A stretch of DNA of 64,000 nucleotides from the NCBI RefSeq assembly GCF_023516495.1, contig NZ_JAMGBC010000001.1, positions 2,008,501 through 2,072,500 of the forward strand, in the 5' to 3' direction. The DNA is from Sphingomonas anseongensis (GTDB lineage: Bacteria > Pseudomonadota > Alphaproteobacteria > Sphingomonadales > Sphingomonadaceae). Made by a program: the position numbers and the translations under genes. Under the pieces are notes generated by a model. It made no database searches and was not told the origin of the DNA. It worked only from the letters and a program-made list of their open reading frames with translations. Positions 1-64,000 of the stretch are shown here, in pieces (the first letter of the stretch is position 1; each line of letters begins with the position of its first letter).

Positions 1-1
1 A

Positions 2-361
2 AATTTGATGGCGCGCTTGCCGAGGTCGCAGCGGACCTGGATTCGCTTCCGTTCGGGCGCCTACAGCGGCGCGAACATGTTCCTGCTGAGCGGCAAGAAG
101 GTGCTTCCCGCGCTCGAAGTGTGGCGGTCGATCGAGCAGGACCGGAAGAAAGCCTGGTCATTGCTGTGGGCGCTTGGACCGCTCACCTTCGTCGGAGCGG
201 CGCTTCGGCTCCGGACCATCCACCAGACGCTCGACAGGATCGGCGAAAGGCTGGGGGCCAAGATCGAGGCGGTCGACCTGTCCGACCCGCTCGCGGCGGT
301 CGACGTCGACAAGCTTGCGGATCACGGGCTGGTCGAGCAGCTGCTCAAGGAACGCTCATGA
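2..361 (+). CDS. NTP-transferase (MobA-like nucleotidyltransferase) family protein, C-terminal part only
   Basis: The frame is open to the left edge, so this is the C-terminal ~119 residues of a longer gene; the first TTG/ATG codons at 5 and 8 are probably internal. The fragment has 'SGANMFLL', a helical stretch with 'LLWALGPLTFVGAALR', and ends with 'AAVDVDKLADHGLVEQLL', which resembles the C-terminal part of MobA-like NTP transferases, where an acidic 'VDVDK' segment binds metal and nucleotide. Family assignment comes from pattern memory of this tail and of its usual partner, a HAD-IB phosphatase, which follows with an ATGA overlap. The pair suggests activated sugar- or polyol-phosphate or phospholipid-headgroup chemistry. 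The substrate cannot be told from the visible part. Confidence 0.6.
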   Translation, partial: NLMARLPRSQRTWIRFRSGAYSGANMFLLSGKKVLPALEVWRSIEQDRKKAWSLLWALGPLTFVGAALRLRTIHQTLDRIGERLGAKIEAVDLSDPLAAVDVDKLADHGLVEQLLKERS

Positions 362-1029
362 GCGACCTTGCGGTCTACGATCTCGACCGGACGATCACCC
401 GTCGCCCGACCTATACCTTGTTCCTGATCCACTGCGCCATGCGGCGGCAGCAATGGCGGCTGGTCTTTGCCCCCGTCGTGGTCCTGGCGATGCTGGCTTA
501 TGCGATGGGCCTGTTCGACCGCGGCCGGCTGAAGGAGATCTGCCAGACGCTGTTGATCGGCCACAAGGTCCATGGGCGAGACCTCATGCCGCTGGCGGAA
601 AGCTTCGCCGATGCGACCATCGCCCGCAACATCCGGCCGGGCGCTCGGAAGGCAATCGAACGTGACCGCTCCGAAGGACGCCGGCTGGTCCTCGCGACCG
701 CATCGTACCGCCTCTACGCCGACGCGATCGCCGAGCGGCTGCATTTCGACGACGTGATCGCCACCGGCTCGGTGATCGGCCTCGATGAGCGCGTGCACGC
801 ACGGATCGAAGGCAGCAATTGCTACGGCGAGGAGAAGATGCGGATGATCGCCGACTGGGTCGAAAAATCAGGCCTGCTCGGCAAGCACGGCCACGTCCGC
901 TTCTATTCCGACCACGCGTCCGACGAGCCGGCGTTCAACTGGTCGGACGAGCCGGTGGCGGTGAACCCGCATGACCGGCTTGCGCGCATGGCCGTGGAGA
1001 GAGGGTGGGCCGTGGAAGATTGGGGCTAA
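358..1029 (+). CDS. HAD-IB family hydrolase (phosphoserine-phosphatase-like)
   Basis: 223-residue HAD-superfamily phosphatase of subclass IB. The nucleophile motif DLDRT (residues 8-12) is followed by a helical cap with hydrophobic segment 36-50. Motif II is 'LATAS' at 112-116, the motif III lysine is K160, and the acidic motif IV is 'YSDHASDEP' at 183-191. All catalytic motifs are present, so it should be active on a small phosphate ester. The start is the ATG that overlaps the previous stop as ATGA, which indicates translational coupling. The last codons (ERGWAVEDWG) recur at 2936-2965 on the far side of the repeat-bounded array, and the stop codon abuts the first repeat copy. The substrate is unknown. 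Confidence 0.85.
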   Translation: MSDLAVYDLDRTITRRPTYTLFLIHCAMRRQQWRLVFAPVVVLAMLAYAMGLFDRGRLKEICQTLLIGHKVHGRDLMPLAESFADATIARNIRPGARKAIERDRSEGRRLVLATASYRLYADAIAERLHFDDVIATGSVIGLDERVHARIEGSNCYGEEKMRMIADWVEKSGLLGKHGHVRFYSDHASDEPAFNWSDEPVAVNPHDRLARMAVERGWAVEDWG

Positions 1030-1057
1030 TGTCTGCTTTCGACCCATTGCGGACATT
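1029..1057 (+). repeat. Palindromic repeat copy 1 (short form)
   Basis: Short copy with arms ATGTCTGC (1029-1036) and GCGGACAT (1049-1056) around the core TTTCGACCCATT. The arms pair over 8 positions including one G-T wobble. The last base of the HAD-IB stop codon is the first base of the repeat. Compared with the long copies it lacks the internal segment containing the second 'TTTCCACCCA' unit. Confidence 0.75.
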
Positions 1058-1081
1058 AGCTAACCCACAGATACTGCACGA

Positions 1082-1489
1082 ATGAACACATCAATCCGAG
1101 CAGCTCTGCTGATCCTGATTGCCACCGCAACCTCGTGCACATCAGAACCGCCTGAACTGGCAAAGTCGCAGTGTTCCCGTGTAGGTCAGCGCTTGGGTGA
1201 AACGCCGGTCAAAGGTTTCATCTTTGGTGAACTTGGCACCAAGGTTTTGCTCAACTCATGTCCTGGCGTTCAAGTCCCCATAACTTTCATTGGCGACGCG
1301 CCACCTGAGTTCATGAAGCTGGTGAGTGTTGCGGTTCAGCGGGAAGACGTGCTTGGTTTTGAGGCAGTAGCTAATGGGTTTGTCGTGCAAGAGCGGGACG
1401 GGGATCCGGTGCTCATTCTAACGAGCTTGGACAAGCTACGAGAGGCCCCCAGCATTGTGGCAGCGAGAGAAACCGCGTCAGGGCAATAG
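1082..1489 (+). CDS. Small putative lipoprotein, function unknown
   Basis: 135 residues. The N-terminus is a lipoprotein signal: two early charged/polar residues, a hydrophobic stretch AALLILIATA, then a lipobox ending at Cys19 (ATSC). The mature ~117 residues contain two further cysteines (in 'KSQCSRVG' and 'LNSCPG') that could pair, and a predicted mixed alpha/beta domain. I do not recognise the family. The start ATG at 1082 lies 25 bases after the first repeat and the stop codon directly abuts the second repeat. Base composition looks less GC-rich than the neighbouring housekeeping genes, consistent with acquisition together with the repeats. Coding status is supported by the intact signal peptide and length; function is unassigned. 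Confidence 0.6.
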   Translation: MNTSIRAALLILIATATSCTSEPPELAKSQCSRVGQRLGETPVKGFIFGELGTKVLLNSCPGVQVPITFIGDAPPEFMKLVSVAVQREDVLGFEAVANGFVVQERDGDPVLILTSLDKLREAPSIVAARETASGQ

Positions 1490-1534
1490 TGTCTGGTTTC
1501 CACCCATTGCAGACGTTTGGTTGCTTTCGACCCA
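1490..1534 (+). repeat. Palindromic repeat copy 2 (short form plus partial second unit)
   Basis: Arms GTCTG (1491-1495) and CAGAC (1510-1514) pair perfectly around TTTCCACCCATT. This differs from the GTCCG/CGGAC arms of the long copies by a matched pair of changes. A partial second unit, TTGCTTTCGACCCA, follows at 1521-1534. It begins immediately after the stop of the upstream lipoprotein ORF. Confidence 0.7.
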
Positions 1535-1555
1535 AGTAGGTGCGAGCGGGAAAAT

Positions 1556-1714
1556 GTGTCCCGTTGGTGGCTTGTCGCTCTAGTCCTGACCGCTGCTCTC
1601 GTGCGGGAGCTGATCGTGTGGCTTGGCTATTCCTGGATCGTGGCAACGAGCGTTGCGATCATTTTGATGGTCGCATTCTTTCTGCTGTCGATCCGACGCC
1701 TGCACAAGCGTTGA
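1556..1714 (+). CDS. Tiny two-helix membrane protein, hypothetical
   Basis: 52 residues from a GTG start at 1556. A longer reading from TTG at 1517 would translate the repeat itself and is unlikely. Two hydrophobic segments (roughly residues 5-22 and 25-45, 'WLVALVLTAALV' and 'IVATSVAIILMVAFFLL') are followed by a basic tail, RRLHKR, suggesting a small inner-membrane protein with a cytoplasmic C-terminus. No family is recognised. It occupies one slot of the repeat-bounded array, with its stop 5 bases before the third repeat. There is no strong ribosome binding site, so expression is uncertain. Confidence 0.4.
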   Translation: MSRWWLVALVLTAALVRELIVWLGYSWIVATSVAIILMVAFFLLSIRRLHKR

Positions 1715-1719
1715 CGCCG

Positions 1720-1773
1720 CGTCCGCTTTCCACCCAAAGTTGCCGTGACTGCTTTCGACCCATTGCGGACATT
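1720..1773 (+). repeat. Palindromic repeat copy 3 (long form)
   Basis: Best full-length copy, 54 bases. Outer arms GTCCGC (1721-1726) and GCGGAC (1765-1770) are perfect complements. Inside are two direct subunits, GCTTTCCACCCA and GCTTTCGACCCA, separated by 'AAGTTGCCGTGACT'. It lies between two tiny membrane-protein ORFs. Confidence 0.8.
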
Positions 1774-1798
1774 GGCTGGCCCGACCAATCTACCCTTC

Positions 1799-1957
1799 AT
1801 GCGGATGCCTGGACCGGCGCTTTCGTGCGTCATCATCGCGGCTGTAATTTCAGCGGCCCTAGTAGCGCTGGGCGATACAACTTGGGGTGTTATCGGATTT
1901 GTTGCCTCGGGGCTGTTTTGGGCGGCTCTCTACGTGCTGGTCGGGGGGAAGCGCTAA
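1799..1957 (+). CDS. Tiny two-helix membrane protein, hypothetical
   Basis: 52 residues from ATG 1799; an in-frame upstream start at 1745 lies within the repeat and is rejected. Two hydrophobic segments ('CVIIAAVISAALVAL' and 'VIGFVASGLFWAALYVLV') are joined by a short turn and followed by a GGKR tail. It is similar in size and layout to the ORF at 1556-1714 but not obviously homologous. The stop TAA is directly followed by repeat copy 4. The family is unrecognised, and the ORF is believable mainly because of its position in the array and its clean two-helix pattern. Confidence 0.4.
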   Translation: MRMPGPALSCVIIAAVISAALVALGDTTWGVIGFVASGLFWAALYVLVGGKR

Positions 1958-1987
1958 CGTCCGCTTTCCACCCAAACTTGCCGCGAC
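1958..1987 (+). repeat. Repeat copy 4 (left half only)
   Basis: CGTCCGCTTTCCACCCAAAC continues to TTGCCGCGAC. It matches the left half of the long form and then diverges, so the right arm is missing. It abuts the TAA stop of the preceding ORF. Confidence 0.65.
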
Positions 1988-2026
1988 AGGAATGGCAGGT
2001 GTCAGCTCCGTCGGGTATGTGATGGC

Positions 2027-2314
2027 ATGGGAGACGTGATTGACCTGGCAACCATCCTTGTCGCTGTCGCTATGATTACGATTGGATCATTCACACTTGG
2101 GCGGTTTTCTAGCCGTGTCGCCTCGCCCACTTCTCGTTCAATGCTGTTGGCGATAGGCATTTCAATGCCGTTGCTCGTGGCAGGAGGGCTTTCTGCTTTC
2201 GTCCCACCCGCACGCGAGATGACCTACAATCTTGTGCCTTTTGGGGTAGCAATCCTACTCCTGCCGGTGTCCACAGTGCTGACGTTGTGGGGAAAGGGTG
2301 CCACCCGAAGCTAA
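2027..2314 (+). CDS. Small three-helix membrane protein, hypothetical
   Basis: 95 residues. Three hydrophobic segments are visible, around residues 5-24 ('LATILVAVAMITIGSFTLG'), 40-60 ('LLAIGISMPLLVAGGLSAFV') and 70-88 ('LVPFGVAILLLPVSTVLTL'), with positively charged connecting and terminal regions (GRFSSR, WGKGATRS). No family is recognised. The ATG at 2027 follows a truncated repeat by ~40 bases, and the TAA stop overlaps the first base of repeat copy 5. Of the small ORFs in the array it has the clearest multi-pass architecture, but function is unknown. Confidence 0.5.
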   Translation: MGDVIDLATILVAVAMITIGSFTLGRFSSRVASPTSRSMLLAIGISMPLLVAGGLSAFVPPAREMTYNLVPFGVAILLLPVSTVLTLWGKGATRS

Positions 2315-2368
2315 TGTCCGCTTTCCACCCAAACCTGCCGCGACCGCCATCGACCCATTGCGGACACT
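2314..2368 (+). repeat. Palindromic repeat copy 5 (long form)
   Basis: Arms ATGTCCGC (2314-2321) and GCGGACA (2360-2366) flank a ~40-base interior containing TTTCCACCCAAA and ATCGACCCATT. It begins on the last base of the preceding stop codon and ends 6 bases before the stop of the minus-strand lipoprotein ORF. Confidence 0.75.
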
Positions 2369-2374
2369 AGAGCA

Positions 2375-2860
2375 CTAGCGCTTACACTCGCCGAAGTAGC
2401 TGCCACAGGGTGGCTCAATCTGTTTCTTCCAATCTGTTTCGATTGTTGGTGAACCATGTCCGCGTAAGGTGAAGTCCACTCGACCATCGCCGATGCCACT
2501 AATTGCCACGCCGTAGGTTGAGCCAGCACGGAGTGCGGGCTGCCCTTTCGACACGAACCCAGCGATTGGCATACCGATGCGCAACGGCATCGTTACTTCG
2601 AGGCAAGAATGATAGATCGGCCCGGCCTCATTCTTATCCAATGTCCACAACAACTTGGACGCATCGAATAGCTCAACCCGCCGGATGCAGTACGATTTGT
2701 CTTGAAGACCGACGAGCCGCCACAAGCTCCACGGGAAGTCCACGACAAGCTGGCCGTTCCGCCATACAACCACGATGTCTCGGCTTGGTGGCTGACATGA
2801 AGTCAGTGCCATAGCCAGAACGGCGAGCGATGCTGCGCGACTGAGCCGACCCATCGTCAA
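2375..2860 (-). CDS. Small putative lipoprotein, function unknown (reverse-oriented member of the array)
   Basis: 161 residues from ATG at 2860. An N-terminal signal with basic residues (GRLSR) and the hydrophobic stretch 'AASLAVLAMAL' leads to a lipobox ending at Cys22 (ALTSC). The mature part contains Trp-rich beta-like segments ('VVVWRNGQLVVDFPWSLWRL') and four further cysteines (including CIRR, SCLE, PCGS, GECKR), suggesting disulfides in the periplasm. The family is unrecognised. It is the only ORF of the array on the minus strand and is packed between repeat copies 5 and 6. Composition is less GC-rich than the flanking genes. Confidence 0.55.
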   Translation of the reverse strand: MTMGRLSRAASLAVLAMALTSCQPPSRDIVVVWRNGQLVVDFPWSLWRLVGLQDKSYCIRRVELFDASKLLWTLDKNEAGPIYHSCLEVTMPLRIGMPIAGFVSKGQPALRAGSTYGVAISGIGDGRVDFTLRGHGSPTIETDWKKQIEPPCGSYFGECKR

Positions 2861-2891
2861 ACGCTACGGCAAACACGCAGCGCTTGAATAG

Positions 2892-2932
2892 ATGTCCGTT
2901 TTCCACCCAAAGTTGCCGTGACTGCTTTCGAC
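2892..2932 (+). repeat. Repeat copy 6 (right end truncated)
   Basis: ATGTCCGTTTTCCACCCAAA and the following interior match the long form up to 'CTGCTTTCGAC', where the sequence switches to the second copy of the HAD-IB 3' end. The right arm is absent. Confidence 0.75.
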
Positions 2933-2971
2933 GCCGAGCGGGGCTGGGCGGTCGAGGATTGGGGGCGTTAG
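2933..2971 (+). pseudogene. Duplicate of the 3' tip of the HAD-IB hydrolase gene
   Basis: Read in frame, this stretch encodes A-E-R-G-W-A-V-E-D-W-G-R-stop. Ten of these residues (ERGWAVEDWG) are identical to the C-terminus of the HAD-IB protein ending at 1029. Over those ten codons the two copies differ at seven positions by eye, all synonymous. The fragment has no start of its own and is fused to a truncated repeat, so it is a remnant. It marks either a second, diverged HAD allele or the original gene end displaced by the array. Confidence 0.65.
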
Positions 2972-3051
2972 CCTCCAAATCGGGAAATAGCTGCGCCAAC
3001 CCCTTGTAACGGCTGCGGTCAGGGCCGATTGTCGAGCCGAGGAGGCTGCAA

Positions 3052-3435
3052 ATGTTTCGCCACGACATCAGTGTCGCCGAACAGGACATCGACACCATGG
3101 GGCACGTCAACAATTCCGTGTACCTTCGGTGGGTTCAGGACGCGGTCGTCCATTACTGGCAGAGCATGGCCCCAGCCGAGGCCGTCGCCAAGCACCTCTG
3201 GGTCGCGCTCAAGCATGAGATCACCTATCGCAAGCCGACCTTCCTGAACGACCGGGTCGTCGCCGAAGTGATCGCCGAAAAGGTGCACGGCGCGCGGAGC
3301 TTTTTCACCACAGTCGTGAAGCGCGGCGAAGAGGTTCTTGCCGAGGTGCGGAGCTCGTGGTGTTGCCTCGACGCGGTAACGATGCGTCCGACGCGGCTAG
3401 GCCAGGACGTGGTCGCCCGCTTCCTTACGGACTAG
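3052..3435 (+). CDS. Acyl-CoA thioesterase, 4-hydroxybenzoyl-CoA thioesterase (hotdog) family
   Basis: 127 residues, the usual length of a single hotdog-fold thioesterase. The signature Asp14-x-x-Gly-His-Val-Asn-Asn ('DTMGHVNNSVYLRW') matches the 4HBT/YbgC motif, in which the Asp activates the attack on the thioester. The ATG at 3052 is preceded by 'GAGGAGG', a good ribosome binding site. The substrate is unassigned; members hydrolyse short to medium or aromatic acyl-CoAs in the cytoplasm. The gene converges on the PLP enzyme downstream, the two stop codons sharing the 4 bases CTAG. Confidence 0.85.
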   Translation: MFRHDISVAEQDIDTMGHVNNSVYLRWVQDAVVHYWQSMAPAEAVAKHLWVALKHEITYRKPTFLNDRVVAEVIAEKVHGARSFFTTVVKRGEEVLAEVRSSWCCLDAVTMRPTRLGQDVVARFLTD

Positions 3436-4742
3436 ACCGCTTCGAGAGCGTTCGCGAAGTCGGCGATGAGGTCGTCGGCATTCTCGACGCCGATGGAGAT
3501 CCGCACCAGGTTCGGAGTGATCCCAAGCGCGGCCTTGCGGTCGTCGGGCACCGACAGGTGGGTCATCGCAGCCGGAGCGCTGGCGAGGGTCTCGGTGCCG
3601 CCAAGGCTGACCGCGAGATGCGCGATCTGCAGGGAGTCGAGGAAGGCGAACGCCTCCTTCTCTCCGCCCTTCAGGTAGAGGGAGAAGGTGGATCCGGCGC
3701 CGGTGCAGTGGCGGTTGTAGATGTCGGCCTGGCGCGACCCCTCTTCGAGGAAGCCGAGGTAGCCGACCTTCTCGACCTTGGGATGATCGCGGAGGAAGGC
3801 GCAGACTTTTTCGGCATTCCTTCCCGCCTTCTCCATCCTGAGCTCGAGAGTTTCGAGACTGCGCAGTAGCATCCAGGCGGTGTTGGGGTCGCAAATGGTG
3901 CCGATCGTGTTGCGCATGCTGCGCACCTGGTTGATCAGGTCCTTGCGGCCGACGAGCCCGCCGGCGACGAGATCGCTGTGCCCGCCGGCATATTTGGTCA
4001 GGCTGTAGATGCTTAGGTCAGCGCCTTGCGCGAGCGGCTTCGCCCACAACGGCCCCAGGAAGGTGTTGTCCATCGCGATCGGCGGCAGTTCGTCCGGCTT
4101 GAAAGCCGCCTTCCGCGCTGCGGCGACGGCTTCCACGTCGACAAGCTGGTTGGTCGGGTTCGCCGGGCTTTCGAGATAGATGAGCGCGACCCGGCCCATG
4201 GTCTTAGCGCGCTCGATGGTCGCGTCGATCTCCTCGCGCGTCGAGCCTGAGGGGAAGTCGACCCACGACACGCCGAACTGGCTGAGGATCTTGGCGATCA
4301 AAGTCTCGGTCGCCGCGTAGAGCGGGCCGGAGTGGACGACGACATCGCCGGGGCGGACGAAGGTGAGCAGGAGCGTCGCGATTGCCGACATTCCGCTGGA
4401 GAAGGACAAAGCGTCGTCGGCGTCCTCCCACAGGCTCAGGCGATCTTCGAGGATCTCCTGGTTCGGGCCGTTGAAGCGGGAGTAAATCAGGCCCTCCGCG
4501 CCGCCGGGGCGCTTGCCGGTCACGCCTTCAAAGAAGCGCTTGCCCGCGGCCGCATTCTCGAAAACAAAGGTGGAGGTGAGGAAGATGGGCGGTTTCAGCG
4601 AGCCTTCGCTGAGCTCCGGGTCGAACCCGTAGCCCATCATCAGGGTCGAGGGGCTGAGCTGGTGATTGCCGATCTTGGTCGGCGATTGCTTGGGCCGGCG
4701 CTTCTGCGTTCCGCTAAGCTCGTTTTCGTTTTCGTTCGTCAT
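3432..4742 (-). CDS. Cystathionine gamma-synthase / methionine gamma-lyase family PLP enzyme
   Basis: 436 residues of the Cys/Met-metabolism PLP family. The PLP lysine is K250 in 'SLTKYAGGHSD', the cofactor-stacking region is 'SSGMSAI' (115-121), D225 in 'MDNTF' contacts the pyridine nitrogen, and the phosphate-binding Y/R pair from the neighbouring subunit is 'YSRF' (87-90). It is somewhat longer than the ~390-residue enzymes because of a charged N-terminal extension (about 30 residues) and an insertion near 68-86. Such enzymes do gamma-replacement or elimination on homoserine esters, cystathionine or methionine. The sequence alone does not fix which reaction. Standing alone on the minus strand, it gives no pathway context. 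Confidence 0.85.
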   Translation of the reverse strand: MTNENENELSGTQKRRPKQSPTKIGNHQLSPSTLMMGYGFDPELSEGSLKPPIFLTSTFVFENAAAGKRFFEGVTGKRPGGAEGLIYSRFNGPNQEILEDRLSLWEDADDALSFSSGMSAIATLLLTFVRPGDVVVHSGPLYAATETLIAKILSQFGVSWVDFPSGSTREEIDATIERAKTMGRVALIYLESPANPTNQLVDVEAVAAARKAAFKPDELPPIAMDNTFLGPLWAKPLAQGADLSIYSLTKYAGGHSDLVAGGLVGRKDLINQVRSMRNTIGTICDPNTAWMLLRSLETLELRMEKAGRNAEKVCAFLRDHPKVEKVGYLGFLEEGSRQADIYNRHCTGAGSTFSLYLKGGEKEAFAFLDSLQIAHLAVSLGGTETLASAPAAMTHLSVPDDRKAALGITPNLVRISIGVENADDLIADFANALEAV

Positions 4743-4789
4743 CGCCGGGCCCTAGCCGATGATTGGGTCGGCCGGAAAGGGAGATGCGG

Positions 4790-5551
4790 TCAGGCAAGCC
4801 CGATGAGGCTGATCTGGCGCCCGTAATCGGGCTCGCGGTTGTGGGTCGCGCGTCGGTAGCTGAAGAAACGGTCCGCATCGGCATAGGTGTCGAGGCCGAG
4901 CGGCTCGACGGAAGCGAGTCCTGCGGCGGCGAGGCGCGAGGCGACGTACGCTTCGAGGTCGAAGTGCGGCCGCTGACCGGCGACGGTCGCGAAGAAGCGG
5001 TCGTTGGTTTCGTCGGCTTCGACGAAGCGCTGGCGGAAGGCTTCGTCCACCTCGTAGCTGGCCTGACCGATGCACGGACCGATGGCCGCGGCGATGCGCT
5101 CGCGCCTTGCGCCGAGGCTTTCCATCGCGGCGATTGCAGAGTCGGTCACTCCGGCAAGCGCTCCGCGCCAGCCTGCGTGCGCTGCCCCTACGACGCCCGC
5201 TTCAGCGTCGGCGAGCAGAACCGGCGCGCAGTCGGCGGTGAGGATTCCGAGAAGGATTCCAGGCCTGTCGGTCGCCATTGCGTCGGCCTTCGGCCGCTGG
5301 TCGTGCGGCCAGGGAGACTGAACGACCACGGCGTCGCCGGAATGGACCTGGTAGACCGTCGCCAGCTGGGCGGCGGGAAGCACCGCCTCGACCGCGCGCT
5401 TCCGGTTCTCGGCGATTGCCTCAGGCTGGTCCGTGCTGCCCGTGCCGACGTTCAGACCAGCGACTATGCCCGTCGAGACGCCGCCTCTCCGGCCAAGGAA
5501 GCCGTGCGGCGTACCTGCGAGCACATTCGTGCGGATCACCTCGACGCTCAT
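4790..5551 (-). CDS. pgeF: Peptidoglycan editing factor PgeF (YfiH/DUF152, polyphenol-oxidase family)
   Basis: 253 residues. The conserved metal/active-site elements are visible: 'VYQVHSGD', 'TADCAPVLL' and 'AHAGWRG', followed by 'IGPCIGQASYEV'. In the family these His/Cys residues bind a metal and act in removing misincorporated L-serine-containing muropeptide precursors; earlier annotations call it multicopper polyphenol oxidase. The start ATG at 5551 overlaps the stop of the upstream methyltransferase as ATGA, although the frame stays open further upstream inside that gene. It is the third gene of the lgt-midA-pgeF operon. Confidence 0.88.
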   Translation of the reverse strand: MSVEVIRTNVLAGTPHGFLGRRGGVSTGIVAGLNVGTGSTDQPEAIAENRKRAVEAVLPAAQLATVYQVHSGDAVVVQSPWPHDQRPKADAMATDRPGILLGILTADCAPVLLADAEAGVVGAAHAGWRGALAGVTDSAIAAMESLGARRERIAAAIGPCIGQASYEVDEAFRQRFVEADETNDRFFATVAGQRPHFDLEAYVASRLAAAGLASVEPLGLDTYADADRFFSYRRATHNREPDYGRQISLIGLA

Positions 5552-6525
5552 TCGAGCCCCGCCGGAGACGGCCAGTCGGGCGAGTGGATCGCCAGCACCT
5601 TGAACAAATCGCCCATCCCGCCCGGGGCCGTCAGACGTGTCCGCGCGGCCCCAATCTCCTCGGCACGGTGGGGATGGGCGGCGGCGAGCGCCTCGGCTCG
5701 TGCCGATATGCCGAGACGCTCGAGCCACTGGCGCTGGGTGACGAGCCGGGTGACTTTCGCTCCGGCGTCCACGGCGGCCTTCGCTACGGCCTCGAAATCG
5801 ACATGGGCGGTCAAATCCTGTTCTCCCGGCTTGTCGAGAACCGGAGCGTAGCGATGGCCGCGGACCGCCTGAAGGGTGTCGCCGGGCGCGCTGCGTTCAT
5901 GTCCGTAATCGATGATGAGCGCCGCGCCGCCGTTGCTGATGAGGCGCTTAGCGATTTCGGCCACGGCCTCGCCGCGCGCCGGCGACTGCTCGACGATCGT
6001 CCCGTCGCGGTCGAAGGCCAGCCCGCCGGCGGCCGCGGTCACCTTGCGCTCGATCCCGTCGACCAGCTGGCGGACCGGGAGCGCGTCGAGGAATTCATTA
6101 GCTACGACCAGCATCGGCGAGTTGGGCAGGGTCGATAGATCGTCGTGCCAGGTCGCTCCGGGAACCGCCTCCGCCTGGGCGCCGCGTAGGATCGGGCTCG
6201 TCTCGACCAAATGGACCGGCGGATCGAGGCCCGCGGACCGAAGCACGCGCAGCGCATCCGCTGCTAACGTCCCTCTGCCAGGCCCGAGCTCGATGTAGAT
6301 TACATCCTCAGGCTTCTCGGCGGCTGCCCAGCAGGCGGCGAGGCACGCGCCGATGAGCTCGCCGAACATCTGGCTGATTTCCGGCGCCGTCGTGAAGTCG
6401 CCACGGGTGCCGAGCGGATCGCGGGTCGCATAATAATAAGCGTTGCACGCGTGCATGAAGGCTTCGACCGTGATGGGACCTTCGGAAAGGATCTGGTCCC
6501 GGAGCGCCCGCTCCAGCGGGGTCAA
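5548..6525 (-). CDS. SAM-dependent methyltransferase, MidA/NDUFAF7 family
   Basis: About 325 residues from a TTG start at 6525 that overlaps the lgt stop (TTGA). This start gives the expected N-terminus '[11 protein letters not shown]'; longer readings run antisense-like through lgt. The conserved family elements are '[19 protein letters not shown]' and the SAM-binding '[14 protein letters not shown]', then '[14 protein letters not shown]' and '[11 protein letters not shown]'. The mitochondrial homologue NDUFAF7/MidA dimethylates an arginine of a complex I subunit during assembly; a role in bacterial complex I assembly is inferred. It is coupled to lgt upstream and pgeF downstream. Confidence 0.85.
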
Positions 6526-7400
6526 GAGACGCTCGCGGTCCCGAGGGTCGGTTCGACGCGCACCCGGCGGGCCTTGGCGGTCCACATCAGCCAGATTCCG
6601 CCGAAGATCAGCGGCAGCGACAGCCACTGGCCCATGTGTAGGCCGGTTGCATGAGCGAAGCCGGTGAGCTGAGGGTCGGGCTCGCGGACGAATTCCACCA
6701 GGAAGCGGAAAACTCCGTAGAAGAAGCCGAAAGCGCCGACGAGCTTGCCCGGCTCGTAGCGGGCCTGCGTCTTCCAGAACATCCACGCAAGGATCGCGAA
6801 CAGGACGGCCCCCTCGAGCAGCGCTTCGTAGAGCTGGCTCGGGTGCCGCGGGGGGCCGAGGACGGTCATTCCCGCGACCACTTCGGGAAAACGGATTGCC
6901 CAAGGGACGTTGGTCGGCGCTCCCCACAGCTCGTGGTTCACGAAATTGGCGAGGCGGCCGAAGAACAGGCCGATGGGCGCGACGCAGGCGACATAATCGT
7001 GGATCCTGAGCGCCGGCAGCTTCTGCTTCCAGCTGAGGTAGAGGATTCCGAGCACTGTGCCGACGAGGCCGCCGTGGAACGACATGCCCCCGTCCCACAG
7101 CTTGAGCGCCTCGATCGGGTGCTGGGCGTAGAAGGGCAGGTTGTAGAACAGCACGTAGCCGAGGCGGCCGCCGAGGATGATCCCGAGCGCCGCGTAGAAG
7201 ACCAGATCGTCGGCGTGACGCCGCGCCATCGGGGCGCCCGGCTGCTTGAGAAGCTTGAGAAGATACCAATAGCCGAGGAAGATGCCCGCGAGGTACGCAA
7301 GGCTGTACCAGCGGAGGTCAAAGAAGCCGAGGTGAAGCGCGACCGGCGACAGGTGAAGGTCGGTCCAGGCGATCGCATTGGATTGGTCGGTCGTCGGCAA
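6522..7400 (-). CDS. lgt: Prolipoprotein diacylglyceryl transferase
   Basis: 292-residue polytopic inner-membrane enzyme that transfers diacylglycerol from phosphatidylglycerol to the lipobox cysteine of prolipoproteins. Characteristic motifs are present: '[11 protein letters not shown]', the 'HGGL' box with H109, and '[13 protein letters not shown]' (R149, N152) forming the catalytic signature. '[12 protein letters not shown]' and a C-terminal '[12 protein letters not shown]' follow. Seven hydrophobic segments can be traced. It heads the lgt-midA-pgeF operon and overlaps midA by 4 bases. It is the enzyme that would modify the several lipoproteins encoded in this window. Confidence 0.95.
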
Positions 7401-7470
7401 GGCTCTTCCTTTTCGGTCCGCGTCTCATAAGGTGCCGTACGGCAAAGGCAAACGGCGGCGGGTGTGTTGA

Positions 7471-9114
7471 ATGGCGAGTGATCTCGATCGGAAATTCGAC
7501 GAGACCCTTGCTGCCGTCACCGGACCCGGCGGTCGGATTCAGGTCGAACTCGACGCGCAGGGCAGGCCGTTCGTCGCCAACTTTCCCGGCACGTTACCGG
7601 CCCTATTCCGCACCTTTTGCGGTCTCAACGCGCAGACCGAGGCCGTGGTCGCGGGCAGCGAGCGGCTGACGTTCGCCGAGCTGAACAGCTTGTCGGAAAG
7701 ACTGGCGCGGGCGCTTGCCGCAAGGGGAATTTCGAAGGGCGATCGGATCGCGATCGCCATGCGCAACTGCCCTACGTGGATCGTCTCCTACATGGCGGCG
7801 CTCAAGGCCGGCGCCGTTGCGACGCTTCTCAATGGCTGGTGGCAATCGGACGAGATGGCGCATGCGCTGGACCTCACGAAGCCGGCGCTGGCGCTCGCGG
7901 ACTCGACGAGAGCAGCGCGAATCTCCGCCGCAAACGTCATTTCGATCGATGTCGACCTGCCGATCGAGCAAGCGTTGGCTCCATTGCTGGAGGCCGGAGA
8001 ATCGGACCTCCCGGACATCGCTCCCGACGACGAGGCCACGATCCTGTTCACGTCTGGCTCGACCGGCGAATCCAAGGGCGCGCTGTCGACCCATCGGGCC
8101 GTCACGACGGGCGTCTACACCTATGCGTCACATCTCCTCACCCTGCTGTCGATTCTGGAGAGCGAGGGGCGGCCGCCGCCGAACCCGCCGCGCACGCTGC
8201 TCAGCGTTCCTTTGTTCCACGTCACCGGCGAAGTTCCGGTCCTTTTGAACAGCTTCGTCATCGGCCGCGGCATGGTGCTGATGTCCAAATGGGATGCCGG
8301 CGAGGCGCTCCGGCTGATCGAGAAGGAGAAGGTCACCTATTTCGTCGGGGTGCCGACGATGAGCCTCGAGCTGATGACGCATCCCGACCACGACAAATAC
8401 GACCTGTCCTCGCTGACGGATATCGCCGCCGGCGGTGCGCCGCGCCCCATCCGCCACGTTGAGCGGTTGCAAAAGGCTTTCGGTTGGGCGCAGCCGGCGC
8501 TCGGCTACGGCCTCACCGAAACCAACGCTGTCGGCTGCAGCAATTTCTGGTCGAGCTACGCGGAGAAGCCGGCGTCCACCGGGCGGGCGCAGAAGCCGTT
8601 CGTCGAGATCGCCATCCTCGGCCCGAACGACGCACACCTCGCGACAGGGGAGCGGGGCGAGATCGCAATTCGCTCGGCGGCCAACATGAAATGCTATTGG
8701 CAGAATCCCGATGCGACGAAGGAGATCTTCACCGCCGATGGCTTCGTCCGGTCCGGCGACATCGGCTATCTCGACGAGGACGGCTACCTCTTCATCGTCG
8801 ACCGCAAGAAGGAGATCATCATCCGCGGCGGCGAGAACATCTCCACCGCCGAGGTAGAGGCCGCCTGCTATGCCTGCCCCGATGTTGCCGAAGCCGCCGT
8901 TTTCGGAGCGCCGGACGAGCGGCTGGGCGAAGTCCCTGTGGCGGTGATCCGTGCCCGCAACGCGCTCGACGCGGAGTCGCTGCGCGACTTCCTTCACGCG
9001 ACGATTGCCGCCTTCAAGATCCCCGCTCGCTTCATCTTCGTCGACGAGCCGCTGCCGAAGCTCGGGACCGGCAAGGTCGATCGCATTGCGCTGAAGGCGC
9101 TTTACGGCCGTTGA
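7471..9114 (+). CDS. Class I adenylate-forming acyl-CoA ligase (AMP-binding)
   Basis: 547 residues. The AMP-binding P-loop motif is 'LFTSGSTGESKG' (192-203), followed by 'GYGLTETN' and the linker 'RSGDIGYLDEDGYLFIVDRKKEIIIRGGENIS', which holds the adenylate-binding Asp. The C-terminal catalytic lysine is in 'KLGTGKVDR'. It activates a carboxylic acid to acyl-AMP and transfers it to CoA; probable substrates are medium or long fatty acids or aryl acids, not determinable here. It is divergent from lgt (70 bases) and followed by hemH with a TTGA overlap, so the two are probably co-transcribed although functionally unrelated. Confidence 0.88.
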   Translation: MASDLDRKFDETLAAVTGPGGRIQVELDAQGRPFVANFPGTLPALFRTFCGLNAQTEAVVAGSERLTFAELNSLSERLARALAARGISKGDRIAIAMRNCPTWIVSYMAALKAGAVATLLNGWWQSDEMAHALDLTKPALALADSTRAARISAANVISIDVDLPIEQALAPLLEAGESDLPDIAPDDEATILFTSGSTGESKGALSTHRAVTTGVYTYASHLLTLLSILESEGRPPPNPPRTLLSVPLFHVTGEVPVLLNSFVIGRGMVLMSKWDAGEALRLIEKEKVTYFVGVPTMSLELMTHPDHDKYDLSSLTDIAAGGAPRPIRHVERLQKAFGWAQPALGYGLTETNAVGCSNFWSSYAEKPASTGRAQKPFVEIAILGPNDAHLATGERGEIAIRSAANMKCYWQNPDATKEIFTADGFVRSGDIGYLDEDGYLFIVDRKKEIIIRGGENISTAEVEAACYACPDVAEAAVFGAPDERLGEVPVAVIRARNALDAESLRDFLHATIAAFKIPARFIFVDEPLPKLGTGKVDRIALKALYGR

Positions 9115-10127
9115 CGATCAAGTCCGCGCCGCCGAATCACCCGAAGGTCGAGCATGGCCGGATCGGCGTCCTGCTGATCAACCTCGGCACCCCCGACGCT
9201 CCGGAACCGGGCGCAGTGCGGCGGTATCTCGCCGAATTCCTGACGGACCCGAGAGTGATCGAAATCCCGCAATGGCTATGGCGGCCAATCCTTCACGGCG
9301 TCGTGCTCCGCACCCGGCCGAAGAAGTCCGCTCATGCCTATCGCCAGGTGTGGAGCGAAGAGGGCTCGCCGCTCGCTGCGATCACCAGGCGTCAGGCGGT
9401 GGCGCTGCAAAAGCGCCTTGGCGCGGACGTGAGGGTCGACTTTGCGATGCGCTACGGCAACCCGGGAATCGAGGCCGCCGTCGAGAAGATGGTGAAGGCA
9501 GGCTGCGACCGAATTTTCGCGGCGCCGCTCTACCCGCAATATTGCGCGGCCACGACTGCAAGCGCGCTCGATGCGCTGTTCGCGGCGGTCGCATCCATGC
9601 GGCGACAGCCGGCGCTTCGCACCTTGCCGCCGTACCACGATGACCCTCTCTACCTCGGTGCGCTTCGCACCAGCATCGAGCGGCAGTTGAAGGCGCTCGA
9701 TTTCGAGCCCCAGCGGCTCCTTTTGAGCTTCCACGGAATGCCCAAGCGGACACTGGAGCTTGGTGACCCCTATCACTGCCATTGCCAGAAGACGGCCCGG
9801 CTGCTCGACGAGCAGCTATCGATCCCGACCGATATCGCCTTCCAGTCGCGTTTCGGGCGAGCGAAATGGCTGGAGCCTGCGACGGACACGACGCTCGCAG
9901 CTTATCCGTCGAAAGGAGTCACCCGGATAGCAATCGCCGCTCCGGGCTTCTCCGCCGATTGCGTCGAAACGCTGGAGGAGCTGGAGATCCGCGGCCGCGA
10001 GACCTTTGTCGCCGCGGGCGGCGAGCGCTTTGCCCGGCTCGATTGCCTCAACGATTCGCCCGAGGGCATGGAGATGCTCGAAGAGCTCGTCCGCCGCGAA
10101 CTTGAAGGCTGGCTCCCAGCCGCCTAA
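9111..10127 (+). CDS. hemH: Ferrochelatase
   Basis: 338 residues, standard length. Inserts Fe2+ into protoporphyrin IX as the last step of protoheme synthesis. The signature 'LLLSFHGMP' with the metal-binding His is followed by 'DPYHCHCQKTARLL'. 'VLLINLGTPDAPEP' at the N-terminus and 'APGFSADCVETLEE' near the C-terminus complete the pattern. The chosen start is TTG 9111, which overlaps the acyl-CoA ligase stop (TTGA). No ATG lies in a better position, and the long frame upstream is only the shadow of the ligase gene. The C-terminal Cys of '[2Fe-2S]' ferrochelatases is not evident. Confidence 0.92.
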   Translation: MTIKSAPPNHPKVEHGRIGVLLINLGTPDAPEPGAVRRYLAEFLTDPRVIEIPQWLWRPILHGVVLRTRPKKSAHAYRQVWSEEGSPLAAITRRQAVALQKRLGADVRVDFAMRYGNPGIEAAVEKMVKAGCDRIFAAPLYPQYCAATTASALDALFAAVASMRRQPALRTLPPYHDDPLYLGALRTSIERQLKALDFEPQRLLLSFHGMPKRTLELGDPYHCHCQKTARLLDEQLSIPTDIAFQSRFGRAKWLEPATDTTLAAYPSKGVTRIAIAAPGFSADCVETLEELEIRGRETFVAAGGERFARLDCLNDSPEGMEMLEELVRRELEGWLPAA

Positions 10128-10158
10128 GCGCCGCAGCCGCAGCAACGGGAGATCAGCA

Positions 10159-10881
10159 ATGGCTCGGGTGGCGATCGTCACTGGGGGAACGCGCGGCATC
10201 GGCGAGGCGATCAGCATCGCTTTGAGGGACATGGGCCTGACCGTCGCGGCCAATTATATGGGCAATGACGAGCGGGCCAAGGCATTCACCGACCGCACCG
10301 GAATCCGCTCCTACAAGTGGGACGTGTCGGACTTTGAGGCGTGCCAGCAGGGCGTTTGCCAGGTGGAATCGGACCTCGGCCCGGTCGACGTGCTGGTCAA
10401 CAATGCCGGAATCACCCGCGATGCGACGATGAAGCGGATGGACCACCAGAAATGGCAGGACGTCATCGACACCAATCTCGGCGGCTGCTTCAACATGGCC
10501 AAAGCGGTGTTCGAGGGCATGACCGGCCGCGGCTACGGCCGGGTCGTCAACATTGGGTCGATCAACGGCCAGGCAGGCCAGTACGGCCAGGTCAATTATG
10601 CCGCCGCCAAGTCCGGAATCCACGGCTTCACCAAGGCTCTTGCCCAGGAAGGAGCCAAGTTCGGGGTGACGGTGAACGCGATCGCTCCGGGATATATCGA
10701 CACCGACATGGTCGCGGCCGTCCCCGACGAGGTGCTTCAGAAGATCGTCGCCCGAATTCCCGTCGGCCGGCTCGGCCGCGCTGACGAGATCGCGCGCGGA
10801 GTCGCTTTCCTTTGCGACGACAATGCCGGCTTCGTCACCGGCTCGACTTTGTCGATCAACGGCGGGCAGCACATGTATTGA
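10159..10881 (+). CDS. phbB: Acetoacetyl-CoA reductase (SDR family, PhbB/PhaB)
   Basis: 240-residue short-chain dehydrogenase: the NADPH-binding 'TGGTRGIGEA' motif at the N-terminus, 'NNAGITRD', the catalytic Ser in 'NIGSINGQ' and the Y-x-x-x-K in 'VNYAAAKSG'. 'MKRMDHQKWQDVIDTNL' and 'GQAGQYGQ' are typical of PhbB rather than FabG. It would reduce acetoacetyl-CoA to (R)-3-hydroxybutyryl-CoA for PHA storage polymer. Neither phaA nor phaC is nearby. The stop overlaps the start of the RHH gene (TGATG). RBS 'GGGAGATC' upstream. Confidence 0.88.
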   Translation: MARVAIVTGGTRGIGEAISIALRDMGLTVAANYMGNDERAKAFTDRTGIRSYKWDVSDFEACQQGVCQVESDLGPVDVLVNNAGITRDATMKRMDHQKWQDVIDTNLGGCFNMAKAVFEGMTGRGYGRVVNIGSINGQAGQYGQVNYAAAKSGIHGFTKALAQEGAKFGVTVNAIAPGYIDTDMVAAVPDEVLQKIVARIPVGRLGRADEIARGVAFLCDDNAGFVTGSTLSINGGQHMY

Positions 10882-11126
10882 TGGGGGCCGCTCCGCCTCC
10901 ATCGCCGCCGAAGAAGCGGTCCGTCACGATCGCCGGCCATGAGACGTCAATCGCGCTCGAGCCGATCTTCTGGACCGCGCTGGAAAAGGCGGCCGCCGAC
11001 GCTGACCTGCCGCTCAATGCGCTGGTTGCGCGAATCGATGCGCAGCGGCTCGAGGCATCGCCGCCGGCGAACCTCGCCTCGGCGATCCGGCAATGGCTCT
11101 ACGCGCGGACGCTAGCGGGCGAGTAG
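10881..11126 (+). CDS. Ribbon-helix-helix domain protein
   Basis: 81 residues. After a proline-rich leader (APPPSPPKK), the pattern 'RSVTIAGHETSIALEPIFW' then 'ALEKAAADADLPLNALVARI' matches the RHH_4-type ribbon-helix-helix domain: a short beta strand and two helices, used for DNA binding as a dimer in many small regulators. The start ATG overlaps the phbB stop (TGATG), indicating translational coupling. The gene runs 15 bases into the 3' end of the convergent glutamate dehydrogenase gene. Targets are unknown; regulation of phbB is possible but unproven. Confidence 0.75.
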   Translation: MGAAPPPSPPKKRSVTIAGHETSIALEPIFWTALEKAAADADLPLNALVARIDAQRLEASPPANLASAIRQWLYARTLAGE

Positions 11127-14100
11127 GATCCGCGCCTGGCTCGCGATCTGGGCAAGCATCGTTGCGCTGACCGACCCCTCGCGCCGGGCGCGATTGATCA
11201 ACTCGCGGAACTGCTCGATCCGCGCCTCTTGCTTCTCGACCCACTGCTCGACTCCGGCGACGGGATCCTTGCCGCGGGCGCGGCCCAGGAAGTCGATTCG
11301 AAGCTGCTCGAAGTCGCGAGCGAGGCCGGCGGTGAGCAACCGTTCCCACTGATCGCGAGGGGTTGCGCGGGCGAGCTGTTGCTGGGCCCAGTCGAGACCG
11401 AGCGCTTCGCCAAGCCGGGTGTAGGCGATGGTCAGCTCGAGTTCGTCGAGGCCCTTGCGCGCGGCTAACGCGGCGATTCCGAACACCCCGTCCAGCTCGT
11501 AGAGGCGGACCAGCCCGCGGACGATCTCCTCGCTGGCGCCGAGCGCCAGAAGGTGGTCGCGGCGAGCGGCCGCTTCGTTGCGGACTTCGGAACGGATCAG
11601 CTTCGTCGCCGCAGCCCCGATCTTGCGAACGCCGGGCTCGAGCAGCTTGCACAAGGCGCTGACGCTCATCTCCCCGCCGGCAGCGCGGAGAAGGTCGGAC
11701 AAATGGGCGTGGACGCTACGGGCGGCGATCCCGAACAGCTCGATCCGGACATTCTCCGGAAGCACGCAATGCTCCATCTGCTCCCACAGCTTGTCGACGT
11801 CGAGAAGCCGCTCGGCGATCAGGAAGGCGACGACGACCTGACCGAGCGAGGCGCCTTCCTCCTCGGTCATGTCGAGGGCGACGACGGGGCCGAGGCGGTT
11901 GACCATCCGGTTGGCGACGCGGGTGGCGATGATTTCGTCGCGAAGCGCGTGGGCCCTGATCGCAGCCGCGTGGGTGGTCCGCATCGCCTTGGGAAACGCC
12001 GCAAACAGCTCCGGCTCGAGAAGTTTTTCCTTCGACAGCTTCAGCGGCTCTGCCGCGCTTTGAAGCGCGATCTTGGACATCGACAGGACGACTGCCAGCT
12101 CTGGCCGAGTCAAGCCGCGATTGTCCTGGGCGCGCCGAAGGAGCTCGTCGCTTGAGCCGAGACCTTCGACCTTGCGGTCGAGGCGGCCCGACGCTTCGAG
12201 TAGCTCGATCGTCCGCACATGGCCTGGAAGCGACCGCGCCCCGCCGCTGTGCGCGATCGACAGCGCAAGCGATTGGAGCCGGTTGTCCTCGAGCACCATG
12301 TCAGCGACTTCGTCGGTCATCTTTACCAGGAGCGCGTTGCGCTTGGCGAAGGTGAGCTGCCCGTCCCGCATTTCGCGGTTGAGCGGGATCTTGATGTTCA
12401 CTTCCTTGTCGGAACAGTCGACGCCCGCGCTATTGTCGATGAAGTCGGTGTTTATCCGCCCGCCGTTGGTCGCGAATTCGATCCGCCCCGCCTGGGTCAC
12501 TCCGAGGTTTGCGCCTTCGCCAATCACTTTCGCGCGCACTTCTTCGCCGTCAGCTCGGATCGCGTCGTTGGCAGGGTCACCGACCTCGCCGTTCGGCTGC
12601 GTCGAGGCCTTCACATAGGTGCCGATCCCGCCGAACCAGAGAAGGTCGACCGGCGCCTTGAGGATCGCGTTCATCAGAGTCGCCGGATCGACCGTTGCCG
12701 CCTCGATCCCAAGCGCAGTGCGCGCCTGCTTCGACAGCTGGATCGACTTCTGCGTGCGCGGGAAAACGCCTCCACCGGTTGAGATCTTCGACCGGTCGTA
12801 ATCGTCCCAGCTCGACCGCGGCAGCTCGAACAACCGCTTGCGCTCGTTCCAGCTCGACTTTGGATTGGGGTCGGGATCGATGAAGATGTGGCGGTGGTCG
12901 AACGCTGCAACGAGCTTGATCGCCTTGCTCAGCAGCATTCCGTTGCCGAACACGTCGCCGGACATGTCGCCGACGCCGGTGACGGTCACCGGGTCGGTCT
13001 GAACGTCTACCCCCATCTCCAGGAAGTGCCGCTGGACAGAGATCCAGGCGCCGCGCGCGGTGATCCCCATCGCCTTGTGGTCGTATCCGTGCGAGCCGCC
13101 GCTCGCGAAGGCGTCGCCGAGCCAGAATCCGCGGTCGAGCGCGATTTTGTTGGCGAGGTCCGAGAAGCTGGCCGTGCCCTTGTCGGCGGCCACCACGAAA
13201 TAGGGGTCATCCTTATCGCGGATAACCACCTGGTCGGGGTGAACCACCTTGTCGTTGACGATATTGTCGGTGATCGACAGCAAAGCGCGGATGAAGATGC
13301 TGTAGCTGGCCGTACCCTCGGCGAGCCAGCTGTCCCGCTCGCTCGGCGGAGGAAGCATCTTGGCGTAGAAGCCGCCCTTGGCGCCGGTCGGAACGATGAC
13401 CGAATTCTTGACCAGCTGAGCCTTCATCAGGCCCAGAATTTCCGTACGGAAATCGTCGCGCCGATCCGACCAGCGGATTCCGCCGCGAGCGATCGGCCCG
13501 CCGCGAAGGTGGATACCCTCAACGCGTGGCGAATAGACCCAGATTTCGCGCCACGGCACCGGAGCGGGAAGTCCGGGCACGAGGCTCGAGTTCAGCTTGA
13601 ACGCGATCGCTTCGTCAGCGGCGGGCGAGAATGCATTGGTGCGGACGATCGATTCGATCAGCGACCGGGTCCTTCGAAGGATTCGGTCGTCGTCGATCGA
13701 GCGCACCTTCGCGAGCGCATCGTCGAACTTTTCCCGGCACCTTTCGATCTCGGACTCGCGGCCACGGACGGAGGGGTCGTGCATCGCCCGGAACAGCGCC
13801 ACCAGCGCCTGGGTCGCGTCCGGCGCTCGCCGAAGAGCCTCGGCGATCGTCAAAAGGCCGAAAGCGCTTCCGGTCTGGCGAGCGTAGCGGAACCATGCGC
13901 GGATCCAGACGACCGCAGTCGGATCCAGCCCGGCAAACAGGACGAGCTGGTTGAACTCGTCATCCTCGGCCGCGCCGCCAAGGACGCAGGCGATCGCGTG
14001 CTCGATCATGTCCGCGCGCTGCAGGATCGGGTCGATGTCGTCGACGCCGGGAAGCTCGAGCCGGAAATCATGGACGTAGCCGATTGTCCCGCCCGCGAGC

Positions 14101-15731
14101 GCGGTCGGCATTTCCTCAAGCACACGGAATCCGAAATTCTCGAGCACCGGCACGGCTTCGGACAACGGTATCAGGTCACCCCGACGATAGGTCTTGAGCT
14201 CCAGCTCGTTCTCGCGTCGCTCCGAGCGGCACAGGCGGACCCCACGCTCGTCCGCGCTTGCCAACTGCGCCAGGCTGAGGATGTCGGACGCGGCCTCCTC
14301 TGGGCTGGTGCGCGAGCGATAGCTGTCCGGAAAGGCCGGGATGTAGGTCAGCGCAAGGCGCGTCGCGCGGGGCGCCCCGGCAGCGGCGATCAGCGCAGTC
14401 TCGACCGCCGGGCTCCAGCCGCGCACCATCTCGACCAGCGCGGAATCGAGCTCGTCGGTATTCGGAAGCTGGGCGGACGGATCGATCGGGAAGGTGAAGC
14501 GGATGAGCGCGAGGTCACCTTCGCCGAGCTCGATCGACCAGCTGCTGATCGGCGCCTCGATCTCCTGCTCCAGCATCTGCCCGATCGCTTTTCGGCGGGC
14601 GGTGCTCAACTCGTCGCGGGGAAGCCAGACGAACGCATAAAGGTGACGGCGAAGAGCGCCCGGAAGAAGGGCGAGCTTCGGCCTCGGGCGATCGGCCAGG
14701 CTCATCGCGATCAGCGCGGCCTCGCGGACCTCTTCCTCGTTGAACGAGATCAGGAGGTCGTGCGGGAGGGTGGAAACGACGTGCGAAAGCGCCTTTCCGG
14801 CGTGGCTGGACGGCGCGAAGCCAAGCTCCTTGTCCAGCTTCGCAAGCCGCTCGCGAAGAACCGGCACATGCTGAGCTGATGTGCGGAGGGCTTCGCTCGT
14901 CCACAGGCCGGCGTGGACGGACAGCGTTCCGTCGGGCAGCCGCACCATCACAACGTCGAGCGGAACCCGGCGATGGACCGGCGAGATCCGGTCCGCCTTG
15001 AGGATCAGCACGCTCCGGCCGTCGCTGCACAGGTGATTGACGGCGGCTTCGGCCGCGCTCTTCTCCCACAGGGCCGTCTCGTTGCGGAGGATGCCAAGAG
15101 CGTCCTGGAGCTGGCCGTCGGTTCCGACATTCGCGTGGCCGAGCAGGGTGAAATTGTTGTCGGCAAGGAAGCGTAGAAGCGCCGCGCTCTCGCTGTTCCT
15201 CTTCTCAAGGCTGTCGGCGTCGGACTTCATCCGAGCGAGCATCGCCTTCCAGTCGGCGACGGCGGCGCGGACGTCGTCGAGGACCTGCTTGAGTTGCCGG
15301 ACTAGGTCCTGGCGACCGCGGGCGTCGGCGCGGTCGAGCTCGATGTAGATGATCGACTCCGGGCTGCCTTCGCCGACCTTCTCGATGCGGCCGTGCTTGT
15401 CGCGGGTGACCTTGACGATCGGGTGGAGAAGCCGGTGGATGGCCAGGTCGCGGGCCGCGATGGCACCGGCGATACTGTCGACCAGGAACGGCATGTCCTC
15501 ATTGATCGTGACAAGCCGCATGCGGCGCCTTCCGGCCTCTCCGCCGGTCGATTCGACGTCGATCGCAGTCGTCCTCGGCGGCCTTACAGCGGCGGCCGAC
15601 GCGATGAATTCGGCGGCATTACGCTGTTGTTCGCGATCGAAGCCCTCGGTTTCGCCCGGGAGGGCGTTCGTGGTCAGGGCATCGCGAATGGATTCGACCA
15701 GCGTTTTCGGCAGGCGCTGCTGGGCCGTCAT
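11112..15731 (-). CDS. NAD-specific glutamate dehydrogenase, large (L-GDH) type
   Basis: 1539 residues from the ATG at 15731 ('MTAQQRLPK'); an upstream in-frame ATG at 15800 would add 23 unlikely residues. Size and domains match the 180-kDa class: a long regulatory N-terminal half with ACT-like repeats, then a GDH catalytic core with 'RGGIRWSDRRDDFRTEILGL', 'PTGAKGGFYAKM' containing the substrate lysine, 'GVGDMSGDVFGNGML' and 'LWFGGIGTYVKAS'. It oxidatively deaminates glutamate to 2-oxoglutarate with NAD+, mostly a catabolic function. It is monocistronic on the minus strand. Long open frames antisense to it are high-GC artefacts. Confidence 0.93.
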   Translation of the reverse strand: MTAQQRLPKTLVESIRDALTTNALPGETEGFDREQQRNAAEFIASAAAVRPPRTTAIDVESTGGEAGRRRMRLVTINEDMPFLVDSIAGAIAARDLAIHRLLHPIVKVTRDKHGRIEKVGEGSPESIIYIELDRADARGRQDLVRQLKQVLDDVRAAVADWKAMLARMKSDADSLEKRNSESAALLRFLADNNFTLLGHANVGTDGQLQDALGILRNETALWEKSAAEAAVNHLCSDGRSVLILKADRISPVHRRVPLDVVMVRLPDGTLSVHAGLWTSEALRTSAQHVPVLRERLAKLDKELGFAPSSHAGKALSHVVSTLPHDLLISFNEEEVREAALIAMSLADRPRPKLALLPGALRRHLYAFVWLPRDELSTARRKAIGQMLEQEIEAPISSWSIELGEGDLALIRFTFPIDPSAQLPNTDELDSALVEMVRGWSPAVETALIAAAGAPRATRLALTYIPAFPDSYRSRTSPEEAASDILSLAQLASADERGVRLCRSERRENELELKTYRRGDLIPLSEAVPVLENFGFRVLEEMPTALAGGTIGYVHDFRLELPGVDDIDPILQRADMIEHAIACVLGGAAEDDEFNQLVLFAGLDPTAVVWIRAWFRYARQTGSAFGLLTIAEALRRAPDATQALVALFRAMHDPSVRGRESEIERCREKFDDALAKVRSIDDDRILRRTRSLIESIVRTNAFSPAADEAIAFKLNSSLVPGLPAPVPWREIWVYSPRVEGIHLRGGPIARGGIRWSDRRDDFRTEILGLMKAQLVKNSVIVPTGAKGGFYAKMLPPPSERDSWLAEGTASYSIFIRALLSITDNIVNDKVVHPDQVVIRDKDDPYFVVAADKGTASFSDLANKIALDRGFWLGDAFASGGSHGYDHKAMGITARGAWISVQRHFLEMGVDVQTDPVTVTGVGDMSGDVFGNGMLLSKAIKLVAAFDHRHIFIDPDPNPKSSWNERKRLFELPRSSWDDYDRSKISTGGGVFPRTQKSIQLSKQARTALGIEAATVDPATLMNAILKAPVDLLWFGGIGTYVKASTQPNGEVGDPANDAIRADGEEVRAKVIGEGANLGVTQAGRIEFATNGGRINTDFIDNSAGVDCSDKEVNIKIPLNREMRDGQLTFAKRNALLVKMTDEVADMVLEDNRLQSLALSIAHSGGARSLPGHVRTIELLEASGRLDRKVEGLGSSDELLRRAQDNRGLTRPELAVVLSMSKIALQSAAEPLKLSKEKLLEPELFAAFPKAMRTTHAAAIRAHALRDEIIATRVANRMVNRLGPVVALDMTEEEGASLGQVVVAFLIAERLLDVDKLWEQMEHCVLPENVRIELFGIAARSVHAHLSDLLRAAGGEMSVSALCKLLEPGVRKIGAAATKLIRSEVRNEAAARRDHLLALGASEEIVRGLVRLYELDGVFGIAALAARKGLDELELTIAYTRLGEALGLDWAQQQLARATPRDQWERLLTAGLARDFEQLRIDFLGRARGKDPVAGVEQWVEKQEARIEQFRELINRARREGSVSATMLAQIASQARILLAR

Positions 15732-15833
15732 TTTAGGTAGTTGCTCCGACACAGGTCTGGATGGCCGCGGGCTATAGCCGCGCGGTTGCGACGGGGACAA
15801 GGACGGACGGCTGCTTTTTTTGGAAAGTAGGGT

Positions 15834-17174
15834 TCAGGCGCCGACGCGGCGAATGGCGCGCTCGACGAGGGCGGCATCCTCGACGACCGCTACGGCTTCG
15901 TGAACGCCCGCGCTCGAACGGCGGGTCAGCACAAGAGCGAACTCTTCGTCGCTGGCGATGGAATCGAGGGCCAGGGGGCGTGCGGTACGAAGCTGCTCGC
16001 GCGCCTTTTCGGTCTTGGTGTCGGCTTTTGGCTCAGGGCGGCGAGCCTGACGCTCCGCGGCGACCAGCGCTTTGAGTCCGCCGGCCTGCGCCCGGATGAA
16101 CTCGAGGAAGCCGCCGAATTCGACCTGCTGGCGCTCGGCGTGGGAGAGGGCCGCGGCATATTCGGTCAGCCGCGCCTTGTCGTAGTCGATTCCGAAGACG
16201 AGCTTCACGACCGGGGTCATCGGAGCGCGCGCCTGCGCCTTGACCCCGGATTCCTCGAGCAGCTCGGCATAATCCTCAGGATCTGCCTTCGAAGCCAAAG
16301 CAAAGTCGTAGGCGCTGGAAAGCGCCTGGTACAAAGCCTCGCGGCTCCGGCCGTCTGCTTCCTTGACCGCATCGGCATGTTCGCGAGCGGCGCAGAGCCG
16401 ATCGGCGAGGCCTGCATTCTCATCGATCTCCAGGCTGATCTCGAAGTCCGGCGCGGCTTGGTGAATCTCCGGCACCATCTGGACCTCGACCTCGTCGGTG
16501 AGCTCCAGCGGCTGTTCTTCAGGCGCCGGCGCCGCAGCGGCTTCGATTTCCGGCTGGACTGTCTCGGTGAGCTCTAGAGGTTCCTCGTCCAGCTCCGCGG
16601 GTTCGACCGGTGCAAGCACGGCGTCCGGCGGCGCAACGCCTGCCTGGGCCGTGTGATCGACCTTCTTCCAGTTGATCACGCCATAGATGAAATCGATCGT
16701 GTCGCCGTCCGACGAGAAGGGCATCAGTATGCCGCGATAGAAGATGGTTTCGCCGCGCTGGTTCTCGAATTCGGCTTCGAAGCCGACCGGCGCTCGGTTG
16801 GCGATGATCTGCAGGTAGTGGTCCGTAAGCCGCGACAGGAGGGAGCGGCTGGGCACGTCGGCGATCGTTTTCACTTCCTCGTCGAGCCCGCATTCCTGAC
16901 GGATCGCGGCGCCAACATAGGGGGTCGCGGGCTCATCCCCGCCGCTGGTGAAGTCGAGAAGGACGCTGTTTGGGGCGAAGTCCGAAAGGTCGCCGGGTTC
17001 GAGGTCCTCTATGGACGGAAAATCCCGCCCGTCGAGAAGGGACACCCAATAGTTGTACGCGCGAACGTGCATCCGACGCTCGTCGTTGCCGATCTGGACA
17101 ACGCGCGATTCCTGCGTCGCTGAAGCATCGTCCGAGGAGTCGAACTCGCTCGGAAAATCGCGGTAACTGTCCAT
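15834..17174 (-). CDS. PAS-domain-containing protein, otherwise uncharacterised
   Basis: 446 residues. The N-terminal ~150 residues resemble a PAS_5-type sensor domain ('AYNYWVSLLDGRDFPSIEDL', then 'SVLLDF', 'PYVGAAIRQECG', 'HYLQIIANRAPVGFEAEF'). A central acidic, Glu/Pro/Ala-rich low-complexity linker (about 170-245, repeating 'PLELT') follows, then a mostly helical C-terminal region with Ala/Arg/Lys-rich segments. There is no kinase, GGDEF or HTH output domain. The charged linker and helical tail suggest a scaffold or signalling adaptor. It is alone on the minus strand with 102 bases to the GDH start. Function is not assigned. Confidence 0.7.
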   Translation of the reverse strand: MDSYRDFPSEFDSSDDASATQESRVVQIGNDERRMHVRAYNYWVSLLDGRDFPSIEDLEPGDLSDFAPNSVLLDFTSGGDEPATPYVGAAIRQECGLDEEVKTIADVPSRSLLSRLTDHYLQIIANRAPVGFEAEFENQRGETIFYRGILMPFSSDGDTIDFIYGVINWKKVDHTAQAGVAPPDAVLAPVEPAELDEEPLELTETVQPEIEAAAAPAPEEQPLELTDEVEVQMVPEIHQAAPDFEISLEIDENAGLADRLCAAREHADAVKEADGRSREALYQALSSAYDFALASKADPEDYAELLEESGVKAQARAPMTPVVKLVFGIDYDKARLTEYAAALSHAERQQVEFGGFLEFIRAQAGGLKALVAAERQARRPEPKADTKTEKAREQLRTARPLALDSIASDEEFALVLTRRSSAGVHEAVAVVEDAALVERAIRRVGA

Positions 17175-17345
17175 TGGTGAGGCCCACTCCCCTCGAACTC
17201 AAGGAACGGAATGACGGACAGCCCTTACCAAAGCGTTAACCCTGTTCGTTCAGCCCATCGGCGGAAGACTTGCGCTTGCCCCTTCCAATCCCGACTGTTA
17301 GTGGCGCTGCGCCGTGCGGGTTTACCCCCGCTGCTTTCGCGAAAA

Positions 17346-17418
17346 GCCGCTTTAGCTCAGCTGGTAGAGCACATCATTCGTAATGATGGGGTCGTGGGTT
17401 CGAGTCCCCCAAGCGGCA
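17346..17418 (+). tRNA. tRNA-Thr (anticodon CGT)
   Basis: Complete cloverleaf of 73 bases without encoded CCA. The acceptor stem GCCGCTT pairs with AAGCGGC, with discriminator A. The D-arm is GCTC/GAGC with AGCTGGTA loop. Anticodon stem CATCA/TGATG carries loop TTCGTAA (anticodon CGT), variable loop GGGTC, and T-arm GTGGG-TTCGAGT-CCCCC. The T-stem has one T-C mismatch at the second pair. It decodes ACG. No other tRNA is in the window. Confidence 0.95.
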
Positions 17419-17482
17419 CCGCGTTGCACACGGCGAATGCCGGGAGCATGAGCGGCCTCGTGGCAGTCACAAACGAGTCCAG

Positions 17483-18433
17483 ATGAGGGTCTGCGTCGTC
17501 GGAGCGGGCGCCATCGGCGGATGGGTTGCAGCCGAGTTCGCGCTTGCAGGCCTCGACGTCAGCATCGTGGCGCGCGGCGAAACGCTCCGAACGATCGACA
17601 GCGAAGGCCTTCGGCTGACCGAGGGCGGCAACGACCATTGCGTTGCGGTCGCGACGGCGGAAAATCCCAAAGACCTTGGTGAGCAGGATCTCGTCGTCAT
17701 CGCCGTGAAGGCTCCGGCGTTGGCGGGTATCGCGCCGAGCCTGGGGAACCTGATCGGCGACGACACGCTGGTGCTTCCCATGCTCAACGGAGTGCCCTGG
17801 TGGTTCACCGACGAGCCTCTGTGGTCGGTCGATCCGGACTGCGTAATCACCGACGCTCTTCCGATCGGGAGGATCATCGGCTGCGCGGTCGATGCGAGCT
17901 GCCACCGCCAGGCGCCCAACCATGTCCATGTCGCCCACGCCGACAGGCTGACCATCGGAGAGCCGGCAGGCGGTACAAGCGATCGCGTCGAGCGCCTTCG
18001 CTCGCATATCGCGGACACCGGAATCCCCTGCGAGGTCAGCGATAACGTTCGCAAGGCGATCTGGTACAAATTATGGGGCAATGCGACGGTCAATCCGCTG
18101 TCGGCGCTGACCCGTTCAACCGCGGATAGGCTGATCGAGGATGAGGCCATCCACGGCCTGATAATCGAGGCGATGGACGAGCTTGCCGCGGTCGGCGCGG
18201 CGATCGGCTGTCCGATCAGCGAGACGTCCGAGCAGCGGATGGCGGTCACCGAGCGGCTGGGGGCGTTCAAGACGTCGATGCTCCAGGACGTGGAGGCCGG
18301 CCGCCCGATCGAGCTCGATGCGCTTCTTGGAGCGCCCAGGGAGATTGCGCGGCGGGTCAATGTGCCGACGCCGCAGCTCGACCGGATTTATGCGATGACG
18401 CGGCTGTTCGCCGAGAACAGCGGCCTTCTCTAG
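17483..18433 (+). CDS. panE: 2-dehydropantoate 2-reductase (ketopantoate reductase) family
   Basis: 316 residues. The N-terminal Rossmann fold has 'VVGAGAIGGWVAAEFALAG'; the family motif 'KLWGNATVNPLSALT' holds the catalytic lysine, and the C-terminal helical domain has 'SMLQDVEAGRPIELDALLG'. PanE reduces ketopantoate to pantoate with NADPH in pantothenate/CoA synthesis. Paralogs in this family act on other 2-keto acids, so the symbol is probable rather than certain. It lies 64 bases after tRNA-Thr and converges on fahA with a 4-base CTAG stop overlap. Confidence 0.8.
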   Translation: MRVCVVGAGAIGGWVAAEFALAGLDVSIVARGETLRTIDSEGLRLTEGGNDHCVAVATAENPKDLGEQDLVVIAVKAPALAGIAPSLGNLIGDDTLVLPMLNGVPWWFTDEPLWSVDPDCVITDALPIGRIIGCAVDASCHRQAPNHVHVAHADRLTIGEPAGGTSDRVERLRSHIADTGIPCEVSDNVRKAIWYKLWGNATVNPLSALTRSTADRLIEDEAIHGLIIEAMDELAAVGAAIGCPISETSEQRMAVTERLGAFKTSMLQDVEAGRPIELDALLGAPREIARRVNVPTPQLDRIYAMTRLFAENSGLL

Positions 18434-19713
18434 GCCGTTCCGACTACCCGCCCGGAGCATTCGCCGAAACCGATCCGGACCGCATCCTGGGCCTCGCACC
18501 ACGCGCGCAAGGTCACTTCATCGCCGTCTTCAAGGAAGGTTCGGCTTTCTCCCGATGGCAGCTCGATGGGCTGCTTTCCCCCGCGGCTGATCTCGAGCAG
18601 CGATCCGAGGCCGCTGTCGCTGTCGGTCGACAGGGTGCCGGTGCCGATGAGGTCGCCGGGCTGGAGGTTGCAGCCGTTGGATGCGTGATGAGTGACGATC
18701 TGGGCTGCGCTCCAGTACATCGCCGCCGACGCAGTTCCGCGTGAGAGAACGTGCGGCGCGCTGCCTTCCTGCCGCATCTTGTCGGTGGCGAGCGTGACCT
18801 CCAGCTGGATCTCGAACGCCGTGTCACCCTCGCTCCGCAAATATGGGAGCGGCTCCGGGTCGGCCGCCGCTCGCTGCGGCATCGGGGTTCGGAACGGCGC
18901 CAGCGCGTCGCTGGTGACAATCCACGGCGAAACGCTGGTCAAGAAGTTCTTGGCTAGGAACGGGCCCAGAGGCTGATATTCCCATGCCTGGATGTCACGA
19001 GCCGACCAGTCGTTTAGAAGGCACCATCCGGCGATATGCTGCTCGGCTTCGCCGATCGGGATGGGCTCGCCCAGGCGATTGCCCCGGCCCACCCAAAGGC
19101 CGAGCTCCAGCTCGTAATCGAGGCGCCGGCTCGGCCCGTATTCGGGAGCTTCGGCCTCGGGCGGCTTGCGCTGGCCGTTGGGGCGGATGACGTCCTCGCC
19201 GGACACGCGGACCGAGCTTGCCCGCCCGTGATAGCCGATGGGCACATATTTGTAGTTGGGAAGCAGCGGATTGTCGGGGCGGAACTGCTTGCCGACGTTC
19301 GTCGCGTGATGGATGCCCACGTAGAAGTCGGTGTAGTCGCCGACGAGGCAGGGAACATGCATCCTGACCTCGCTCTGTCCGATCAGCTGCGGCTCGATGT
19401 CGTTCCGGTACCGTTGGTCCGTGAGAAGCTCGACGAGGCGTTTTCGGAGCGCGCGCTGGGAGTCGTGGCCCCGAGCGAGCCAGCCATTGAGCACAGGCTG
19501 CGCGAAGTCGCCGCGCCAGCCTTCGTCGAGAAAATCGGAGATGCCGTTCAGGTCGAGGATGTAGTCGCCGATTGCTACTCCGGGGCGGCGGCGGCCCTTG
19601 GCTTCGGAGAAGATGCCCAGCGGCAGGTTCTGGACCGGGAAATCGCTTCCGGGCGCTGCGCTCTCGACCCAGCTGACCAGCGAGGGATCGTGCGTATCGT
19701 CAATGTCAGTCAT
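18430..19713 (-). CDS. fahA: Fumarylacetoacetase
   Basis: 427 residues from ATG 19713 ('MTDIDDTHDPSLVSWV'). Cleaves 4-fumarylacetoacetate to fumarate and acetoacetate, the last step of tyrosine/homogentisate breakdown. Family landmarks are 'NLPLGIFSEAKGRRRPGVAIGD', 'VGDYTDFYVGIHHATNVGKQFRP' with the metal-binding Asp, 'YELELGLWVGRGN', 'NDWSARDIQAWEYQPLGPFLAKN', 'GTLSTDSDSGLGSLLE' and 'FLEDGDEVTLRAWC'. Its pathway partner hmgA is on the same strand 0.8 kb upstream, with a plus-strand globin gene between. The first 210 bases upstream form a divergent promoter region shared with the globin. Confidence 0.93.
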   Translation of the reverse strand: MTDIDDTHDPSLVSWVESAAPGSDFPVQNLPLGIFSEAKGRRRPGVAIGDYILDLNGISDFLDEGWRGDFAQPVLNGWLARGHDSQRALRKRLVELLTDQRYRNDIEPQLIGQSEVRMHVPCLVGDYTDFYVGIHHATNVGKQFRPDNPLLPNYKYVPIGYHGRASSVRVSGEDVIRPNGQRKPPEAEAPEYGPSRRLDYELELGLWVGRGNRLGEPIPIGEAEQHIAGWCLLNDWSARDIQAWEYQPLGPFLAKNFLTSVSPWIVTSDALAPFRTPMPQRAAADPEPLPYLRSEGDTAFEIQLEVTLATDKMRQEGSAPHVLSRGTASAAMYWSAAQIVTHHASNGCNLQPGDLIGTGTLSTDSDSGLGSLLEISRGGKQPIELPSGESRTFLEDGDEVTLRAWCEAQDAVRIGFGECSGRVVGTA

Positions 19714-19922
19714 CTTGCGTTGCGACCTCGCCGCTTTCCGAAGGCCGACCCGATAGACCGCTAACGCGCACCGCTCAAACTTGGGCGGCGCGACATTCCG
19801 CAGCGGGAACCTTCGCCCCTTGCGGGCATCTATGCTGCGGATCGGCCTTTCGAGCGCGGCTGGGGCTGGCACGCGCGTGAAGCAACCGGGTCGATCTCCC
19901 AAAACGGGATGGAGGCCCCACC

Positions 19923-20525
19923 ATGACTGATCAACGCGAAATCCGGCCGGTCGAAACTGCCGCAGAGCTGTCGAGCACCCGCCGCGAACTCTTCTTGAAC
20001 GGTGCGGCGCTATTCTCGGCGATGGCGGTCGCCGGCTCGTTCGCTGCGCCTGCCAATGCCGAAGGGCAAAAGGCTGCGCCGCCCGCCTCGGCGCCTTTGT
20101 ACGAGCGGCTTGGCGGAATTTTCACAATCGCCGCCGTTGTCGATTATTTCAGCGACGAAGTGGTCAAGGATCCGGTGGCCGGCGCGCACTCGAAGAACCC
20201 GCAGCTTCGCGAATGGCACACCAAGCAGCTCGGCCGACTGCCGGGGCTGAAGTTCATGCGGACGCTTTGGGTCGCGAACATTTCCGGCGGACCGTTCCAG
20301 TACACGCCGACGCGGCCGGGGAGCACGAACCTTGGCCTCGAGAATGCGCACGAGAATCTGCGGATCTCGCCGATTGAGTTCGACGCGGTCGCCGGAGTCC
20401 TGTCGCGCTCGCTCGATCATTTCTCCGTGCCCGCGCGCGAGAAGGGCGAGGTGCTCGGCGCCTTCGCAGCCCACAAGGATGAGGTCACCAAGGGCTGGAG
20501 GGACGCTCAGGGCAACCGCGGCTAG
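19923..20525 (+). CDS. Exported group-I truncated hemoglobin
   Basis: 200 residues. The globin part begins near residue 60 with '[18 protein letters not shown]', typical of group I truncated hemoglobins, and continues through '[21 protein letters not shown]' to a C-terminal helical segment. The first ~45 residues are an export signal: '[29 protein letters not shown]' contains a twin-arginine pair followed by a hydrophobic core and an A-x-A site, so Tat export of a folded heme protein is possible. No proximal-His assignment was attempted. It is transcribed divergently from fahA and converges on hmgA with CTAG stop overlap. A role in O2 or NO handling near an oxygenase pathway is speculative. 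Confidence 0.8.
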
Positions 20526-21808
20526 CGCGGGAGCTTCGCCTTCGGGAAGCCGGCCCACGCTTGGTCATAATCGTCCTGCGCGCGATCGAGCGCGAAGCGC
20601 GTCGGGCGATAGGGCCAGCAGGTTTCGACCATGAACGCCATCGTGCCGGCGATCTTCGTCGGCTCGAGAGCGGCCTCGCTCGCCTTTTGCCAGCTTTCGA
20701 GGTCGGGCCCGTGCCCGCTCATGATGTTGTGGAGCGACAGTCCTCCGGGCGCGAAGCCTTCGGCCTTGGCGTCATAGGCGCCGTGGATCAGGCCCATCGC
20801 TTCGCTCATCAGGTTGCGGTGGAACCAGGGCGGCCTGAATGTGTCCTCGGCAACCATCCAGCGCGGCGGAAAGATGACAAAGTCAGCGTTGGCTCGACCG
20901 GGCACGTTGCTCGGGCTGGTGAGAACGGTGAAGATCGACGGATCGGGATGGTCGAAGCTGACCGTGTTGATGACGTTGAAGCGGGAGAGGTCGTAGCGCC
21001 ACGGTGCGTAATTGCCGTGCCAAGCGACGACGTCGAGCGGCGAATGGTCGAGGGTCGTCGTCCACAAATGGCCGAGCGATTTCTGGACCACCTCGGTCGG
21101 ATGGTCGGAATCCTCGAACCATGCCGCCGGGGCCTCGAAGTCGCGCGGGTTCGCGAGGCCGTTGGAGCCGATTGGCCCGAGCTCCGGCAGGCGGAAGGGG
21201 GCGCCGTAATTTTCCGCCACATAGCCGCGAGCGTCACCCTCCACCTCGACCCGGAACTTCACCCCGCGCGGCACGAGGCCAACTTTGCCGGGCTCGAGCT
21301 CCAGCAGCCCGAGCTCAGTCACCAGCCGAAGCGCGCCCTGCTGCGGAATGACGAGCAGTTCGCCGTCGGAGTCGACGAATACGCGCCGCTCCATTGTCTT
21401 CGATGCGCGATAGAGGTGGACCGCCACGCCTTCGAGGTCGGAAGGGTCGCGGGTGGTGAGCATCGTCACCAGCCCGTCGACGAAGTCCGTGCCTTCGGGC
21501 AGGTCTGCCGGCGGGTCCCAGCGGAGCCGATTGGGCGCAAGCGGCGCTTCGTCTGCGCTAGCTGCGAACAGCGGAGCGCCGTCGTAACGAGCGAACGGGC
21601 GATGGTCGGCGGTCGGCCGCATCCTGTACAGCCAGCTCCGCCGGTTCTCGCTTCGGGGCATGGTGAAGGCGCTGCCCGACAGCTGCTCGGCGTAAAGGCC
21701 GAACGGGGGTTTCTGCGGCGAATTACGGCCCTTCGGGAGAGCTCCTTCGATCGCTTCGGTTTCGAAATGGCCGCCGAAACCGCTCATGTAACGAGGCTGG
21801 TCGCTCAT
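20522..21808 (-). CDS. hmgA: Homogentisate 1,2-dioxygenase
   Basis: 428 residues, standard length. Opens the ring of homogentisate to maleylacetoacetate with O2 and Fe2+. The N-terminal signature '[13 protein letters not shown]' is present, and the iron/active-site region '[18 protein letters not shown]' supplies His and Glu ligands, with a further His in 'NIMSGHGPD'. Also typical are '[12 protein letters not shown]' and '[18 protein letters not shown]'. The start codon is ATG 21808. A GC-rich hairpin lies 36 bases upstream. It pairs functionally with fahA; no maleylacetoacetate isomerase is seen in the window. Confidence 0.95.
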
Positions 21809-21843
21809 GGACGCGGCGTACCGACTCCGGCGCGCTCACGCAA

Positions 21844-21877
21844 ACGGGCGCAGCGCCATCGAAGGAGCTGCGCCCGT
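21844..21877 (-). terminator. GC-rich hairpin between the small membrane protein and hmgA
   Basis: ACGGGCGCAGC (21844-21854) and GCTGCGCCCGT (21867-21877) form a perfect 11-bp stem with a 12-base loop. Read on the minus strand it follows the stop of the 67-residue ORF (21946) and ends in only TTTG. It may be a weak intrinsic terminator for that gene or a structured leader of hmgA. Confidence 0.5.
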
Positions 21878-21945
21878 CGCGCGCGGGACTCGCCTTCCGC
21901 GCGCATGCGGCGTGGACAGCTGCAAGCAGCCGTCCGGCCTTTTCG

Positions 21946-22149
21946 TCAGGACTGGTTTACGTTGACGTCGATCGAGTTGGGGACGTTGATGTTGGTGCTA
22001 TCGCCGCCGAGCCCCAGCTGAGCGCGGAAGACCCACAGAAGCACCAGAACGACGATGATCAGGAGGACGACGGCAAGGACTCCTCCGCCTCCGCCGCCAC
22101 CGTCGCGTTCGACGATCGTGGTATGTTCGGTATCGCGGTCGTCAGCCAT
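21946..22149 (-). CDS. Small single-pass membrane protein, hypothetical
   Basis: 67 residues. A polar, acidic N-terminus (ADDRDTEHTTIVERD) leads to a run of seven glycines, then a 20-residue hydrophobic helix ('VLAVVLLIIVVLVLLWVF') and a short Asn-rich C-terminus ('STNINVPNSIDVNVNQS'). This suggests a tail with a beta-prone sequence on the periplasmic side. I recognise no domain. The ATG at 22149 has 'GGGAG' upstream. Neighbours give no functional hint. Confidence 0.65.
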   Translation of the reverse strand: MADDRDTEHTTIVERDGGGGGGGVLAVVLLIIVVLVLLWVFRAQLGLGGDSTNINVPNSIDVNVNQS

Positions 22150-22256
22150 GTCGGACTCCCTGTTGGCCTGTTTAGGTTGCGTAACGAACGATTCCGTTTC
22201 CGCGCGGTTCCAAGCCGATCATGCGGAACATTCCTGCGTGGCTGCGTTGGGCGCCT

Positions 22257-22862
22257 ATGGGAAAAGTGAAGCGGAAGAACTGGATACGCGTGCCGGTCGG
22301 AAGCATCGTCGTCGTTGCAGCGATCGCCGCGTGCAGTTCGCAGGCTCCGCGGTCCCAGGAGTCAAACCTTTCGAACGCAGTGACGGTGAACGAAACGGCC
22401 GCTTCGGCTGCCCCCTCCGAAGGCGGAGCGCCGCAGGTGCCGCCGGCTCCAGGCACTGCCGCAGGGCTTCCGGACGACCGCACCCCGCTGTCTGAGCCAC
22501 AGGGACCGATCGATCCCAAGAGTGCCGAGGCGGCGGGCCAGGTCGTCCAACATTACGGTGCGCTGATCGAACAAAAAAGGTTCGACGAAGCCGCTCCGCT
22601 TTGGAGCGATATCAAGGCCGGAAAAACGTTCGGTGACCGTTTTCGAGCGTTTCGCGAAATTCACGTCCAGGTTGGCAAGCCAGCGGACATGGAAGGGGCG
22701 GCGGGCTCAATCTACATCACGGTCCCCGTCGTCCTGTACGGGGCGACTTCGGGCGGCTCGCCGTTCAACTGTCGCGGGGACGCGACGCTTCGCCGCGTCA
22801 ACGACGTTCCCGGTTCGACCGAGCGGCAACGACAGTGGCACATCTCGACCATCGAGTGCTAA
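22257..22862 (+). CDS. Putative lipoprotein, function unknown
   Basis: 201 residues from ATG 22257 (another in-frame ATG at 22221 would add a basic 12-residue extension). A basic N-terminus (KVKRKNW), the hydrophobic stretch 'VPVGSIVVVAAIA' and Cys in 'AACSSQ' form a lipoprotein signal. A ~70-residue Pro/Ser/Ala-rich linker follows, then a C-terminal alpha/beta domain ('VVQHYGALIEQKRFDEAAPLW' then 'GSIYITVPVVLYG') that looks like an NTF2/SnoaL-like fold. Two cysteines near the end (NCRG, TIEC) may pair. Function is unknown. Confidence 0.65.
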   Translation: MGKVKRKNWIRVPVGSIVVVAAIAACSSQAPRSQESNLSNAVTVNETAASAAPSEGGAPQVPPAPGTAAGLPDDRTPLSEPQGPIDPKSAEAAGQVVQHYGALIEQKRFDEAAPLWSDIKAGKTFGDRFRAFREIHVQVGKPADMEGAAGSIYITVPVVLYGATSGGSPFNCRGDATLRRVNDVPGSTERQRQWHISTIEC

Positions 22863-22906
22863 AAACCGACTCGCGACGGGCAAGCCTTCCACAAAGGAGA
22901 AATGCA

Positions 22907-23170
22907 ATGAGCAGCCGCTTCGACGAGATTCGTGAGCACATGCAGATCATCGACGCCGAAGGAGCGCCAGTCGGCAAGGTCGACAAGATCGACGGAGACC
23001 GGATCAAGCTCACCCGCGACAGCTCCGGGATGGGTAGCCATGAGGGCCACCACCATTACATTCCGCGCGGTCTCGTTGCGGACATCGAGGGTGATACCGT
23101 TCGCCTGTCGGCCCGTGCGGACGCGCTCGAGGCGATCTTCGAGACCGAAGAGGGCGGCGAAGCGGCCTGA
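22907..23170 (+). CDS. DUF2171-type protein
   Basis: 87 residues. 'IREHMQIIDAEGAPVGKVDKIDGDRIKLTRD' and the His cluster 'GSHEGHHHYIPRGLVADIEGD' match the PRC-barrel-like DUF2171 small proteins, soluble and of unknown role. The ATG at 22907 is preceded by an excellent RBS (AAAGGAGA). It converges on the small membrane protein at 23178 with a 7-base gap. Confidence 0.8.
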   Translation: MSSRFDEIREHMQIIDAEGAPVGKVDKIDGDRIKLTRDSSGMGSHEGHHHYIPRGLVADIEGDTVRLSARADALEAIFETEEGGEAA

Positions 23171-23177
23171 GCCTTCG

Positions 23178-23387
23178 CTAAAAACCGGCTGAGTTCGCGA
23201 CTTTCGCGGCTTCCTCCGCCGTAACCGGCTGCCCGGTCGCGTCGGTGAGGCCGCTTTCGTTGGCGCTCGTGTTGGCGGCAGCGTCGTTTCCGCCGGCGAA
23301 ATCGACCGCGAACCAGATGATTCCCGCGGCCCAGAGCAGGGCCATCCACCGGCTCCTGAAGACAGAACTCGTGCGCATCGGAATCAT
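23178..23387 (-). CDS. Small membrane-anchored hypothetical protein
   Basis: 69 residues. A short basic N-terminus (RTSSVFRSRW) is followed by one hydrophobic helix ('MALLWAAGIIWFAVDFAG') and a polar Ala/Asn/Thr/Glu-rich periplasmic tail with 'PVTAEEAAKV'. No family is recognised. A second in-frame ATG at 23378 could be the real start. The 40-base gap to the pectate-lyase-like gene downstream on the same strand permits co-transcription. Confidence 0.55.
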   Translation of the reverse strand: MIPMRTSSVFRSRWMALLWAAGIIWFAVDFAGGNDAAANTSANESGLTDATGQPVTAEEAAKVANSAGF

Positions 23388-23427
23388 TGCCGGAGTGTCG
23401 CCGTTCGCGGTTAAGATCCTGTTGCCG

Positions 23428-24780
23428 TCACCTCGCCATCGCCGGCGCTGCGAGGGCGTTCAGCCATTCTTCGAGGTTGGTGTAGCCATCACGGTCCTTG
23501 TCGCGGACGCCGTCGGACGCGCTGGCGGGGTTGAGGCCGTGCTGGCGTTCCCAGGAATCGGGCATCCCGTCGCCGTCGCGGTCGGCCCACGGCGTCCCGC
23601 GGTGGAGCTGGGGCCAGCCCCCGACCTGGTCCTGGCTATCGATGAGGCCTCCGCCGCGGTTGCGGACGCTCCCGATAACCCTTCGGTCGACCGAATCCCG
23701 GACCAGCGAGGCGCCGGCGTGCGCAAGCACGCGCTCATAGGCCGAAGCGGCAGGATCGCGGCTCACGGCGGCGGCGGGGGCCGGTCCGGTGAGGCGCATC
23801 GATCGTGATTCCGCGCCGAGCACCCTGGTCCACTGATCCGCGGGGATGATTCCGTCGATGCTGTTGCGCGCGAACCAGCCGCGCGAAGTTGGCACCCCTT
23901 TCTGGCTGAAGAAGTTCGGGTTCTGGGTGGCCGGGCCGGTCAGGTAGGCGTTGTCGACGAAGTTGAACGAAACCAATCCGGGACCGCCGCTATATCCCGC
24001 CTGGTGGCCGCCCCAATCGTAGAAGACGTTGGAGCGGAAATCGAAGAAGGCTCCGGCCGGGTCCTTCGGCGGGGGTACGGAATTGCCGAGTCGCGGCGAG
24101 CGCCCGCCGTGGTGAGCCCACAAATTGTGGTGGAAGCTCAGCCGGGCCCCCATCCCGACATTGAGCAACGATCCGTAGCAGTGCCAGCCTTCCGGATTCA
24201 CCGACCGACATAGCGATTCTGAAATCACCGACCACTGCACCGTCACGTCGCGCAAGTCGGAGCGTGGCCTGTTGTAGGTAGCGCTTGCCGACAGGGTTTC
24301 GTCCGTGCCCCAGCTGGCCGACACGTGATCGAGGATGATGCGGCTGCCGTTGGTCAACCAGATGGCGTCGCTGACAGACTTTGATTCGTCGCCGAGGCGA
24401 ACGCGGATGAAGCGGACAACCACATCGTCGGCGGCGATTCCGAGCACGTGATCGCGCAGGGTGATCCCGCCGCCCGGCGCGGTTTGCCCGGCAATCGTTA
24501 GTCGCCCGTTGCGGACTCTCAGCGGCTTGGCGAGACGGATGGTGCCGCCGACGTCGAACACGATCGTTCGGGGGCCGGTGGCTTCGACTGCGGCTCGAAG
24601 CGAGCCCGGACCGCTGTCATTAAGGTTGGTGACATGGATCGCACGCCCGCCGCGTCCGCCGAGCGAGAAGGCGCCTGCGCCCTCTGCGCTGGGGAACGCC
24701 GGTACCTGCCCGGCCGCCGGCTGGCTGCATGCCGCCGCGGCGAATGCCGCTGCCAATGCGATGGAAAAATGAAACTTCAT
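23428..24780 (-). CDS. Pectate-lyase-like (PL1-type) lipoprotein with calcium-binding C-terminus
   Basis: 450 residues from ATG 24780. The signal ends in a lipobox ('FAAAACSQ', Cys18). The body is a right-handed beta-helix typical of pectate lyase family 1 relatives: 'FPSAEGAGAFSLGGRGG', 'HVTNLNDSGPGSLRAAV', 'ITLRDHVLGIAADDVVVRFIRVRLGD', 'SRIILDHVSASWGTDET', 'HHNLWAHHGGRSPR'. The C-terminal ~60 residues contain two Ca2+-type loops ('DRDGDGMPDSWERQHG' and 'DKDRDGYTNLEEWL'), a thrombospondin-type-3-like module. It probably cleaves pectate or a related uronate polymer at the outer membrane. No other polysaccharide-utilisation genes are near. Confidence 0.8.
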   Translation of the reverse strand: MKFHFSIALAAAFAAAACSQPAAGQVPAFPSAEGAGAFSLGGRGGRAIHVTNLNDSGPGSLRAAVEATGPRTIVFDVGGTIRLAKPLRVRNGRLTIAGQTAPGGGITLRDHVLGIAADDVVVRFIRVRLGDESKSVSDAIWLTNGSRIILDHVSASWGTDETLSASATYNRPRSDLRDVTVQWSVISESLCRSVNPEGWHCYGSLLNVGMGARLSFHHNLWAHHGGRSPRLGNSVPPPKDPAGAFFDFRSNVFYDWGGHQAGYSGGPGLVSFNFVDNAYLTGPATQNPNFFSQKGVPTSRGWFARNSIDGIIPADQWTRVLGAESRSMRLTGPAPAAAVSRDPAASAYERVLAHAGASLVRDSVDRRVIGSVRNRGGGLIDSQDQVGGWPQLHRGTPWADRDGDGMPDSWERQHGLNPASASDGVRDKDRDGYTNLEEWLNALAAPAMAR

Positions 24781-24821
24781 CCGGGGATCCTGACAGCGCA
24801 CGAACAACGCCGGCTGAACGA

Positions 24822-25547
24822 TCAGGCGTGGATCGCGGTGACGAGATAATTCAGGCGAATGTCGTCGCTCAGGTGAAGGCCGCGGGTCGGCGACCATGCG
24901 ATTCCCTCGACGTCGATGCACTTCAGACTCGCTTCGGCAAGCAGGAGCTTCATCCGGTCGGGCCCGATGAACTTGTCGAAGTCGTGGGTGCCTTTGGGAA
25001 TTGCTCCGAACGCTTCGGCAGCACCGACCATGAGCAGCCTCGACAAGGCGGTCTGGTTGGGAGTCGACAAAATGAGAAGCCCGCCGGGAGCCAGTCGCGC
25101 GGCGAGCGCGCGAATGAATGCCGCCGGTTCCGCGACATGCTCGACGACCTCCAGCGAGGTGACGAGATCGAACGCCCCCGTAAGCTCTTCAACCGCTGCG
25201 ACTCGATAGTCGATGTCGAGTCCCTGGCCGCGCGCGTGAAGCTCGGCGGCGGCGATCAGCCCTGGCGCAGCATCGACTGCGGTGACCTTCGCTCCAAGCC
25301 TCGCGAGCGGTTCGGCAAGAAGCCCAGCGCCGCAACCGACGTCCAACGCGCTCTTGCCTGTGAGCGGCTTGAGGCTGCACTCGTCGAGCGACCAATGCTG
25401 GTCCACTTGGTCGCGGATGTAGGCGAGGCGCACCGGGTTGAGCTTGTGCAGCATCGCCGAGGCGCCGTCGGGATCCCACCAGTCGCCGGCGAGCGCTGCG
25501 AAACGCTCCACCTCGTCGGCAACGATGCTCGATCCTGTCTCGACCAT
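24822..25547 (-). CDS. ubiG: Ubiquinone biosynthesis O-methyltransferase
   Basis: 241 residues from ATG 25547. SAM motif I is 'ALDVGCGAGLLAEPLARLG', followed by 'VTAVDAAPGLI'. The UbiG-specific 'FAALAGDWWDPDGASAMLHKLNPVRLAYI' N-terminus and the 'TPNQTALSRLLMVGAAE' and 'GTHDFDKFI' segments identify it. It performs both O-methylation steps of ubiquinone synthesis in the cytoplasm at the membrane. It is divergent from lysA, with 57 bases between starts that must contain both promoters. Confidence 0.92.
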   Translation of the reverse strand: MVETGSSIVADEVERFAALAGDWWDPDGASAMLHKLNPVRLAYIRDQVDQHWSLDECSLKPLTGKSALDVGCGAGLLAEPLARLGAKVTAVDAAPGLIAAAELHARGQGLDIDYRVAAVEELTGAFDLVTSLEVVEHVAEPAAFIRALAARLAPGGLLILSTPNQTALSRLLMVGAAEAFGAIPKGTHDFDKFIGPDRMKLLLAEASLKCIDVEGIAWSPTRGLHLSDDIRLNYLVTAIHA

Positions 25548-25604
25548 AAGGCCTCCTTGCCCCCAACGCTTGCAAAGTAAAAGCGACGCGTGCGTTGAGG
25601 CAGG

Positions 25605-26891
25605 GTGGATGATTTCCGGATCAGGGACGGCGAGCTTCATTGCGAGGAGGTTTCGCTCGCCGAAATCGCCGCCGCGGTGGGAACGCCGGTCTATGTCTAT
25701 TCGACATACGCCATGTGCCGGAACGCGGCTGGCCTGGCGGATGCGCTGGAGGGCGTCGACAATCCGCTGATTGCTTATGCGGTGAAGGCCAACTCCAACG
25801 CGGCGGTCGTGGCGACGCTGGCGGCGGCCGGGCTCGGCGCGGACGTGGTGTCGGGAGGCGAGTATCGCCGTTCACGCGCTGCAGGCGTGGCGCCTGACAA
25901 GATCGTCTTTTCAGGCGTCGGCAAGACCGAGGCGGAGATGGCCCTCGCGCTTTCGGGCGGGCTGTTCCAGTTCAACGTGGAATCCTTCGAGGAAGCCGAG
26001 ACTCTGTCGACGGTCGCGACTCAGATGGGGCTGACCGCTCCCATCGCCTTTCGAGTGAACCCTGCCGTGGGTGCAGGCGGTCATGCGAAGATCACCACCG
26101 GCGCCGCCGAGAACAAGTTCGGAATCCCGATCGGTGACGCTGCCGAAATCTATGCCGGCGCGGCCAAGCTTCCCGGCCTCAACATCCAGGGCGTTGCGGT
26201 CCACATCGGAAGCCAGCTAGCAAGCCTTGAGCCGCTCGAGGAAGCGTTCGCCAAGATCGGCGAATTGATCGCGCAGCTTCGGTCGAACGGCCACCTGATC
26301 GCCACCGCCGATCTCGGCGGGGGACTGGGCGTTCCCTACAACCCGGACCTACCGCCGCCGCCAAAGCCGGAGGACTATGCTGCGATGGTAAGGCGCGCCA
26401 CCAGCGGCTGGGACGCTCGCCTGCTCTTTGAGCCCGGCCGCCTGATCGTCGCTAGCGCCGGCGTCCTGCTGTCGCGGGTGATCCGTGTGAAGCCGGGGGC
26501 CGAACATCCTTTCGTCATCGTCGATGCGGCGATGAACGACCTCATGCGTCCGGCGCTGTACGAAGCGTGGCACAAGATCGATGCGGTGCGGCCGAACGCC
26601 GAGACCTGGACGGCGAACGTCGTCGGCCCGGTTTGCGAGACCGGCGACACGTTCGCGACTGCCCGAAGCATGGACAAGGTGGGGGCGGGCGACCTCGTCG
26701 TTTTCCGGACCGCGGGGGCTTATGCCGCGACCATGTCGAGCACCTACAATTCGCGGCCGCTGACGCCCGAAGTACTGGTTCACGGCGACCGGTGGGCTGT
26801 GGTCAGGCCTCGGGTGGACGTAGAGGCGATGATTGCCGCGGATTCCATTCCTGACTGGGTCACCGGTTGCACGGCGGGCGACAGCAGCTAA
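25605..26891 (+). CDS. lysA: Diaminopimelate decarboxylase
   Basis: 428 residues starting at GTG 25605; the ATG 4 bases later is out of frame. PLP-dependent alanine-racemase-fold decarboxylase converting meso-DAP to lysine. The PLP lysine is K61 in 'AYAVKANSN'; also present are 'GADVVSGGEYRRSRAAGV', the glycine-rich phosphate loop 'ADLGGGLGVPY', and 'GPVCETGDTFA' carrying the catalytic Cys from the partner subunit. It is followed 11 bases later by lysC, an operon linking the last step of lysine synthesis to the first enzyme of the aspartate pathway. Confidence 0.95.
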   Translation: MDDFRIRDGELHCEEVSLAEIAAAVGTPVYVYSTYAMCRNAAGLADALEGVDNPLIAYAVKANSNAAVVATLAAAGLGADVVSGGEYRRSRAAGVAPDKIVFSGVGKTEAEMALALSGGLFQFNVESFEEAETLSTVATQMGLTAPIAFRVNPAVGAGGHAKITTGAAENKFGIPIGDAAEIYAGAAKLPGLNIQGVAVHIGSQLASLEPLEEAFAKIGELIAQLRSNGHLIATADLGGGLGVPYNPDLPPPPKPEDYAAMVRRATSGWDARLLFEPGRLIVASAGVLLSRVIRVKPGAEHPFVIVDAAMNDLMRPALYEAWHKIDAVRPNAETWTANVVGPVCETGDTFATARSMDKVGAGDLVVFRTAGAYAATMSSTYNSRPLTPEVLVHGDRWAVVRPRVDVEAMIAADSIPDWVTGCTAGDSS

Positions 26892-26902
26892 GAGCGCCAA
26901 CG

Positions 26903-28147
26903 ATGGCCCGCCAAAAGCCGCGCATCGTGATGAAGTTCGGCGGCACGTCGATGGCCGGCATCGAGCGTATCCGAAACGTTGCCCAGCGCGTCCTTCGCGA
27001 GGCTGAGGCCGGGAACGAGGTACTCGTCGTTGTCTCTGCGATGGCCGGCGAGACGGACCGGCTGGTCCAGCTTTGCCGCGAGGCCGCCGCCCTTCATGAT
27101 TCGAAGGAATATGACGTCGTCGTCGCCAGCGGCGAGCAGGTCACCGCCGGGCTCCTCGCGATGACGCTTCAGAACATGGGCGCCAAGGCGAGAAGCTTCA
27201 TGGGCTGGCAGCTGGTCAAGGCATCGGGCGTGCACGGCAACGCGCGCGTCGATGCGGTGGAATCTGCGCTTCTCGACGAAGCGCTGAGCGGCGGCACGGT
27301 CGCCGTCATTCCCGGCTTCCAGGGCGTTTCGGACGAGGGGCGGCTGGCTACGCTGGGCCGCGGCGGATCCGACACGAGCGCGGTCGCCATCGCCGCGGGG
27401 CTGAAGGCCGACCGCTGCGACATCTACACCGACGTCGACGGAGTCTACACGACCGACCCGCGCATCGTCCCCAAAGCGCGGAAGCTCGATGCCATCACGT
27501 TCGAGGAAATGCTGGAGCTTGCCGGCGTTGGGGCCAAAGTGCTTCAGCCGCGATCGGTGGGGCTGGCGATGCGCGAGAATTTGCCGCTTCGCGTGCTCTC
27601 GGCCTTCGAAGATGTGCCAGGAACGCGCGTGGTCGCCGAGCTTTCAGGAGCAGATATGGAGAGGAACCAGATCGCGGGCATCGCCGCCGACCGGAACGAG
27701 GCCCGGCTGACGCTGACAAACATCGCCGACAGGCCGGGGACGGTCGCTGCTGTGCTCAGTCCGCTGGCTGAGGCGGGGATCGGCTTCGACATGGTGGTTC
27801 ACGCGGCGACCCCTTCGGCCGAGTCCAGCGACCTCACGTTCACCGTCCCGCGATCGAGCCTTTCGCAGGCTCAGTCGGTGATCGAAGCGCGCAAGGAAGA
27901 GATCGGCTACGGCGAACTTCTGACGGACGACGGCGTCGCCAAGGTCAGCATCGTCGGCGTTGGAATTCGGTCGAACCCGCAGCTCGCGGCGAAGATGTTC
28001 GAAACCCTCGCCGAACAGCGGATCAACCTGCTCGCGATCTCGACATCGGAGATCAAGGTCAGCGCCCTGGTTGCCGAGGCCGACATCGAGCTCGCGGTCC
28101 GGGTGCTGCACACCGCCTTCGGGCTGGATTCGGAGAAGGCGGCATGA
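26903..28147 (+). CDS. lysC: Aspartate kinase
   Basis: 414 residues from ATG 26903. Phosphorylates aspartate, opening lysine, threonine, methionine and DAP synthesis. The N-terminal kinase motif is 'VMKFGGTSM', the nucleotide/substrate segment is 'LGRGGSDTSAVAIA', followed by 'IYTDVDGVYTTDPR'. The last ~150 residues contain two ACT domains ('LTLTNIADRPGTVAAVLSPL' and 'VSIVGVGIRSNPQLAAKMFE') for allosteric feedback by amino acids. It is co-transcribed with lysA and overlaps the next gene by ATGA. Confidence 0.95.
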   Translation: MARQKPRIVMKFGGTSMAGIERIRNVAQRVLREAEAGNEVLVVVSAMAGETDRLVQLCREAAALHDSKEYDVVVASGEQVTAGLLAMTLQNMGAKARSFMGWQLVKASGVHGNARVDAVESALLDEALSGGTVAVIPGFQGVSDEGRLATLGRGGSDTSAVAIAAGLKADRCDIYTDVDGVYTTDPRIVPKARKLDAITFEEMLELAGVGAKVLQPRSVGLAMRENLPLRVLSAFEDVPGTRVVAELSGADMERNQIAGIAADRNEARLTLTNIADRPGTVAAVLSPLAEAGIGFDMVVHAATPSAESSDLTFTVPRSSLSQAQSVIEARKEEIGYGELLTDDGVAKVSIVGVGIRSNPQLAAKMFETLAEQRINLLAISTSEIKVSALVAEADIELAVRVLHTAFGLDSEKAA

Positions 28148-29202
28148 GCGGCGAGGGCCTGATCGCCGATCCGCGCGCGGTACACCCCAGTGCAGGCCAC
28201 GCTCGGCTCAAGGAGCTGATGCACCGCGGGACCGAGTTCCTCGGCTGCGAATGGGCGATCATGGGCGGAGCGATGAGCTGGGTTTCGGAGCGCCATCTCG
28301 TCTCCGCAATCTCCAACGCTGGCGGCTTCGGTGTGATCGCCTGCGGAGCGATGTCGCCCGAGCTTCTCGACACAGAAATCGCGGAGACGAAGGCGCGCAC
28401 GACTCAACCGTTCGGCGTCAACCTGATCACCATGCACCCGCAGCTCGATGAGCTGATCGACACCTGCGTCAAGCACGAGGTCGGGCATATCGTGCTCGCC
28501 GGCGGGCTCCCGCCCGGCTGGGCGATCGACAAGGTGAAGGCGAGCGGCGCCAAGCTCATGGCTTTCGCCCCAGCGCTCAGCCTCGCCAAAAAGCTGATGC
28601 GATCCAATGTCGATGCGCTGGTGATCGAGGGAATGGAGGCGGGCGGCCATATCGGCCCGGTTTCGACCTCGGTTCTGGCGCAGGAAATCCTCCCGCACGT
28701 CTGTCACGACATTCCGATCTTCATCGCCGGCGGGATCGGCCGCGGCGAGGCGATCGCCGCTTATCTCGAAATGGGCGCGGTCGGAGTCCAGCTCGGCACC
28801 CGTTTCGTCTGCGCCAACGAGAGCATCGCCCACGCCAATTTCAAGAAGGCCTTCATCCGCGCCTCCGCGAGGGATGCGATCTTGTCGGTGCAGATTGATC
28901 CGAGGCTGCCCGTGATCCCGGTCCGTGCGCTCAAGAATGCCGAGACCGAGCGTTTCGCCGCCAAGCAGCGCGAAGTCGCCGACCAGCTGGACAAGCAGGC
29001 GATCGAAATGGCCGAGGCGCAGCTCCAGATCGAGCATTATTGGGCCGGCGCTCTCCGCCGCGCGGTGATCGACGGCGATTGCGAGACTGGCTCGGTGATG
29101 GCCGGCCAGTCCGTGGGGATGGTGAAGAAGGAAGAGCCGGTCGCCGACATCATCCAGGAACTGGTCGACGAGGCCGCCGCTGCGTTGGAGAGCAGAGGCT
29201 GA
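28144..29202 (+). CDS. Nitronate monooxygenase / NAD(P)H-dependent flavin oxidoreductase (2-nitropropane dioxygenase family)
   Basis: 352 residues. FMN-binding TIM barrel with 'IMGGAMSWVSERHLVSAISNAGGFGVIACGAM' at the N-terminus, 'DALVIEGMEAGGHIGP' (phosphate-proximal Gly/His motif) and 'PIFIAGGIGRGEAIAAYLEMGAVGVQLGTRF'. In the family it oxidises nitronates, or in FabK-like members reduces enoyl-ACP. The C-terminal charged helix ('ETERFAAKQREVADQLDKQ') is common in the YrpB-like branch. It is coupled to lysC by ATGA, so it is expressed with lysine synthesis, although no functional link is known. Confidence 0.85.
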   Translation: MSGEGLIADPRAVHPSAGHARLKELMHRGTEFLGCEWAIMGGAMSWVSERHLVSAISNAGGFGVIACGAMSPELLDTEIAETKARTTQPFGVNLITMHPQLDELIDTCVKHEVGHIVLAGGLPPGWAIDKVKASGAKLMAFAPALSLAKKLMRSNVDALVIEGMEAGGHIGPVSTSVLAQEILPHVCHDIPIFIAGGIGRGEAIAAYLEMGAVGVQLGTRFVCANESIAHANFKKAFIRASARDAILSVQIDPRLPVIPVRALKNAETERFAAKQREVADQLDKQAIEMAEAQLQIEHYWAGALRRAVIDGDCETGSVMAGQSVGMVKKEEPVADIIQELVDEAAAALESRG

Positions 29203-29284
29203 AGCCTCGCGCCCACCTGCCGAGCGTTCCCGTTCGGTAGGAAATTCGCTATTGTGCGCGGGCCTCGACAATGGGTCTGGTGCT

Positions 29285-30097
29285 ATGCCGGAATTCGACG
29301 TCTCAAAGGCGAAAGGCGCGATCTTCGCGCTAAAAAAAGAGATTGCAGAGCGCGAGCGCGAGCGTCTGGGCGGCGGCGCGCGAGGGCGGCACGGGCGGGA
29401 TGTTCGGCGATTCCAGCCGGACGACCGCATCCACGAAATCGGGCCCCCACTGGTCGATCCGGCGTTGCGCGGCCGGCCCTTTGCAGTCTGGGACTTTCGC
29501 AACGGAAATAATGCCGCCTTCCTCGTCTTCACCGAGGTGTCCGAAGAATGGAGCGCGGCGAGCTTCACGATCGACGAAAAGTTCGGCAGCGATTTCCACC
29601 AGCACGATCAGATTACTTATTATTTCTTCTGGCAGAACGATGCCGGACGCGACGTCGTGGTCAATATCCAGTCGGCGCTTATCATCGACACTTTTTGCCG
29701 AATTTCCGCGGACAACGGTCTCATTCGCAGCCCATTCTGGGGCGGCAGCACCAATGGGAAGGCGAGGGTCATCGTGACCGCTGAATTGGCGGCGATGGAA
29801 TGGTGGAACCAGCCGCCTACGCAGGCGCCGGCCCAGCCCAGCGGCAGGCAAGAAGCGAGGGATGAGTCGATATCGGGCGGCTTCTTCCTCGATTCGGCGC
29901 AGAACATCCCGATCTCAAAGGAAACCTATTATCTTCATCATGATGGTCTCAGCGTTCCGGCAAACGGGGTGGTGGTGACGGAAGTGTCGCTCAACTTCTA
30001 TTACAGCGGTCATGATGGCGGCTTCGGGTGCGATTATCTCCCCGAGCATCAAAATCACTGGACGATCTGTCCCTACGTCCACTTCGAGCTGACCTGA
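29285..30097 (+). CDS. Hypothetical protein, no recognised family
   Basis: 270 residues from ATG 29285. No signal peptide or membrane segment. The first ~45 residues are highly charged (KKEIAERERERLGGG), probably helical. The rest alternates aromatic and small residues ('FGSDFHQHDQITYYFFWQND', 'GLIRSPFWGGSTNG', 'SLNFYYSGHDGGF'), suggesting a beta-sandwich, with a Pro/Gln-rich loop near 180. Four cysteines are spread out. It sits alone between the lysA-lysC operon and ptsP, without overlap to either. I cannot assign a function. A carbohydrate-binding or structural role would fit the aromatic-rich pattern but is only a guess. Confidence 0.55.
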   Translation: MPEFDVSKAKGAIFALKKEIAERERERLGGGARGRHGRDVRRFQPDDRIHEIGPPLVDPALRGRPFAVWDFRNGNNAAFLVFTEVSEEWSAASFTIDEKFGSDFHQHDQITYYFFWQNDAGRDVVVNIQSALIIDTFCRISADNGLIRSPFWGGSTNGKARVIVTAELAAMEWWNQPPTQAPAQPSGRQEARDESISGGFFLDSAQNIPISKETYYLHHDGLSVPANGVVVTEVSLNFYYSGHDGGFGCDYLPEHQNHWTICPYVHFELT

Positions 30098-30158
30098 GAG
30101 CGCCGGCACTCTCCCTCCTGCGTGACAGGGATGCGGCGCATCTGGTAGCGCTCCGTCC

Positions 30159-32426
30159 ATGCCGCTGACCGCCGCCGCGTCTGCTCGAGAGATCCTCACC
30201 GGGCTTCACGAGGTGATGGCGGGGCGCGGGACCGCGCAGTCGAAGCTGGACAAGGTCGTCGACCTGGTCGCCGGGAAGATGGAGAGCGAGGTCTGCTCCA
30301 TCTACCTCCTTCGCGACAACAAGCTCGAGCTGTTCGCGACCCACGGGCTCCGCAAGGAAGCGGTCCACGTCACGCGCCTGAACCTGGGCGAAGGCCTGGT
30401 CGGCAGCATCGCAGCGGAAGGGCGGATTCTCAACCTGGCCGAAGCGGCGAGCGACGCCGAGTTCGTCTACCGGCCGGAAACCGGCGAGGAACGGTTCCAC
30501 AGCTTCGCGGGCGTACCGATCATCTACCGCGAGAGCCCGGTCGGCGTGCTGTCCGTCCAGCATGCCGAGCCACGCCGTTACGCCGACGTGGAGATCGAGG
30601 CGCTTCAGACCGTGGCGATGGTCCTGTCGGAGCTGATCGCGGGCGCGCGCCTCGTTGACGGAGCGCGTCGGCGGCGGCTGAGGAGCGCAGGCCCGCTTCG
30701 GCTCAGCGGCCTCAAGCTGGTCGCAGGAATGGCCAAGGGCCAGGCGGTGTTCCACGAGCCGCGGGTCACCGTCGAGCACACCGTCGCCGAGGACGTCGAG
30801 GCGGAACGCGACCGGGTTTACGGGGCCTTCCGCAAGATGCGCGAGCAGATCGACAACATGACTCGCGAAGCGGAGTTCGGGACCACCGGCGAGCATGCGG
30901 AGATCCTCGAGACGTACCGGATGTTCGCCTATGATGAAGGCTGGTCGAGGCGGATCAACGAAGCCATCGATTCCGGACTGACCGCCGAAGCGGCGATCGA
31001 GCGGGTGCAGCAGCGCACACGTGCCCGGATGCGGGAGATCGACGATCCGCTGCTGCAGGAGCGGATGCACGATCTCGAGGATCTGTCGAACCGCCTAATG
31101 CGGATCGTTTCCGGCCGGATGGGGACCGCGGCGCAGACCGGTCTTGCCCACGACACTGTCCTAGTCGCCCGCAACCTCGGCCCCGCCGAGCTGCTGGAAT
31201 ATGACCGGCGCCGGCTGAAGGCGGTGATCCTTGAAGAAGGATCGCTGACCGCGCACATGACGATCGTCGCCCGGGCGATGGGAGTCCCGGTCGTCGGCCG
31301 CCTTTCGGATGTCCGCCACACCGTGGAGGAAGGCGACACGATCCTGGTCGACGGGGACAACGGAAGTGTCCTCATCCGCCCTTCACGACCCCTCCAGACC
31401 AGCTTCGACCAGCGGATGGCGCTCAGCCAGAAGCGACGGGCGCAGTTCGAGGCAATCCGGTCGCTTCCGGCGGAAACCACCGATCGCGTGCCGATCAGTG
31501 TGATGGTCAACGCGGGCCTTGCCGAGGACGCGTTATCGCTGGAGCTTACGGGTGCGGACGGGATTGGCCTGTTCCGGACCGAATTCCAGTTCCTGGTTTC
31601 TGCGACGATGCCCGGCCGCGAGAGCCAGCTCCGGCTCTACAAGAAAGTGCTCGACGCTGCGGGCGACAAGCCGGTGGTGTTCCGCACCCTCGACATCGGC
31701 GGCGACAAGTCGCTTCCCTACCTCAGCAGCGGCGGGGAAGAAGCGGAGAATCCGTCGATGGGGTGGCGAGCGCTTCGCCTGTCGCTCGACCGGTCGACAC
31801 TGATGAAGGCGCAGGCTCGCGCCTTGATCCAGGCCGCCGCCGGCCGGGTTCTTCGGGTCATGTTCCCCATGGTCTCGGAGCCTTGGGAATATGAGCAGGC
31901 GCGCGCTTTGTTCGAAGCGCAGGTGCAATGGGCGGAGCAGGGCAATCGCCCGCTTCCGAGGCTCATCGAATATGGCGCCATGCTGGAAGTGCCGGCGCTC
32001 GCGGAGATGCTCGACCAGCTCCTTCCGCGGCTCGATTTCATCTCAATCGGCACCAACGACCTGACTCAATTCCTGTTCGCCGCGGACCGCGGCGATCCCC
32101 GGCTCGCCGAGCGATACGACTGGCTGAGCCCGGCGATCCTTCGCTTCCTCAAGCGCGTGATCACCGCTGCGCGCGAAAGCGAGAAGCCGCTGAGGGTCTG
32201 CGGGGAAATGAGCGGCCGCCCGCTCGAGTGCATGGCCCTGATCGGTCTCGGAGCGGAGAATTTTTCCATCACTCCGGCTGCGGTTGGCCCGATCAAGGCG
32301 ATGGTCCGGTCGCTCGATGCCGCTGCAATCCGGGCGCGCATGGACCACTGGCTCGCGCGGCCGCCCAACGACATTCGCAGGGCGCTCACCGACTGGGCCC
32401 GGCGCCACCGAGTCGCCGTGGGGTGA
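30159..32426 (+). CDS. ptsP: Phosphoenolpyruvate-protein phosphotransferase PtsP (EI-Ntr)
   Basis: 755 residues: N-terminal GAF domain (about 1-160), swivelling phosphohistidine domain with the active-site His366 in 'GSLTAHMTIVARAMGVPVV', and a PEP-binding barrel with 'GLFRTEFQFL', 'TLDIGGDKSLPY' and 'SIGTNDLTQFLFAADRGD', ending in 'RVCGEMSGRP'. It autophosphorylates with PEP and passes the phosphate to NPr and EIIA-Ntr, a regulatory rather than sugar-transport phosphorelay. No NPr or EIIA gene is in the window. Confidence 0.93.
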   Translation: MPLTAAASAREILTGLHEVMAGRGTAQSKLDKVVDLVAGKMESEVCSIYLLRDNKLELFATHGLRKEAVHVTRLNLGEGLVGSIAAEGRILNLAEAASDAEFVYRPETGEERFHSFAGVPIIYRESPVGVLSVQHAEPRRYADVEIEALQTVAMVLSELIAGARLVDGARRRRLRSAGPLRLSGLKLVAGMAKGQAVFHEPRVTVEHTVAEDVEAERDRVYGAFRKMREQIDNMTREAEFGTTGEHAEILETYRMFAYDEGWSRRINEAIDSGLTAEAAIERVQQRTRARMREIDDPLLQERMHDLEDLSNRLMRIVSGRMGTAAQTGLAHDTVLVARNLGPAELLEYDRRRLKAVILEEGSLTAHMTIVARAMGVPVVGRLSDVRHTVEEGDTILVDGDNGSVLIRPSRPLQTSFDQRMALSQKRRAQFEAIRSLPAETTDRVPISVMVNAGLAEDALSLELTGADGIGLFRTEFQFLVSATMPGRESQLRLYKKVLDAAGDKPVVFRTLDIGGDKSLPYLSSGGEEAENPSMGWRALRLSLDRSTLMKAQARALIQAAAGRVLRVMFPMVSEPWEYEQARALFEAQVQWAEQGNRPLPRLIEYGAMLEVPALAEMLDQLLPRLDFISIGTNDLTQFLFAADRGDPRLAERYDWLSPAILRFLKRVITAARESEKPLRVCGEMSGRPLECMALIGLGAENFSITPAAVGPIKAMVRSLDAAAIRARMDHWLARPPNDIRRALTDWARRHRVAVG

Positions 32427-32500
32427 AAAGGGCTGCTGGTGGTTGACAGTCCGCCGAGCGGCTTCGACAACATTCCCCGGTGTCGGTTGAAGGGTGAGTA

Positions 32501-33319
32501 ATGGACGAGGAATTCGAAGCTGCGGAACTTCCCTCGGTCGGCGAACGACTTCGCGTCGCTCGCGAGGAAAAGGGCTACAGCCTCGAGGACATAGCCGCCG
32601 AAACGCGAATCCCGCTTCGCCACCTGGAAAGCCTGGAAACCGCGGACTGGGATCGCCTTCCGGCCCCCACCTATTCGATCGGCTTCGCCAAAAGCTACGC
32701 CGGCAAGGTCGGCCTCGACCGCGCGGAGATCGGCGAGCAGCTTCGCTCCGAAATGGGCGGCCAGCGGACCGACAATTCGACCGTCGAGCATTTCGAGCCC
32801 GCGGACCCGGCCCGGGCGATGCCCAAGTGGCTCGTTTTTTCCGCGATCGTTGCGGTCCTCGTGATCGTGCTGGCCTTCACCTGGATAAGCAACCGCTCAG
32901 TCTCAGAGGAGCCCGTGGCAACTGCAAACCAGGCGCCAACACCGCAAGCTCCAACCGTCGCTGCAACGGCTCCGCCACCGGCCCAACCGGCGGCCGCGCA
33001 GGGTCCGGTGGTTGTCAGCGCAACGGCGCCCGCGTGGATCCGCATCACCGACCAGGGCAATACCCTGTTCGAGGGCATGCTCCAGCCGGGGCAGAACTAC
33101 CAGGTGCCACCGACCGCGAGGGCTCCGCTGCTCCGCGCCGGTGCGCCAGAGGCTCTGAAGATCATGGTGGGCCAGGCCGTCGCTCCGCCGGTCGGGCCGG
33201 CCGGGCAGGTGACATCCAACGTCAGCCTGCTTCCGACAGACCTGATGCGCGGTCCGGCAGCGCCGGCACCGGTCCAGCAGCCCGCGCCCCCGGCGCCGCA
33301 AAATTCGCTGGCGCAATAG
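32501..33319 (+). CDS. RodZ-like protein (HTH + TM + DUF4115)
   Basis: 272 residues. An N-terminal HTH_25 domain ('GERLRVAREEKGYSLEDIAAET', residues ~10-75) is followed by an acidic juxtamembrane linker, one transmembrane helix ('WLVFSAIVAVLVIVLAFTWI', ~109-128), a Pro/Ala-rich region and a periplasmic DUF4115-like beta domain ('AWIRITDQGNTLFEGMLQPG'). This is the architecture of the rod-shape protein RodZ, which couples MreB to the membrane. The C-terminal domain is short and followed by an AP-rich tail. It is followed at 63 bases by cpoB; both act on envelope morphogenesis. Confidence 0.8.
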   Translation: MDEEFEAAELPSVGERLRVAREEKGYSLEDIAAETRIPLRHLESLETADWDRLPAPTYSIGFAKSYAGKVGLDRAEIGEQLRSEMGGQRTDNSTVEHFEPADPARAMPKWLVFSAIVAVLVIVLAFTWISNRSVSEEPVATANQAPTPQAPTVAATAPPPAQPAAAQGPVVVSATAPAWIRITDQGNTLFEGMLQPGQNYQVPPTARAPLLRAGAPEALKIMVGQAVAPPVGPAGQVTSNVSLLPTDLMRGPAAPAPVQQPAPPAPQNSLAQ

Positions 33320-33382
33320 ATTCATCGCCGCGTAAGCTCCGCCCGGGCAAAGTGTTGGAATTCAAGTGGTGGGGACTTTCAG

Positions 33383-34219
33383 ATGATTAGCGCGAAGTTG
33401 CGCATCGCTCTTTCAGGAGTCGCTGCGGTATCGCTTGCGGCCGCTCCGGCATTGGCGCAGCGGCCTCCCAGCGCCGAGCAGCAGCTCCTGATCCTCCAGC
33501 AGCAGGTGGCGGCGAGCCAGGCGACCGCGATGCAGCTCCAGCAGAGGCTCGACACGATTGAGCGGCAGCTGCAGCAGCTGATCAACCAGGGCGAGATGAA
33601 CGGCCACAGGGTGTCGGAGCTGGAATCGCAGGTGACGACGCTTCGCAACGATGTGAACTCGCGGCTCAGCAGCCTGGAGTCGCGGCCGGTCGCAGGTCCG
33701 CAGACCGTAGAAACGACGCCGCCAGAGGCTGCACCCGTCGAGGAGGCACCTCGGCCGAAGACACGGACGGCTTCCGCTTCGCTCCCGGAGCTACCGCCGA
33801 GGCCGGCGGATTCCGACAGCGCCGCGAGCGACCCCGGCGAGGACGCTTATTCGCAGGGATTCCACCTGTGGGAGGACGGCAAATACGACCAGGCCATCAC
33901 CGCGCTTCGCGCCTTCGTCTCGGCATTCCCCAAGCACCGTCGCGTCAGCTTCGCGCGTAACCTCATCGGTCGGGCGATGCTCGACAACGGCCAGCCGCGC
34001 CCGGCAGCGGAGGCGCTTCTTGCCAACTACCGCTCGGATCCAAAGGGTGAGCGAGCGCCGGACAGCCTCTATTATCTCGGGCAGGCGCTGATGAAGCTCA
34101 ACCAGCCGCAGCAGGCATGCAAGGCCTATGGCGAGCTGGAGGACGTCTATGGCTCCTCCATCCGGCCCGACCTCAAGTCGCTGGTCGCGAAAGGGAAGGT
34201 TGACGCCGGCTGCTCCTGA
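33383..34219 (+). CDS. cpoB: Tol-Pal-associated periplasmic coordinator CpoB/YbgF
   Basis: 278 residues. The Sec signal is 'ALSGVAAVSLAAAPALA'. A Gln-rich coiled coil (about 30-110, 'LLILQQQVAASQATAMQLQQ') would trimerise, and a Pro/Glu linker leads to a C-terminal TPR region ('AYSQGFHLWEDGKYDQAITALRAFVSAFP' onward). CpoB coordinates outer-membrane constriction by Tol-Pal with septal peptidoglycan synthesis. The tol/pal genes themselves are not in the window. The gene end overlaps the tilS start by 20 bases, as expected for the conserved cpoB-tilS pair. Confidence 0.87.
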   Translation: MISAKLRIALSGVAAVSLAAAPALAQRPPSAEQQLLILQQQVAASQATAMQLQQRLDTIERQLQQLINQGEMNGHRVSELESQVTTLRNDVNSRLSSLESRPVAGPQTVETTPPEAAPVEEAPRPKTRTASASLPELPPRPADSDSAASDPGEDAYSQGFHLWEDGKYDQAITALRAFVSAFPKHRRVSFARNLIGRAMLDNGQPRPAAEALLANYRSDPKGERAPDSLYYLGQALMKLNQPQQACKAYGELEDVYGSSIRPDLKSLVAKGKVDAGCS

Positions 34220-35186
34220 TCCGGCGCTCGTCGGCCGCTTCGCCGCCGGGCTCGACCGCCTGCATCCGGCCGGAGAGAAGCTGGGGCTGGCAGTATCGGG
34301 CGGTCCCGACAGTCTCGCGATGCTCGTCCTTGCAGCGGCTGCTCGCCCCGGTCTCGTCGAAGCGGCAACCGTCGACCACGCGCTGCGACCGGAGGCCCGC
34401 GATGAAGCTGAGATGGTCGCGCATGTCTCCGGGGCGCTCGGGGTGCCACACTCCACTTTGACGGTGCAGTGGAAGGCCACGCCCGCGACCGGACTTCAGG
34501 AGCGCGCCAGGGACGAGCGCTATCGGCTGCTCGATGGCTGGGCCGTGGAACGGCACCTCAATACGGTCGCCACCGCGCACCATCTCGACGATCAGGTTGA
34601 GACGCTCCTGATGCGCCTCAACCGCGGCGCGGGTGCGCGGGGACTCGCCGGAATGCGCGCGGATGCGAAGCTTCCCACGCCCGGCTCGAAAATCCGGTTG
34701 GTTCGTCCGCTGCTGGAGTGGCGGAGAAGCGAGCTGGAGGAGCTGTGCCGTTCCGCCGGGCTGGTGCCGGCGCAGGATCCAAGCAATGCCGACGAGCGGT
34801 TCGAGCGGGTGAGAGTGCGGCGTGGAATTGCCGGTGCGGACTGGGTCGACGCCGAGGGAATTGCCCGAAGCGCCGACTATCTTGGTCGCGCGGACGACGC
34901 GCTCGAATGGGCGGCGGATCTGGAGTGGCAGACGCAGGTCAGCGCCCGCAAGCAGTCCATCGCCTACCGGCCTTCAGGACCGGCGGAAATCCGCCGCCGG
35001 ATTGTGGCCCGCTGCGTCGAGCGGCTGGCGAGCGAGGGCAGGGGAAACCTGCTTCGGGGCCGCGAGCTCGACCAGCTGGTTGGCGCACTCACCAATGGAG
35101 GAAAGGCGACGCTTCGCGGGGTCGTTTGCTCGGGCGGCGAGCAATGGAGCTTCGCCCCCGCGCCCGAGAGACGGCAAGCAGACTAG
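34200..35186 (+). CDS. tilS: tRNA(Ile)-lysidine synthetase
   Basis: About 328 residues from TTG 34200 ('TPAAPDPALVGRFAAGLDRL'), with RBS 'AAGGGAAGG' inside the cpoB 3' end. The N-type ATP pyrophosphatase P-loop is 'LAVSGGPDSLAM', followed by 'VDHALRPEARDEAE' and 'TAHHLDDQVETLLMRL'. TilS converts the wobble C34 of tRNA-Ile(CAU) to lysidine so that it reads AUA. This copy is short at its C-terminus, as in other alphaproteobacteria. In many relatives ftsH follows directly. Here KTSC follows, and ftsH is ~8 kb away on the other strand. Confidence 0.9.
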   Translation: MTPAAPDPALVGRFAAGLDRLHPAGEKLGLAVSGGPDSLAMLVLAAAARPGLVEAATVDHALRPEARDEAEMVAHVSGALGVPHSTLTVQWKATPATGLQERARDERYRLLDGWAVERHLNTVATAHHLDDQVETLLMRLNRGAGARGLAGMRADAKLPTPGSKIRLVRPLLEWRRSELEELCRSAGLVPAQDPSNADERFERVRVRRGIAGADWVDAEGIARSADYLGRADDALEWAADLEWQTQVSARKQSIAYRPSGPAEIRRRIVARCVERLASEGRGNLLRGRELDQLVGALTNGGKATLRGVVCSGGEQWSFAPAPERRQAD

Positions 35187-35221
35187 CGCAGCCGCTCGCC
35201 ACCTTTGCGCGTTGTGGCGTC

Positions 35222-35419
35222 ATGCCCTCGACCGTTATCCGGCGTTTCACTTACTCGCCCGACAGCGAGGAGCTGACGATCGAGTTCGTGACCGGCCGTC
35301 GCTACGTCTATTCCGCGGTGCCCGAGGAAGAGGTTCAGGCGATGCGGGAGGCCTTTTCCAAGGGCGTCTATTTCAACAAGCACATCCGCAACCGCTACGC
35401 GTATCGCGAACTGGTCTGA
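35222..35419 (+). CDS. KTSC-domain protein
   Basis: 65 residues forming one KTSC domain: 'SSTV..F.Y..' type start (here PSTVIRRFTYSPDSEELTI), then 'YVYSAVPEEEVQAMREAFSKGVYFNKHIRNRY', which matches the family well. These small domains occur near lysyl-tRNA or tRNA-modification genes and are of unknown function. Its position just after tilS fits that association. The intergenic gap from tilS is 35 bases, so it is probably in the same transcript. Confidence 0.85.
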   Translation: MPSTVIRRFTYSPDSEELTIEFVTGRRYVYSAVPEEEVQAMREAFSKGVYFNKHIRNRYAYRELV

Positions 35420-35428
35420 GCGGGCTGC

Positions 35429-35869
35429 CTAATAGCCGGGGCCGGGAGGCGCAGATTCGGGCGGTGGGACGGCCTGCCCGCTAGCTTCGCGAGCCTCGGC
35501 CTTGGCGCGGTCGATCATGTTCTGCAGGCACCCTGAGGAACCTCCGGGACCGACTGCCGAGCAGCTTTGGATGCCAGTCCGCCCGACATATTCGAAGCTC
35601 TTCGCCTTCTGTGCCCAGCTCTGGCGAGTCTGCCGCGGTCCGGCCTCGCGATAGCGCTCCGGGATCCGGTAGCGCTCGCTTTCGGGCTTGCGGGCGCAGA
35701 CGACGATCGCATCCTCGGTCGAGCGAGGGCAGGGATCGTTGCCGTAAACGATGATCTCGGCAATCTTGTCGGAATCGCTGGTGTCCTGGGCGGTCGCCGG
35801 CCCCGCGAAGAGTGCGGCGATGCCCGCTGCGCTTGCCGCGGCCGTGAGCGAAATCAGCAACTTCGTCAT
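35429..35869 (-). CDS. Secreted hypothetical protein
   Basis: 146 residues with a clear Sec signal ('LLISLTAAASAAGIAALFAGPATA|QD'). The mature part has four cysteines (DPCPRS, VVCARK, QSCSAV, GCLQN) probably forming two disulfides, a 'ERYRIPERYRE' segment, and a proline-rich end (PPPESAPPGPGY). I recall similar short proteins in sphingomonads but no named domain. It is convergent with KTSC with a 9-base gap. Confidence 0.7.
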   Translation of the reverse strand: MTKLLISLTAAASAAGIAALFAGPATAQDTSDSDKIAEIIVYGNDPCPRSTEDAIVVCARKPESERYRIPERYREAGPRQTRQSWAQKAKSFEYVGRTGIQSCSAVGPGGSSGCLQNMIDRAKAEAREASGQAVPPPESAPPGPGY

Positions 35870-35918
35870 TGGTCAAACCTTTCACGCCTAAAGCGGCTAA
35901 TGCGCAAACCGGGTTCCT

Positions 35919-36458
35919 TCATATGCGCTTGGACAACCCGATTGCGACACGGCATGCCGCGCGTATCGCACCGGTCAATACAGGATAACCCGCGGCCTGC
36001 TGCGCGCCCGCCGATCGAGCGGTGTCGCGATGCTCCAGCTCCTCGGCACGAAACTCCGCAATGTCGGCCGCCAACTCCGGGTCTTCGTCGCCGATCTCGT
36101 CGAGCTGCTGCCCGTAGTGGCGGTCGATCTCTGTTTCGACCGCTTCCGTACAGGCCATCGCAGCTTCTTCGCTCATCAACGCGGTGACTGCTCCAAGAGC
36201 GAAACCGGCGGTCTTCCACAGCGGCTGGAGGAGCGTTGGCCGAACCGACCGCTTCGACATGAGCGCGTTGAAGCGCTTCAGATGCCGCTGCTCCTGCATC
36301 GCCATTCGCGAAACGAGCTTCGCTGCCGGTGAGCTTGGGCGAAGGACGGCGAGTTGCCCGGCGTAAATCCGCGTCGCTCCATATTCTCCGGCCTGGTCGA
36401 CGCGAAGCATCGAGGCGGTGTCGGCTCGGCGCTGTCCCGGACGGCGGGGGCCCGTCAT
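35919..36458 (-). CDS. coq7: Demethoxyubiquinone hydroxylase, Coq7 family
   Basis: 179 residues from ATG 36458. Di-iron carboxylate protein with two helix pairs: 'RVDQAGEYGATRIYAGQLAVL', the E-x-x-H ligand motif in 'MQEQRHLKRF', and a second set in 'CTEAVETEIDRHYGQQ' and 'EFRAEELEHRDTA'. It hydroxylates C6 of demethoxyubiquinone in ubiquinone synthesis. The start overlaps the dsbB stop by ATGA; a much longer upstream reading through dsbB is an overlap artefact. With ubiG at 24.8 kb this is the second ubiquinone gene in the window. Confidence 0.92.
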   Translation of the reverse strand: MTGPRRPGQRRADTASMLRVDQAGEYGATRIYAGQLAVLRPSSPAAKLVSRMAMQEQRHLKRFNALMSKRSVRPTLLQPLWKTAGFALGAVTALMSEEAAMACTEAVETEIDRHYGQQLDEIGDEDPELAADIAEFRAEELEHRDTARSAGAQQAAGYPVLTGAIRAACRVAIGLSKRI

Positions 36459-36940
36459 CGCGAGCGCCTGCCGCCAAGCATCAGCCAGGCGATTACGGCC
36501 GCGCCGGACAGCGAGAAGATCGCATTCCAGCCGGCTAGCGAGATTCCGAGGAACGACCATTGCACCTGGTCGCAACGGATCAGCGGCACCTTCATCAACT
36601 TCTTGAGGAGGTCCTCCGTCGACGTCGCGGTGGCGGTGGTCGAACAGGTCGTGAAGCCCTGGAAGATCTGAAGCTCGACCCCGGCGTGATAGACCCCGAT
36701 CGCTCCGGAAATGGCGATTGCGAGGGCAGCGAGCAGCGTCAGCGTCCGGGCTCGCGAAGAGGCGGCAGGAGCGGTGAAGGCGCCACCCGCCAGAAGGATT
36801 GCGGCTGCATGCGGATAACGCTGCCACCAGCACATCTCGCACGGGTAAAGGCCGCCGATATATTGCGAGCCGAGCGCGCCGCCGAGGAGCGCAAGCGGCA
36901 ACAGCAACGCGATCAGCCGCCCGGCGTCGAAGCGGTTCAT
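36455..36940 (-). CDS. dsbB: Disulfide bond formation protein B
   Basis: 161 residues from ATG 36940; an earlier in-frame start at 36979 is less likely. Four transmembrane helices can be traced. The first redox pair is the CxxC in 'YPCEMCWWQRYPH', and the second pair is Cys in 'FTTCSTTA' and 'LIRCDQVQ' on the second periplasmic loop. It oxidises DsbA and passes electrons to quinone, which fits its overlap with coq7, a quinone biosynthesis gene. Disulfide formation would matter for the several Cys-containing secreted proteins here. Confidence 0.88.
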   Translation of the reverse strand: MNRFDAGRLIALLLPLALLGGALGSQYIGGLYPCEMCWWQRYPHAAAILLAGGAFTAPAASSRARTLTLLAALAIAISGAIGVYHAGVELQIFQGFTTCSTTATATSTEDLLKKLMKVPLIRCDQVQWSFLGISLAGWNAIFSLSGAAVIAWLMLGGRRSR

Positions 36941-36995
36941 CCCGAAAGCTTCCCCTCGCCCGAGCGCCGCTTCAGCCACAACCTGGCCAGTGGCC

Positions 36996-38345
36996 CTAGC
37001 GACGCGATTTCGACTGGCCGCCGCGCGACGCGACGGAAGCCGGCGAACCGAGGCGCTTGAGCGTGTTCAGCGCATAATAGAGCTGGAAGTCCTTGATATC
37101 CTTCTTCGCTAGCTCCTCCGCGGTCGCCGAGAAGCGCGGATCCTGTGACGTATCGTCCTGTTCCAGCAGCTTGTCGTCGGCCTTCACCTGGGCGAGCAGG
37201 TGGCGGCGAAGGTCCGCCTCGCGAACAACGGGGCGATTCTTGTAATCCGGGTCGGTGAGCTGCGGGACTGGGATGTCCGGCGTGATGCCGCCAGCCTGAA
37301 CCGAGCGGCCGGAAGGCGTGTAGTAGCGCGCCGTCGTCAGCCGAAGCGCGCTCCTCGGGCCGGTCTGGACGACGGTCTGTACGCTGCCCTTGCCGAAGCT
37401 GGTCTCACCCATGACGAGCGCACGGCGCTGGTCCTGGAGAGCGCCGGCGACGATCTCGGCCGCCGATGCGCTGCCCGCATCGACCAGGACGATCATCGGA
37501 AGACCGTGGGCCATGTCGCCCGGCTTCGCATAGTAGCGCTCGATATCGGTCTTCTCGCGCCCGCGCTGCGAAACGATCTCGCCGCGCTCCAGGAAGGCGT
37601 CGCTGATGTCTACCGCCGCGTCGAGCAGGCCGCCGGGGTTGGAGCGAAGGTCGAGGATATAACCAAGCGGGTGGCCGCCGGTCGCCTTGTCGACCGCCGC
37701 GAGCGCCGCCTTCGTCTCTTCGGCCGAGTTGCCCGAGAAGGTGCTGATATCGATGATCGCGATCCCGTCCTTGATCTCCCATTTCACCGGCCGGAGCTGG
37801 ATCTTTTCGCGTATCAGAGAGACGTCGAACGGCTTGTCCTTGCCGGGGCGCAGGATGGTCAGCTTGACCGTGGTCCCGGGGTCGCCCTTCATCTTGTCGA
37901 CCGCCTCGTCGAGCGTGGCACCGTAAACCAGGTTGCCGTCGATGTGGGTGATGTAATCGCCCGACTTGATCCCGGCCCGCCACGCAGGCGTGTCCTCGGT
38001 CGGAGTGATGACCTTCACGATGCCGTCTTCCAGCGTGACGGTAAGCCCGAGGCCGCCGTAATTGCCGTCAGTGGTGGCACGAAGCGTGTCGAAGCTCGCA
38101 TCCTCTTCGTAGGAAGAGTGCGGATCGAGCGCCGACAGCATGCCGTCGATGGCGCCCTTGATGAGCGTGTGGTCGTCGACCTTGTCGACGTAATTGGCCT
38201 TCACCCTCTCGTAGACGCTCATGAACTTCTCGAGCTCATTGTAATTGGCCACGTCCGCCGCAGCGAGCGAGCTCGTGGTGACCGGCACCAGGGCAAGCGC
38301 GGAAACCAGCGCCAACGGTGGAAGCAGCTTGTGAATAGCGTTCAT
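36996..38345 (-). CDS. ctpA: Carboxyl-terminal processing protease CtpA (S41)
   Basis: 449 residues from ATG 38345. A signal/anchor ('LPPLALVSALALVPVTTSSLAAA') is followed by a PDZ domain ('YGGLGLTVTLEDGIVKVITPTED', 'SGDYITHIDGNLVYG') and the S41 core. Catalytic Ser is in 'AGSASAAEIVAGALQDQ' and the Lys in 'MGETSFGKGSVQTVV'. It degrades periplasmic proteins from the C-terminus, and in relatives acts on peptidoglycan hydrolases. It is downstream of the EnvC-like gene on the same strand, a recurring pair in alphaproteobacteria that suggests joint control of cell-wall hydrolysis. Confidence 0.92.
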   Translation of the reverse strand: MNAIHKLLPPLALVSALALVPVTTSSLAAADVANYNELEKFMSVYERVKANYVDKVDDHTLIKGAIDGMLSALDPHSSYEEDASFDTLRATTDGNYGGLGLTVTLEDGIVKVITPTEDTPAWRAGIKSGDYITHIDGNLVYGATLDEAVDKMKGDPGTTVKLTILRPGKDKPFDVSLIREKIQLRPVKWEIKDGIAIIDISTFSGNSAEETKAALAAVDKATGGHPLGYILDLRSNPGGLLDAAVDISDAFLERGEIVSQRGREKTDIERYYAKPGDMAHGLPMIVLVDAGSASAAEIVAGALQDQRRALVMGETSFGKGSVQTVVQTGPRSALRLTTARYYTPSGRSVQAGGITPDIPVPQLTDPDYKNRPVVREADLRRHLLAQVKADDKLLEQDDTSQDPRFSATAEELAKKDIKDFQLYYALNTLKRLGSPASVASRGGQSKSRR

Positions 38346-38380
38346 GAGTAATGCCTTAGGGAGTCGCGTCGAAGCCGTGT

Positions 38381-39559
38381 TTAGCCGCCTTTGGAGCGAT
38401 TTGACAGCAGGGCAGATGAACCTGCGATGAGAGCCGGCGAAACTGTGCGGCCGTCGTGCTGGAGCTGTATTTCGACCGGGCCCAGCGCGATCCCAAGCGC
38501 TTCGCCCGCTTCGATCGTCGCGCCTTTCGACAGCCTCGAACCGGCGTTGACCAGCACCGATTTCCATCCGCCGCCATGGTCGATGATGATCACTCCGTCA
38601 TAGTCGCGGAATGGCCCGGCAAAGAGGATCGTGCCGGAAGCCGGCGCGACGAGCGCCGCGCCCCTGCGCGTGTCGAGCAGGATTCCGCGCGACCGGACAC
38701 CGTTGGCGCTGACGGTGCCGAGCCCGTCGAGGACGGCGGCCTCGGCGGGGAGCCGGTAGAGGATCGGCGGCCGCTGGGCCGCTCCAGGGCCGCGAAGCTG
38801 GACCGGCCCAAGCTCGGCAAGCTCCTGTGCAATCTTCTGAGCCTCGCGCTTTGACGCGGCATTCGCCTGCACGTCGGCCAGCTGCTCCTCGCGGGTGATT
38901 GCAACGTCTCCTGCGCCGAGCGCTTGCGATCCCCGTTCCTTGGCCATGGCGAGGGCCCGCTTCTCGAGCTGAGCGAAGGCATTGCGTCGCTGGTCGAGCT
39001 GGGAGCGCCGCTTCCGGAGGTCGGATCTGGCGGCGATCGCCGCCTGCTCGAGCTTCGCGCCCTGGCGAAGCTCGTTCCTCAGTGCCGCGGTTTTCGCGCG
39101 GATCACTGGAGCAGTCGCCCCAATTAGGATCCTTAGCTTGACCAGCTCGTCGGCCGACCGAGAGTTTGCGAGCAGGAGCAAAGGCGGGCGCCGCGCTGAC
39201 AGGACGAGCCCTCCCAGAAGCGAGCTTACCGGGGCTTCGGCCCTGGCGAGCCGGCGCCGCTGAAGCTCGAGCTGCGCCTCCGCCAGATCCACCGCCACGT
39301 CGGATGCCGTGATCTCCGCTTCGGCTGCGCTGATCGCCTCTGCCGCCGCAAGCTGGCTCGCGTGAAGGCGGGCGACCTCGTCGCGGGCCTGGGTGGCCGC
39401 CTGTTCCAGCCGCTGCTGCCGGGCGCTTGCGGCCGCCGCTTCGCTCCGCGCCTGTCGAAGCTGGAGCTCGACCGGCGAGGTTTCGGCCGTCCGCGGGGCG
39501 CTTGGCGCCACCGCCGCGGTCCCGGCGATGAGGAGTAATGCTGCGGCGCCGCGAACCAT
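38381..39559 (-). CDS. EnvC-like murein hydrolase activator (degenerate M23/LytM)
   Basis: 392 residues. Signal ('AAALLLIAGTAAVAPSAP'), then a long coiled coil (about 30-240, Ala/Glu/Arg/Gln rich) and a C-terminal LytM-like domain. In active M23 peptidases the zinc ligands are in HxxxD, HxH and related motifs. Here the corresponding segments are 'RSRGILLDTRRG', 'IIIDHGGGWKSVLVNAG' and 'GPVEIQLQHDG', lacking most ligand histidines. That matches EnvC, which activates amidases through a catalytically dead LytM domain. It precedes ctpA and follows rlmH by 3 bases. Confidence 0.85.
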   Translation of the reverse strand: MVRGAAALLLIAGTAAVAPSAPRTAETSPVELQLRQARSEAAAASARQQRLEQAATQARDEVARLHASQLAAAEAISAAEAEITASDVAVDLAEAQLELQRRRLARAEAPVSSLLGGLVLSARRPPLLLLANSRSADELVKLRILIGATAPVIRAKTAALRNELRQGAKLEQAAIAARSDLRKRRSQLDQRRNAFAQLEKRALAMAKERGSQALGAGDVAITREEQLADVQANAASKREAQKIAQELAELGPVQLRGPGAAQRPPILYRLPAEAAVLDGLGTVSANGVRSRGILLDTRRGAALVAPASGTILFAGPFRDYDGVIIIDHGGGWKSVLVNAGSRLSKGATIEAGEALGIALGPVEIQLQHDGRTVSPALIAGSSALLSNRSKGG

Positions 39560-39562
39560 GGC

Positions 39563-39985
39563 TCAGCCTTCGCGGTGATAGGGATGGTTGGCAAGGATGG
39601 ACGTCGCCCTGAACAGTTGCTCGGCCAGCATCGCCCGGACGAGCAGGTGCGGCCAGGTCGCCGGGCCGAACGAGAGCAGCAGGCCGGCGCTGGATCGCTC
39701 GGCTTCGCCGTGCCCGTCGGCAGCTCCGATCGAAAAGCGCGCCTCGCGCTTTCCGGAGTCGCGCCATTCCTCCAGCTTGCGGGCAAGTTGCGTCGAGCTA
39801 AGCGCCGTTCCGCGCTCATCAAGGAGGATGGAGACGCTGTTCGGGGGAAGCTCCGGCGCTGCGCGGCTTCCATCGGCGAGCTCGGTGAGCTTCGTCGGCC
39901 AGGAGATTCGCTTCAGGTAACGCTCGACGAGCTCGGCCTCGGCAGATCTGCCGATCTTGCCCCTGGCGAGAATGTGGAGGAGCAC
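39563..39985 (-). CDS. rlmH: 23S rRNA (pseudouridine-1915-N3)-methyltransferase
   Basis: 140 residues of the SPOUT family; methylates pseudouridine 1915 in helix 69. Recognised by 'HILARGKIGRSAEAELVERY', 'LDERGTALSSTQLARKL', 'IGAADGHG' (trefoil-knot SAM site) and 'TWPHLLVRAMLAEQLFRATSILANHPYHR'. The start is GTG 39985. Its ribosome binding site AAGGG lies in a GC-rich hairpin that begins at the stop codon of the upstream gene. Same order as many alphaproteobacteria: nadD, rsfS, then rlmH and EnvC, here with a beta-lactamase-like gene inserted. Confidence 0.93.
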   Translation of the reverse strand: MLLHILARGKIGRSAEAELVERYLKRISWPTKLTELADGSRAAPELPPNSVSILLDERGTALSSTQLARKLEEWRDSGKREARFSIGAADGHGEAERSSAGLLLSFGPATWPHLLVRAMLAEQLFRATSILANHPYHREG

Positions 39986-40004
39986 GAGGGCCCTTGGGGC
40001 CCTC
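39986..40004 (-). promoter_or_regulatory. Hairpin over the rlmH ribosome binding site
   Basis: On the minus strand GAGGGCCC and GGGCCCTC form a perfect 8-bp stem with a 3-base loop, immediately before the GTG start. The likely Shine-Dalgarno AAGGG is split between loop and 3' arm. The upstream gene's TAG stop overlaps the 5' arm by one base, so a terminating ribosome could open it. There is no T-run, so it is not a terminator. Confidence 0.55.
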
Positions 40005-40867
40005 TACCGCCCGCTGATGGCGGAAGCCGACGTGTACGGCCAGCCGACGATGGAAAGGAAGCCGTCGTAAATCGTCCTCGCCGCTTCGGCGATCGCGTTG
40101 GGCCGATTTGTCCCGCCGCGAGCGAAGATCGCTACCGCAATCCGGTGGCCGTTCGGCAAGGTGATGAAACCAACGTCGTCGGTAAGGCCGTTGAGAGTTC
40201 CCGTCTTGTGCTCGACCCGGGTTCCGTCGGGGAGCAGCGACTTCATGCGGTTCCGGCCAGTCATGCACTGCGCCATGAGGTCCAGGAGGTAATTCTTGCT
40301 CCAGGGACGCAGAAGCTCGCCCTTGTCGAGCCGGGTCAGGAAAGTGGCGAACGCCATTGGCGTAGCGGAATCGCGCTCATCGTACAGGTCGCGCTTGTCG
40401 GTCAGCAGCTGGTTGATCGTGCGGTCGATCCGCAGTCCTTTGACGTTGTGCCAGTCGAGCCACTTCTGAACCGTCCTCGGTCCGCCGAGGTCGCGGATCA
40501 GCAGGTCCGTCGCATGATTGTCGCTGTGGACCAGCATCCGCCTCATCAAGGCGGCAGCGGAGACGCCGCTGATCGTGTCGTCGAGTGACCGGTCACCCTT
40601 TTCGACATAAGCGAGATAGGTGGCTGCGACGGCGACCTTGACGGTGCTCGCCATCGGATAGCGCTGGTTGCCGCGAACGCTGACCGCCTCGCCCGTCGTC
40701 AAATCCACGGCAGCGACGCCGACGTCGCTGGTCTTCGACGTGACGAGCATCGACAGCTCGTTCTGGAGCCTTGCCATGAGGGTCGCCGGCGCAGCCGCAG
40801 CGGGCTGAGCGACGAACGCCAGCAAGAAGAACACTATCCCTAAACGTCGCATACCCTCACCCACCAT
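40004..40867 (-). CDS. Class A beta-lactamase-related serine hydrolase
   Basis: 287 residues from ATG 40867 (ATG 40852 is an alternative). Signal 'GIVFFLLAFVAQPAAA'. Penicilloyl-serine motifs: S74-T-V-K77, S115-D-N and the K221-T-G triad. The omega-loop landmark 'DERDSATP' (163-170) is present, but counting back 13 residues as in TEM puts Gln153 where the deacylating Glu166 should be. The interval between the first two motifs is ~19 residues shorter than in TEM. It may be a divergent beta-lactamase, or a penicillin-recognising hydrolase acting on peptidoglycan. It sits between rsfS and rlmH. Confidence 0.75.
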   Translation of the reverse strand: MVGEGMRRLGIVFFLLAFVAQPAAAAPATLMARLQNELSMLVTSKTSDVGVAAVDLTTGEAVSVRGNQRYPMASTVKVAVAATYLAYVEKGDRSLDDTISGVSAAALMRRMLVHSDNHATDLLIRDLGGPRTVQKWLDWHNVKGLRIDRTINQLLTDKRDLYDERDSATPMAFATFLTRLDKGELLRPWSKNYLLDLMAQCMTGRNRMKSLLPDGTRVEHKTGTLNGLTDDVGFITLPNGHRIAVAIFARGGTNRPNAIAEAARTIYDGFLSIVGWPYTSASAISGR

Positions 40868-41258
40868 GAGCAGTTGCGCTTACCGCTTCATCGCCAAAAG
40901 ACCACATTCGCTCCAAATTGTAAAAACTTCTTACCTCGGGCCGGAAAAGATGGACGATCACATCGTCCGCATCGATGAGCACCCAGTCAGCTGCCGGCAG
41001 CCCTTCGATTCGCACATTTTTGCCGAACTGTTGCTTGATGCGCTCGGCAAGCTTGGCCGCCATCGACGCCACCTGACGGGTGGATCGGCCAGAGGCGATG
41101 ACCATATGGTCGGCGATGTTGGACTTGCCCTCTAGCGGGATCGACACGACCTCCACTGCCTGATCGTCATCGAGCGAAGTAAGAACGAGCTTGTGAAGCT
41201 GTTCGACGTCGGTTTGCGGACGGCCGTTTGTGGCGGTCTTTGCTGAACGGTCGGGCAA
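40857..41258 (-). CDS. rsfS: Ribosomal silencing factor RsfS
   Basis: 133 residues from TTG 41258, chosen because 'AAGGAG' lies at ideal spacing before it. Conserved 'LVLTSLDDDQAVEVVSIPL', 'ADHMVIASGRSTRQVASMA' and 'WVLIDADDVIVHLFRPEVRSFYNLERMW'. RsfS binds uL14 on the 50S subunit and blocks subunit joining in stationary phase. It starts 9 bases after the nadD stop, the usual nadD-rsfS pairing, and overlaps the next gene by 11 bases if that starts at 40867. Confidence 0.93.
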   Translation of the reverse strand: MPDRSAKTATNGRPQTDVEQLHKLVLTSLDDDQAVEVVSIPLEGKSNIADHMVIASGRSTRQVASMAAKLAERIKQQFGKNVRIEGLPAADWVLIDADDVIVHLFRPEVRSFYNLERMWSFGDEAVSATAHGG

Positions 41259-41267
41259 GGCGTCTCC

Positions 41268-41900
41268 TTAGGTAGGCGAAATGCCGTCACCGAGGCTTCC
41301 GGAACTTCCGGATCCTGGGCGGCGGTGCCAGTTCGGGTCGAGCGCACGTAAGGCTGTAGCGGAGGTCGGATTGGTCGGCAGGCGAAGAAACAAGATCGCC
41401 GGTGGACTCCATTCCGTCCAGCATTTCGCCTGACTTTCGGGTCGGACAAATGCCGAAAGCCAGCCCATAGCGCGCGCCGCTTGGGCAGCTTCATCATAAC
41501 CCGGGCGGGGAAGCACTGCAATTGGAACGAGTTGCGCGATTCCGCGCCAGTCTTTCCAACGATGGAATTCGGCTATCGTGTCGGCGCCCATCAGCCAGAT
41601 GAACCGGTTGCCAGGACAATCCCGGATGAGCGCCTGCAACGTATCGATTGTGTAACGGGTCTCGGAACGAAGCTCGAAGTCGCTGGCCTTGATCGACGTC
41701 CCCGCAGCCATTTCCCGAGCTGAAGAGAGACGCGCCTCGAACGGCGCCATGTCGGATGCGCCTTCTTTCAACGGGTTTCCCGGAGAGACCAGCCACCAAA
41801 CCTCATCAAGACCAAGCGCGTCGATAGCCGCCAGGCTTAGCTGCTTGTGCCCCTCATGGGCGGGATTGAACGAGCCGCCGAGAAGCCCGATGCGCTTCAT
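41268..41900 (-). CDS. nadD: Nicotinate-nucleotide adenylyltransferase
   Basis: 210 residues from ATG 41900. The nucleotidyltransferase signature 'GLLGGSFNPAHEGHKQLS' carries the ATP-binding H-x-x-H-like pair. Also 'VWWLVSPGNPLKE', 'FIWLMGADTIAEFHRWKDW', and near the end 'NPTSATALRA', corresponding to the usual ISST-x-x-R motif. It makes deamido-NAD from NaMN. It is the first gene of nadD-rsfS-(hydrolase)-rlmH. The C-terminus is unusually rich in Gly/Ser. Confidence 0.92.
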   Translation of the reverse strand: MKRIGLLGGSFNPAHEGHKQLSLAAIDALGLDEVWWLVSPGNPLKEGASDMAPFEARLSSAREMAAGTSIKASDFELRSETRYTIDTLQALIRDCPGNRFIWLMGADTIAEFHRWKDWRGIAQLVPIAVLPRPGYDEAAQAARAMGWLSAFVRPESQAKCWTEWSPPAILFLRLPTNPTSATALRALDPNWHRRPGSGSSGSLGDGISPT

Positions 41901-41962
41901 TCCGCAGTGGCTAGCACGGCGCCGCCTAGCCGCATAATGTGGAGCCAGACGACGGGGGAACG

Positions 41963-43000
41963 ATGCCGGACCTTGAAGCAATCGGCGATGCGATAACGGG
42001 CGGGGTCGTGGGCCGCGCGGTCGAGCCTAAGGCTGGAGAGGCGGGCCACACGCAAGAGACCGCTTGCTTGAATTGTGGGACTCCGCTGTCCGGACCCTAT
42101 TGCTACCAGTGCGGGCAGCACGCGCACGTCCATCGGACCCTTACCGCCTTCTTCCACGACTTCCTGCACGGAGTGCTCCACTTCGAAGGCAAGATCTGGC
42201 GCACGCTTCCGATGCTCGCGTGGAGGCCCGGCGAGCTTACCCGCGGCTACATCGACGGACAGCGCGCGCGCTTCGTCTCTCCGATCGCCTTGTTCTTGTT
42301 CTGCGTGTTCCTGACCTTCGCGGTGATGGGCCTGACGGGGTCGAGGTTCGGGAGCGGACCAGTGGCTGCCAAGCAGGATCTGGCGGAGGAGCTGCGAGCC
42401 GACAAGGCGAAACTTCAGAAGCTCAACGAAGAGCGGTCGCAGCTCGAAAAGGCGGGCCAGCCGACCGCCAAGGTCGATGCCCGCATCACCGACCTGCGTC
42501 AGGAAATGGCCGCGCTGGAGATGATCAAGGACACGAAGATCCCGACGGAGCCACTCACGATCAACGGACTCGAGATGAGCGGCTGGCTCGGCGATGCGAT
42601 GGCCAAGGCAAAGAAGAACCCCGAGCTCGTGCTCTACAAGATCAAGACGAACGCCTATAAATTCAGCTGGGCCCTGATCCCGATCTCCGTGCCCTTCGTC
42701 TGGATGCTGTTTCCCTTCAGTCGTCGGTTCCGGCTGTACGACCATACGGTGTTCGTGACCTATTCGCTGAGCTTCATGATGCTCCTGCTGGTGACCGCAA
42801 GCGTCGTGGGTCTGGTCTCGAACGCGCTGGCGAGCATCGCTTGGTTCGTGCCTCCCGTCCACATGTTCAGGCAGCTGCGCGGCGCCTACGGCGTCGGGAC
42901 GTGGGGCGCGCTCTGGCGAACTATTGCGCTGACAATCTTCGCGTTCATCGCGATCAGCATGTTCGTGAGCCTGCTCGTGGGGATAGGGGCGTTCGAATAG
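41963..43000 (+). CDS. DUF3667 family membrane protein
   Basis: 345 residues from ATG 41963 (RBS GGGGGAA). An N-terminal zinc-ribbon-like 'CLNCGTPLSGPYCYQCGQ', then 'FFHDFLHGVLHFEGKIWRTLPMLAWRPGELTRGYIDGQRARFVSP' is the DUF3667 hallmark. A transmembrane helix ('ALFLFCVFLTFAVMGL') is followed by a charged coiled coil (about 140-185) and three more hydrophobic segments. The function of the family is not known. It interrupts an otherwise minus-strand block. Confidence 0.85.
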   Translation: MPDLEAIGDAITGGVVGRAVEPKAGEAGHTQETACLNCGTPLSGPYCYQCGQHAHVHRTLTAFFHDFLHGVLHFEGKIWRTLPMLAWRPGELTRGYIDGQRARFVSPIALFLFCVFLTFAVMGLTGSRFGSGPVAAKQDLAEELRADKAKLQKLNEERSQLEKAGQPTAKVDARITDLRQEMAALEMIKDTKIPTEPLTINGLEMSGWLGDAMAKAKKNPELVLYKIKTNAYKFSWALIPISVPFVWMLFPFSRRFRLYDHTVFVTYSLSFMMLLLVTASVVGLVSNALASIAWFVPPVHMFRQLRGAYGVGTWGALWRTIALTIFAFIAISMFVSLLVGIGAFE

Positions 43001-43015
43001 CGGCTGCGACGCCGC

Positions 43016-43396
43016 TCAAGACTTGCAGGGAAACTTGCGCTCGAGGATTCGGTTCATGGCCTCGGTCATGTCGATATGCGCCCGCTCAGCGGGGGGAATG
43101 GCCGAGAGCCGCGCCATGAACTCCGAAGATGGCATGGCCTGCGGCCCATCCGGCGGGCAGTAACGCGGCTTCTTGCCGGAGGCGATCGCCGCAACGCGGG
43201 CTTGCCGCGCCTTGTCGGCCGCAGCCTTTCCTTCCGCCATCAGCGCCTTCACCTTGCCCATCGAGAACACCGCCATCGCCCCCTTTTTCTGGAGAGCCGT
43301 CGCAGTCTGGTGGAACTGTTCGGCGTTCATCGTCTGGGCGTTTGCGAGAGCTGGGACAGCGAGCAACAGCGCGCCAAGGAAAACACGCTTCAACAT
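43016..43396 (-). CDS. Secreted hypothetical protein (Rap1a/Tai-like)
   Basis: 126 residues. Signal 'VFLGALLLAVPALANA|QT'. Helical Ala/Lys-rich middle, then 'PRYCPPDGPQAMPSSEFMARLSAI' and the terminal 'NRILERKFPCKS', which resembles the C-P-x-G ... PC pattern of small Rap1a/Tai-type periplasmic proteins with one disulfide. Assignment is tentative. It is located 15 bases downstream of the ftsH stop on the same strand, so it may be a distal member of the ftsH transcript. Confidence 0.65.
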   Translation of the reverse strand: MLKRVFLGALLLAVPALANAQTMNAEQFHQTATALQKKGAMAVFSMGKVKALMAEGKAAADKARQARVAAIASGKKPRYCPPDGPQAMPSSEFMARLSAIPPAERAHIDMTEAMNRILERKFPCKS

Positions 43397-43411
43397 GGGC
43401 GCGTCGGCTGT

Positions 43412-45358
<1,947 letters not shown>

Positions 45359-45406
45359 TCTCGTCTCGTTCTCACGTCTCGCCGAGGCAAAAACGCCTCT
45401 GTCACA

Positions 45407-45434
45407 AAGATAGTCTCATCCGGTCCAATAACAA
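45407..45434 (-). promoter_or_regulatory. Candidate sigma-70-type promoter of ftsH
   Basis: On the minus strand TTGTTA (45434-45429) and TATCTT (45412-45407) are separated by 16 bases, ending about 49 bases before the ftsH ATG. The region is visibly AT-richer than the flanking coding DNA. Found by eye only. Confidence 0.35.
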
Positions 45435-45503
45435 TGCGGCTGGTTGCAAAGCGGTGAACGTTGCGGTTCCGGCGGTCAGCGGCCTGCGCTAGGGTCGATA
45501 CAG

Positions 45504-45989
45504 ATGCGTTTCATCCTCATAGCCTTGTCCCTGTCCGCTGCAGCCACGCAGGCCGACGCAGCGCGCATCCTCTTTGCGGGGGGCAATTGGGCCGCGATCG
45601 ATTTCGGCGTCCGCTGCGAAGCCCGATCGAAGGCGCTGTGGGCCAAGCGCAACACGGAGCCTTTCGCCGGCTTCGCATTCGACCGGGCTGGCGCCCGCCA
45701 GGGCCAATTCTACGTCCATCTCGGCCGGCCGGCCCGCACCGGAGCTGCGGTGATGGCGACGATCGGCACAGAGCCGTTCCTGCTTGGCGCTAACGGCCAA
45801 TGGGCGTGGAGCCGAAGCCCTGACCAGCAGGCGGGCCTGCTCGACGCCGCACGCTACGGCACGGGCATGAGGATCGAATATCGCGATTCTTCGGGCCGTC
45901 GGACAGTCGAGCATTACGCTCTTGCCGGGGCGGCGACGGCAATCGATTCCGCCGCGGCCGCCTGCGCTGGCATTAAGGGCGGATCGTAA
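45504..45989 (+). CDS. Secreted hypothetical protein
   Basis: 161 residues from ATG 45504. Signal 'FILIALSLSAAATQADA|AR'. The mature domain reads as beta strands: 'GNWAAIDFGVRCEARSKAL', 'QFYVHLGRPARTGAAVMATIG', 'GMRIEYRDSSGRR'. Two cysteines (VRCE and AACAG) may be disulfide-linked. This is reminiscent of the invasion-associated-locus-B-like periplasmic fold, but the similarity is too weak to name. 18 bases before rlmN, so probably co-transcribed with it. Confidence 0.65.
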   Translation: MRFILIALSLSAAATQADAARILFAGGNWAAIDFGVRCEARSKALWAKRNTEPFAGFAFDRAGARQGQFYVHLGRPARTGAAVMATIGTEPFLLGANGQWAWSRSPDQQAGLLDAARYGTGMRIEYRDSSGRRTVEHYALAGAATAIDSAAAACAGIKGGS

Positions 45990-46007
45990 CTAGATAGGCG
46001 CCCCGCC

Positions 46008-47210
46008 ATGAGTGCCGACACCAACCTGATGCCGATCCCCGGCGTGATCGACCCTGTGCCTGTGGCACGGGGCGCCCCTGCTAGCGACGAAGGCAGGACG
46101 GAGCTCGTTGGCCTTTCGAAGGAAGGGATGCGTGCTGCGCTCGAGGCAGCGGGACTGGACGCCCGTAACGCGAAGCTCCGCTCGAAGCAGCTGTGGCACT
46201 GGATCTACAATCGCGGAGTCACCGATTTCGAGGCGATGACCGACATCGCCAAGACCCAGCGGCCGTGGCTTGCCGAGCGCTTCGTCATCTCCCGGCCTGA
46301 AGTCGTCGAGGCGCAGGCTTCGTCGGACGGCACTCGCAAGTGGCTGCTCCGGACGCACGACGGCAATGAGTTCGAGATGGTGTTCATCCCCGACGCCGAC
46401 CGCGGAACCCTGTGCGTCTCAAGCCAGGTGGGCTGCACCTTGAACTGCCGCTTCTGCCACACCGGGACGATGCGGCTTGTCCGCAACCTCGACCCGTCCG
46501 AGATCGTCGGCCAGGTAATGCTTGCCCGCGACTCCCTCGGCGAATGGCCCAAAGCCGGCGAAGAGTCGGAAAACAACTACCAGCCCGAAGGGCGGATGCT
46601 CACCAACATCGTGATGATGGGCATGGGCGAGCCGCTCTACAATTTCGACAATGTCCGCGACGCTCTGAAGATCGTGATGGACGGTGACGGGCTGGGCCTC
46701 AGCAAGCGGCGGATCACCCTTTCGACATCCGGCGTGGTGCCGATGATGGAGCGCGCGGGCGAGGAGATCGGGGTCAATCTCGCGGTCTCGCTTCACGCGG
46801 TTACGAAGGAGGTCCGCGACGAGATCGTGCCGCTCAATCGCAAGTACGGCATCGAGCAATTGCTGGAGGCCTGCGCGGCTTACCCCGGTGCCAACAACGC
46901 CCGACGCATCACATTCGAATATGTGATGCTGAAGGACAAGAACGACAGCGACGAGGATGCGCGTGAACTCGTCCGCCTGCTCCGCAAGTACAAGCTGCCG
47001 GCGAAGGTCAATTTGATCCCGTTCAATCCCTGGCCGGGCGCTCCCTACGAATGTTCGACTCCGGAGCGGATCAGGTCATTCAGCAACATCGTCTTCGAGG
47101 CCGGCATTTCGGCGCCGGTTCGCACCCCGCGGGGCCGCGACATCGATGCCGCCTGCGGCCAGCTGAAGACTTCATCGGAACGAAAGCGCAAGACACCGGC
47201 CCCCGTGTGA
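46008..47210 (+). CDS. rlmN: Dual-specificity 23S rRNA/tRNA (adenine-C2)-methyltransferase RlmN
   Basis: 400 residues. Radical-SAM [4Fe-4S] motif C-x3-C-x2-C in '[12 protein letters not shown]'. The N-terminal helical domain has '[22 protein letters not shown]'. Later motifs are '[17 protein letters not shown]', '[16 protein letters not shown]', '[20 protein letters not shown]' and '[16 protein letters not shown]'; the last contains the methyl-carrying Cys region near the C-terminus, followed by '[14 protein letters not shown]'. It methylates A2503 of 23S rRNA and A37 of some tRNAs. Confidence 0.96.
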
Positions 47211-47271
47211 TTGCGGCGCGCCGCGCAGCGTGGCATTTGCCGCTGCAATTGAAGCGTCCGGGAGCCGAAGA

Positions 47272-48555
47272 GTGTCGTTAATCGGCAAAATGATCGACCG
47301 ACTGCTCACCAAGGGCAGCATCACGCTAACCGAGGCGGGCAAGGAACCGCGAACCTATGGGCCCGGCCGCGGCAAGCATGTGAAAGCCCGCTTCACCGAC
47401 GCCAAGGTGCCGTTCGAGATCCTCAAGAACCCACGTCTCGGCTTCGGCGAAGCCTATATGGACGGCAGGATCGTCCTGGAGGAGGGCACCATCCTCGACC
47501 TCCTGGAAATCGTGATGGGCTCCAACCCATGGGAAGAGGGCAGGACTGCGCGGAAGGTCCTGAACCGTGGAATGAGCCGGATGAAGCGCCTGTTCGCGCG
47601 CAATGACACCAAGCGCGCCAGGCGCAACGTCGCCCATCATTACGATCTCGGCGATGAGCTTTACGAGACGTTCCTCGATTCAGACCGGCAGTACAGCTGC
47701 GCTTACTTCACTTCGCCGGACAACGAGCTCGAGCAGGCGCAGTGGGAGAAGAAGGCGCATATCGCCTCGAAACTCTACCTCCAGCCGGGACAGAGGGTTC
47801 TCGACATCGGCTCGGGTTGGGGCGGGCTCGCGATTTATCTCTATCAGGCCGCCAAGGTTGACGTTCTCGGGATTACCCTTTCCGAAGACCAGCTTCGCGT
47901 TGCGCGGAGGCGGGCCGAGGAGGCTGGAGTCTCGGACCACGTGAAGTTCGAGCTGATCGACTATCGCGTGCTTCAAGGCGAGTTCGACCGGATCGTATCG
48001 GTCGGAATGTTCGAGCATGTCGGGCTGGAATATTACGACGAGTTCTTCGCGGCCTGCCGCCGACTGCTCAAGCGCGATGGTGTGATGCTCCTCCACACGA
48101 TCGGGAAGTTCGGCATTTCGAAGAAGCCGGACCCGTTCACCGACAAGTGGATTTTCCCGGGCTACCACCTCCCGTCGCTGAGCCAGATGTGCTCCGCCAG
48201 CGAGAATGCGAAGCTGATCGTCAGCGACCTGGAGACCCTAAGGCTCCACTATGCGTACACGCTTCGCCACTGGCTGGACCGGGTGAACGAGAACCGGGCG
48301 AAGATCGAGGCGATGTACGACGCGCGCTTCTTCCGCATGTGGGAATTCTACCTGGCAGGCGGCATCGTGATGTTCGAAAGCGGAGGGGGCTGCAATTACC
48401 AGGTCCAGTATATCCGCGACCGGCGGGCACTGCCGATCACCCGCGATTATATGATGGAGGCGGAAAAGCGCCTCCGCGTGAAGCCCGCCGCGACAAAGAA
48501 AAAAGGCCCGGCACAAACGCGCCGGGCCTCTTCGAAACAGAAGGAAACGGCTTAA
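47272..48555 (+). CDS. cfa: Cyclopropane-fatty-acyl-phospholipid synthase family
   Basis: 427 residues from GTG 47272 (RBS GGGAG at 7 bases; ATG 47290 is the alternative). Features: 'RRNVAHHYDLGDELYETFLDSDRQYSCAYF', SAM motif 'VLDIGSGWGGLAIYLYQ', 'VGMFEHVGLEYYDEFF' and 'DKWIFPGYHLPSLSQ'. It adds a methylene from SAM across cis double bonds of membrane lipids. The C-terminal tail is Lys/Gln/Ala-rich, and its coding DNA contains the intrinsic terminator of the convergent EF-hand gene. Stops overlap as TTAA. Confidence 0.88.
   Translation: MSLIGKMIDRLLTKGSITLTEAGKEPRTYGPGRGKHVKARFTDAKVPFEILKNPRLGFGEAYMDGRIVLEEGTILDLLEIVMGSNPWEEGRTARKVLNRGMSRMKRLFARNDTKRARRNVAHHYDLGDELYETFLDSDRQYSCAYFTSPDNELEQAQWEKKAHIASKLYLQPGQRVLDIGSGWGGLAIYLYQAAKVDVLGITLSEDQLRVARRRAEEAGVSDHVKFELIDYRVLQGEFDRIVSVGMFEHVGLEYYDEFFAACRRLLKRDGVMLLHTIGKFGISKKPDPFTDKWIFPGYHLPSLSQMCSASENAKLIVSDLETLRLHYAYTLRHWLDRVNENRAKIEAMYDARFFRMWEFYLAGGIVMFESGGGCNYQVQYIRDRRALPITRDYMMEAEKRLRVKPAATKKKGPAQTRRASSKQKETA
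48497..48529 (-). terminator. Intrinsic terminator of the EF-hand gene, inside the cfa 3' coding region
   Basis: On the minus strand AGGCCCGGC pairs perfectly with GCCGGGCCT across an 8-base loop (stem 48504-48512/48521-48529) and is followed directly by TTTTTTCTTTG (from 48503 down). It begins 23 bases after the EF-hand stop. In the plus direction the A-run precedes the stem and no T-run follows, so it should act mainly leftward. Confidence 0.8.
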
Positions 48556-49133
48556 CGCTTGGCGGGCTTGCCGCGCATCGCCTGATGGGCGGCCCGCATC
48601 TCCTCGGGCGTCAGCGTTCCGTCATGGTTGAGATCGGCGGCATCGAAATGCGCAACGGCCGCGGCCGTCGCTTCCTGCAGCGACACCCGGCTGTCCTTGT
48701 TGGCGTCGGCCATATCGAACAGGTTGCCCATCATTCCGCCGTGCATCTCGCGCATCACGACGCGATGGCCGCGGTCGCCGCGCGACGTCATCGCCTGCCG
48801 GGCTGAATCGAACTCCTGACGGCTGATCGACCCGTCATGATTGGCGTCCATGCGATCGAAACGCTGGTCGCCGCGCTCCTGCACGCGCTTGGTGATCTCG
48901 ACGCGCCTCGCCTCCCGGACGGCCTGGGCCTCCTCCTTGGTGACGAACCCGTCCTTGTTGGAATCCAGCTTGGCGAAGTGGGCCTGAACCTTCTCCACGA
49001 CCTGCGCGCGAGTCATCGGCTGCATGGACATTCCGCGATGCGCCTCAGGCGCGGTCTGCGCGATCGCCGGGGCAATGACGGCTAGCGAAGCGGCTGCTGC
49101 CGCTGCGAGGATCATGTTTCTCATTGAAGTCAC
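48552..49133 (-). CDS. Secreted EF-hand calcium-binding protein
   Basis: 193 residues. Sec signal ('LAAAAAASLAVIAPAIA|QT'). Four EF-hand-like loops: 'DSNKDGFVTKEE', 'DANHDGSISRQE', 'DANKDSRVSLQE' (third one weaker at the Gly position) and 'DLNHDGTLTPEE'. A Met/His/Arg-rich segment ('RVVMREMHGGMMG') lies between the second and third. It is probably a periplasmic Ca2+ buffer or sensor, a common type in sphingomonads. Convergent with cfa; its terminator lies inside cfa. Confidence 0.85.
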   Translation of the reverse strand: MTSMRNMILAAAAAASLAVIAPAIAQTAPEAHRGMSMQPMTRAQVVEKVQAHFAKLDSNKDGFVTKEEAQAVREARRVEITKRVQERGDQRFDRMDANHDGSISRQEFDSARQAMTSRGDRGHRVVMREMHGGMMGNLFDMADANKDSRVSLQEATAAAVAHFDAADLNHDGTLTPEEMRAAHQAMRGKPAKR

Positions 49134-49300
49134 TCCAGATAATCTGGCCGGGAGGCTAGCGCTCGGAAGCTGTATCGACGTTGAACCGGCATCGCGGTGA
49201 CGGCCGGCGGCCTGCCTCGCTCAATAAACTGTTGCCAAGCGAGTCAGCGCCGTAAAGACGAGCGCCAATCGAAAGGGCGTCAGGGGGCGGCACGAGCGAC

Positions 49301-50866
49301 GTGGTCGACGTGGAGAATACAGGGCCAGGTCCATGGTGGAGCCGCCGCTGGGTCGTGGTGGCCGCGGTCCTGCTGTCGGCAATTCCGCTGATCTATCCGC
49401 AAATTCCGCCGCTGGTGGACCTGTTCGGCCATATGGGCCGCTACCGGGTCCAGCTCGACATCGGCAATTCGCCGTGGCTTCGCGACTATTACGGCTTTCA
49501 CTGGGCGGCGATCGGCAACCTGGGCGTCGACCTGCTGGTCATGCCGCTCGGCCGCCTCATCGGCCTCGAGCCGGCGGTGAAGCTCATCGTGCTCCTGATC
49601 CCGCCGATGACCGCGGCGGGCTTCCTGTGGGTCACTCACGAGGTTCACGGGCGGATTCCGCCGACCGCTTTTTTCGCGATTCCATTCGTCTACGGTCACC
49701 CGTTCCTGTTCGGCTTCGTCAACTTCGCCTTGTCCATGGCGCTAGCATTCCTTGCCTTCGCGCTGTGGCTGAGGCTTGGGCGGCTGGGCCGGACTCGCCT
49801 CAGGGGCTGGCTGTTCGTCCCGATCTCCCTCGTCATCTTCTTCTGCCACACCTACGGCTGGGGCGCGCTGGGCCTCCTCTGTTTTTCGGCCGAAGCGGTT
49901 CGCCAGCACGACCGCGGGATCGGCTGGCTGAAAGCAGGGTGGTACGCGGCACTCAATGCCTCGGTGATGGCGCTGCCGCTGCTCGTCATGCTCGCCTGGC
50001 GAAGCGAGACCCACGGCGGCAACACGATCGACTGGTTCAACTGGAGCGCCAAGTGGCGTTGGGTCGAAATGGCGCTGAGGGACCGCTGGAAAAGCTGGGA
50101 CCTGGCATCGGTCGCGATATGCGGGATCGTTCTCCTCCTGGCGTTGATCAGCTCGCTGCTCGGCCTGTTTCGCCGGATCGGACAGCGGGCGAAGCTGACC
50201 TTCTCCCGCAACCTCGCATTTTCGGCATTGGTGCTGGCAGCCGTTTACGTGCTGCTTCCTCGCATCATCTTCGGCTCGGCCTATGCCGACATGCGGTTGG
50301 TTCCTTACGCGATTGCCGTGGCGCTGCTCGCGATCCGCTTCCGCGCACCCGCGCCTCGGCTTGGAACGGTGCTGGCCGTGCTCGGGCTAGGCTTCGCAAT
50401 CCTTCGTATCGGAAGCACGACGGCCAGCCTCGCGATCGCGTCGGACGAGCAGGAGTCGCGCTTCCCTGCACTCGACCATCTGCCGATGGGCGCACGCGTC
50501 GTCACCCTCGTCGGCGATCCGTGCGGAGGCTATTGGCCGCTTCCGCGCGACAGCCATCTCGGCGCCATGGTCGTTGTTCGCAAACAGGGCTTTTCCAACG
50601 ACCAATGGGTGATGGAAGGGTTGAACCTGCTGGACCTTCGCTACGGCACGGCCGGACATTTCGCGGCCGATCCTTCGCAGCGGGTCCGGCGCGAAGGGTG
50701 CGCCGTCGGGCCGTTGTGGTCGATCAACCAGGCGCTCGCCCTCGTCCCGAGGCAGGATTTCGATTATCTCTGGCTGATCAATCCGCCCCCATTCGACGAA
50801 ACTCTCACCGAGGGCATGAAACCGGTATGGCGCGGTCCACGCTCAATCCTCTATCGGTTGCATTGA
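49301..50866 (+). CDS. Polytopic membrane protein, GT-C-like glycosyltransferase candidate
   Basis: 521 residues from GTG 49301. About ten hydrophobic segments and a C-terminal ~130-residue soluble region. The first periplasmic loop, after helix 1, carries 'PPLVDLFGHMGRYRVQLD', an acidic/His motif where GT-C glycosyltransferases keep catalytic residues. The C-terminal part ('GDPCGGYWPLPRDSHLGAM', 'RREGCAVGPLWS') has two cysteines. No named family is recognised. The stop overlaps the start of the GT2 gene by one base (TGATG), so the two are translationally coupled and probably act in one pathway. Confidence 0.65.
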   Translation: MVDVENTGPGPWWSRRWVVVAAVLLSAIPLIYPQIPPLVDLFGHMGRYRVQLDIGNSPWLRDYYGFHWAAIGNLGVDLLVMPLGRLIGLEPAVKLIVLLIPPMTAAGFLWVTHEVHGRIPPTAFFAIPFVYGHPFLFGFVNFALSMALAFLAFALWLRLGRLGRTRLRGWLFVPISLVIFFCHTYGWGALGLLCFSAEAVRQHDRGIGWLKAGWYAALNASVMALPLLVMLAWRSETHGGNTIDWFNWSAKWRWVEMALRDRWKSWDLASVAICGIVLLLALISSLLGLFRRIGQRAKLTFSRNLAFSALVLAAVYVLLPRIIFGSAYADMRLVPYAIAVALLAIRFRAPAPRLGTVLAVLGLGFAILRIGSTTASLAIASDEQESRFPALDHLPMGARVVTLVGDPCGGYWPLPRDSHLGAMVVVRKQGFSNDQWVMEGLNLLDLRYGTAGHFAADPSQRVRREGCAVGPLWSINQALALVPRQDFDYLWLINPPPFDETLTEGMKPVWRGPRSILYRLH

Positions 50867-51915
50867 TGAACAGCCTGTCGATCGTCGTTCCCTGCTTCAA
50901 TGAGCAGGCGTGCCTGGATACGCTCCATGAGCGTCTATCGTCCGCCGCCCGAACAACGTTCGGGGACGATTACGAAATCGTGCTGGTCAACGACGGCTCG
51001 ACGGATGGCAGCTGGCCGATCATGCAGCAGATGTCGGCCGCCGATCCGCATCTCGTCGCGGTCAACCTGTCGCGCAATCACGGCCACCAGCTTGCACTCA
51101 CGGCCGGCCTGGACCTTGCTCGAGGCGAGCTGATCCTGGTGATCGATGCCGACCTCCAGGACCCGCCGGAGCTTCTGGCGGACATGGTCGAAACGATGCA
51201 CCGCGAGAAAGCCGACGTCGTCTATGGAGTGCGCAAGAGCCGCAAGGGCGAGACCGCGTTCAAGCGCGCGACCGCCCACGGCTTCTACCGCCTTCTTGCT
51301 AGCGCGACCGACGTCGACATTCCGCTCGACGCGGGCGACTTCCGGCTAATCAGCCGCCGCGCACTCGACATGTTCCTGGCGATGCCGGAGCAGGCGCGGT
51401 TCATCCGTGGGATGGTCGCGTGGATCGGCTTCAAGCAGGTGCCGATACTCTACGACCGCGACGAGCGTTTCGCCGGAGACACCAAATATCCGCTAAGCAA
51501 GATGCTCCGCTTCGCCTTCGACGCTTTGACCGGCTTTTCCTCGGCGCCGCTGAAGCTGGCGAGCCATGCCGGTCTTGCGCTTTCCATCGGTTCGGTCGTG
51601 ATCGTCCTGTTCATCCTCTACGCGTGGCTGACCGGGCGCAGCATCCCCGGCTGGACGTCGCTGATGTTCGTAGTGGTCGTGCTCGGCGCCGTGCAGATGT
51701 TCGTCCTCGCACTGATGGGCGAATATATCGGCCGCCTCTACAATGAGACTAAGCGGCGGCCGCTCTACATCGTCCAGGAAATCGCCGGAGCGGAGCATCG
51801 CACCGGGCGCCTGGGTCAGGTCGCTGTTGCGACCGCGAACAGCGACAGCCCGGGCGGTAGCGGAAACTTGCCGATCAAGCGCCGCTCGGCCGCGAAGGCG
51901 CGCTCGAAGGCATAA
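50866..51915 (+). CDS. Family 2 glycosyltransferase, polyprenyl-phosphate sugar synthase type (ArnC/DPM1-like)
   Basis: 349 residues. N-terminal GT-A domain: 'LSIVVPCFNEQACLDTLHERL', 'VNDGSTDGSW', 'LSRNHGHQLALTAGLDLARG', the metal-binding 'VIDADLQDPPE'. Two C-terminal membrane helices ('LALSIGSVVIVLFILYAWL' and 'LMFVVVVLGAVQMFVLALM') followed by 'GEYIGRLYNETKRRPLYIV' are typical of enzymes that load a sugar onto undecaprenyl phosphate. The last 33 codons overlap the convergent methyltransferase gene by 100 bases. It would supply lipid-linked sugar for the neighbouring GT-C-like proteins. Confidence 0.88.
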   Translation: MNSLSIVVPCFNEQACLDTLHERLSSAARTTFGDDYEIVLVNDGSTDGSWPIMQQMSAADPHLVAVNLSRNHGHQLALTAGLDLARGELILVIDADLQDPPELLADMVETMHREKADVVYGVRKSRKGETAFKRATAHGFYRLLASATDVDIPLDAGDFRLISRRALDMFLAMPEQARFIRGMVAWIGFKQVPILYDRDERFAGDTKYPLSKMLRFAFDALTGFSSAPLKLASHAGLALSIGSVVIVLFILYAWLTGRSIPGWTSLMFVVVVLGAVQMFVLALMGEYIGRLYNETKRRPLYIVQEIAGAEHRTGRLGQVAVATANSDSPGGSGNLPIKRRSAAKARSKA

Positions 51916-52544
51916 TTCACCGGCTTCGGCGGAAGCGCGTCGTCGCCGCCGCCACGCCCGGTCGCCTTCGCCGCCAGGCGGGCACCGACGGCAAGCGGGA
52001 ACAGCAAGCTGTTGAAATAGCCGAGCGCGTCGAGGCGGAGAGGCGAGCCCTCGATCAGGCTTCGAAGTCCCCGTTTCGAATAACGCCTCTTGTGGTGGTT
52101 GAGCTCGTCGTGCGCCGACCACATCCACTGGTGCGCCGGAACCGTCACCAGCAGCTTTCCTCCCGGTTTGAGGCACGAGGCGAGGCCGGCGATTGCCGCA
52201 TTGTCGTCGTCGATATGCTCGACCACGTCGAGCGCCGCAACCAGGTCGTACCGGCTCCGCTCGATGCCCGACAGCTCGGGAAGCGCTGCCGAGGACACCT
52301 CGCGGCCCAGCCTTCTTTCGGCGAACCCCCGCGCCTCCGGATCGATCTCGATCCCGTCGACCGAGCCGAACCGCTCCAGCATCCGGATATTGTGGCCGGT
52401 CCCGCAGCCGACCTCGAGGACCCGCGCATCCTTCGGCGGCTGGACGGTCCGACGGATAAGCGCGTCGAGAACCTCGCGGCGGGCGCGGTACCACCAGTGA
52501 AGCTCATCGAGCTCCGCCATCCGATCGTAGACCACCCGCTCCAT
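51816..52544 (-). CDS. Class I SAM-dependent methyltransferase
   Basis: 242 residues from ATG 52544. 'AELDELHWWYRARREVLDAL' N-terminus, SAM motif 'ARVLEVGCGTGHNIRMLERFG', 'VDGIEIDP', 'DLVAALDVVEHIDDDNAA' and 'KLLVTVPAHQWMWSAHDELNHHKRRYSKRGL' identify the Methyltransf_11/23 type found in polysaccharide loci. The substrate is probably a lipid-linked or sugar intermediate. The start overlaps the GtrA stop (TGATG). Its 3' 100 bases are shared, antisense, with the GT2 gene. Confidence 0.82.
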   Translation of the reverse strand: MERVVYDRMAELDELHWWYRARREVLDALIRRTVQPPKDARVLEVGCGTGHNIRMLERFGSVDGIEIDPEARGFAERRLGREVSSAALPELSGIERSRYDLVAALDVVEHIDDDNAAIAGLASCLKPGGKLLVTVPAHQWMWSAHDELNHHKRRYSKRGLRSLIEGSPLRLDALGYFNSLLFPLAVGARLAAKATGRGGGDDALPPKPVNYAFERAFAAERRLIGKFPLPPGLSLFAVATAT

Positions 52545-52945
52545 CAGCGGAAAACCCACTGCCGGTTGAAGATGTAGGTCGCCAGCGGAGTGACGAAGAT
52601 CGCGGGCACCAGCGGCCACCAGGTCGGGCCGTGAAGTGGGCCGGTCAGGACCCACGTGAACGCCTCGTTGAGAAAGAAGCCCGATGCCTGCACCAACAGG
52701 AACTTCATCTTCAGCCGGCGGTCCTCGCGCTTGCCGTGACCGCGGAAGCTCCAGCGGCTGTGCATCACAAAGCCGATGCTGACCGCGACCGCGAAAGCGA
52801 AGACGACCGCGAGCATCGGCGGCATCACATAAGTCGCAAGGTACCAGTAGATTGCCGAGTAAACCCCGGCGAGAAAGAAGCCGACCACGGCAAAGCGGAC
52901 AAGCTGCGAGAACGTCCGCTCGTCGAAATTCAATCTGGTCGCCAT
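52544..52945 (-). CDS. GtrA-family membrane protein
   Basis: 133 residues from ATG 52945. Four membrane helices: 'VRFAVVGFFLAGVYSAIYWYL', 'MLAVVFAFAVAVSIGFVMHSRWSF', 'LLVQASGFFLNEAFTWVL' and 'PLVPAIFVTPLATYIFNRQWVF'. The 'FNRQWVFR' end is the GtrA hallmark. GtrA proteins are thought to flip undecaprenyl-phosphate-linked sugars or act in teichoic/arabinogalactan glycosylation. It is divergent from the 600-residue GT-C-like gene with 45 bases between starts, consistent with co-regulation of the locus. Confidence 0.88.
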   Translation of the reverse strand: MATRLNFDERTFSQLVRFAVVGFFLAGVYSAIYWYLATYVMPPMLAVVFAFAVAVSIGFVMHSRWSFRGHGKREDRRLKMKFLLVQASGFFLNEAFTWVLTGPLHGPTWWPLVPAIFVTPLATYIFNRQWVFR

Positions 52946-52990
52946 TTGCGGCTGCTTGCCCTTTAAAGTCGAGCGGCTACAGCGCGAAAC

Positions 52991-54793
52991 ATGCTTAAGC
53001 GCAAGGACGACGTTCCTGTAGCCCGGATCCTTGCCTTCCTCGAGCGGCACTGGAAGCCGATCCTCATCGCCATTTGGCTGATCACGTGCGCCTGGTGGGC
53101 CTACACGCGCTGGTCGAACATCCTCACCTTCGCCCTCGGCGACACCGACGACAACATGCGCATGATGCAGGTGCGCGCGCTGCTTCACGGGCAGGACTGG
53201 TTCGACCTCAGGCAATATCGGCTCAATCCGCCGTTCGGCGCCAACATCCACTGGAGCCGGCTGGTCGACCTTCCGATAGCCGGCATCATCCTGCTTGCCA
53301 GGCCGTTCGTCGGCGGGGCGGATGCGGAGCGGATTGCGGCCGCGATTGCTCCGATGATCCCTTATTCGGTGCTTCTGTTCGGGGTCGCGCTTACCGCAAG
53401 ACGGCTGATTGATCCGCGCGCCTTTTTTCTTCCTGCGCTCACGCTGATCGTCGCGGGCCTGAGCAACAGCATGTTCATGCCGGAAAGGCTGGATCACCAC
53501 GGCTGGCAGCTGGCATTTCTCGCCGTGAGCGTCGCCGGGCTCGCCGATCCGAAGCGCGCGCGCGGCGGAGTGACGCTCGGAATCACCACCGCGCTATCGC
53601 TCGCCATCGGCCTGGAGATGATCATCTACCTCGCGGTCATGGGCGCCGCGGTCGCCCTGTTCTGGGTCGCCGACCCGCGCCAGCAGCGACGGGCGATCGC
53701 CTATGCCGTGAGCCTGGGCGGTGGCGTGGCGTTCTGCTTTCTCGTCTTTGCCTCCTACGCGAACCGAGCCGCAGTCTGTGACGCCTTGTCTCCGGTCTGG
53801 TTGTCGGACCTGCTTCTTGCCTCGGCGCTGTTGTCGCTACTGGCGCTTCTCACTCCCGCAGACTGGAGAATCCGGCTGGCAATGGCGCTCGCTGCCGGGG
53901 CGGTGGTCGCAGCATTTCATGCGTTAGCCTGGCCGTACTGCCTCGGGCGGCCGGAGAATGTCTCGGCCGAAACCTATTCGCTCTGGCTCAGCCACGTTCG
54001 CGAGGCGCGGCCGGTCTATCGCCACACATGGCAGGTCGCGACGCTGATACTTGCCCTGCCGGTTACTGCAACGTTCGGATGGCTCCTCCTTGCGTGGCAT
54101 AACCGCAAGGACGGCGACCTGTTCAGGCGAACCATTGCCGCTTGGGCGCCGGCCCTCGTCGCAACGCTTCTCCTCTTCTGGCAGGTCAGGACCGGCCCCG
54201 CTGCGCAGATGCTCGCTGCAGTCGGCGCGGTCTCGATCATCTGGGTGCTGGCGCCGATCTTCGAACGGACCCGGAGCTCCATCGTCCAGGTCCTCGGGCT
54301 GGTCTCCATCGCTCTGATCGGCTTCGGGGCTGTCGTGCCGCTTGGCCTCGATTACTTCGCCCCCGGACGGAAACTCACCCCGCGCGAAATCCAGGTGGAG
54401 CGCGCCAACCGGCTGTGCAACTTCATCGGTTCTTACCACCCGATCGCTTTGCAGCCGAAAGGCGTGGTCTTCACGTTCATCGACCTTGCGCCGCGGCTGA
54501 TCACTGTCACCCACCATGATTCGATTATGGGGCCGTACCACCGCAACGGAGAGCAGATCGTCGACGCGATGAAGGCGTTCCGCGGCAGCGCCGATCAGGC
54601 CCGGCAGATTTTCGCCAAGTACCGCGCGGATTATCTTCTGACCTGCCCGAACGCCTCGACGACCACGATCTTCACTTCCGAAGCTCCGAACGGCTTCTAT
54701 GCGCAGCTGCAGAAGGGGCAGGTGCCGGGCTGGCTTACGCCGGTTCCGCTACCCGCGAATTCGCCGTTCCGGATGTGGAAGATCGTGCGCTAG
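52991..54793 (+). CDS. Polytopic STT3-like / GT-C glycosyltransferase candidate
   Basis: 600 residues, about 12 hydrophobic segments and a soluble C-terminal domain. The first external loop contains 'LGDTDDNMRMMQVRALLHGQ', which resembles the acidic D-x-D ... M-R motif of STT3/PglB-type oligosaccharyl and related GT-C enzymes, and a later loop has 'PERLDHHGWQLAF', a second acidic/His motif. These are the places where GT-C enzymes bind metal and lipid-phosphate donor. The C-terminal part has 'RLCNFIGSYHP' and 'YLLTCPNAS'. Together with GT2 and GtrA it suggests transfer of a lipid-linked sugar to an envelope acceptor. Convergent with marC, CTAG stop overlap. Confidence 0.65.
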   Translation: MLKRKDDVPVARILAFLERHWKPILIAIWLITCAWWAYTRWSNILTFALGDTDDNMRMMQVRALLHGQDWFDLRQYRLNPPFGANIHWSRLVDLPIAGIILLARPFVGGADAERIAAAIAPMIPYSVLLFGVALTARRLIDPRAFFLPALTLIVAGLSNSMFMPERLDHHGWQLAFLAVSVAGLADPKRARGGVTLGITTALSLAIGLEMIIYLAVMGAAVALFWVADPRQQRRAIAYAVSLGGGVAFCFLVFASYANRAAVCDALSPVWLSDLLLASALLSLLALLTPADWRIRLAMALAAGAVVAAFHALAWPYCLGRPENVSAETYSLWLSHVREARPVYRHTWQVATLILALPVTATFGWLLLAWHNRKDGDLFRRTIAAWAPALVATLLLFWQVRTGPAAQMLAAVGAVSIIWVLAPIFERTRSSIVQVLGLVSIALIGFGAVVPLGLDYFAPGRKLTPREIQVERANRLCNFIGSYHPIALQPKGVVFTFIDLAPRLITVTHHDSIMGPYHRNGEQIVDAMKAFRGSADQARQIFAKYRADYLLTCPNASTTTIFTSEAPNGFYAQLQKGQVPGWLTPVPLPANSPFRMWKIVR

Positions 54794-55422
54794 GCGAGAG
54801 CGTTCGGAAAGCTTTGTTTCAGGCCGTCGACGACGAACTGGGCGGCGAGCGCGGCCAGGATCACGCCTAGGATCCGCGTAATCATAGCTTCCACCTTCTC
54901 GCCGATCAGCCGCATCAGCGCGCCGGATGCGAGCAGGGTCACCAGCGTGATCAGCATCACCGCGGTGATGGCGGCAAGCACCACGACCACGTCGATTGCG
55001 GTGTCGGCGCGTGAAACCCAGAGCATCGCGCTTGCGATCGATCCGGGGCCGGCGATCATTGGAATTGCCATTGGGAAGACGCTCACGTCCTCGGTCTCGG
55101 GAGTCCTCTCGATCTCTTCCGCCCGCTTCTCGCGGCGCTCGGTGCGGCGCTCGAACACCATGTCGATGGCGATGAAGAACAGCATAATCCCGCCCGCTAT
55201 CCTGAAGCTGGCGAGACTGATGCCCAGCGCCTGGAGCATGGGCTTGCCCAGAAGCGCGAAGAACAGGAGGATTGCCCAGGCGATCAGCGAGGAGCGGATG
55301 GCCATCGCCCGGCGGTGAGCTTCGGAAGCGCCCCGCGTGAGACTGGCGAAAATCGGTGCACAGCCGGGCGGATCGATGATCACCAGGAAGGTGACCAGGG
55401 CCGATCCGAACAGCTCCATCAT
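54790..55422 (-). CDS. MarC family integral membrane protein
   Basis: 210 residues from ATG 55422, coupled to the upstream gene by ATGA. Six membrane helices; the family pattern 'FLVIIDPPGCAPIFASLTRG' and 'FRIAGGIMLFFIAIDMVF' then 'VFPMAIPMIAGPGSIASAML'. A charged cytoplasmic loop ('ERRTERREKRAEEIERTPE') separates helices 3 and 4. MarC proteins are probable small-molecule transporters of unknown substrate; the multiple-antibiotic-resistance link in the old name is not supported by function. Confidence 0.9.
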   Translation of the reverse strand: MMELFGSALVTFLVIIDPPGCAPIFASLTRGASEAHRRAMAIRSSLIAWAILLFFALLGKPMLQALGISLASFRIAGGIMLFFIAIDMVFERRTERREKRAEEIERTPETEDVSVFPMAIPMIAGPGSIASAMLWVSRADTAIDVVVVLAAITAVMLITLVTLLASGALMRLIGEKVEAMITRILGVILAALAAQFVVDGLKQSFPNALA

Positions 55423-56054
55423 GGCGTGGGTGCCGCCACGGACTGGTCCAGGATGATTCGATAGGAGCGGCCGTTCCAAAGCTTCGCCTGGAAATGCCGG
55501 GCTCCACCCGCGGCGACCTTCCATTTGTAGATCAAAGTTCCGTCGGCAGATCGCCCCTGTCCGGCCTCGCCTGGAGCCTTTCCAGCAAGCCTCGCAGTCG
55601 TCCCGACCGTTCGGCGATAAGCGGCCGGAATCTTCATCCGCCCGCTGCAGCTGGCACGGACCACGCGCGGCCTTGGGGGAAGCGCCATCGGCTCGGCCAG
55701 GGCGTCGCCGCCATCATAGACCCAGCGCCAGCTGGACTTCTGACGCATCCAAACGGTCGTGAAATAGCCGTGCGTCTTCCCCTTCGCACCGGTCCACGGG
55801 CCGCGGTTGATGGCCGTTCGGCCGTCGCAGGAAACCCAGCTGTCCGAAGGCGCCCAATCGAGGGATTCCGGCGGGTCCTTTCGGTCCTTGAGGAACTCCT
55901 GGGCGGCCACCGCGGTCGGGGCGAACATGACTGCATCCTTGTCCGCCCATTTGCGGAAGGCAGTCCATTGTCCAATGCGGTGCGAGTCCGCGGCGAAGGC
56001 GCGTTCGGCATCGACTGCAGTGGCGATCGACGCGGCAGCGAGAAGAGTCAGCAT
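55419..56054 (-). CDS. Secreted NTF2/SnoaL-like protein, hypothetical
   Basis: 211 residues. A short signal ('LTLLAAASIATAVDA') is followed by 'ERAFAADSHRIGQWTAFRKWADKDAVMFAP', then 'GPWTGAKGKTHGYFTTVWMRQKSSWRWVYDGGD'. This is the alternation of helices and Trp-rich beta strands typical of an NTF2/SnoaL/DUF4440 cone fold. A second beta-rich part (from ~130, 'RASCSGRMKIPAAY') ends in 'RSYRIILDQSV'. The function of such periplasmic versions is unknown. It abuts folD and overlaps marC, so it lies in the same minus-strand transcript. Confidence 0.65.
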   Translation of the reverse strand: MLTLLAAASIATAVDAERAFAADSHRIGQWTAFRKWADKDAVMFAPTAVAAQEFLKDRKDPPESLDWAPSDSWVSCDGRTAINRGPWTGAKGKTHGYFTTVWMRQKSSWRWVYDGGDALAEPMALPPRPRVVRASCSGRMKIPAAYRRTVGTTARLAGKAPGEAGQGRSADGTLIYKWKVAAGGARHFQAKLWNGRSYRIILDQSVAAPTP

Positions 56055-56945
56055 CTACAGTCCTTCCGGATCGGCGAGGCCAGCGCGGCGGTGCGCGGCA
56101 ACCAAGGTGTTTCTAAGAAGCATTGCGATCGTCATCGGGCCGACTCCGCCAGGAACCGGGGTGATCGCCGACGCGACCTCGGCCGCCTCGCCAAAGGCAA
56201 CGTCGCCGACCAATCGGGTCTTGCCTTCATCGGCGGCGGCGACGCGATTGATTCCGACGTCGATGACGACCGCCCCGGGCTTGATCCAGTCGCCGCGGAT
56301 CATCTCCGGCCTTCCGACGGCGGCGACGACGATGTCCGCGCGCCGGACGACGTCCGGTAGATCGCGCGTGCGGGAATGGGCTACGGTGACCGTCGCGCTC
56401 TCACCGATCAGCAGCATCGCCATCGGCTTGCCGACGATGTTGGAGCGGCCGATCACCACCGCATCCTTGCCGCTGAGGCTTCCGAGCTCGTTCTTCAGCA
56501 GGTGGAGGCAGCCGAGCGGGGTGCAGGGCACTAGCGCGTCGAGCCCGGTCGCGAGGCGGCCTGCGTTGACTGGATGAAAGCCGTCGACGTCCTTCGCGGG
56601 ATCGATCGCCGCGATGACCCTTGAAGAGTCCATGTGTGGCGGAAGCGGAAGCTGGACGAGGATTCCGTCGACCCGGTCGTCATTGTTGAGGAGCACGACG
56701 AGATCGAGAAGGGCTTCCTCGCTGGTGTCCGCCGGCAGGTGATGGGCGAAGCTTTCCATGCCCGCCTCGGCGGTCGCTTTGCCTTTGGAGCGGACATAGA
56801 CGGAGCTGGCTGGGTCTTCGCCGACCAGGACTGTCGCCAGCCCAGGCGCACGGCCGGTCCTGGCCTGGAACTCGGCCGCTGCAACGGCGACTTGCTCCCG
56901 AAGCGCCAGCCCGGCGGCTTTTCCGTCGATCCGCTTCGCGGTCAT
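56055..56945 (-). CDS. folD: Bifunctional methylenetetrahydrofolate dehydrogenase / methenyltetrahydrofolate cyclohydrolase
   Basis: 296 residues. The catalytic lysine lies in '[17 protein letters not shown]'; also '[15 protein letters not shown]', '[14 protein letters not shown]', the NADP-binding '[19 protein letters not shown]' and 'TVTVAHSRT', ending in '[17 protein letters not shown]'. It interconverts 5,10-methylene-, methenyl- and 10-formyl-THF. The start overlaps the stop of the YggT gene (ATGA). Confidence 0.96.
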
Positions 56946-57244
56946 ACCGTCTGCAAATAGAGGCTGCGTTCGGCCCCATGCAGCAGCATCTGGATGATCT
57001 TGATCACCAGCAGCAGCACCAGCGGCGAAAAGTCGATCCCGCCGAAGTCCGGCAGCACCGCGCGGATCGGCCGATAGAGCGGTGCCGTGAGCTTATCGAG
57101 CGCCGTGGTGATCGACCGGACCGCACCTGAGCGGGTGTTGAGGACGTTGAAGGCGAACAGCCAGCTCAGGATCACCTGGATGATGATGATCCAAGCGAGG
57201 ACGCTGAGCAGGAGGTCGGCGATATCAAAGAGGGCGATCAGCAT
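56942..57244 (-). CDS. YggT family membrane protein
   Basis: 100 residues with two hydrophobic regions: '[26 protein letters not shown]' and '[17 protein letters not shown]', separated by the conserved '[26 protein letters not shown]' segment that defines YggT. Role uncertain (osmotic stress or division-related in other bacteria). It is coupled to folD by ATGA. Confidence 0.9.
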
Positions 57245-57279
57245 GGGCGGGGCTTAGCCGTAGCGTCCGCGGCGGGCAA

Positions 57280-58230
57280 TCACGGTGCGAAGCGGTTTGG
57301 CTGAGCTTGCGCGAGGACGATCGAAAAGTCTCCAGCCGGATCCTCCCACTCCGCGACGGGGGTCCAACCGCCCGCGAGCAGCAGCAGGCGAGCTCCGCGG
57401 CGCGGATATTTGTGGCTGTTCTCCGTGTGGATCGATTCGCCTGCCTTGAACGCGAAGGGCTTGCCGGAAACGGTGAACTCGACGTCGCTGGTTGCGACGA
57501 GGTGCATTTCGATCCTCGACAGCATGTCGTTCCACCGCGCCTCGTGGCGGAAGGCGTCGACCGGGATGTCCCCATCGAGCTCGCGATTGATTCGCTCGAG
57601 GAGGTTGAGGTTGAAGCTGGCAGTGACGCCCTCGGGCTCGTCATAAGCGGCAAGCAGCCGCTCGATGGGCTTCACACGGTCCATTCCGATCAAAAGCAGC
57701 GAACCCGTTCCAAGCAGGTCGCGGAAATGGCGGAGCAGGTCGGTGGCCGTGCGCGGGACGAAATTGCCGATCGTGGATCCCGGGAAGAAGCCGAGCTTTG
57801 GCGGGTCGAGAACTTCGCCTGGAAGTTCGAAGGGGCGGGCGAAGTCCGCCGCCACCGGGTAGATCGCGAGGTCGGGAAAACGCTCCCGAAGCATGTCCGC
57901 GCTGGAGCCAAGATAGTCGCCGGAAATGTCGACGGGTACATATGCCGCCGGAGCGATCGCTTCGAGCAGAAGGGGGGTCTTGGTCGCCGATCCGGCGCCG
58001 AACTCGACCACTGCCGTTCCCCTCGGGATCGCCGTGGCCAGTTCCGGCATGATTTGCTTGAGAAGCGCCGTTTCGGTTTCGGTCGGATAATAGCTCGGAA
58101 GCCTGGTGATCTCGTCGAACAGCTCCGAACCGCGAAGGTCGTAAAGCCAGCGAGCGGGAACGGCCGGGATCGGCGCGGACAGTCCGGCGAGCACGTCCTG
58201 CCGAAATTGCGGATCAGCTGTCCCGGGCAA
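57280..58230 (-). CDS. egtD: L-histidine N-alpha-trimethyltransferase EgtD
   Basis: 316 residues from TTG 58230, inside the 3' end of egtB (17-base overlap). Conserved 'PARWLYDLRGSELFDEITRLPSYYPTETE', SAM site 'VEFGAGSATKTPLLLEA', 'YVPVDIS', 'FPGSTIGNFVP', 'LIGMDRVKP' and the C-terminal 'FKAGESIHTENSHKY'. It trimethylates histidine to hercynine, the first step of ergothioneine synthesis. With egtB directly upstream this is a two-gene ergothioneine module. No egtA, egtC or egtE homologue is in the window. Confidence 0.93.
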   Translation of the reverse strand: MPGTADPQFRQDVLAGLSAPIPAVPARWLYDLRGSELFDEITRLPSYYPTETETALLKQIMPELATAIPRGTAVVEFGAGSATKTPLLLEAIAPAAYVPVDISGDYLGSSADMLRERFPDLAIYPVAADFARPFELPGEVLDPPKLGFFPGSTIGNFVPRTATDLLRHFRDLLGTGSLLLIGMDRVKPIERLLAAYDEPEGVTASFNLNLLERINRELDGDIPVDAFRHEARWNDMLSRIEMHLVATSDVEFTVSGKPFAFKAGESIHTENSHKYPRRGARLLLLAGGWTPVAEWEDPAGDFSIVLAQAQPNRFAP

Positions 58231-59452
58231 GCCTCAGCCCCGTGAATTGCCACCGAGCGTGCGGCGGGAAGAAGTTGCGGTAGCTCGCCCGGCTGTGGCC
58301 GCGCGGAGTGGCGCAGCTGGCGCCTTTCAGGACGAACTGCCCGCACATGAACTTGCCGTTATACTCGCCCACCGTTCCTTCGGCGGGAGCGAAGCCCGGG
58401 TAGGGGCTGAACGCACTTTGCGTCCATTCCCAGACCGAGCCGAAGAAACCGGACTTGGGCCGTGGGACGGCCGCTCCGCCTGTGTCGAGCTGCTGGCCGG
58501 AGAGCGGGTCGTCGTCCCGCGCCGCGCTTTCCCATTCATCTTCGCGCGGGAGGCGAGCGCCTGCCCAACGAGCGAAGGCGTCGGCTTCGTAAAAGCTGAC
58601 ATGGGCGACCGGTGCGGCGGCGTCGCGCTCGACTCGGCCGGCGAGAGTGAAGTGCGTGCCGTCCTCATTCCAGTAGAGAGGTGCACTGATGCGCTCGCGG
58701 CGAACCCAGTCCCATCCGTCGGCCAGCCACAGCGTCGGTTTTCGGTAACCGCCGTCAGCGATGAACTCCTGCCATTCGGCGTTCGTCACCGGCAGCGAGG
58801 CGATCGAATGGGGGTTCAGGAACACTCGGTGCCGCGGCCGTTCGCTGTCGAACGCGAAACCGTCAGCCCCTGCGCCGATCTCGATGATTCCCGTGCGGCC
58901 TTCGATCCACTCGAGCGTCGTTGCGCCAGCGTCGGTGGCGGTGGCTGCGCCATAGGCGGGCTCGAGCGGATTCTCGGCGAAGGTCGCGAGGATGTCGGTC
59001 AGGAGCAACTCCTGGTGCTGCTGCTCGTGGTTGATTCCCAGCTCCACCAGGTCGAGCGCAGCCGCGCCGAGCGACGGCAATGCCTGCATCAGGGCTTCAT
59101 CGACGTGGGCCCTATAGGATCGGACCTCGTCCAGCGACGGACGGCTCAGCATCCCGCGCTTCGGGCGCGCGTGCCGTTCGCCCTCGCCCTCGTAATAGGA
59201 ATTGAACAGATATCCGAAGCGCTCGTCGAACGGGGCATAGCCGGGAACGTTCGCTCGAAGGACGAAGGTCTCGAAGAACCAGCTCGTGTGGGCGAGGTGC
59301 CATTTTGCCGGCGATGCGTCGGGAAAGGGCTGGATGGTCGCATCAGCATCCGAAAGCGGAGCGGCGAGCTCGAGCGTCAGCCGACGCGTCGCGAGATAGC
59401 GCTCGCCAAGTGCCGAGGCAGGCCTCGCTAGCGGGTTGCGCCGGGTTGCCAG
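58214..59452 (-). CDS. egtB: Hercynine oxygenase EgtB (iron-dependent sulfoxide synthase), probable CTG start
   Basis: 412 residues if started at CTG 59452. The N-terminal DinB domain holds iron ligands His52 ('KWHLAHTSWFFETF') and His142/His146 ('NHEQQHQELLLTD'); the C-terminal FGE-sulfatase domain has 'FDSERPRHRVFLNPHSIASLPVTNAEW', 'RLPREDEWESAAR', 'SVWEWTQSAF' and 'KGASCATPRGHSRASYRNFFPP'. It joins the sulfur donor to hercynine. No ATG, GTG or TTG exists in frame before ATG 59152 (residue 101), and that start would delete the first ligand His. CTG 59452 has a strong ribosome binding site and overlaps the adenosyltransferase gene by 25 bases. Confidence 0.85.
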   Translation of the reverse strand: MATRRNPLARPASALGERYLATRRLTLELAAPLSDADATIQPFPDASPAKWHLAHTSWFFETFVLRANVPGYAPFDERFGYLFNSYYEGEGERHARPKRGMLSRPSLDEVRSYRAHVDEALMQALPSLGAAALDLVELGINHEQQHQELLLTDILATFAENPLEPAYGAATATDAGATTLEWIEGRTGIIEIGAGADGFAFDSERPRHRVFLNPHSIASLPVTNAEWQEFIADGGYRKPTLWLADGWDWVRRERISAPLYWNEDGTHFTLAGRVERDAAAPVAHVSFYEADAFARWAGARLPREDEWESAARDDDPLSGQQLDTGGAAVPRPKSGFFGSVWEWTQSAFSPYPGFAPAEGTVGEYNGKFMCGQFVLKGASCATPRGHSRASYRNFFPPHARWQFTGLRLARDS

Positions 59453-59982
59453 AGCACGTCTCCCCCTTGGCTTGACGCTACGAAGCGCGCGGCGACGAAC
59501 AGGAGATCGGACAGGCGGTTGATATAGGCGAGGGCGTCCGGGTTCACCTGCTCGCCCTGCGACAGCGCAACCGCCGATCGCTCGGCGCGGCGGACGACGG
59601 TGCGGGCAAGGTGCAGCGCGGCGACCTCGGCCGATCCGCCGGGAAGTATGAAGCTGGTCAGCGGATCGAGCGACTCGTTCATCGCGTCGATTTCCTGCTC
59701 CAGCCGTTCGACCTGGCTGCCGACAATTCGAAGCGCACCTTCGATCTCCCCGGGCGTCGCAATGTCAGCGCCGAGGTCGAACAGCTCGTTCTGCACCCTG
59801 CGAAGCCGTTCGCCGACAACCGGATTGAGGAGCGCGATCGCAGCCCCGACCGCCGCATTGGCCTCATCGACGTCGCCGATCGCCGCCATCCGCAGGCCAG
59901 CCTTGCTGACCCTCGACCCATCCACCAGCCCGGCGGTGCCCTTGTCGCCGGTGCGTGTGTAGATCTTGTTCAGCTTGACCAT
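59428..59982 (-). CDS. Cob(I)alamin adenosyltransferase, PduO type
   Basis: 184 residues from ATG 59982. N-terminal 'KIYTRTGDKGTAGLVDGSRVSKAG' and 'GDVDEANAAVGAA', then 'IQNELFDLGADIATP'-like 'VQNELFDLGADIATPG', and 'ARTVVRRAERSAVAL' and 'YINRLSDLLFVAARF' are signatures of the trimeric ATP:corrinoid adenosyltransferases. It makes adenosylcobalamin from cob(I)alamin and ATP. It is followed by egtB with a 25-base overlap and preceded by a small twin-helix membrane protein (8-base gap). The cobalamin context is otherwise absent. Confidence 0.92.
   Translation of the reverse strand: MVKLNKIYTRTGDKGTAGLVDGSRVSKAGLRMAAIGDVDEANAAVGAAIALLNPVVGERLRRVQNELFDLGADIATPGEIEGALRIVGSQVERLEQEIDAMNESLDPLTSFILPGGSAEVAALHLARTVVRRAERSAVALSQGEQVNPDALAYINRLSDLLFVAARFVASSQGGDVLWQPGATR
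59450..59470 (-). promoter_or_regulatory. Strong ribosome binding site in front of the CTG start of egtB
   Basis: On the minus strand AAGGGGGAG is followed by 7 bases and then CTG (59452-59450). The site lies within the last codons of the upstream adenosyltransferase gene. It decides the egtB start because no standard start codon is available in the conserved N-terminal region. Confidence 0.6.
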
Positions 59983-59990
59983 GATCGGGC

Positions 59991-60197
59991 CTAACGGCCG
60001 GCGGCGCCGGCGACCACCAGGATGAGAATGACGAGGATGATGGCGACGGCCTGGAACAGCACGCGCTTGCGCATCCACTGCTGTTGCTGCTCGCTGGAGC
60101 CGACACGGCCCGACGCCATTGTGACCACTCCGCGAACGAGGACATAGGCTGTCGCGCCCATTGCCGCGACGAGGAGAATAGCGAGGAAAATCTGCAT
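59991..60197 (-). CDS. Twin transmembrane (HIG1-like) small protein
   Basis: 68 residues with two hydrophobic helices ('IFLAILLVAAMGATAYVLVRGVVTM' and 'VLFQAVAIILVILILVVAG') connected by a polar Ser/Gln loop ending in the basic 'MRKRVLFQ'. This is the size and pattern of alphaproteobacterial twin transmembrane / HIG1-domain proteins, which associate with respiratory complexes in some species. It lies between gluQ and the adenosyltransferase with 8-9 base gaps, so it belongs to the same operon. Confidence 0.75.
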   Translation of the reverse strand: MQIFLAILLVAAMGATAYVLVRGVVTMASGRVGSSEQQQQWMRKRVLFQAVAIILVILILVVAGAAGR

Positions 60198-60206
60198 GGC
60201 GCCTAT

Positions 60207-61064
60207 TTAGGCTTCCGCCAGCCGAAAACCAGCAGGCAGCCGCCCGGTGACGAGTGAGTGTGACAACTCGCGCCCGTCGACGCCGCTTTCGCGCATGGCG
60301 GCGAGCGTCGGCGCCTTGTCGCGCTTGGCCAGGCGACGCCCGTCCTCGTGCACCACCAGAGGGTGGTGCAAATAGACAGGTTCGGGAAGACCGAGCAGCA
60401 TCTGCAGAAGCCGCTGGACCGAAGTGGACGATCGCAGGTCGGCGGCGCGAACGACCAGTGTCGCGCCGCTGTCAGCGTCGTCCACGACGCAGGCGAGGTG
60501 ATAACTGGCAGGGGCGTCTTTCCGAGCGAGGATCTCGTCATCGATGTCGTCGGACGACGCGGCGAATCGCTCGCCGTCGAATTCGGTCCAAGTGGGCAGG
60601 CCCACGCGCGCGACCGCCTTGGCCGCGTCGAGCCGCCAGCTGTGGGGCGCCGCCGCTCGGCGCTCGGGATCGTCGGCAAGCCCCCGGCACGTACCGGGAT
60701 AGCGAGCGGTGGGGCCGTGCGGTGCATTGAGGGCCGCGGCGATGTCCGAGCGGGTGCAGAAGCAGGGATAAACCAGTCCTTCCCTTTGCAGGCTCTCCAG
60801 TACCTGCTGATAGATTGCGCTTCGCCGCGACTGGACCAGCGGCTCACCGTCCCAATCCAGGCCCAGCCAGCGGAGGTCTTCCTCGATTCCGCTTACGAAC
60901 TCGCGCCTGCTCCGCGTCTGGTCGAGATCCTCGATGCGGAGCAGGAAGCGCCCGCCAGCCGAACGGGCCGCATCATGCGCGAGCGCGGCACTGTAAGCGT
61001 GGCCCAGATGCAACTGACCGGTCGGAGAAGGCGCGAAACGGCTGGTCAGCATCTCACGCTGCAC
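60207..61064 (-). CDS. gluQ: Glutamyl-Q tRNA(Asp) synthetase
   Basis: 285 residues, the truncated GluRS catalytic core without anticodon-binding domain. Class I signature 'FAPSPTGQLHLGHAYSA', 'FLLRIEDLDQTRSRREF', zinc-binding cysteines in 'YPCFCTR' and 'YPGTCRG', 'DDEILARKDAPASYHLA' and the KMSKS counterpart 'RRLAKRDKAPTL'. It attaches glutamate to queuosine at the wobble base of tRNA-Asp. An ATG at 61052 is an alternative start. First gene of the long minus-strand run to marC. Confidence 0.93.
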   Translation of the reverse strand: MQREMLTSRFAPSPTGQLHLGHAYSAALAHDAARSAGGRFLLRIEDLDQTRSRREFVSGIEEDLRWLGLDWDGEPLVQSRRSAIYQQVLESLQREGLVYPCFCTRSDIAAALNAPHGPTARYPGTCRGLADDPERRAAAPHSWRLDAAKAVARVGLPTWTEFDGERFAASSDDIDDEILARKDAPASYHLACVVDDADSGATLVVRAADLRSSTSVQRLLQMLLGLPEPVYLHHPLVVHEDGRRLAKRDKAPTLAAMRESGVDGRELSHSLVTGRLPAGFRLAEA

Positions 61065-61220
61065 TTGACCGCGAGTCTCGGAAAATGCTGTTTAGGCATG
61101 TCACGCCGGCTTGGCACCCGGCTTGGCGCAAGGGAAGACGGGCCGGCTGGACCCTCTCCTCCTTGAGTGCGACAGGGCCGGAGTTGATCGAGCGGGCGAG
61201 CGAAGGAGCATTGCCCGCGC

Positions 61221-61787
61221 ATGTATCACCCGGAAATCATCCGTCATCCGGAAAGCTGCCCGGCGTTGGTCCTCAACGCTGATTACACGCCTTTGTCCTA
61301 TTTCCCGCTGAGCCTGTGGCCGTGGCAGACGGCGGTGAAGGCGATGTTCCTGGAGCGCGTCGACGTCGTCGCCCATTACGAGCGCGAAGTGCACAGCCCG
61401 ACCGTGGCTTTGAAGCTTCCGTCGGTGATCGCCCTTCGCCAATTCGTCAGGCCGAACGAATATCCGGCCTTCACCCGGTTCAACCTGTTCCTTCGCGACC
61501 GCTTCCGTTGCGTTTATTGCGGGTCGAACAAGGAGCTGACGTTCGATCACGTCATTCCCCGAGCCCAGGGCGGCCGGACGACATGGGAGAATGTCGCCAC
61601 GGCCTGCGCTCCGTGCAACCTCAAGAAGGGTGGCCGGACGCCCAGGCAGGCGGGGCTTCATGTCGAGCGCGAGCCGATCCGGCCGACGAGCTGGCAACTG
61701 CAGGACCACGGACGCCGCTTTCCGCCCAACCACCTGCACGAAACGTGGCGCGATTACCTCTATTGGGACGTCGAACTCGATCCATAG
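61221..61787 (+). CDS. HNH endonuclease (widespread proteobacterial type)
   Basis: 188 residues. 'PALVLNADYTPLSYFPLSLWPWQTAVKAMFLERVDVV' is the typical N-terminus; the zinc and catalytic HNH site is 'CVYCG', 'LTFDHVIPRAQGGRTTWENVATACAPCNLKKGGRTPRQAG'. It is a chromosomal, stand-alone HNH protein conserved in alphaproteobacteria, perhaps involved in DNA repair, and not obviously mobile. RBS 'AAGGAG' precedes. The 156 bases upstream separate it from gluQ and must hold divergent promoters. Confidence 0.9.
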   Translation: MYHPEIIRHPESCPALVLNADYTPLSYFPLSLWPWQTAVKAMFLERVDVVAHYEREVHSPTVALKLPSVIALRQFVRPNEYPAFTRFNLFLRDRFRCVYCGSNKELTFDHVIPRAQGGRTTWENVATACAPCNLKKGGRTPRQAGLHVEREPIRPTSWQLQDHGRRFPPNHLHETWRDYLYWDVELDP

Positions 61788-61826
61788 TAAGGGCGGCGTT
61801 AACCATTTCCGTATAACCCGCGCCGC

Positions 61827-62381
61827 ATGGAATTGACGTTCGCAAGACAGAGTGCGGGAGAGCAGCCACGGCTGCTCGTGATCGACGGCAACCGGCACTA
61901 TCTCGGAGTGCTTTCGAGGAGACTTGCGGAGTTCGGCTATCGCGTCGCGACCGCTGAATCCGCCCAAGCCGGACTAGCCGAAATGTACCGGATGCCTGTC
62001 GACATGGTCATCTGCGACGTAGAGCTTCGCGGCACCAACGGGATCGAGTTCGCGCGCATGATCCGCGACGATCCGGTTCACCGCGACGTGCCGCTGCTGC
62101 TGATCGTCGGCCGATCGGATCCGGCCGCCGCCGTCGCCGCCTTCCGGGCCGGTGCCGACGGAGTGGTCCGCAAACCGTGCCACTTCGAAGTGCTCGCCGC
62201 CTGCATTGCCCGCCAGCTTTCGCGAGCCGATGCGATGAAGCGCCTCACCGACGACAATGCGATGCTCGACGCGAAGATCATCACGCGCGTCATCGAGCTT
62301 CGCGAGACCCAGGCGCAGCTCAGCGCTGCGGAAGCGGAGCGGCGAAGGCTCGCCGCAATCGTCGACGGCAGGGCGGCCTAA
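61827..62381 (+). CDS. Single-domain response regulator with coiled-coil tail
   Basis: 184 residues. Receiver domain (~15-130): D20 begins the acidic pocket but the second position is Gly ('VIDGNR'), the phospho-acceptor is D64 ('VICDVEL'), and the conserved Lys is K116 ('VRKP'). The usual signalling Thr/Ser after strand 4 seems replaced ('LLIVGRSD'). After the domain an amphipathic Ala/Glu/Arg-rich helix (~135-180) can dimerise. There is no DNA-binding or enzymatic output, so it may act by protein contact. Convergent with galU with a CTAA stop overlap. Confidence 0.82.
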   Translation: MELTFARQSAGEQPRLLVIDGNRHYLGVLSRRLAEFGYRVATAESAQAGLAEMYRMPVDMVICDVELRGTNGIEFARMIRDDPVHRDVPLLLIVGRSDPAAAVAAFRAGADGVVRKPCHFEVLAACIARQLSRADAMKRLTDDNAMLDAKIITRVIELRETQAQLSAAEAERRRLAAIVDGRAA

Positions 62382-63241
62382 AGCGAGCCCAGATATTCGC
62401 GGATCTTCGGCGCTAGGTCGTCGCGGTCCAGAGCAAGCGCGATATTGGCAATTACGAATCCGGCCCGATCGCCGCAATCGTGGCGAACGGCATCGACCTT
62501 GAGCGCATGGAACGGCTGCTTGCCGATCAGCTTGGCCATCGCGTCAGTCAGCTGGATTTCTCCTCCGGCGCCGCGCTCCCCAGCGTCGAGAACCCGCATC
62601 ACGTCCGGCTGGAGGATGTAGCGGCCGATCACGCCTAGCCGGGACGGCGCATCCTGCGGAGCCGGCTTTTCAACCAGGCCGAGCACTTCGGTCAGCTTCC
62701 CGTGCGTGCCGCCGGGCGTGATGATTCCGTAGGAATTCGTCTTTTCGGCAGGGACCTCTTCGGTCGCGATCATGTTCCCGCCGACCTCGTTCCAGGCGTC
62801 GACCATCTGCCTTAGGGCACCCGGCTTTCCCGCCATCAGGTCGTCGGGGAGGATGACCGCGAACGGCTCGTCGCCAACGATATGGCGGGCGCTCCACACG
62901 GCATGGCCCAGGCCCAGCGGTTCCTGCTGGCGGACGGTGACGACCTCGCCGAACTTCGCCCTCGACGGCTCGAGCACATCGAGGCTCTTGCCCTTCTCGC
63001 GAAGCACGGCCTCCAGCTCGAAGGCGCTGTCGAAATAATCGACCAGGCTCGATTTGCCTCGCCCGGTGACGAAGATCATCTGCTCGATCCCCGCCTCGCG
63101 CGCTTCGTCGACCGCATATTGGATCAGCGGCCGGTCGACGATCGTCAGCATCTCTTTCGGCATCGACTTGGTTGCAGGCAGCAGCCGGGTGCCGAGGCCT
63201 GCGACCGGGAACACGGCCTTGCGCAGCGCGGGGTTAGTCAT
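62378..63241 (-). CDS. galU: UTP-glucose-1-phosphate uridylyltransferase
   Basis: 287 residues from ATG 63241. 'KAVFPVAGLGTRLLPATKSMPKEMLTIVDRPLIQYAVDEA' is the diagnostic nucleotide-binding start; 'FVTGRGKSSLVDYFD', 'EPLGLGHAVWSAR', 'FAVILPDDLMAG' and 'VEKPAPQDAPS' follow. It makes UDP-glucose for surface polysaccharides and glycolipids, and could feed the glycosyltransferase locus at 49-55 kb. Coupled by ATGA to the upstream lipoprotein gene. Confidence 0.95.
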   Translation of the reverse strand: MTNPALRKAVFPVAGLGTRLLPATKSMPKEMLTIVDRPLIQYAVDEAREAGIEQMIFVTGRGKSSLVDYFDSAFELEAVLREKGKSLDVLEPSRAKFGEVVTVRQQEPLGLGHAVWSARHIVGDEPFAVILPDDLMAGKPGALRQMVDAWNEVGGNMIATEEVPAEKTNSYGIITPGGTHGKLTEVLGLVEKPAPQDAPSRLGVIGRYILQPDVMRVLDAGERGAGGEIQLTDAMAKLIGKQPFHALKVDAVRHDCGDRAGFVIANIALALDRDDLAPKIREYLGSL

Positions 63242-63567
63242 TGCGGAGTTACGGGTCCTACAGTGTTGGTCATTTCGTTGTTGAGCTCCTCGACCGGGAG
63301 CGTCGGCGCCTTGCCGGTCGGCGGCGGGAGGTCGAAGCGGTCGCTCTGGCGAGGCGTCGACCTCTTCATCAGCTCGTCGATCCGGTCCGGGTTCGCATAG
63401 GCCGGAGGGCTTAGAAGCTCGTTCGGCGTCGGCGTAGCGCGCGCCATCAACGGCTTGACCGGAAGCGGCTGAACCTTGGCAGGCTCGAGGTCGGCCATCT
63501 TGCCGCAGCCGGCCAGGCAAAGAATTGCCGCCGCGCCCGCAAGCCGGAGATATCGAGAAGCGCTCAC
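63238..63567 (-). CDS. Small lipoprotein, function unknown
   Basis: 109 residues from GTG 63567. Signal 'RYLRLAGAAAILCLAGCGK' with lipobox Cys. The mature part is Pro/Leu rich ('LEPAKVQPLPVKPLMARATP'), then 'ELLSPPAYANPDRIDELMKRSTPRQSDRFDLPPP', and looks disordered. In related genomes a similar small lipoprotein lies between argH and lysA; here its partner is galU. A role as an LptM-like chaperone is only a possibility. It is divergent from the TlpA-like gene. Confidence 0.65.
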   Translation of the reverse strand: MSASRYLRLAGAAAILCLAGCGKMADLEPAKVQPLPVKPLMARATPTPNELLSPPAYANPDRIDELMKRSTPRQSDRFDLPPPTGKAPTLPVEELNNEMTNTVGPVTPQ

Positions 63568-63643
63568 TCTCGTCGAAGTAGCGGCTCGCGGATGCTTCTT
63601 CCAGCCGCTTGTGCCTCCGTCGGCCACTGACTATCGCGCGGCC

Positions 63644-64000
63644 ATGACAAACCGCCCGGCCGTCTTGCTGCTCGCTTCGCTCGTGGTGCTTTCCACCCCG
63701 GCCTGCCAGCAAAAGCCGGCGGAAAACGAGGTCACGCAATCCGCCGACGAGCCGTCGAAGGGTGTCGACCGGAGCCACAAGGGCGAGGCGATGCCGGATT
63801 CGCCGCTGTTCAATGGCGACGAAAACGAAGCGACGCTCGCCGAGGCGAAGGGCAAGCCGCTGCTGGTCAACCTGTGGGCCAGCTGGTGCGCTCCTTGCGT
63901 CAAGGAACTTCCGACTTTGGATGCTCTAAGCCGCAAGCCGGGAGCGCCTAAGGTGATCGCCGTTTCGGAAGATGCCGGAAATCGCACCTCCGTCGAGGCC
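63644..64000 (+). CDS. TlpA-like thioredoxin-family lipoprotein, 5' part
   Basis: 119 codons visible, cut by the window end. Lipoprotein signal 'AVLLLASLVVLSTPACQQ'; an acidic linker; then a thioredoxin fold with 'AKGKPLLVNLWASWCAPCVKEL', giving the CxxC pair in WCAPC. Proteins of this type are membrane-attached periplasmic disulfide reductases, often supplying electrons for cytochrome c maturation or other thiol repair. The start ATG 63644 lies 76 bases from the divergent lipoprotein gene. Confidence 0.85.
   Translation, partial: MTNRPAVLLLASLVVLSTPACQQKPAENEVTQSADEPSKGVDRSHKGEAMPDSPLFNGDENEATLAEAKGKPLLVNLWASWCAPCVKELPTLDALSRKPGAPKVIAVSEDAGNRTSVEA

Follow-up and report, generated by a model that had tools for sequence, protein, structure and literature searches.

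The last ten codons of a HAD hydrolase gene are present twice in the 64,000-nucleotide stretch of DNA analysed here (the window), once at the end of the gene itself and once on the far side of an array of repeats, where they are fused to a broken repeat. We consider it somewhat probable that the HAD gene and the array form a single imported tract and that the allele of a relative was swapped in by recombination. The observations behind this reading are the two tips, the broken repeat R6, a change of affinity between the NTP-transferase gene and the HAD gene, the lack of an array or a second tip in 34 gaps of other genomes, and the rarity of the repeat core in this genome. On this evidence the HAD tip would record the way in which a foreign gene array entered the chromosome, marking the join, and it suggests that an allele of a host gene travelled with the cargo.

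The two HAD tips and the repeat junction

The window (C1:2008501-2072500) belongs to a genome of 2.2 Mb, G000. The features of the locus, in window coordinates, are as follows.

1..361, + strand: 3' part of a MobA-like NTP-transferase gene (PF12804), which starts at about -406, before the window
358..1029, + strand: HAD hydrolase gene (PF12710), the putative incoming allele
997..1029, + strand: tip copy 1, ERGWAVEDWG-TAA
1024..1060, + strand: repeat R1, short form, a hairpin with the HAD stop codon in its left arm
1082..1489, + strand: cassette ORF1, 135 aa, no Pfam family, with a repeat-bounded homologue in G022
1487..1534, + strand: repeat R2, variant
1517..1714, + strand: cassette ORF2, up to 65 aa, start uncertain
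1715..1779, + strand: repeat R3, full length
1799..1957, + strand: cassette ORF3, for which a longer start at 1745 falls inside R3
1954..1992, + strand: repeat R4, truncated
2027..2314, + strand: cassette ORF4, 95 aa
2310..2373, + strand: repeat R5, full length
2375..2860, - strand: cassette ORF5, 161 aa, with a 53% homologue in G015 that is not repeat-bounded there
2892..2932, + strand: repeat R6, broken off after TTTCGAC at the junction
2933..2971, + strand: tip copy 2, A-ERGWAVEDWG-R-TAG, the putative remnant of the resident HAD gene
3052..3435, + strand: 4HBT-type thioesterase gene, relocated here
3432..4742, - strand: Cys/Met metabolism PLP-enzyme gene (PF01053), the presumed ancestral convergent neighbour of HAD

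The end of the NTP-transferase gene overlaps the start of the HAD gene by ATGA. Direct reading of the sequence confirmed what a preliminary description of the window had reported, namely that the 3' tip of the HAD gene is repeated beyond the array. The gene (358-1029) ends in ...VERGWAVEDWG-TAA, and tip copy 2 (2933-2971) reads GCC GAG CGG GGC TGG GCG GTC GAG GAT TGG GGG CGT TAG, encoding A-ERGWAVEDWG-R-stop. Within the 30-nt cores (997-1026 and 2936-2965), 7 of 30 bases are different while all ten residues agree, every change being silent, again as described. When sets of seven substitutions were placed at random in tip copy 1, 0 of 200,000 sets were all-synonymous. Because all seven changes are synonymous, both tips appear to have evolved as coding sequence, which upholds the earlier proposal; with 7 of 30 bases different between the flanking copies, the pair is indeed no target-site duplication. 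Outside the two tips, the best match to ERGWAVEDWG in the six frames of the window agreed at only 5 of ten residues.

Between species, the same ten HAD codons are a median of 7 bases apart (31 relatives), and all ten tip residues are common to only 1.7% of species pairs. Judged by these comparisons, the two tips are as far apart as two species and their identical protein is unusual; they may derive from one close clade, a point against the import. Recombination between diverged alleles, as suggested at the outset, is the best reading of the tips. Flanks of arrays were also compared with one another. Among 514 upstream/downstream pairs from the same locus, the pair that includes tip copy 2 scored 17 and the next best 12; no other array in this set has a comparable tip duplication, and the scar is a single case. 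Of 13,492 cross-locus flank pairs taken as a control, one likewise scored 17, with the 99.9th percentile at 13. The similarity of the tip DNA taken alone is striking, not unheard of; the ten codons with identical residues make the match secure.

A search of 61 genus genomes for HAD was positive in 59, each with a single full-length match; none of these 59 has a second full-length HAD, the extra matches being partial and weak. G000 has a single HAD match, and two tandem HAD genes, which had been named as a possible source of both ends, are rejected. Tip copy 2 is a HAD fragment in a genome with one HAD gene. We give hardly any weight to a tandem HAD duplication that was later cut down to the tip by deletion and array growth: it would account for two tips with identical protein, but there is one HAD match in G000 and no second full-length copy in the 59 genomes, and seven silent changes in 30 bases, the between-species median, are too many for a recent event.

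At the junction, R6 stops after TTTCGAC (2932) and the HAD codons of tip copy 2 start at once. The 12 bases expected next in R6 agree with tip copy 2 at 5 positions, including GCGG, and by eye there is no long homology. At the opposite end of the array, the HAD stop codon TAA belongs to the first repeat, R1 (GCTAATGTC...). This short form folds into a strong 13-bp hairpin (-20.1 kcal/mol, z -6.4); folding of the longer repeat forms was not clearly beyond that of shuffled sequences.

We propose the following course of events. Each tip would be the 3' end of a different HAD allele. The resident order would have been NTP-transferase, HAD allele a (ending AERGWAVEDWGR), thioesterase and PLP enzyme, with the thioesterase already in place. 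DNA of a related lineage would have entered the cell by uptake, bearing HAD allele b and, at its stop, the repeat-bounded cassettes, allele and array in one piece. Homologous recombination near the HAD start would have replaced almost all of allele a with the incoming allele b, and the other end would have been joined illegitimately, R6 being severed at TTTCGAC and attached to the twelve codons with which allele a ended. G000 has a gene for a protein with a ComEC-type competence domain; such domains were matched in 10 of 14 control genomes too, and the gene permits DNA uptake but does not show it.

Events of this shape have a counterpart. PMC3240628 describes homology-facilitated illegitimate recombination (HFIR) of incoming DNA as having one homologous and one illegitimate end. 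Such a pair of ends would explain a whole-gene swap together with a leftover tip, and a junction of the illegitimate kind is found here, the cut R6 being joined directly to HAD codons. The present case differs in that the event is reconstructed from one genome, not observed.

Affinities of the HAD gene and its neighbours

The NTP-transferase is 74.5% identical to that of G015 and 73.5% identical to that of G261 (locus L062, matched to this genome by its identical PLP sequence), and at most 57.6% identical to all others compared. The order is different for the HAD protein, which is 85% identical to that of G023, 78% to L061, 74% to G015 and 71% to G261. In the NTP-transferase tree G000 joined G015 (support 97/86) inside a clade with G261 (100/100), and in the PLP tree it again joined G015 (93/94), whereas the HAD tree placed it with G023 (95/89). 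A G000+G023 grouping was rejected by both the NTP-transferase (p 0.00019) and the PLP enzyme (p 0.0057). In AU tests on HAD alone there was no rejection of G000+G015 (p 0.094), of G000+G261 (p 0.10) or of all three together (p 0.08), which counts against the reading of an imported HAD. Diagnostic residues numbered 8 for G023 vs 59 for G015+G261 in the NTP-transferase and 20 vs 2 in HAD (Fisher p 1.4e-11 for the contrast), where the G015+G261 class is the stricter one, since two genomes must agree.

In windows of DNA identity, the affinity to G015 and G261 ends at about 350-470. HAD DNA identity is a weak signal (G023 78.9%, G261 75.9%, G015 75.8%), and of nine compared, G261 came closest in the last 120-base window of the gene (890-1009). 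Most genes further upstream are a little nearer to G261 than to G023 or L061; in one exception G023 is 1.5 points higher. The species-tree baseline is assumed from neighbouring genes. Because the NTP-transferase and the PLP enzyme side with G015 and HAD sides with G023, HAD appears to be the gene that does not fit, set between flanks that agree with each other. The preliminary description had placed the insertion of the array at or near the gene end. As to position this was correct, for the array starts exactly at the HAD stop codon, but the event looks larger than an insertion there, with the whole HAD gene seemingly swapped, given that its tree conflicts with those of both neighbours.

A mirror image of these events has a low but appreciable probability. 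Here the HAD gene with tip 1 and the array would be resident, and a fragment with the tail of another HAD, the thioesterase and the PLP end would be the newcomer, with an illegitimate join at R6 and a homologous one inside the PLP gene. The thioesterase does not stand in its usual place, sits on a long branch in its tree (0.44) and adjoins tip 2, all of which suits an incoming right flank. Against this, the PLP enzyme sides with G015, just like the upstream gene, so that the right flank looks resident and HAD discordant, and outside the array the repeat is scarce in G000, though also in near relatives.

Base differences between the tips and these relatives are 6 (tip 1) and 5 (tip 2) to G023, 8 and 4 to G261, and 13 and 8 to G015. 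Tip 2 is putatively the resident tip; base counts alone do not sort the tips by lineage. Tip 2 and G261 have in common that Gly is encoded by GGG and that one additional codon stands ahead of the stop; an extra codon precedes the HAD stop in 3 of 31 relatives (L010, L018, L062). Of the 25 Arg codons of HAD, one is AGA, and it lies in tip 1; this codon accounts for 6 of 423 Arg codons in seven sampled ORFs, two of which (702 and 860 aa) show unusual GC3 and are perhaps not real genes.

Phage 21 and e14 integrate in the 3' end of icd and bring their own replacement tip. Like these islands, the present locus has two synonymous 3' ends around foreign DNA; it differs in that no integrase was seen in the insert (Pfam search of the five ORFs) and in that affinity changes at the HAD start. 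That an island-like array entered the HAD 3' end with tip 1 as its replacement tip, leaving tip 2 as the displaced resident end, we regard as quite improbable. Insertions of this type leave two 3' ends that differ synonymously only, and the sole AGA of HAD falls in tip 1, which also speaks for this reading. However, no integrase was seen in the insert, where no ORF reaches the cut-off of a Pfam family, the other arrays tested are without a comparable tip duplication, and the affinity switch lies at the start of HAD, not at its end.

Among the genus genomes (61 for HAD, 71 for array DNA and ORFs), no donor with this HAD allele and the array was present among the matches listed, which counts against the import. 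This lack of a donor or intermediate would fit some other multi-step history, such as a donor that already had both tips, or a HAD swap first and the array later; we judge such a history unlikely, as it needs more events.

The HAD/PLP gap and the thioesterase in the genus

RGWAVEDWG-stop or a near variant ends HAD in the 30 loci read. HAD and PLP lie on one contig in 56 genus genomes, and the gap between them, measured from aligned ends, is at most 50 bp in 20, 51-300 bp in 12 and more than 300 bp in 24 (largest 6,392 bp). In the tightest pairs (L163, L164) the convergent HAD and PLP stop codons overlap, which we take as the ancestral state. The check proposed in the preliminary description, whether the thioesterase directly follows HAD, does not fit the relatives; in uninterrupted ones the gene found there is the convergent PLP-enzyme gene.

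The HAD/PLP gaps of 34 other genomes were read (38 loci minus L152 of G053, where the HAD end was missed, L163 and L164, which have no gap, and the present locus). None of them contains an array or a second tip, and none has a repeat at E < 0.05. By eye, part of the repeat (CCATTGCGGACA) lies just 3' of HAD in L005 and L014; L014 and L063 seem to be one and the same record.

Cargo was compared in 23 gaps of more than 300 bp, this locus included. The longest ORF matches another gap in 11 of them and none in 12, which points to a conserved convergent gene pair, HAD and PLP, whose gap takes up different genes across the genus. Five related genomes (G021, G020, G017, G060 and G011; loci L144 and L146-L149) have gap cargo in common, with protein matches of 72-86% between gaps; because these relatives share it, cargo can persist through speciation. 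The gap of G261 spans 3.2 kb (L062:8672-11910) and has other genes, by eye one BON/LysM-like and one of 777 aa that is TIR/TPR-like.

The minimal mobile elements of Neisseria, as presented in PMC3082526, consist of two conserved genes with whole-gene cargo that differs between genomes. HAD and PLP with their differing cargo across species have the same arrangement. The cases differ in that the comparison here is at species level only and in that the cargo includes a repeat array. The analysis of breakpoints covered the present locus.

A match to the thioesterase was obtained for 69 of 71 genomes; in 62 its identity is at least 63%, one of these 62 being partial. In the relatives read it lies at other chromosomal places. 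Because no HAD tail was seen by eye in the 110 bases upstream of the thioesterase in 29 other loci, its position is peculiar to G000 among the loci read. Its stop overlaps the PLP stop via CTAG, like the HAD stop in the tightest pairs. The relocated thioesterase needs a separate event, and this counts against the import of HAD and array that we favour.

Repeat arrays here and across the genus

Between the two tips there are six repeats in one orientation, two of them full, one short and three truncated or variant. GC content of the array is 56.2%, vs 64.8% for the window, and its five ORFs gave no Pfam match that reached the cut-off. The repeat core has 5 copies in G000, of which 3 are inside this array; the two solitary cores are at C1:1368187-1368208 and C1:1481333-1481354. 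This rarity is weak evidence for a foreign array, because G015 (5 cores) and G023 (3 cores), near relatives, are repeat-poor too. Some homologues of the cassette ORFs are bounded by repeats as well. The ORF1 homologue in G022 has repeats on both sides and lies at another chromosomal place, as does a weak match to ORF5 in G009. The ORF3 homologue in G022, a weak match with internal stops, likewise has repeats on both sides. A homologue in G004 has a repeat on one side, and three other homologue loci are without repeats.

Copies of the 22-base repeat core, with no more than 2 mismatches allowed, were counted in 71 genus genomes. There are 0 to 81 per genome, 60 genomes having the core, and a reversed control gave 0 matches. 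An exact 20-base core occurred in 6 of 199 genomes drawn from the family. In array loci, which were chosen for holding repeats, 120 of 131 repeats follow the majority orientation of their locus, a count that takes in the six of this window. Outside the window, the longest ORF fills at least 80% of 56 of 76 intervals, vs 17% of 1,520 random placements, and in 49 of 76 the stop of this longest ORF is no more than 15 bases away from a repeat, vs 14% of random placements; since the placements were not aligned to genes, this control shows that repeats mark gene borders, not that units move. Long head-to-tail arrays with one small ORF per interval were seen in L084, L086-L088, L096 and L097, and at 1024-2932 of the window. 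An array layout of head-to-tail repeats with a single small ORF per interval is common in the genus, and it is more unusual than the HAD scar.

The arrays resemble integron cassette arrays in just these respects, the head-to-tail repeats in one orientation and the one small ORF per interval. The core motifs of attC are RYYYAAC ... GTTRRRY. Here the 5' motif was present in 1 of 64 full repeats, the 3' motif in 3 of 64 and both in 0 of 64. IntI (TIGR02249) was above cut-off in 0 of 71 genomes; all 71 gave weaker, tyrosine-recombinase matches to this model, the best of about 87-102 bits (G048, G264, G003 and G262), two of these four in two pieces. ORFs differ from integron cassettes in being about equally on both strands, 40 of 76 running with the repeats and 36 against them. 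An integron is ruled out by the attC and IntI tests. REP elements driven by RAYT were not supported either, the Y1 transposase family PF01797 being found in 3 of 71 genomes (G055, G005, G034) and in none of the three repeat-richest (G262, G026, G050).

Tentatively, it is possible that Sphingomicrobium-type genomes carry an undescribed system, in which palindromic repeats of about 30-60 bp in head-to-tail order hold one small gene per interval. Such genes would run in either direction with the stop abutting a repeat, and the system would make do without an integron integrase or attC. Single cassettes or entire arrays would pass from species to species and could enter at the stop codon of a conserved gene, taking an allele of a host gene with them; one such transfer would have left the HAD tip as its scar. 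In open-licence papers, we found nothing on such repeat/cassette arrays in sphingomonads. Should the cassettes be mobile on their own, they would represent one more, as yet undescribed, means of gene collection.

Some minor observations concern the surroundings of arrays. A search of Rfam gave no repeat family, and the only match, in three loci (L071, L088, L096), was a tRNA; in L088 the tRNA (9724-9812) lies within the same 10 kb as the array. Two Phage_integrase matches above cut-off lie near the array of L086 (8374-9585 and 2114-3229), and one below cut-off is in L088 (6015-6854); the other 27 of 30 chosen larger ORFs around arrays had no Phage_integrase match. When the same arrays were compared between the close pair G010 and G041, only partial flank matches were obtained. 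One is between L090:8068-9858 and L183:957-2742, where L183 has no repeat at E < 0.01, and in the other the two genomes share one array flank (L088:1-717 and L178:8783-9492).
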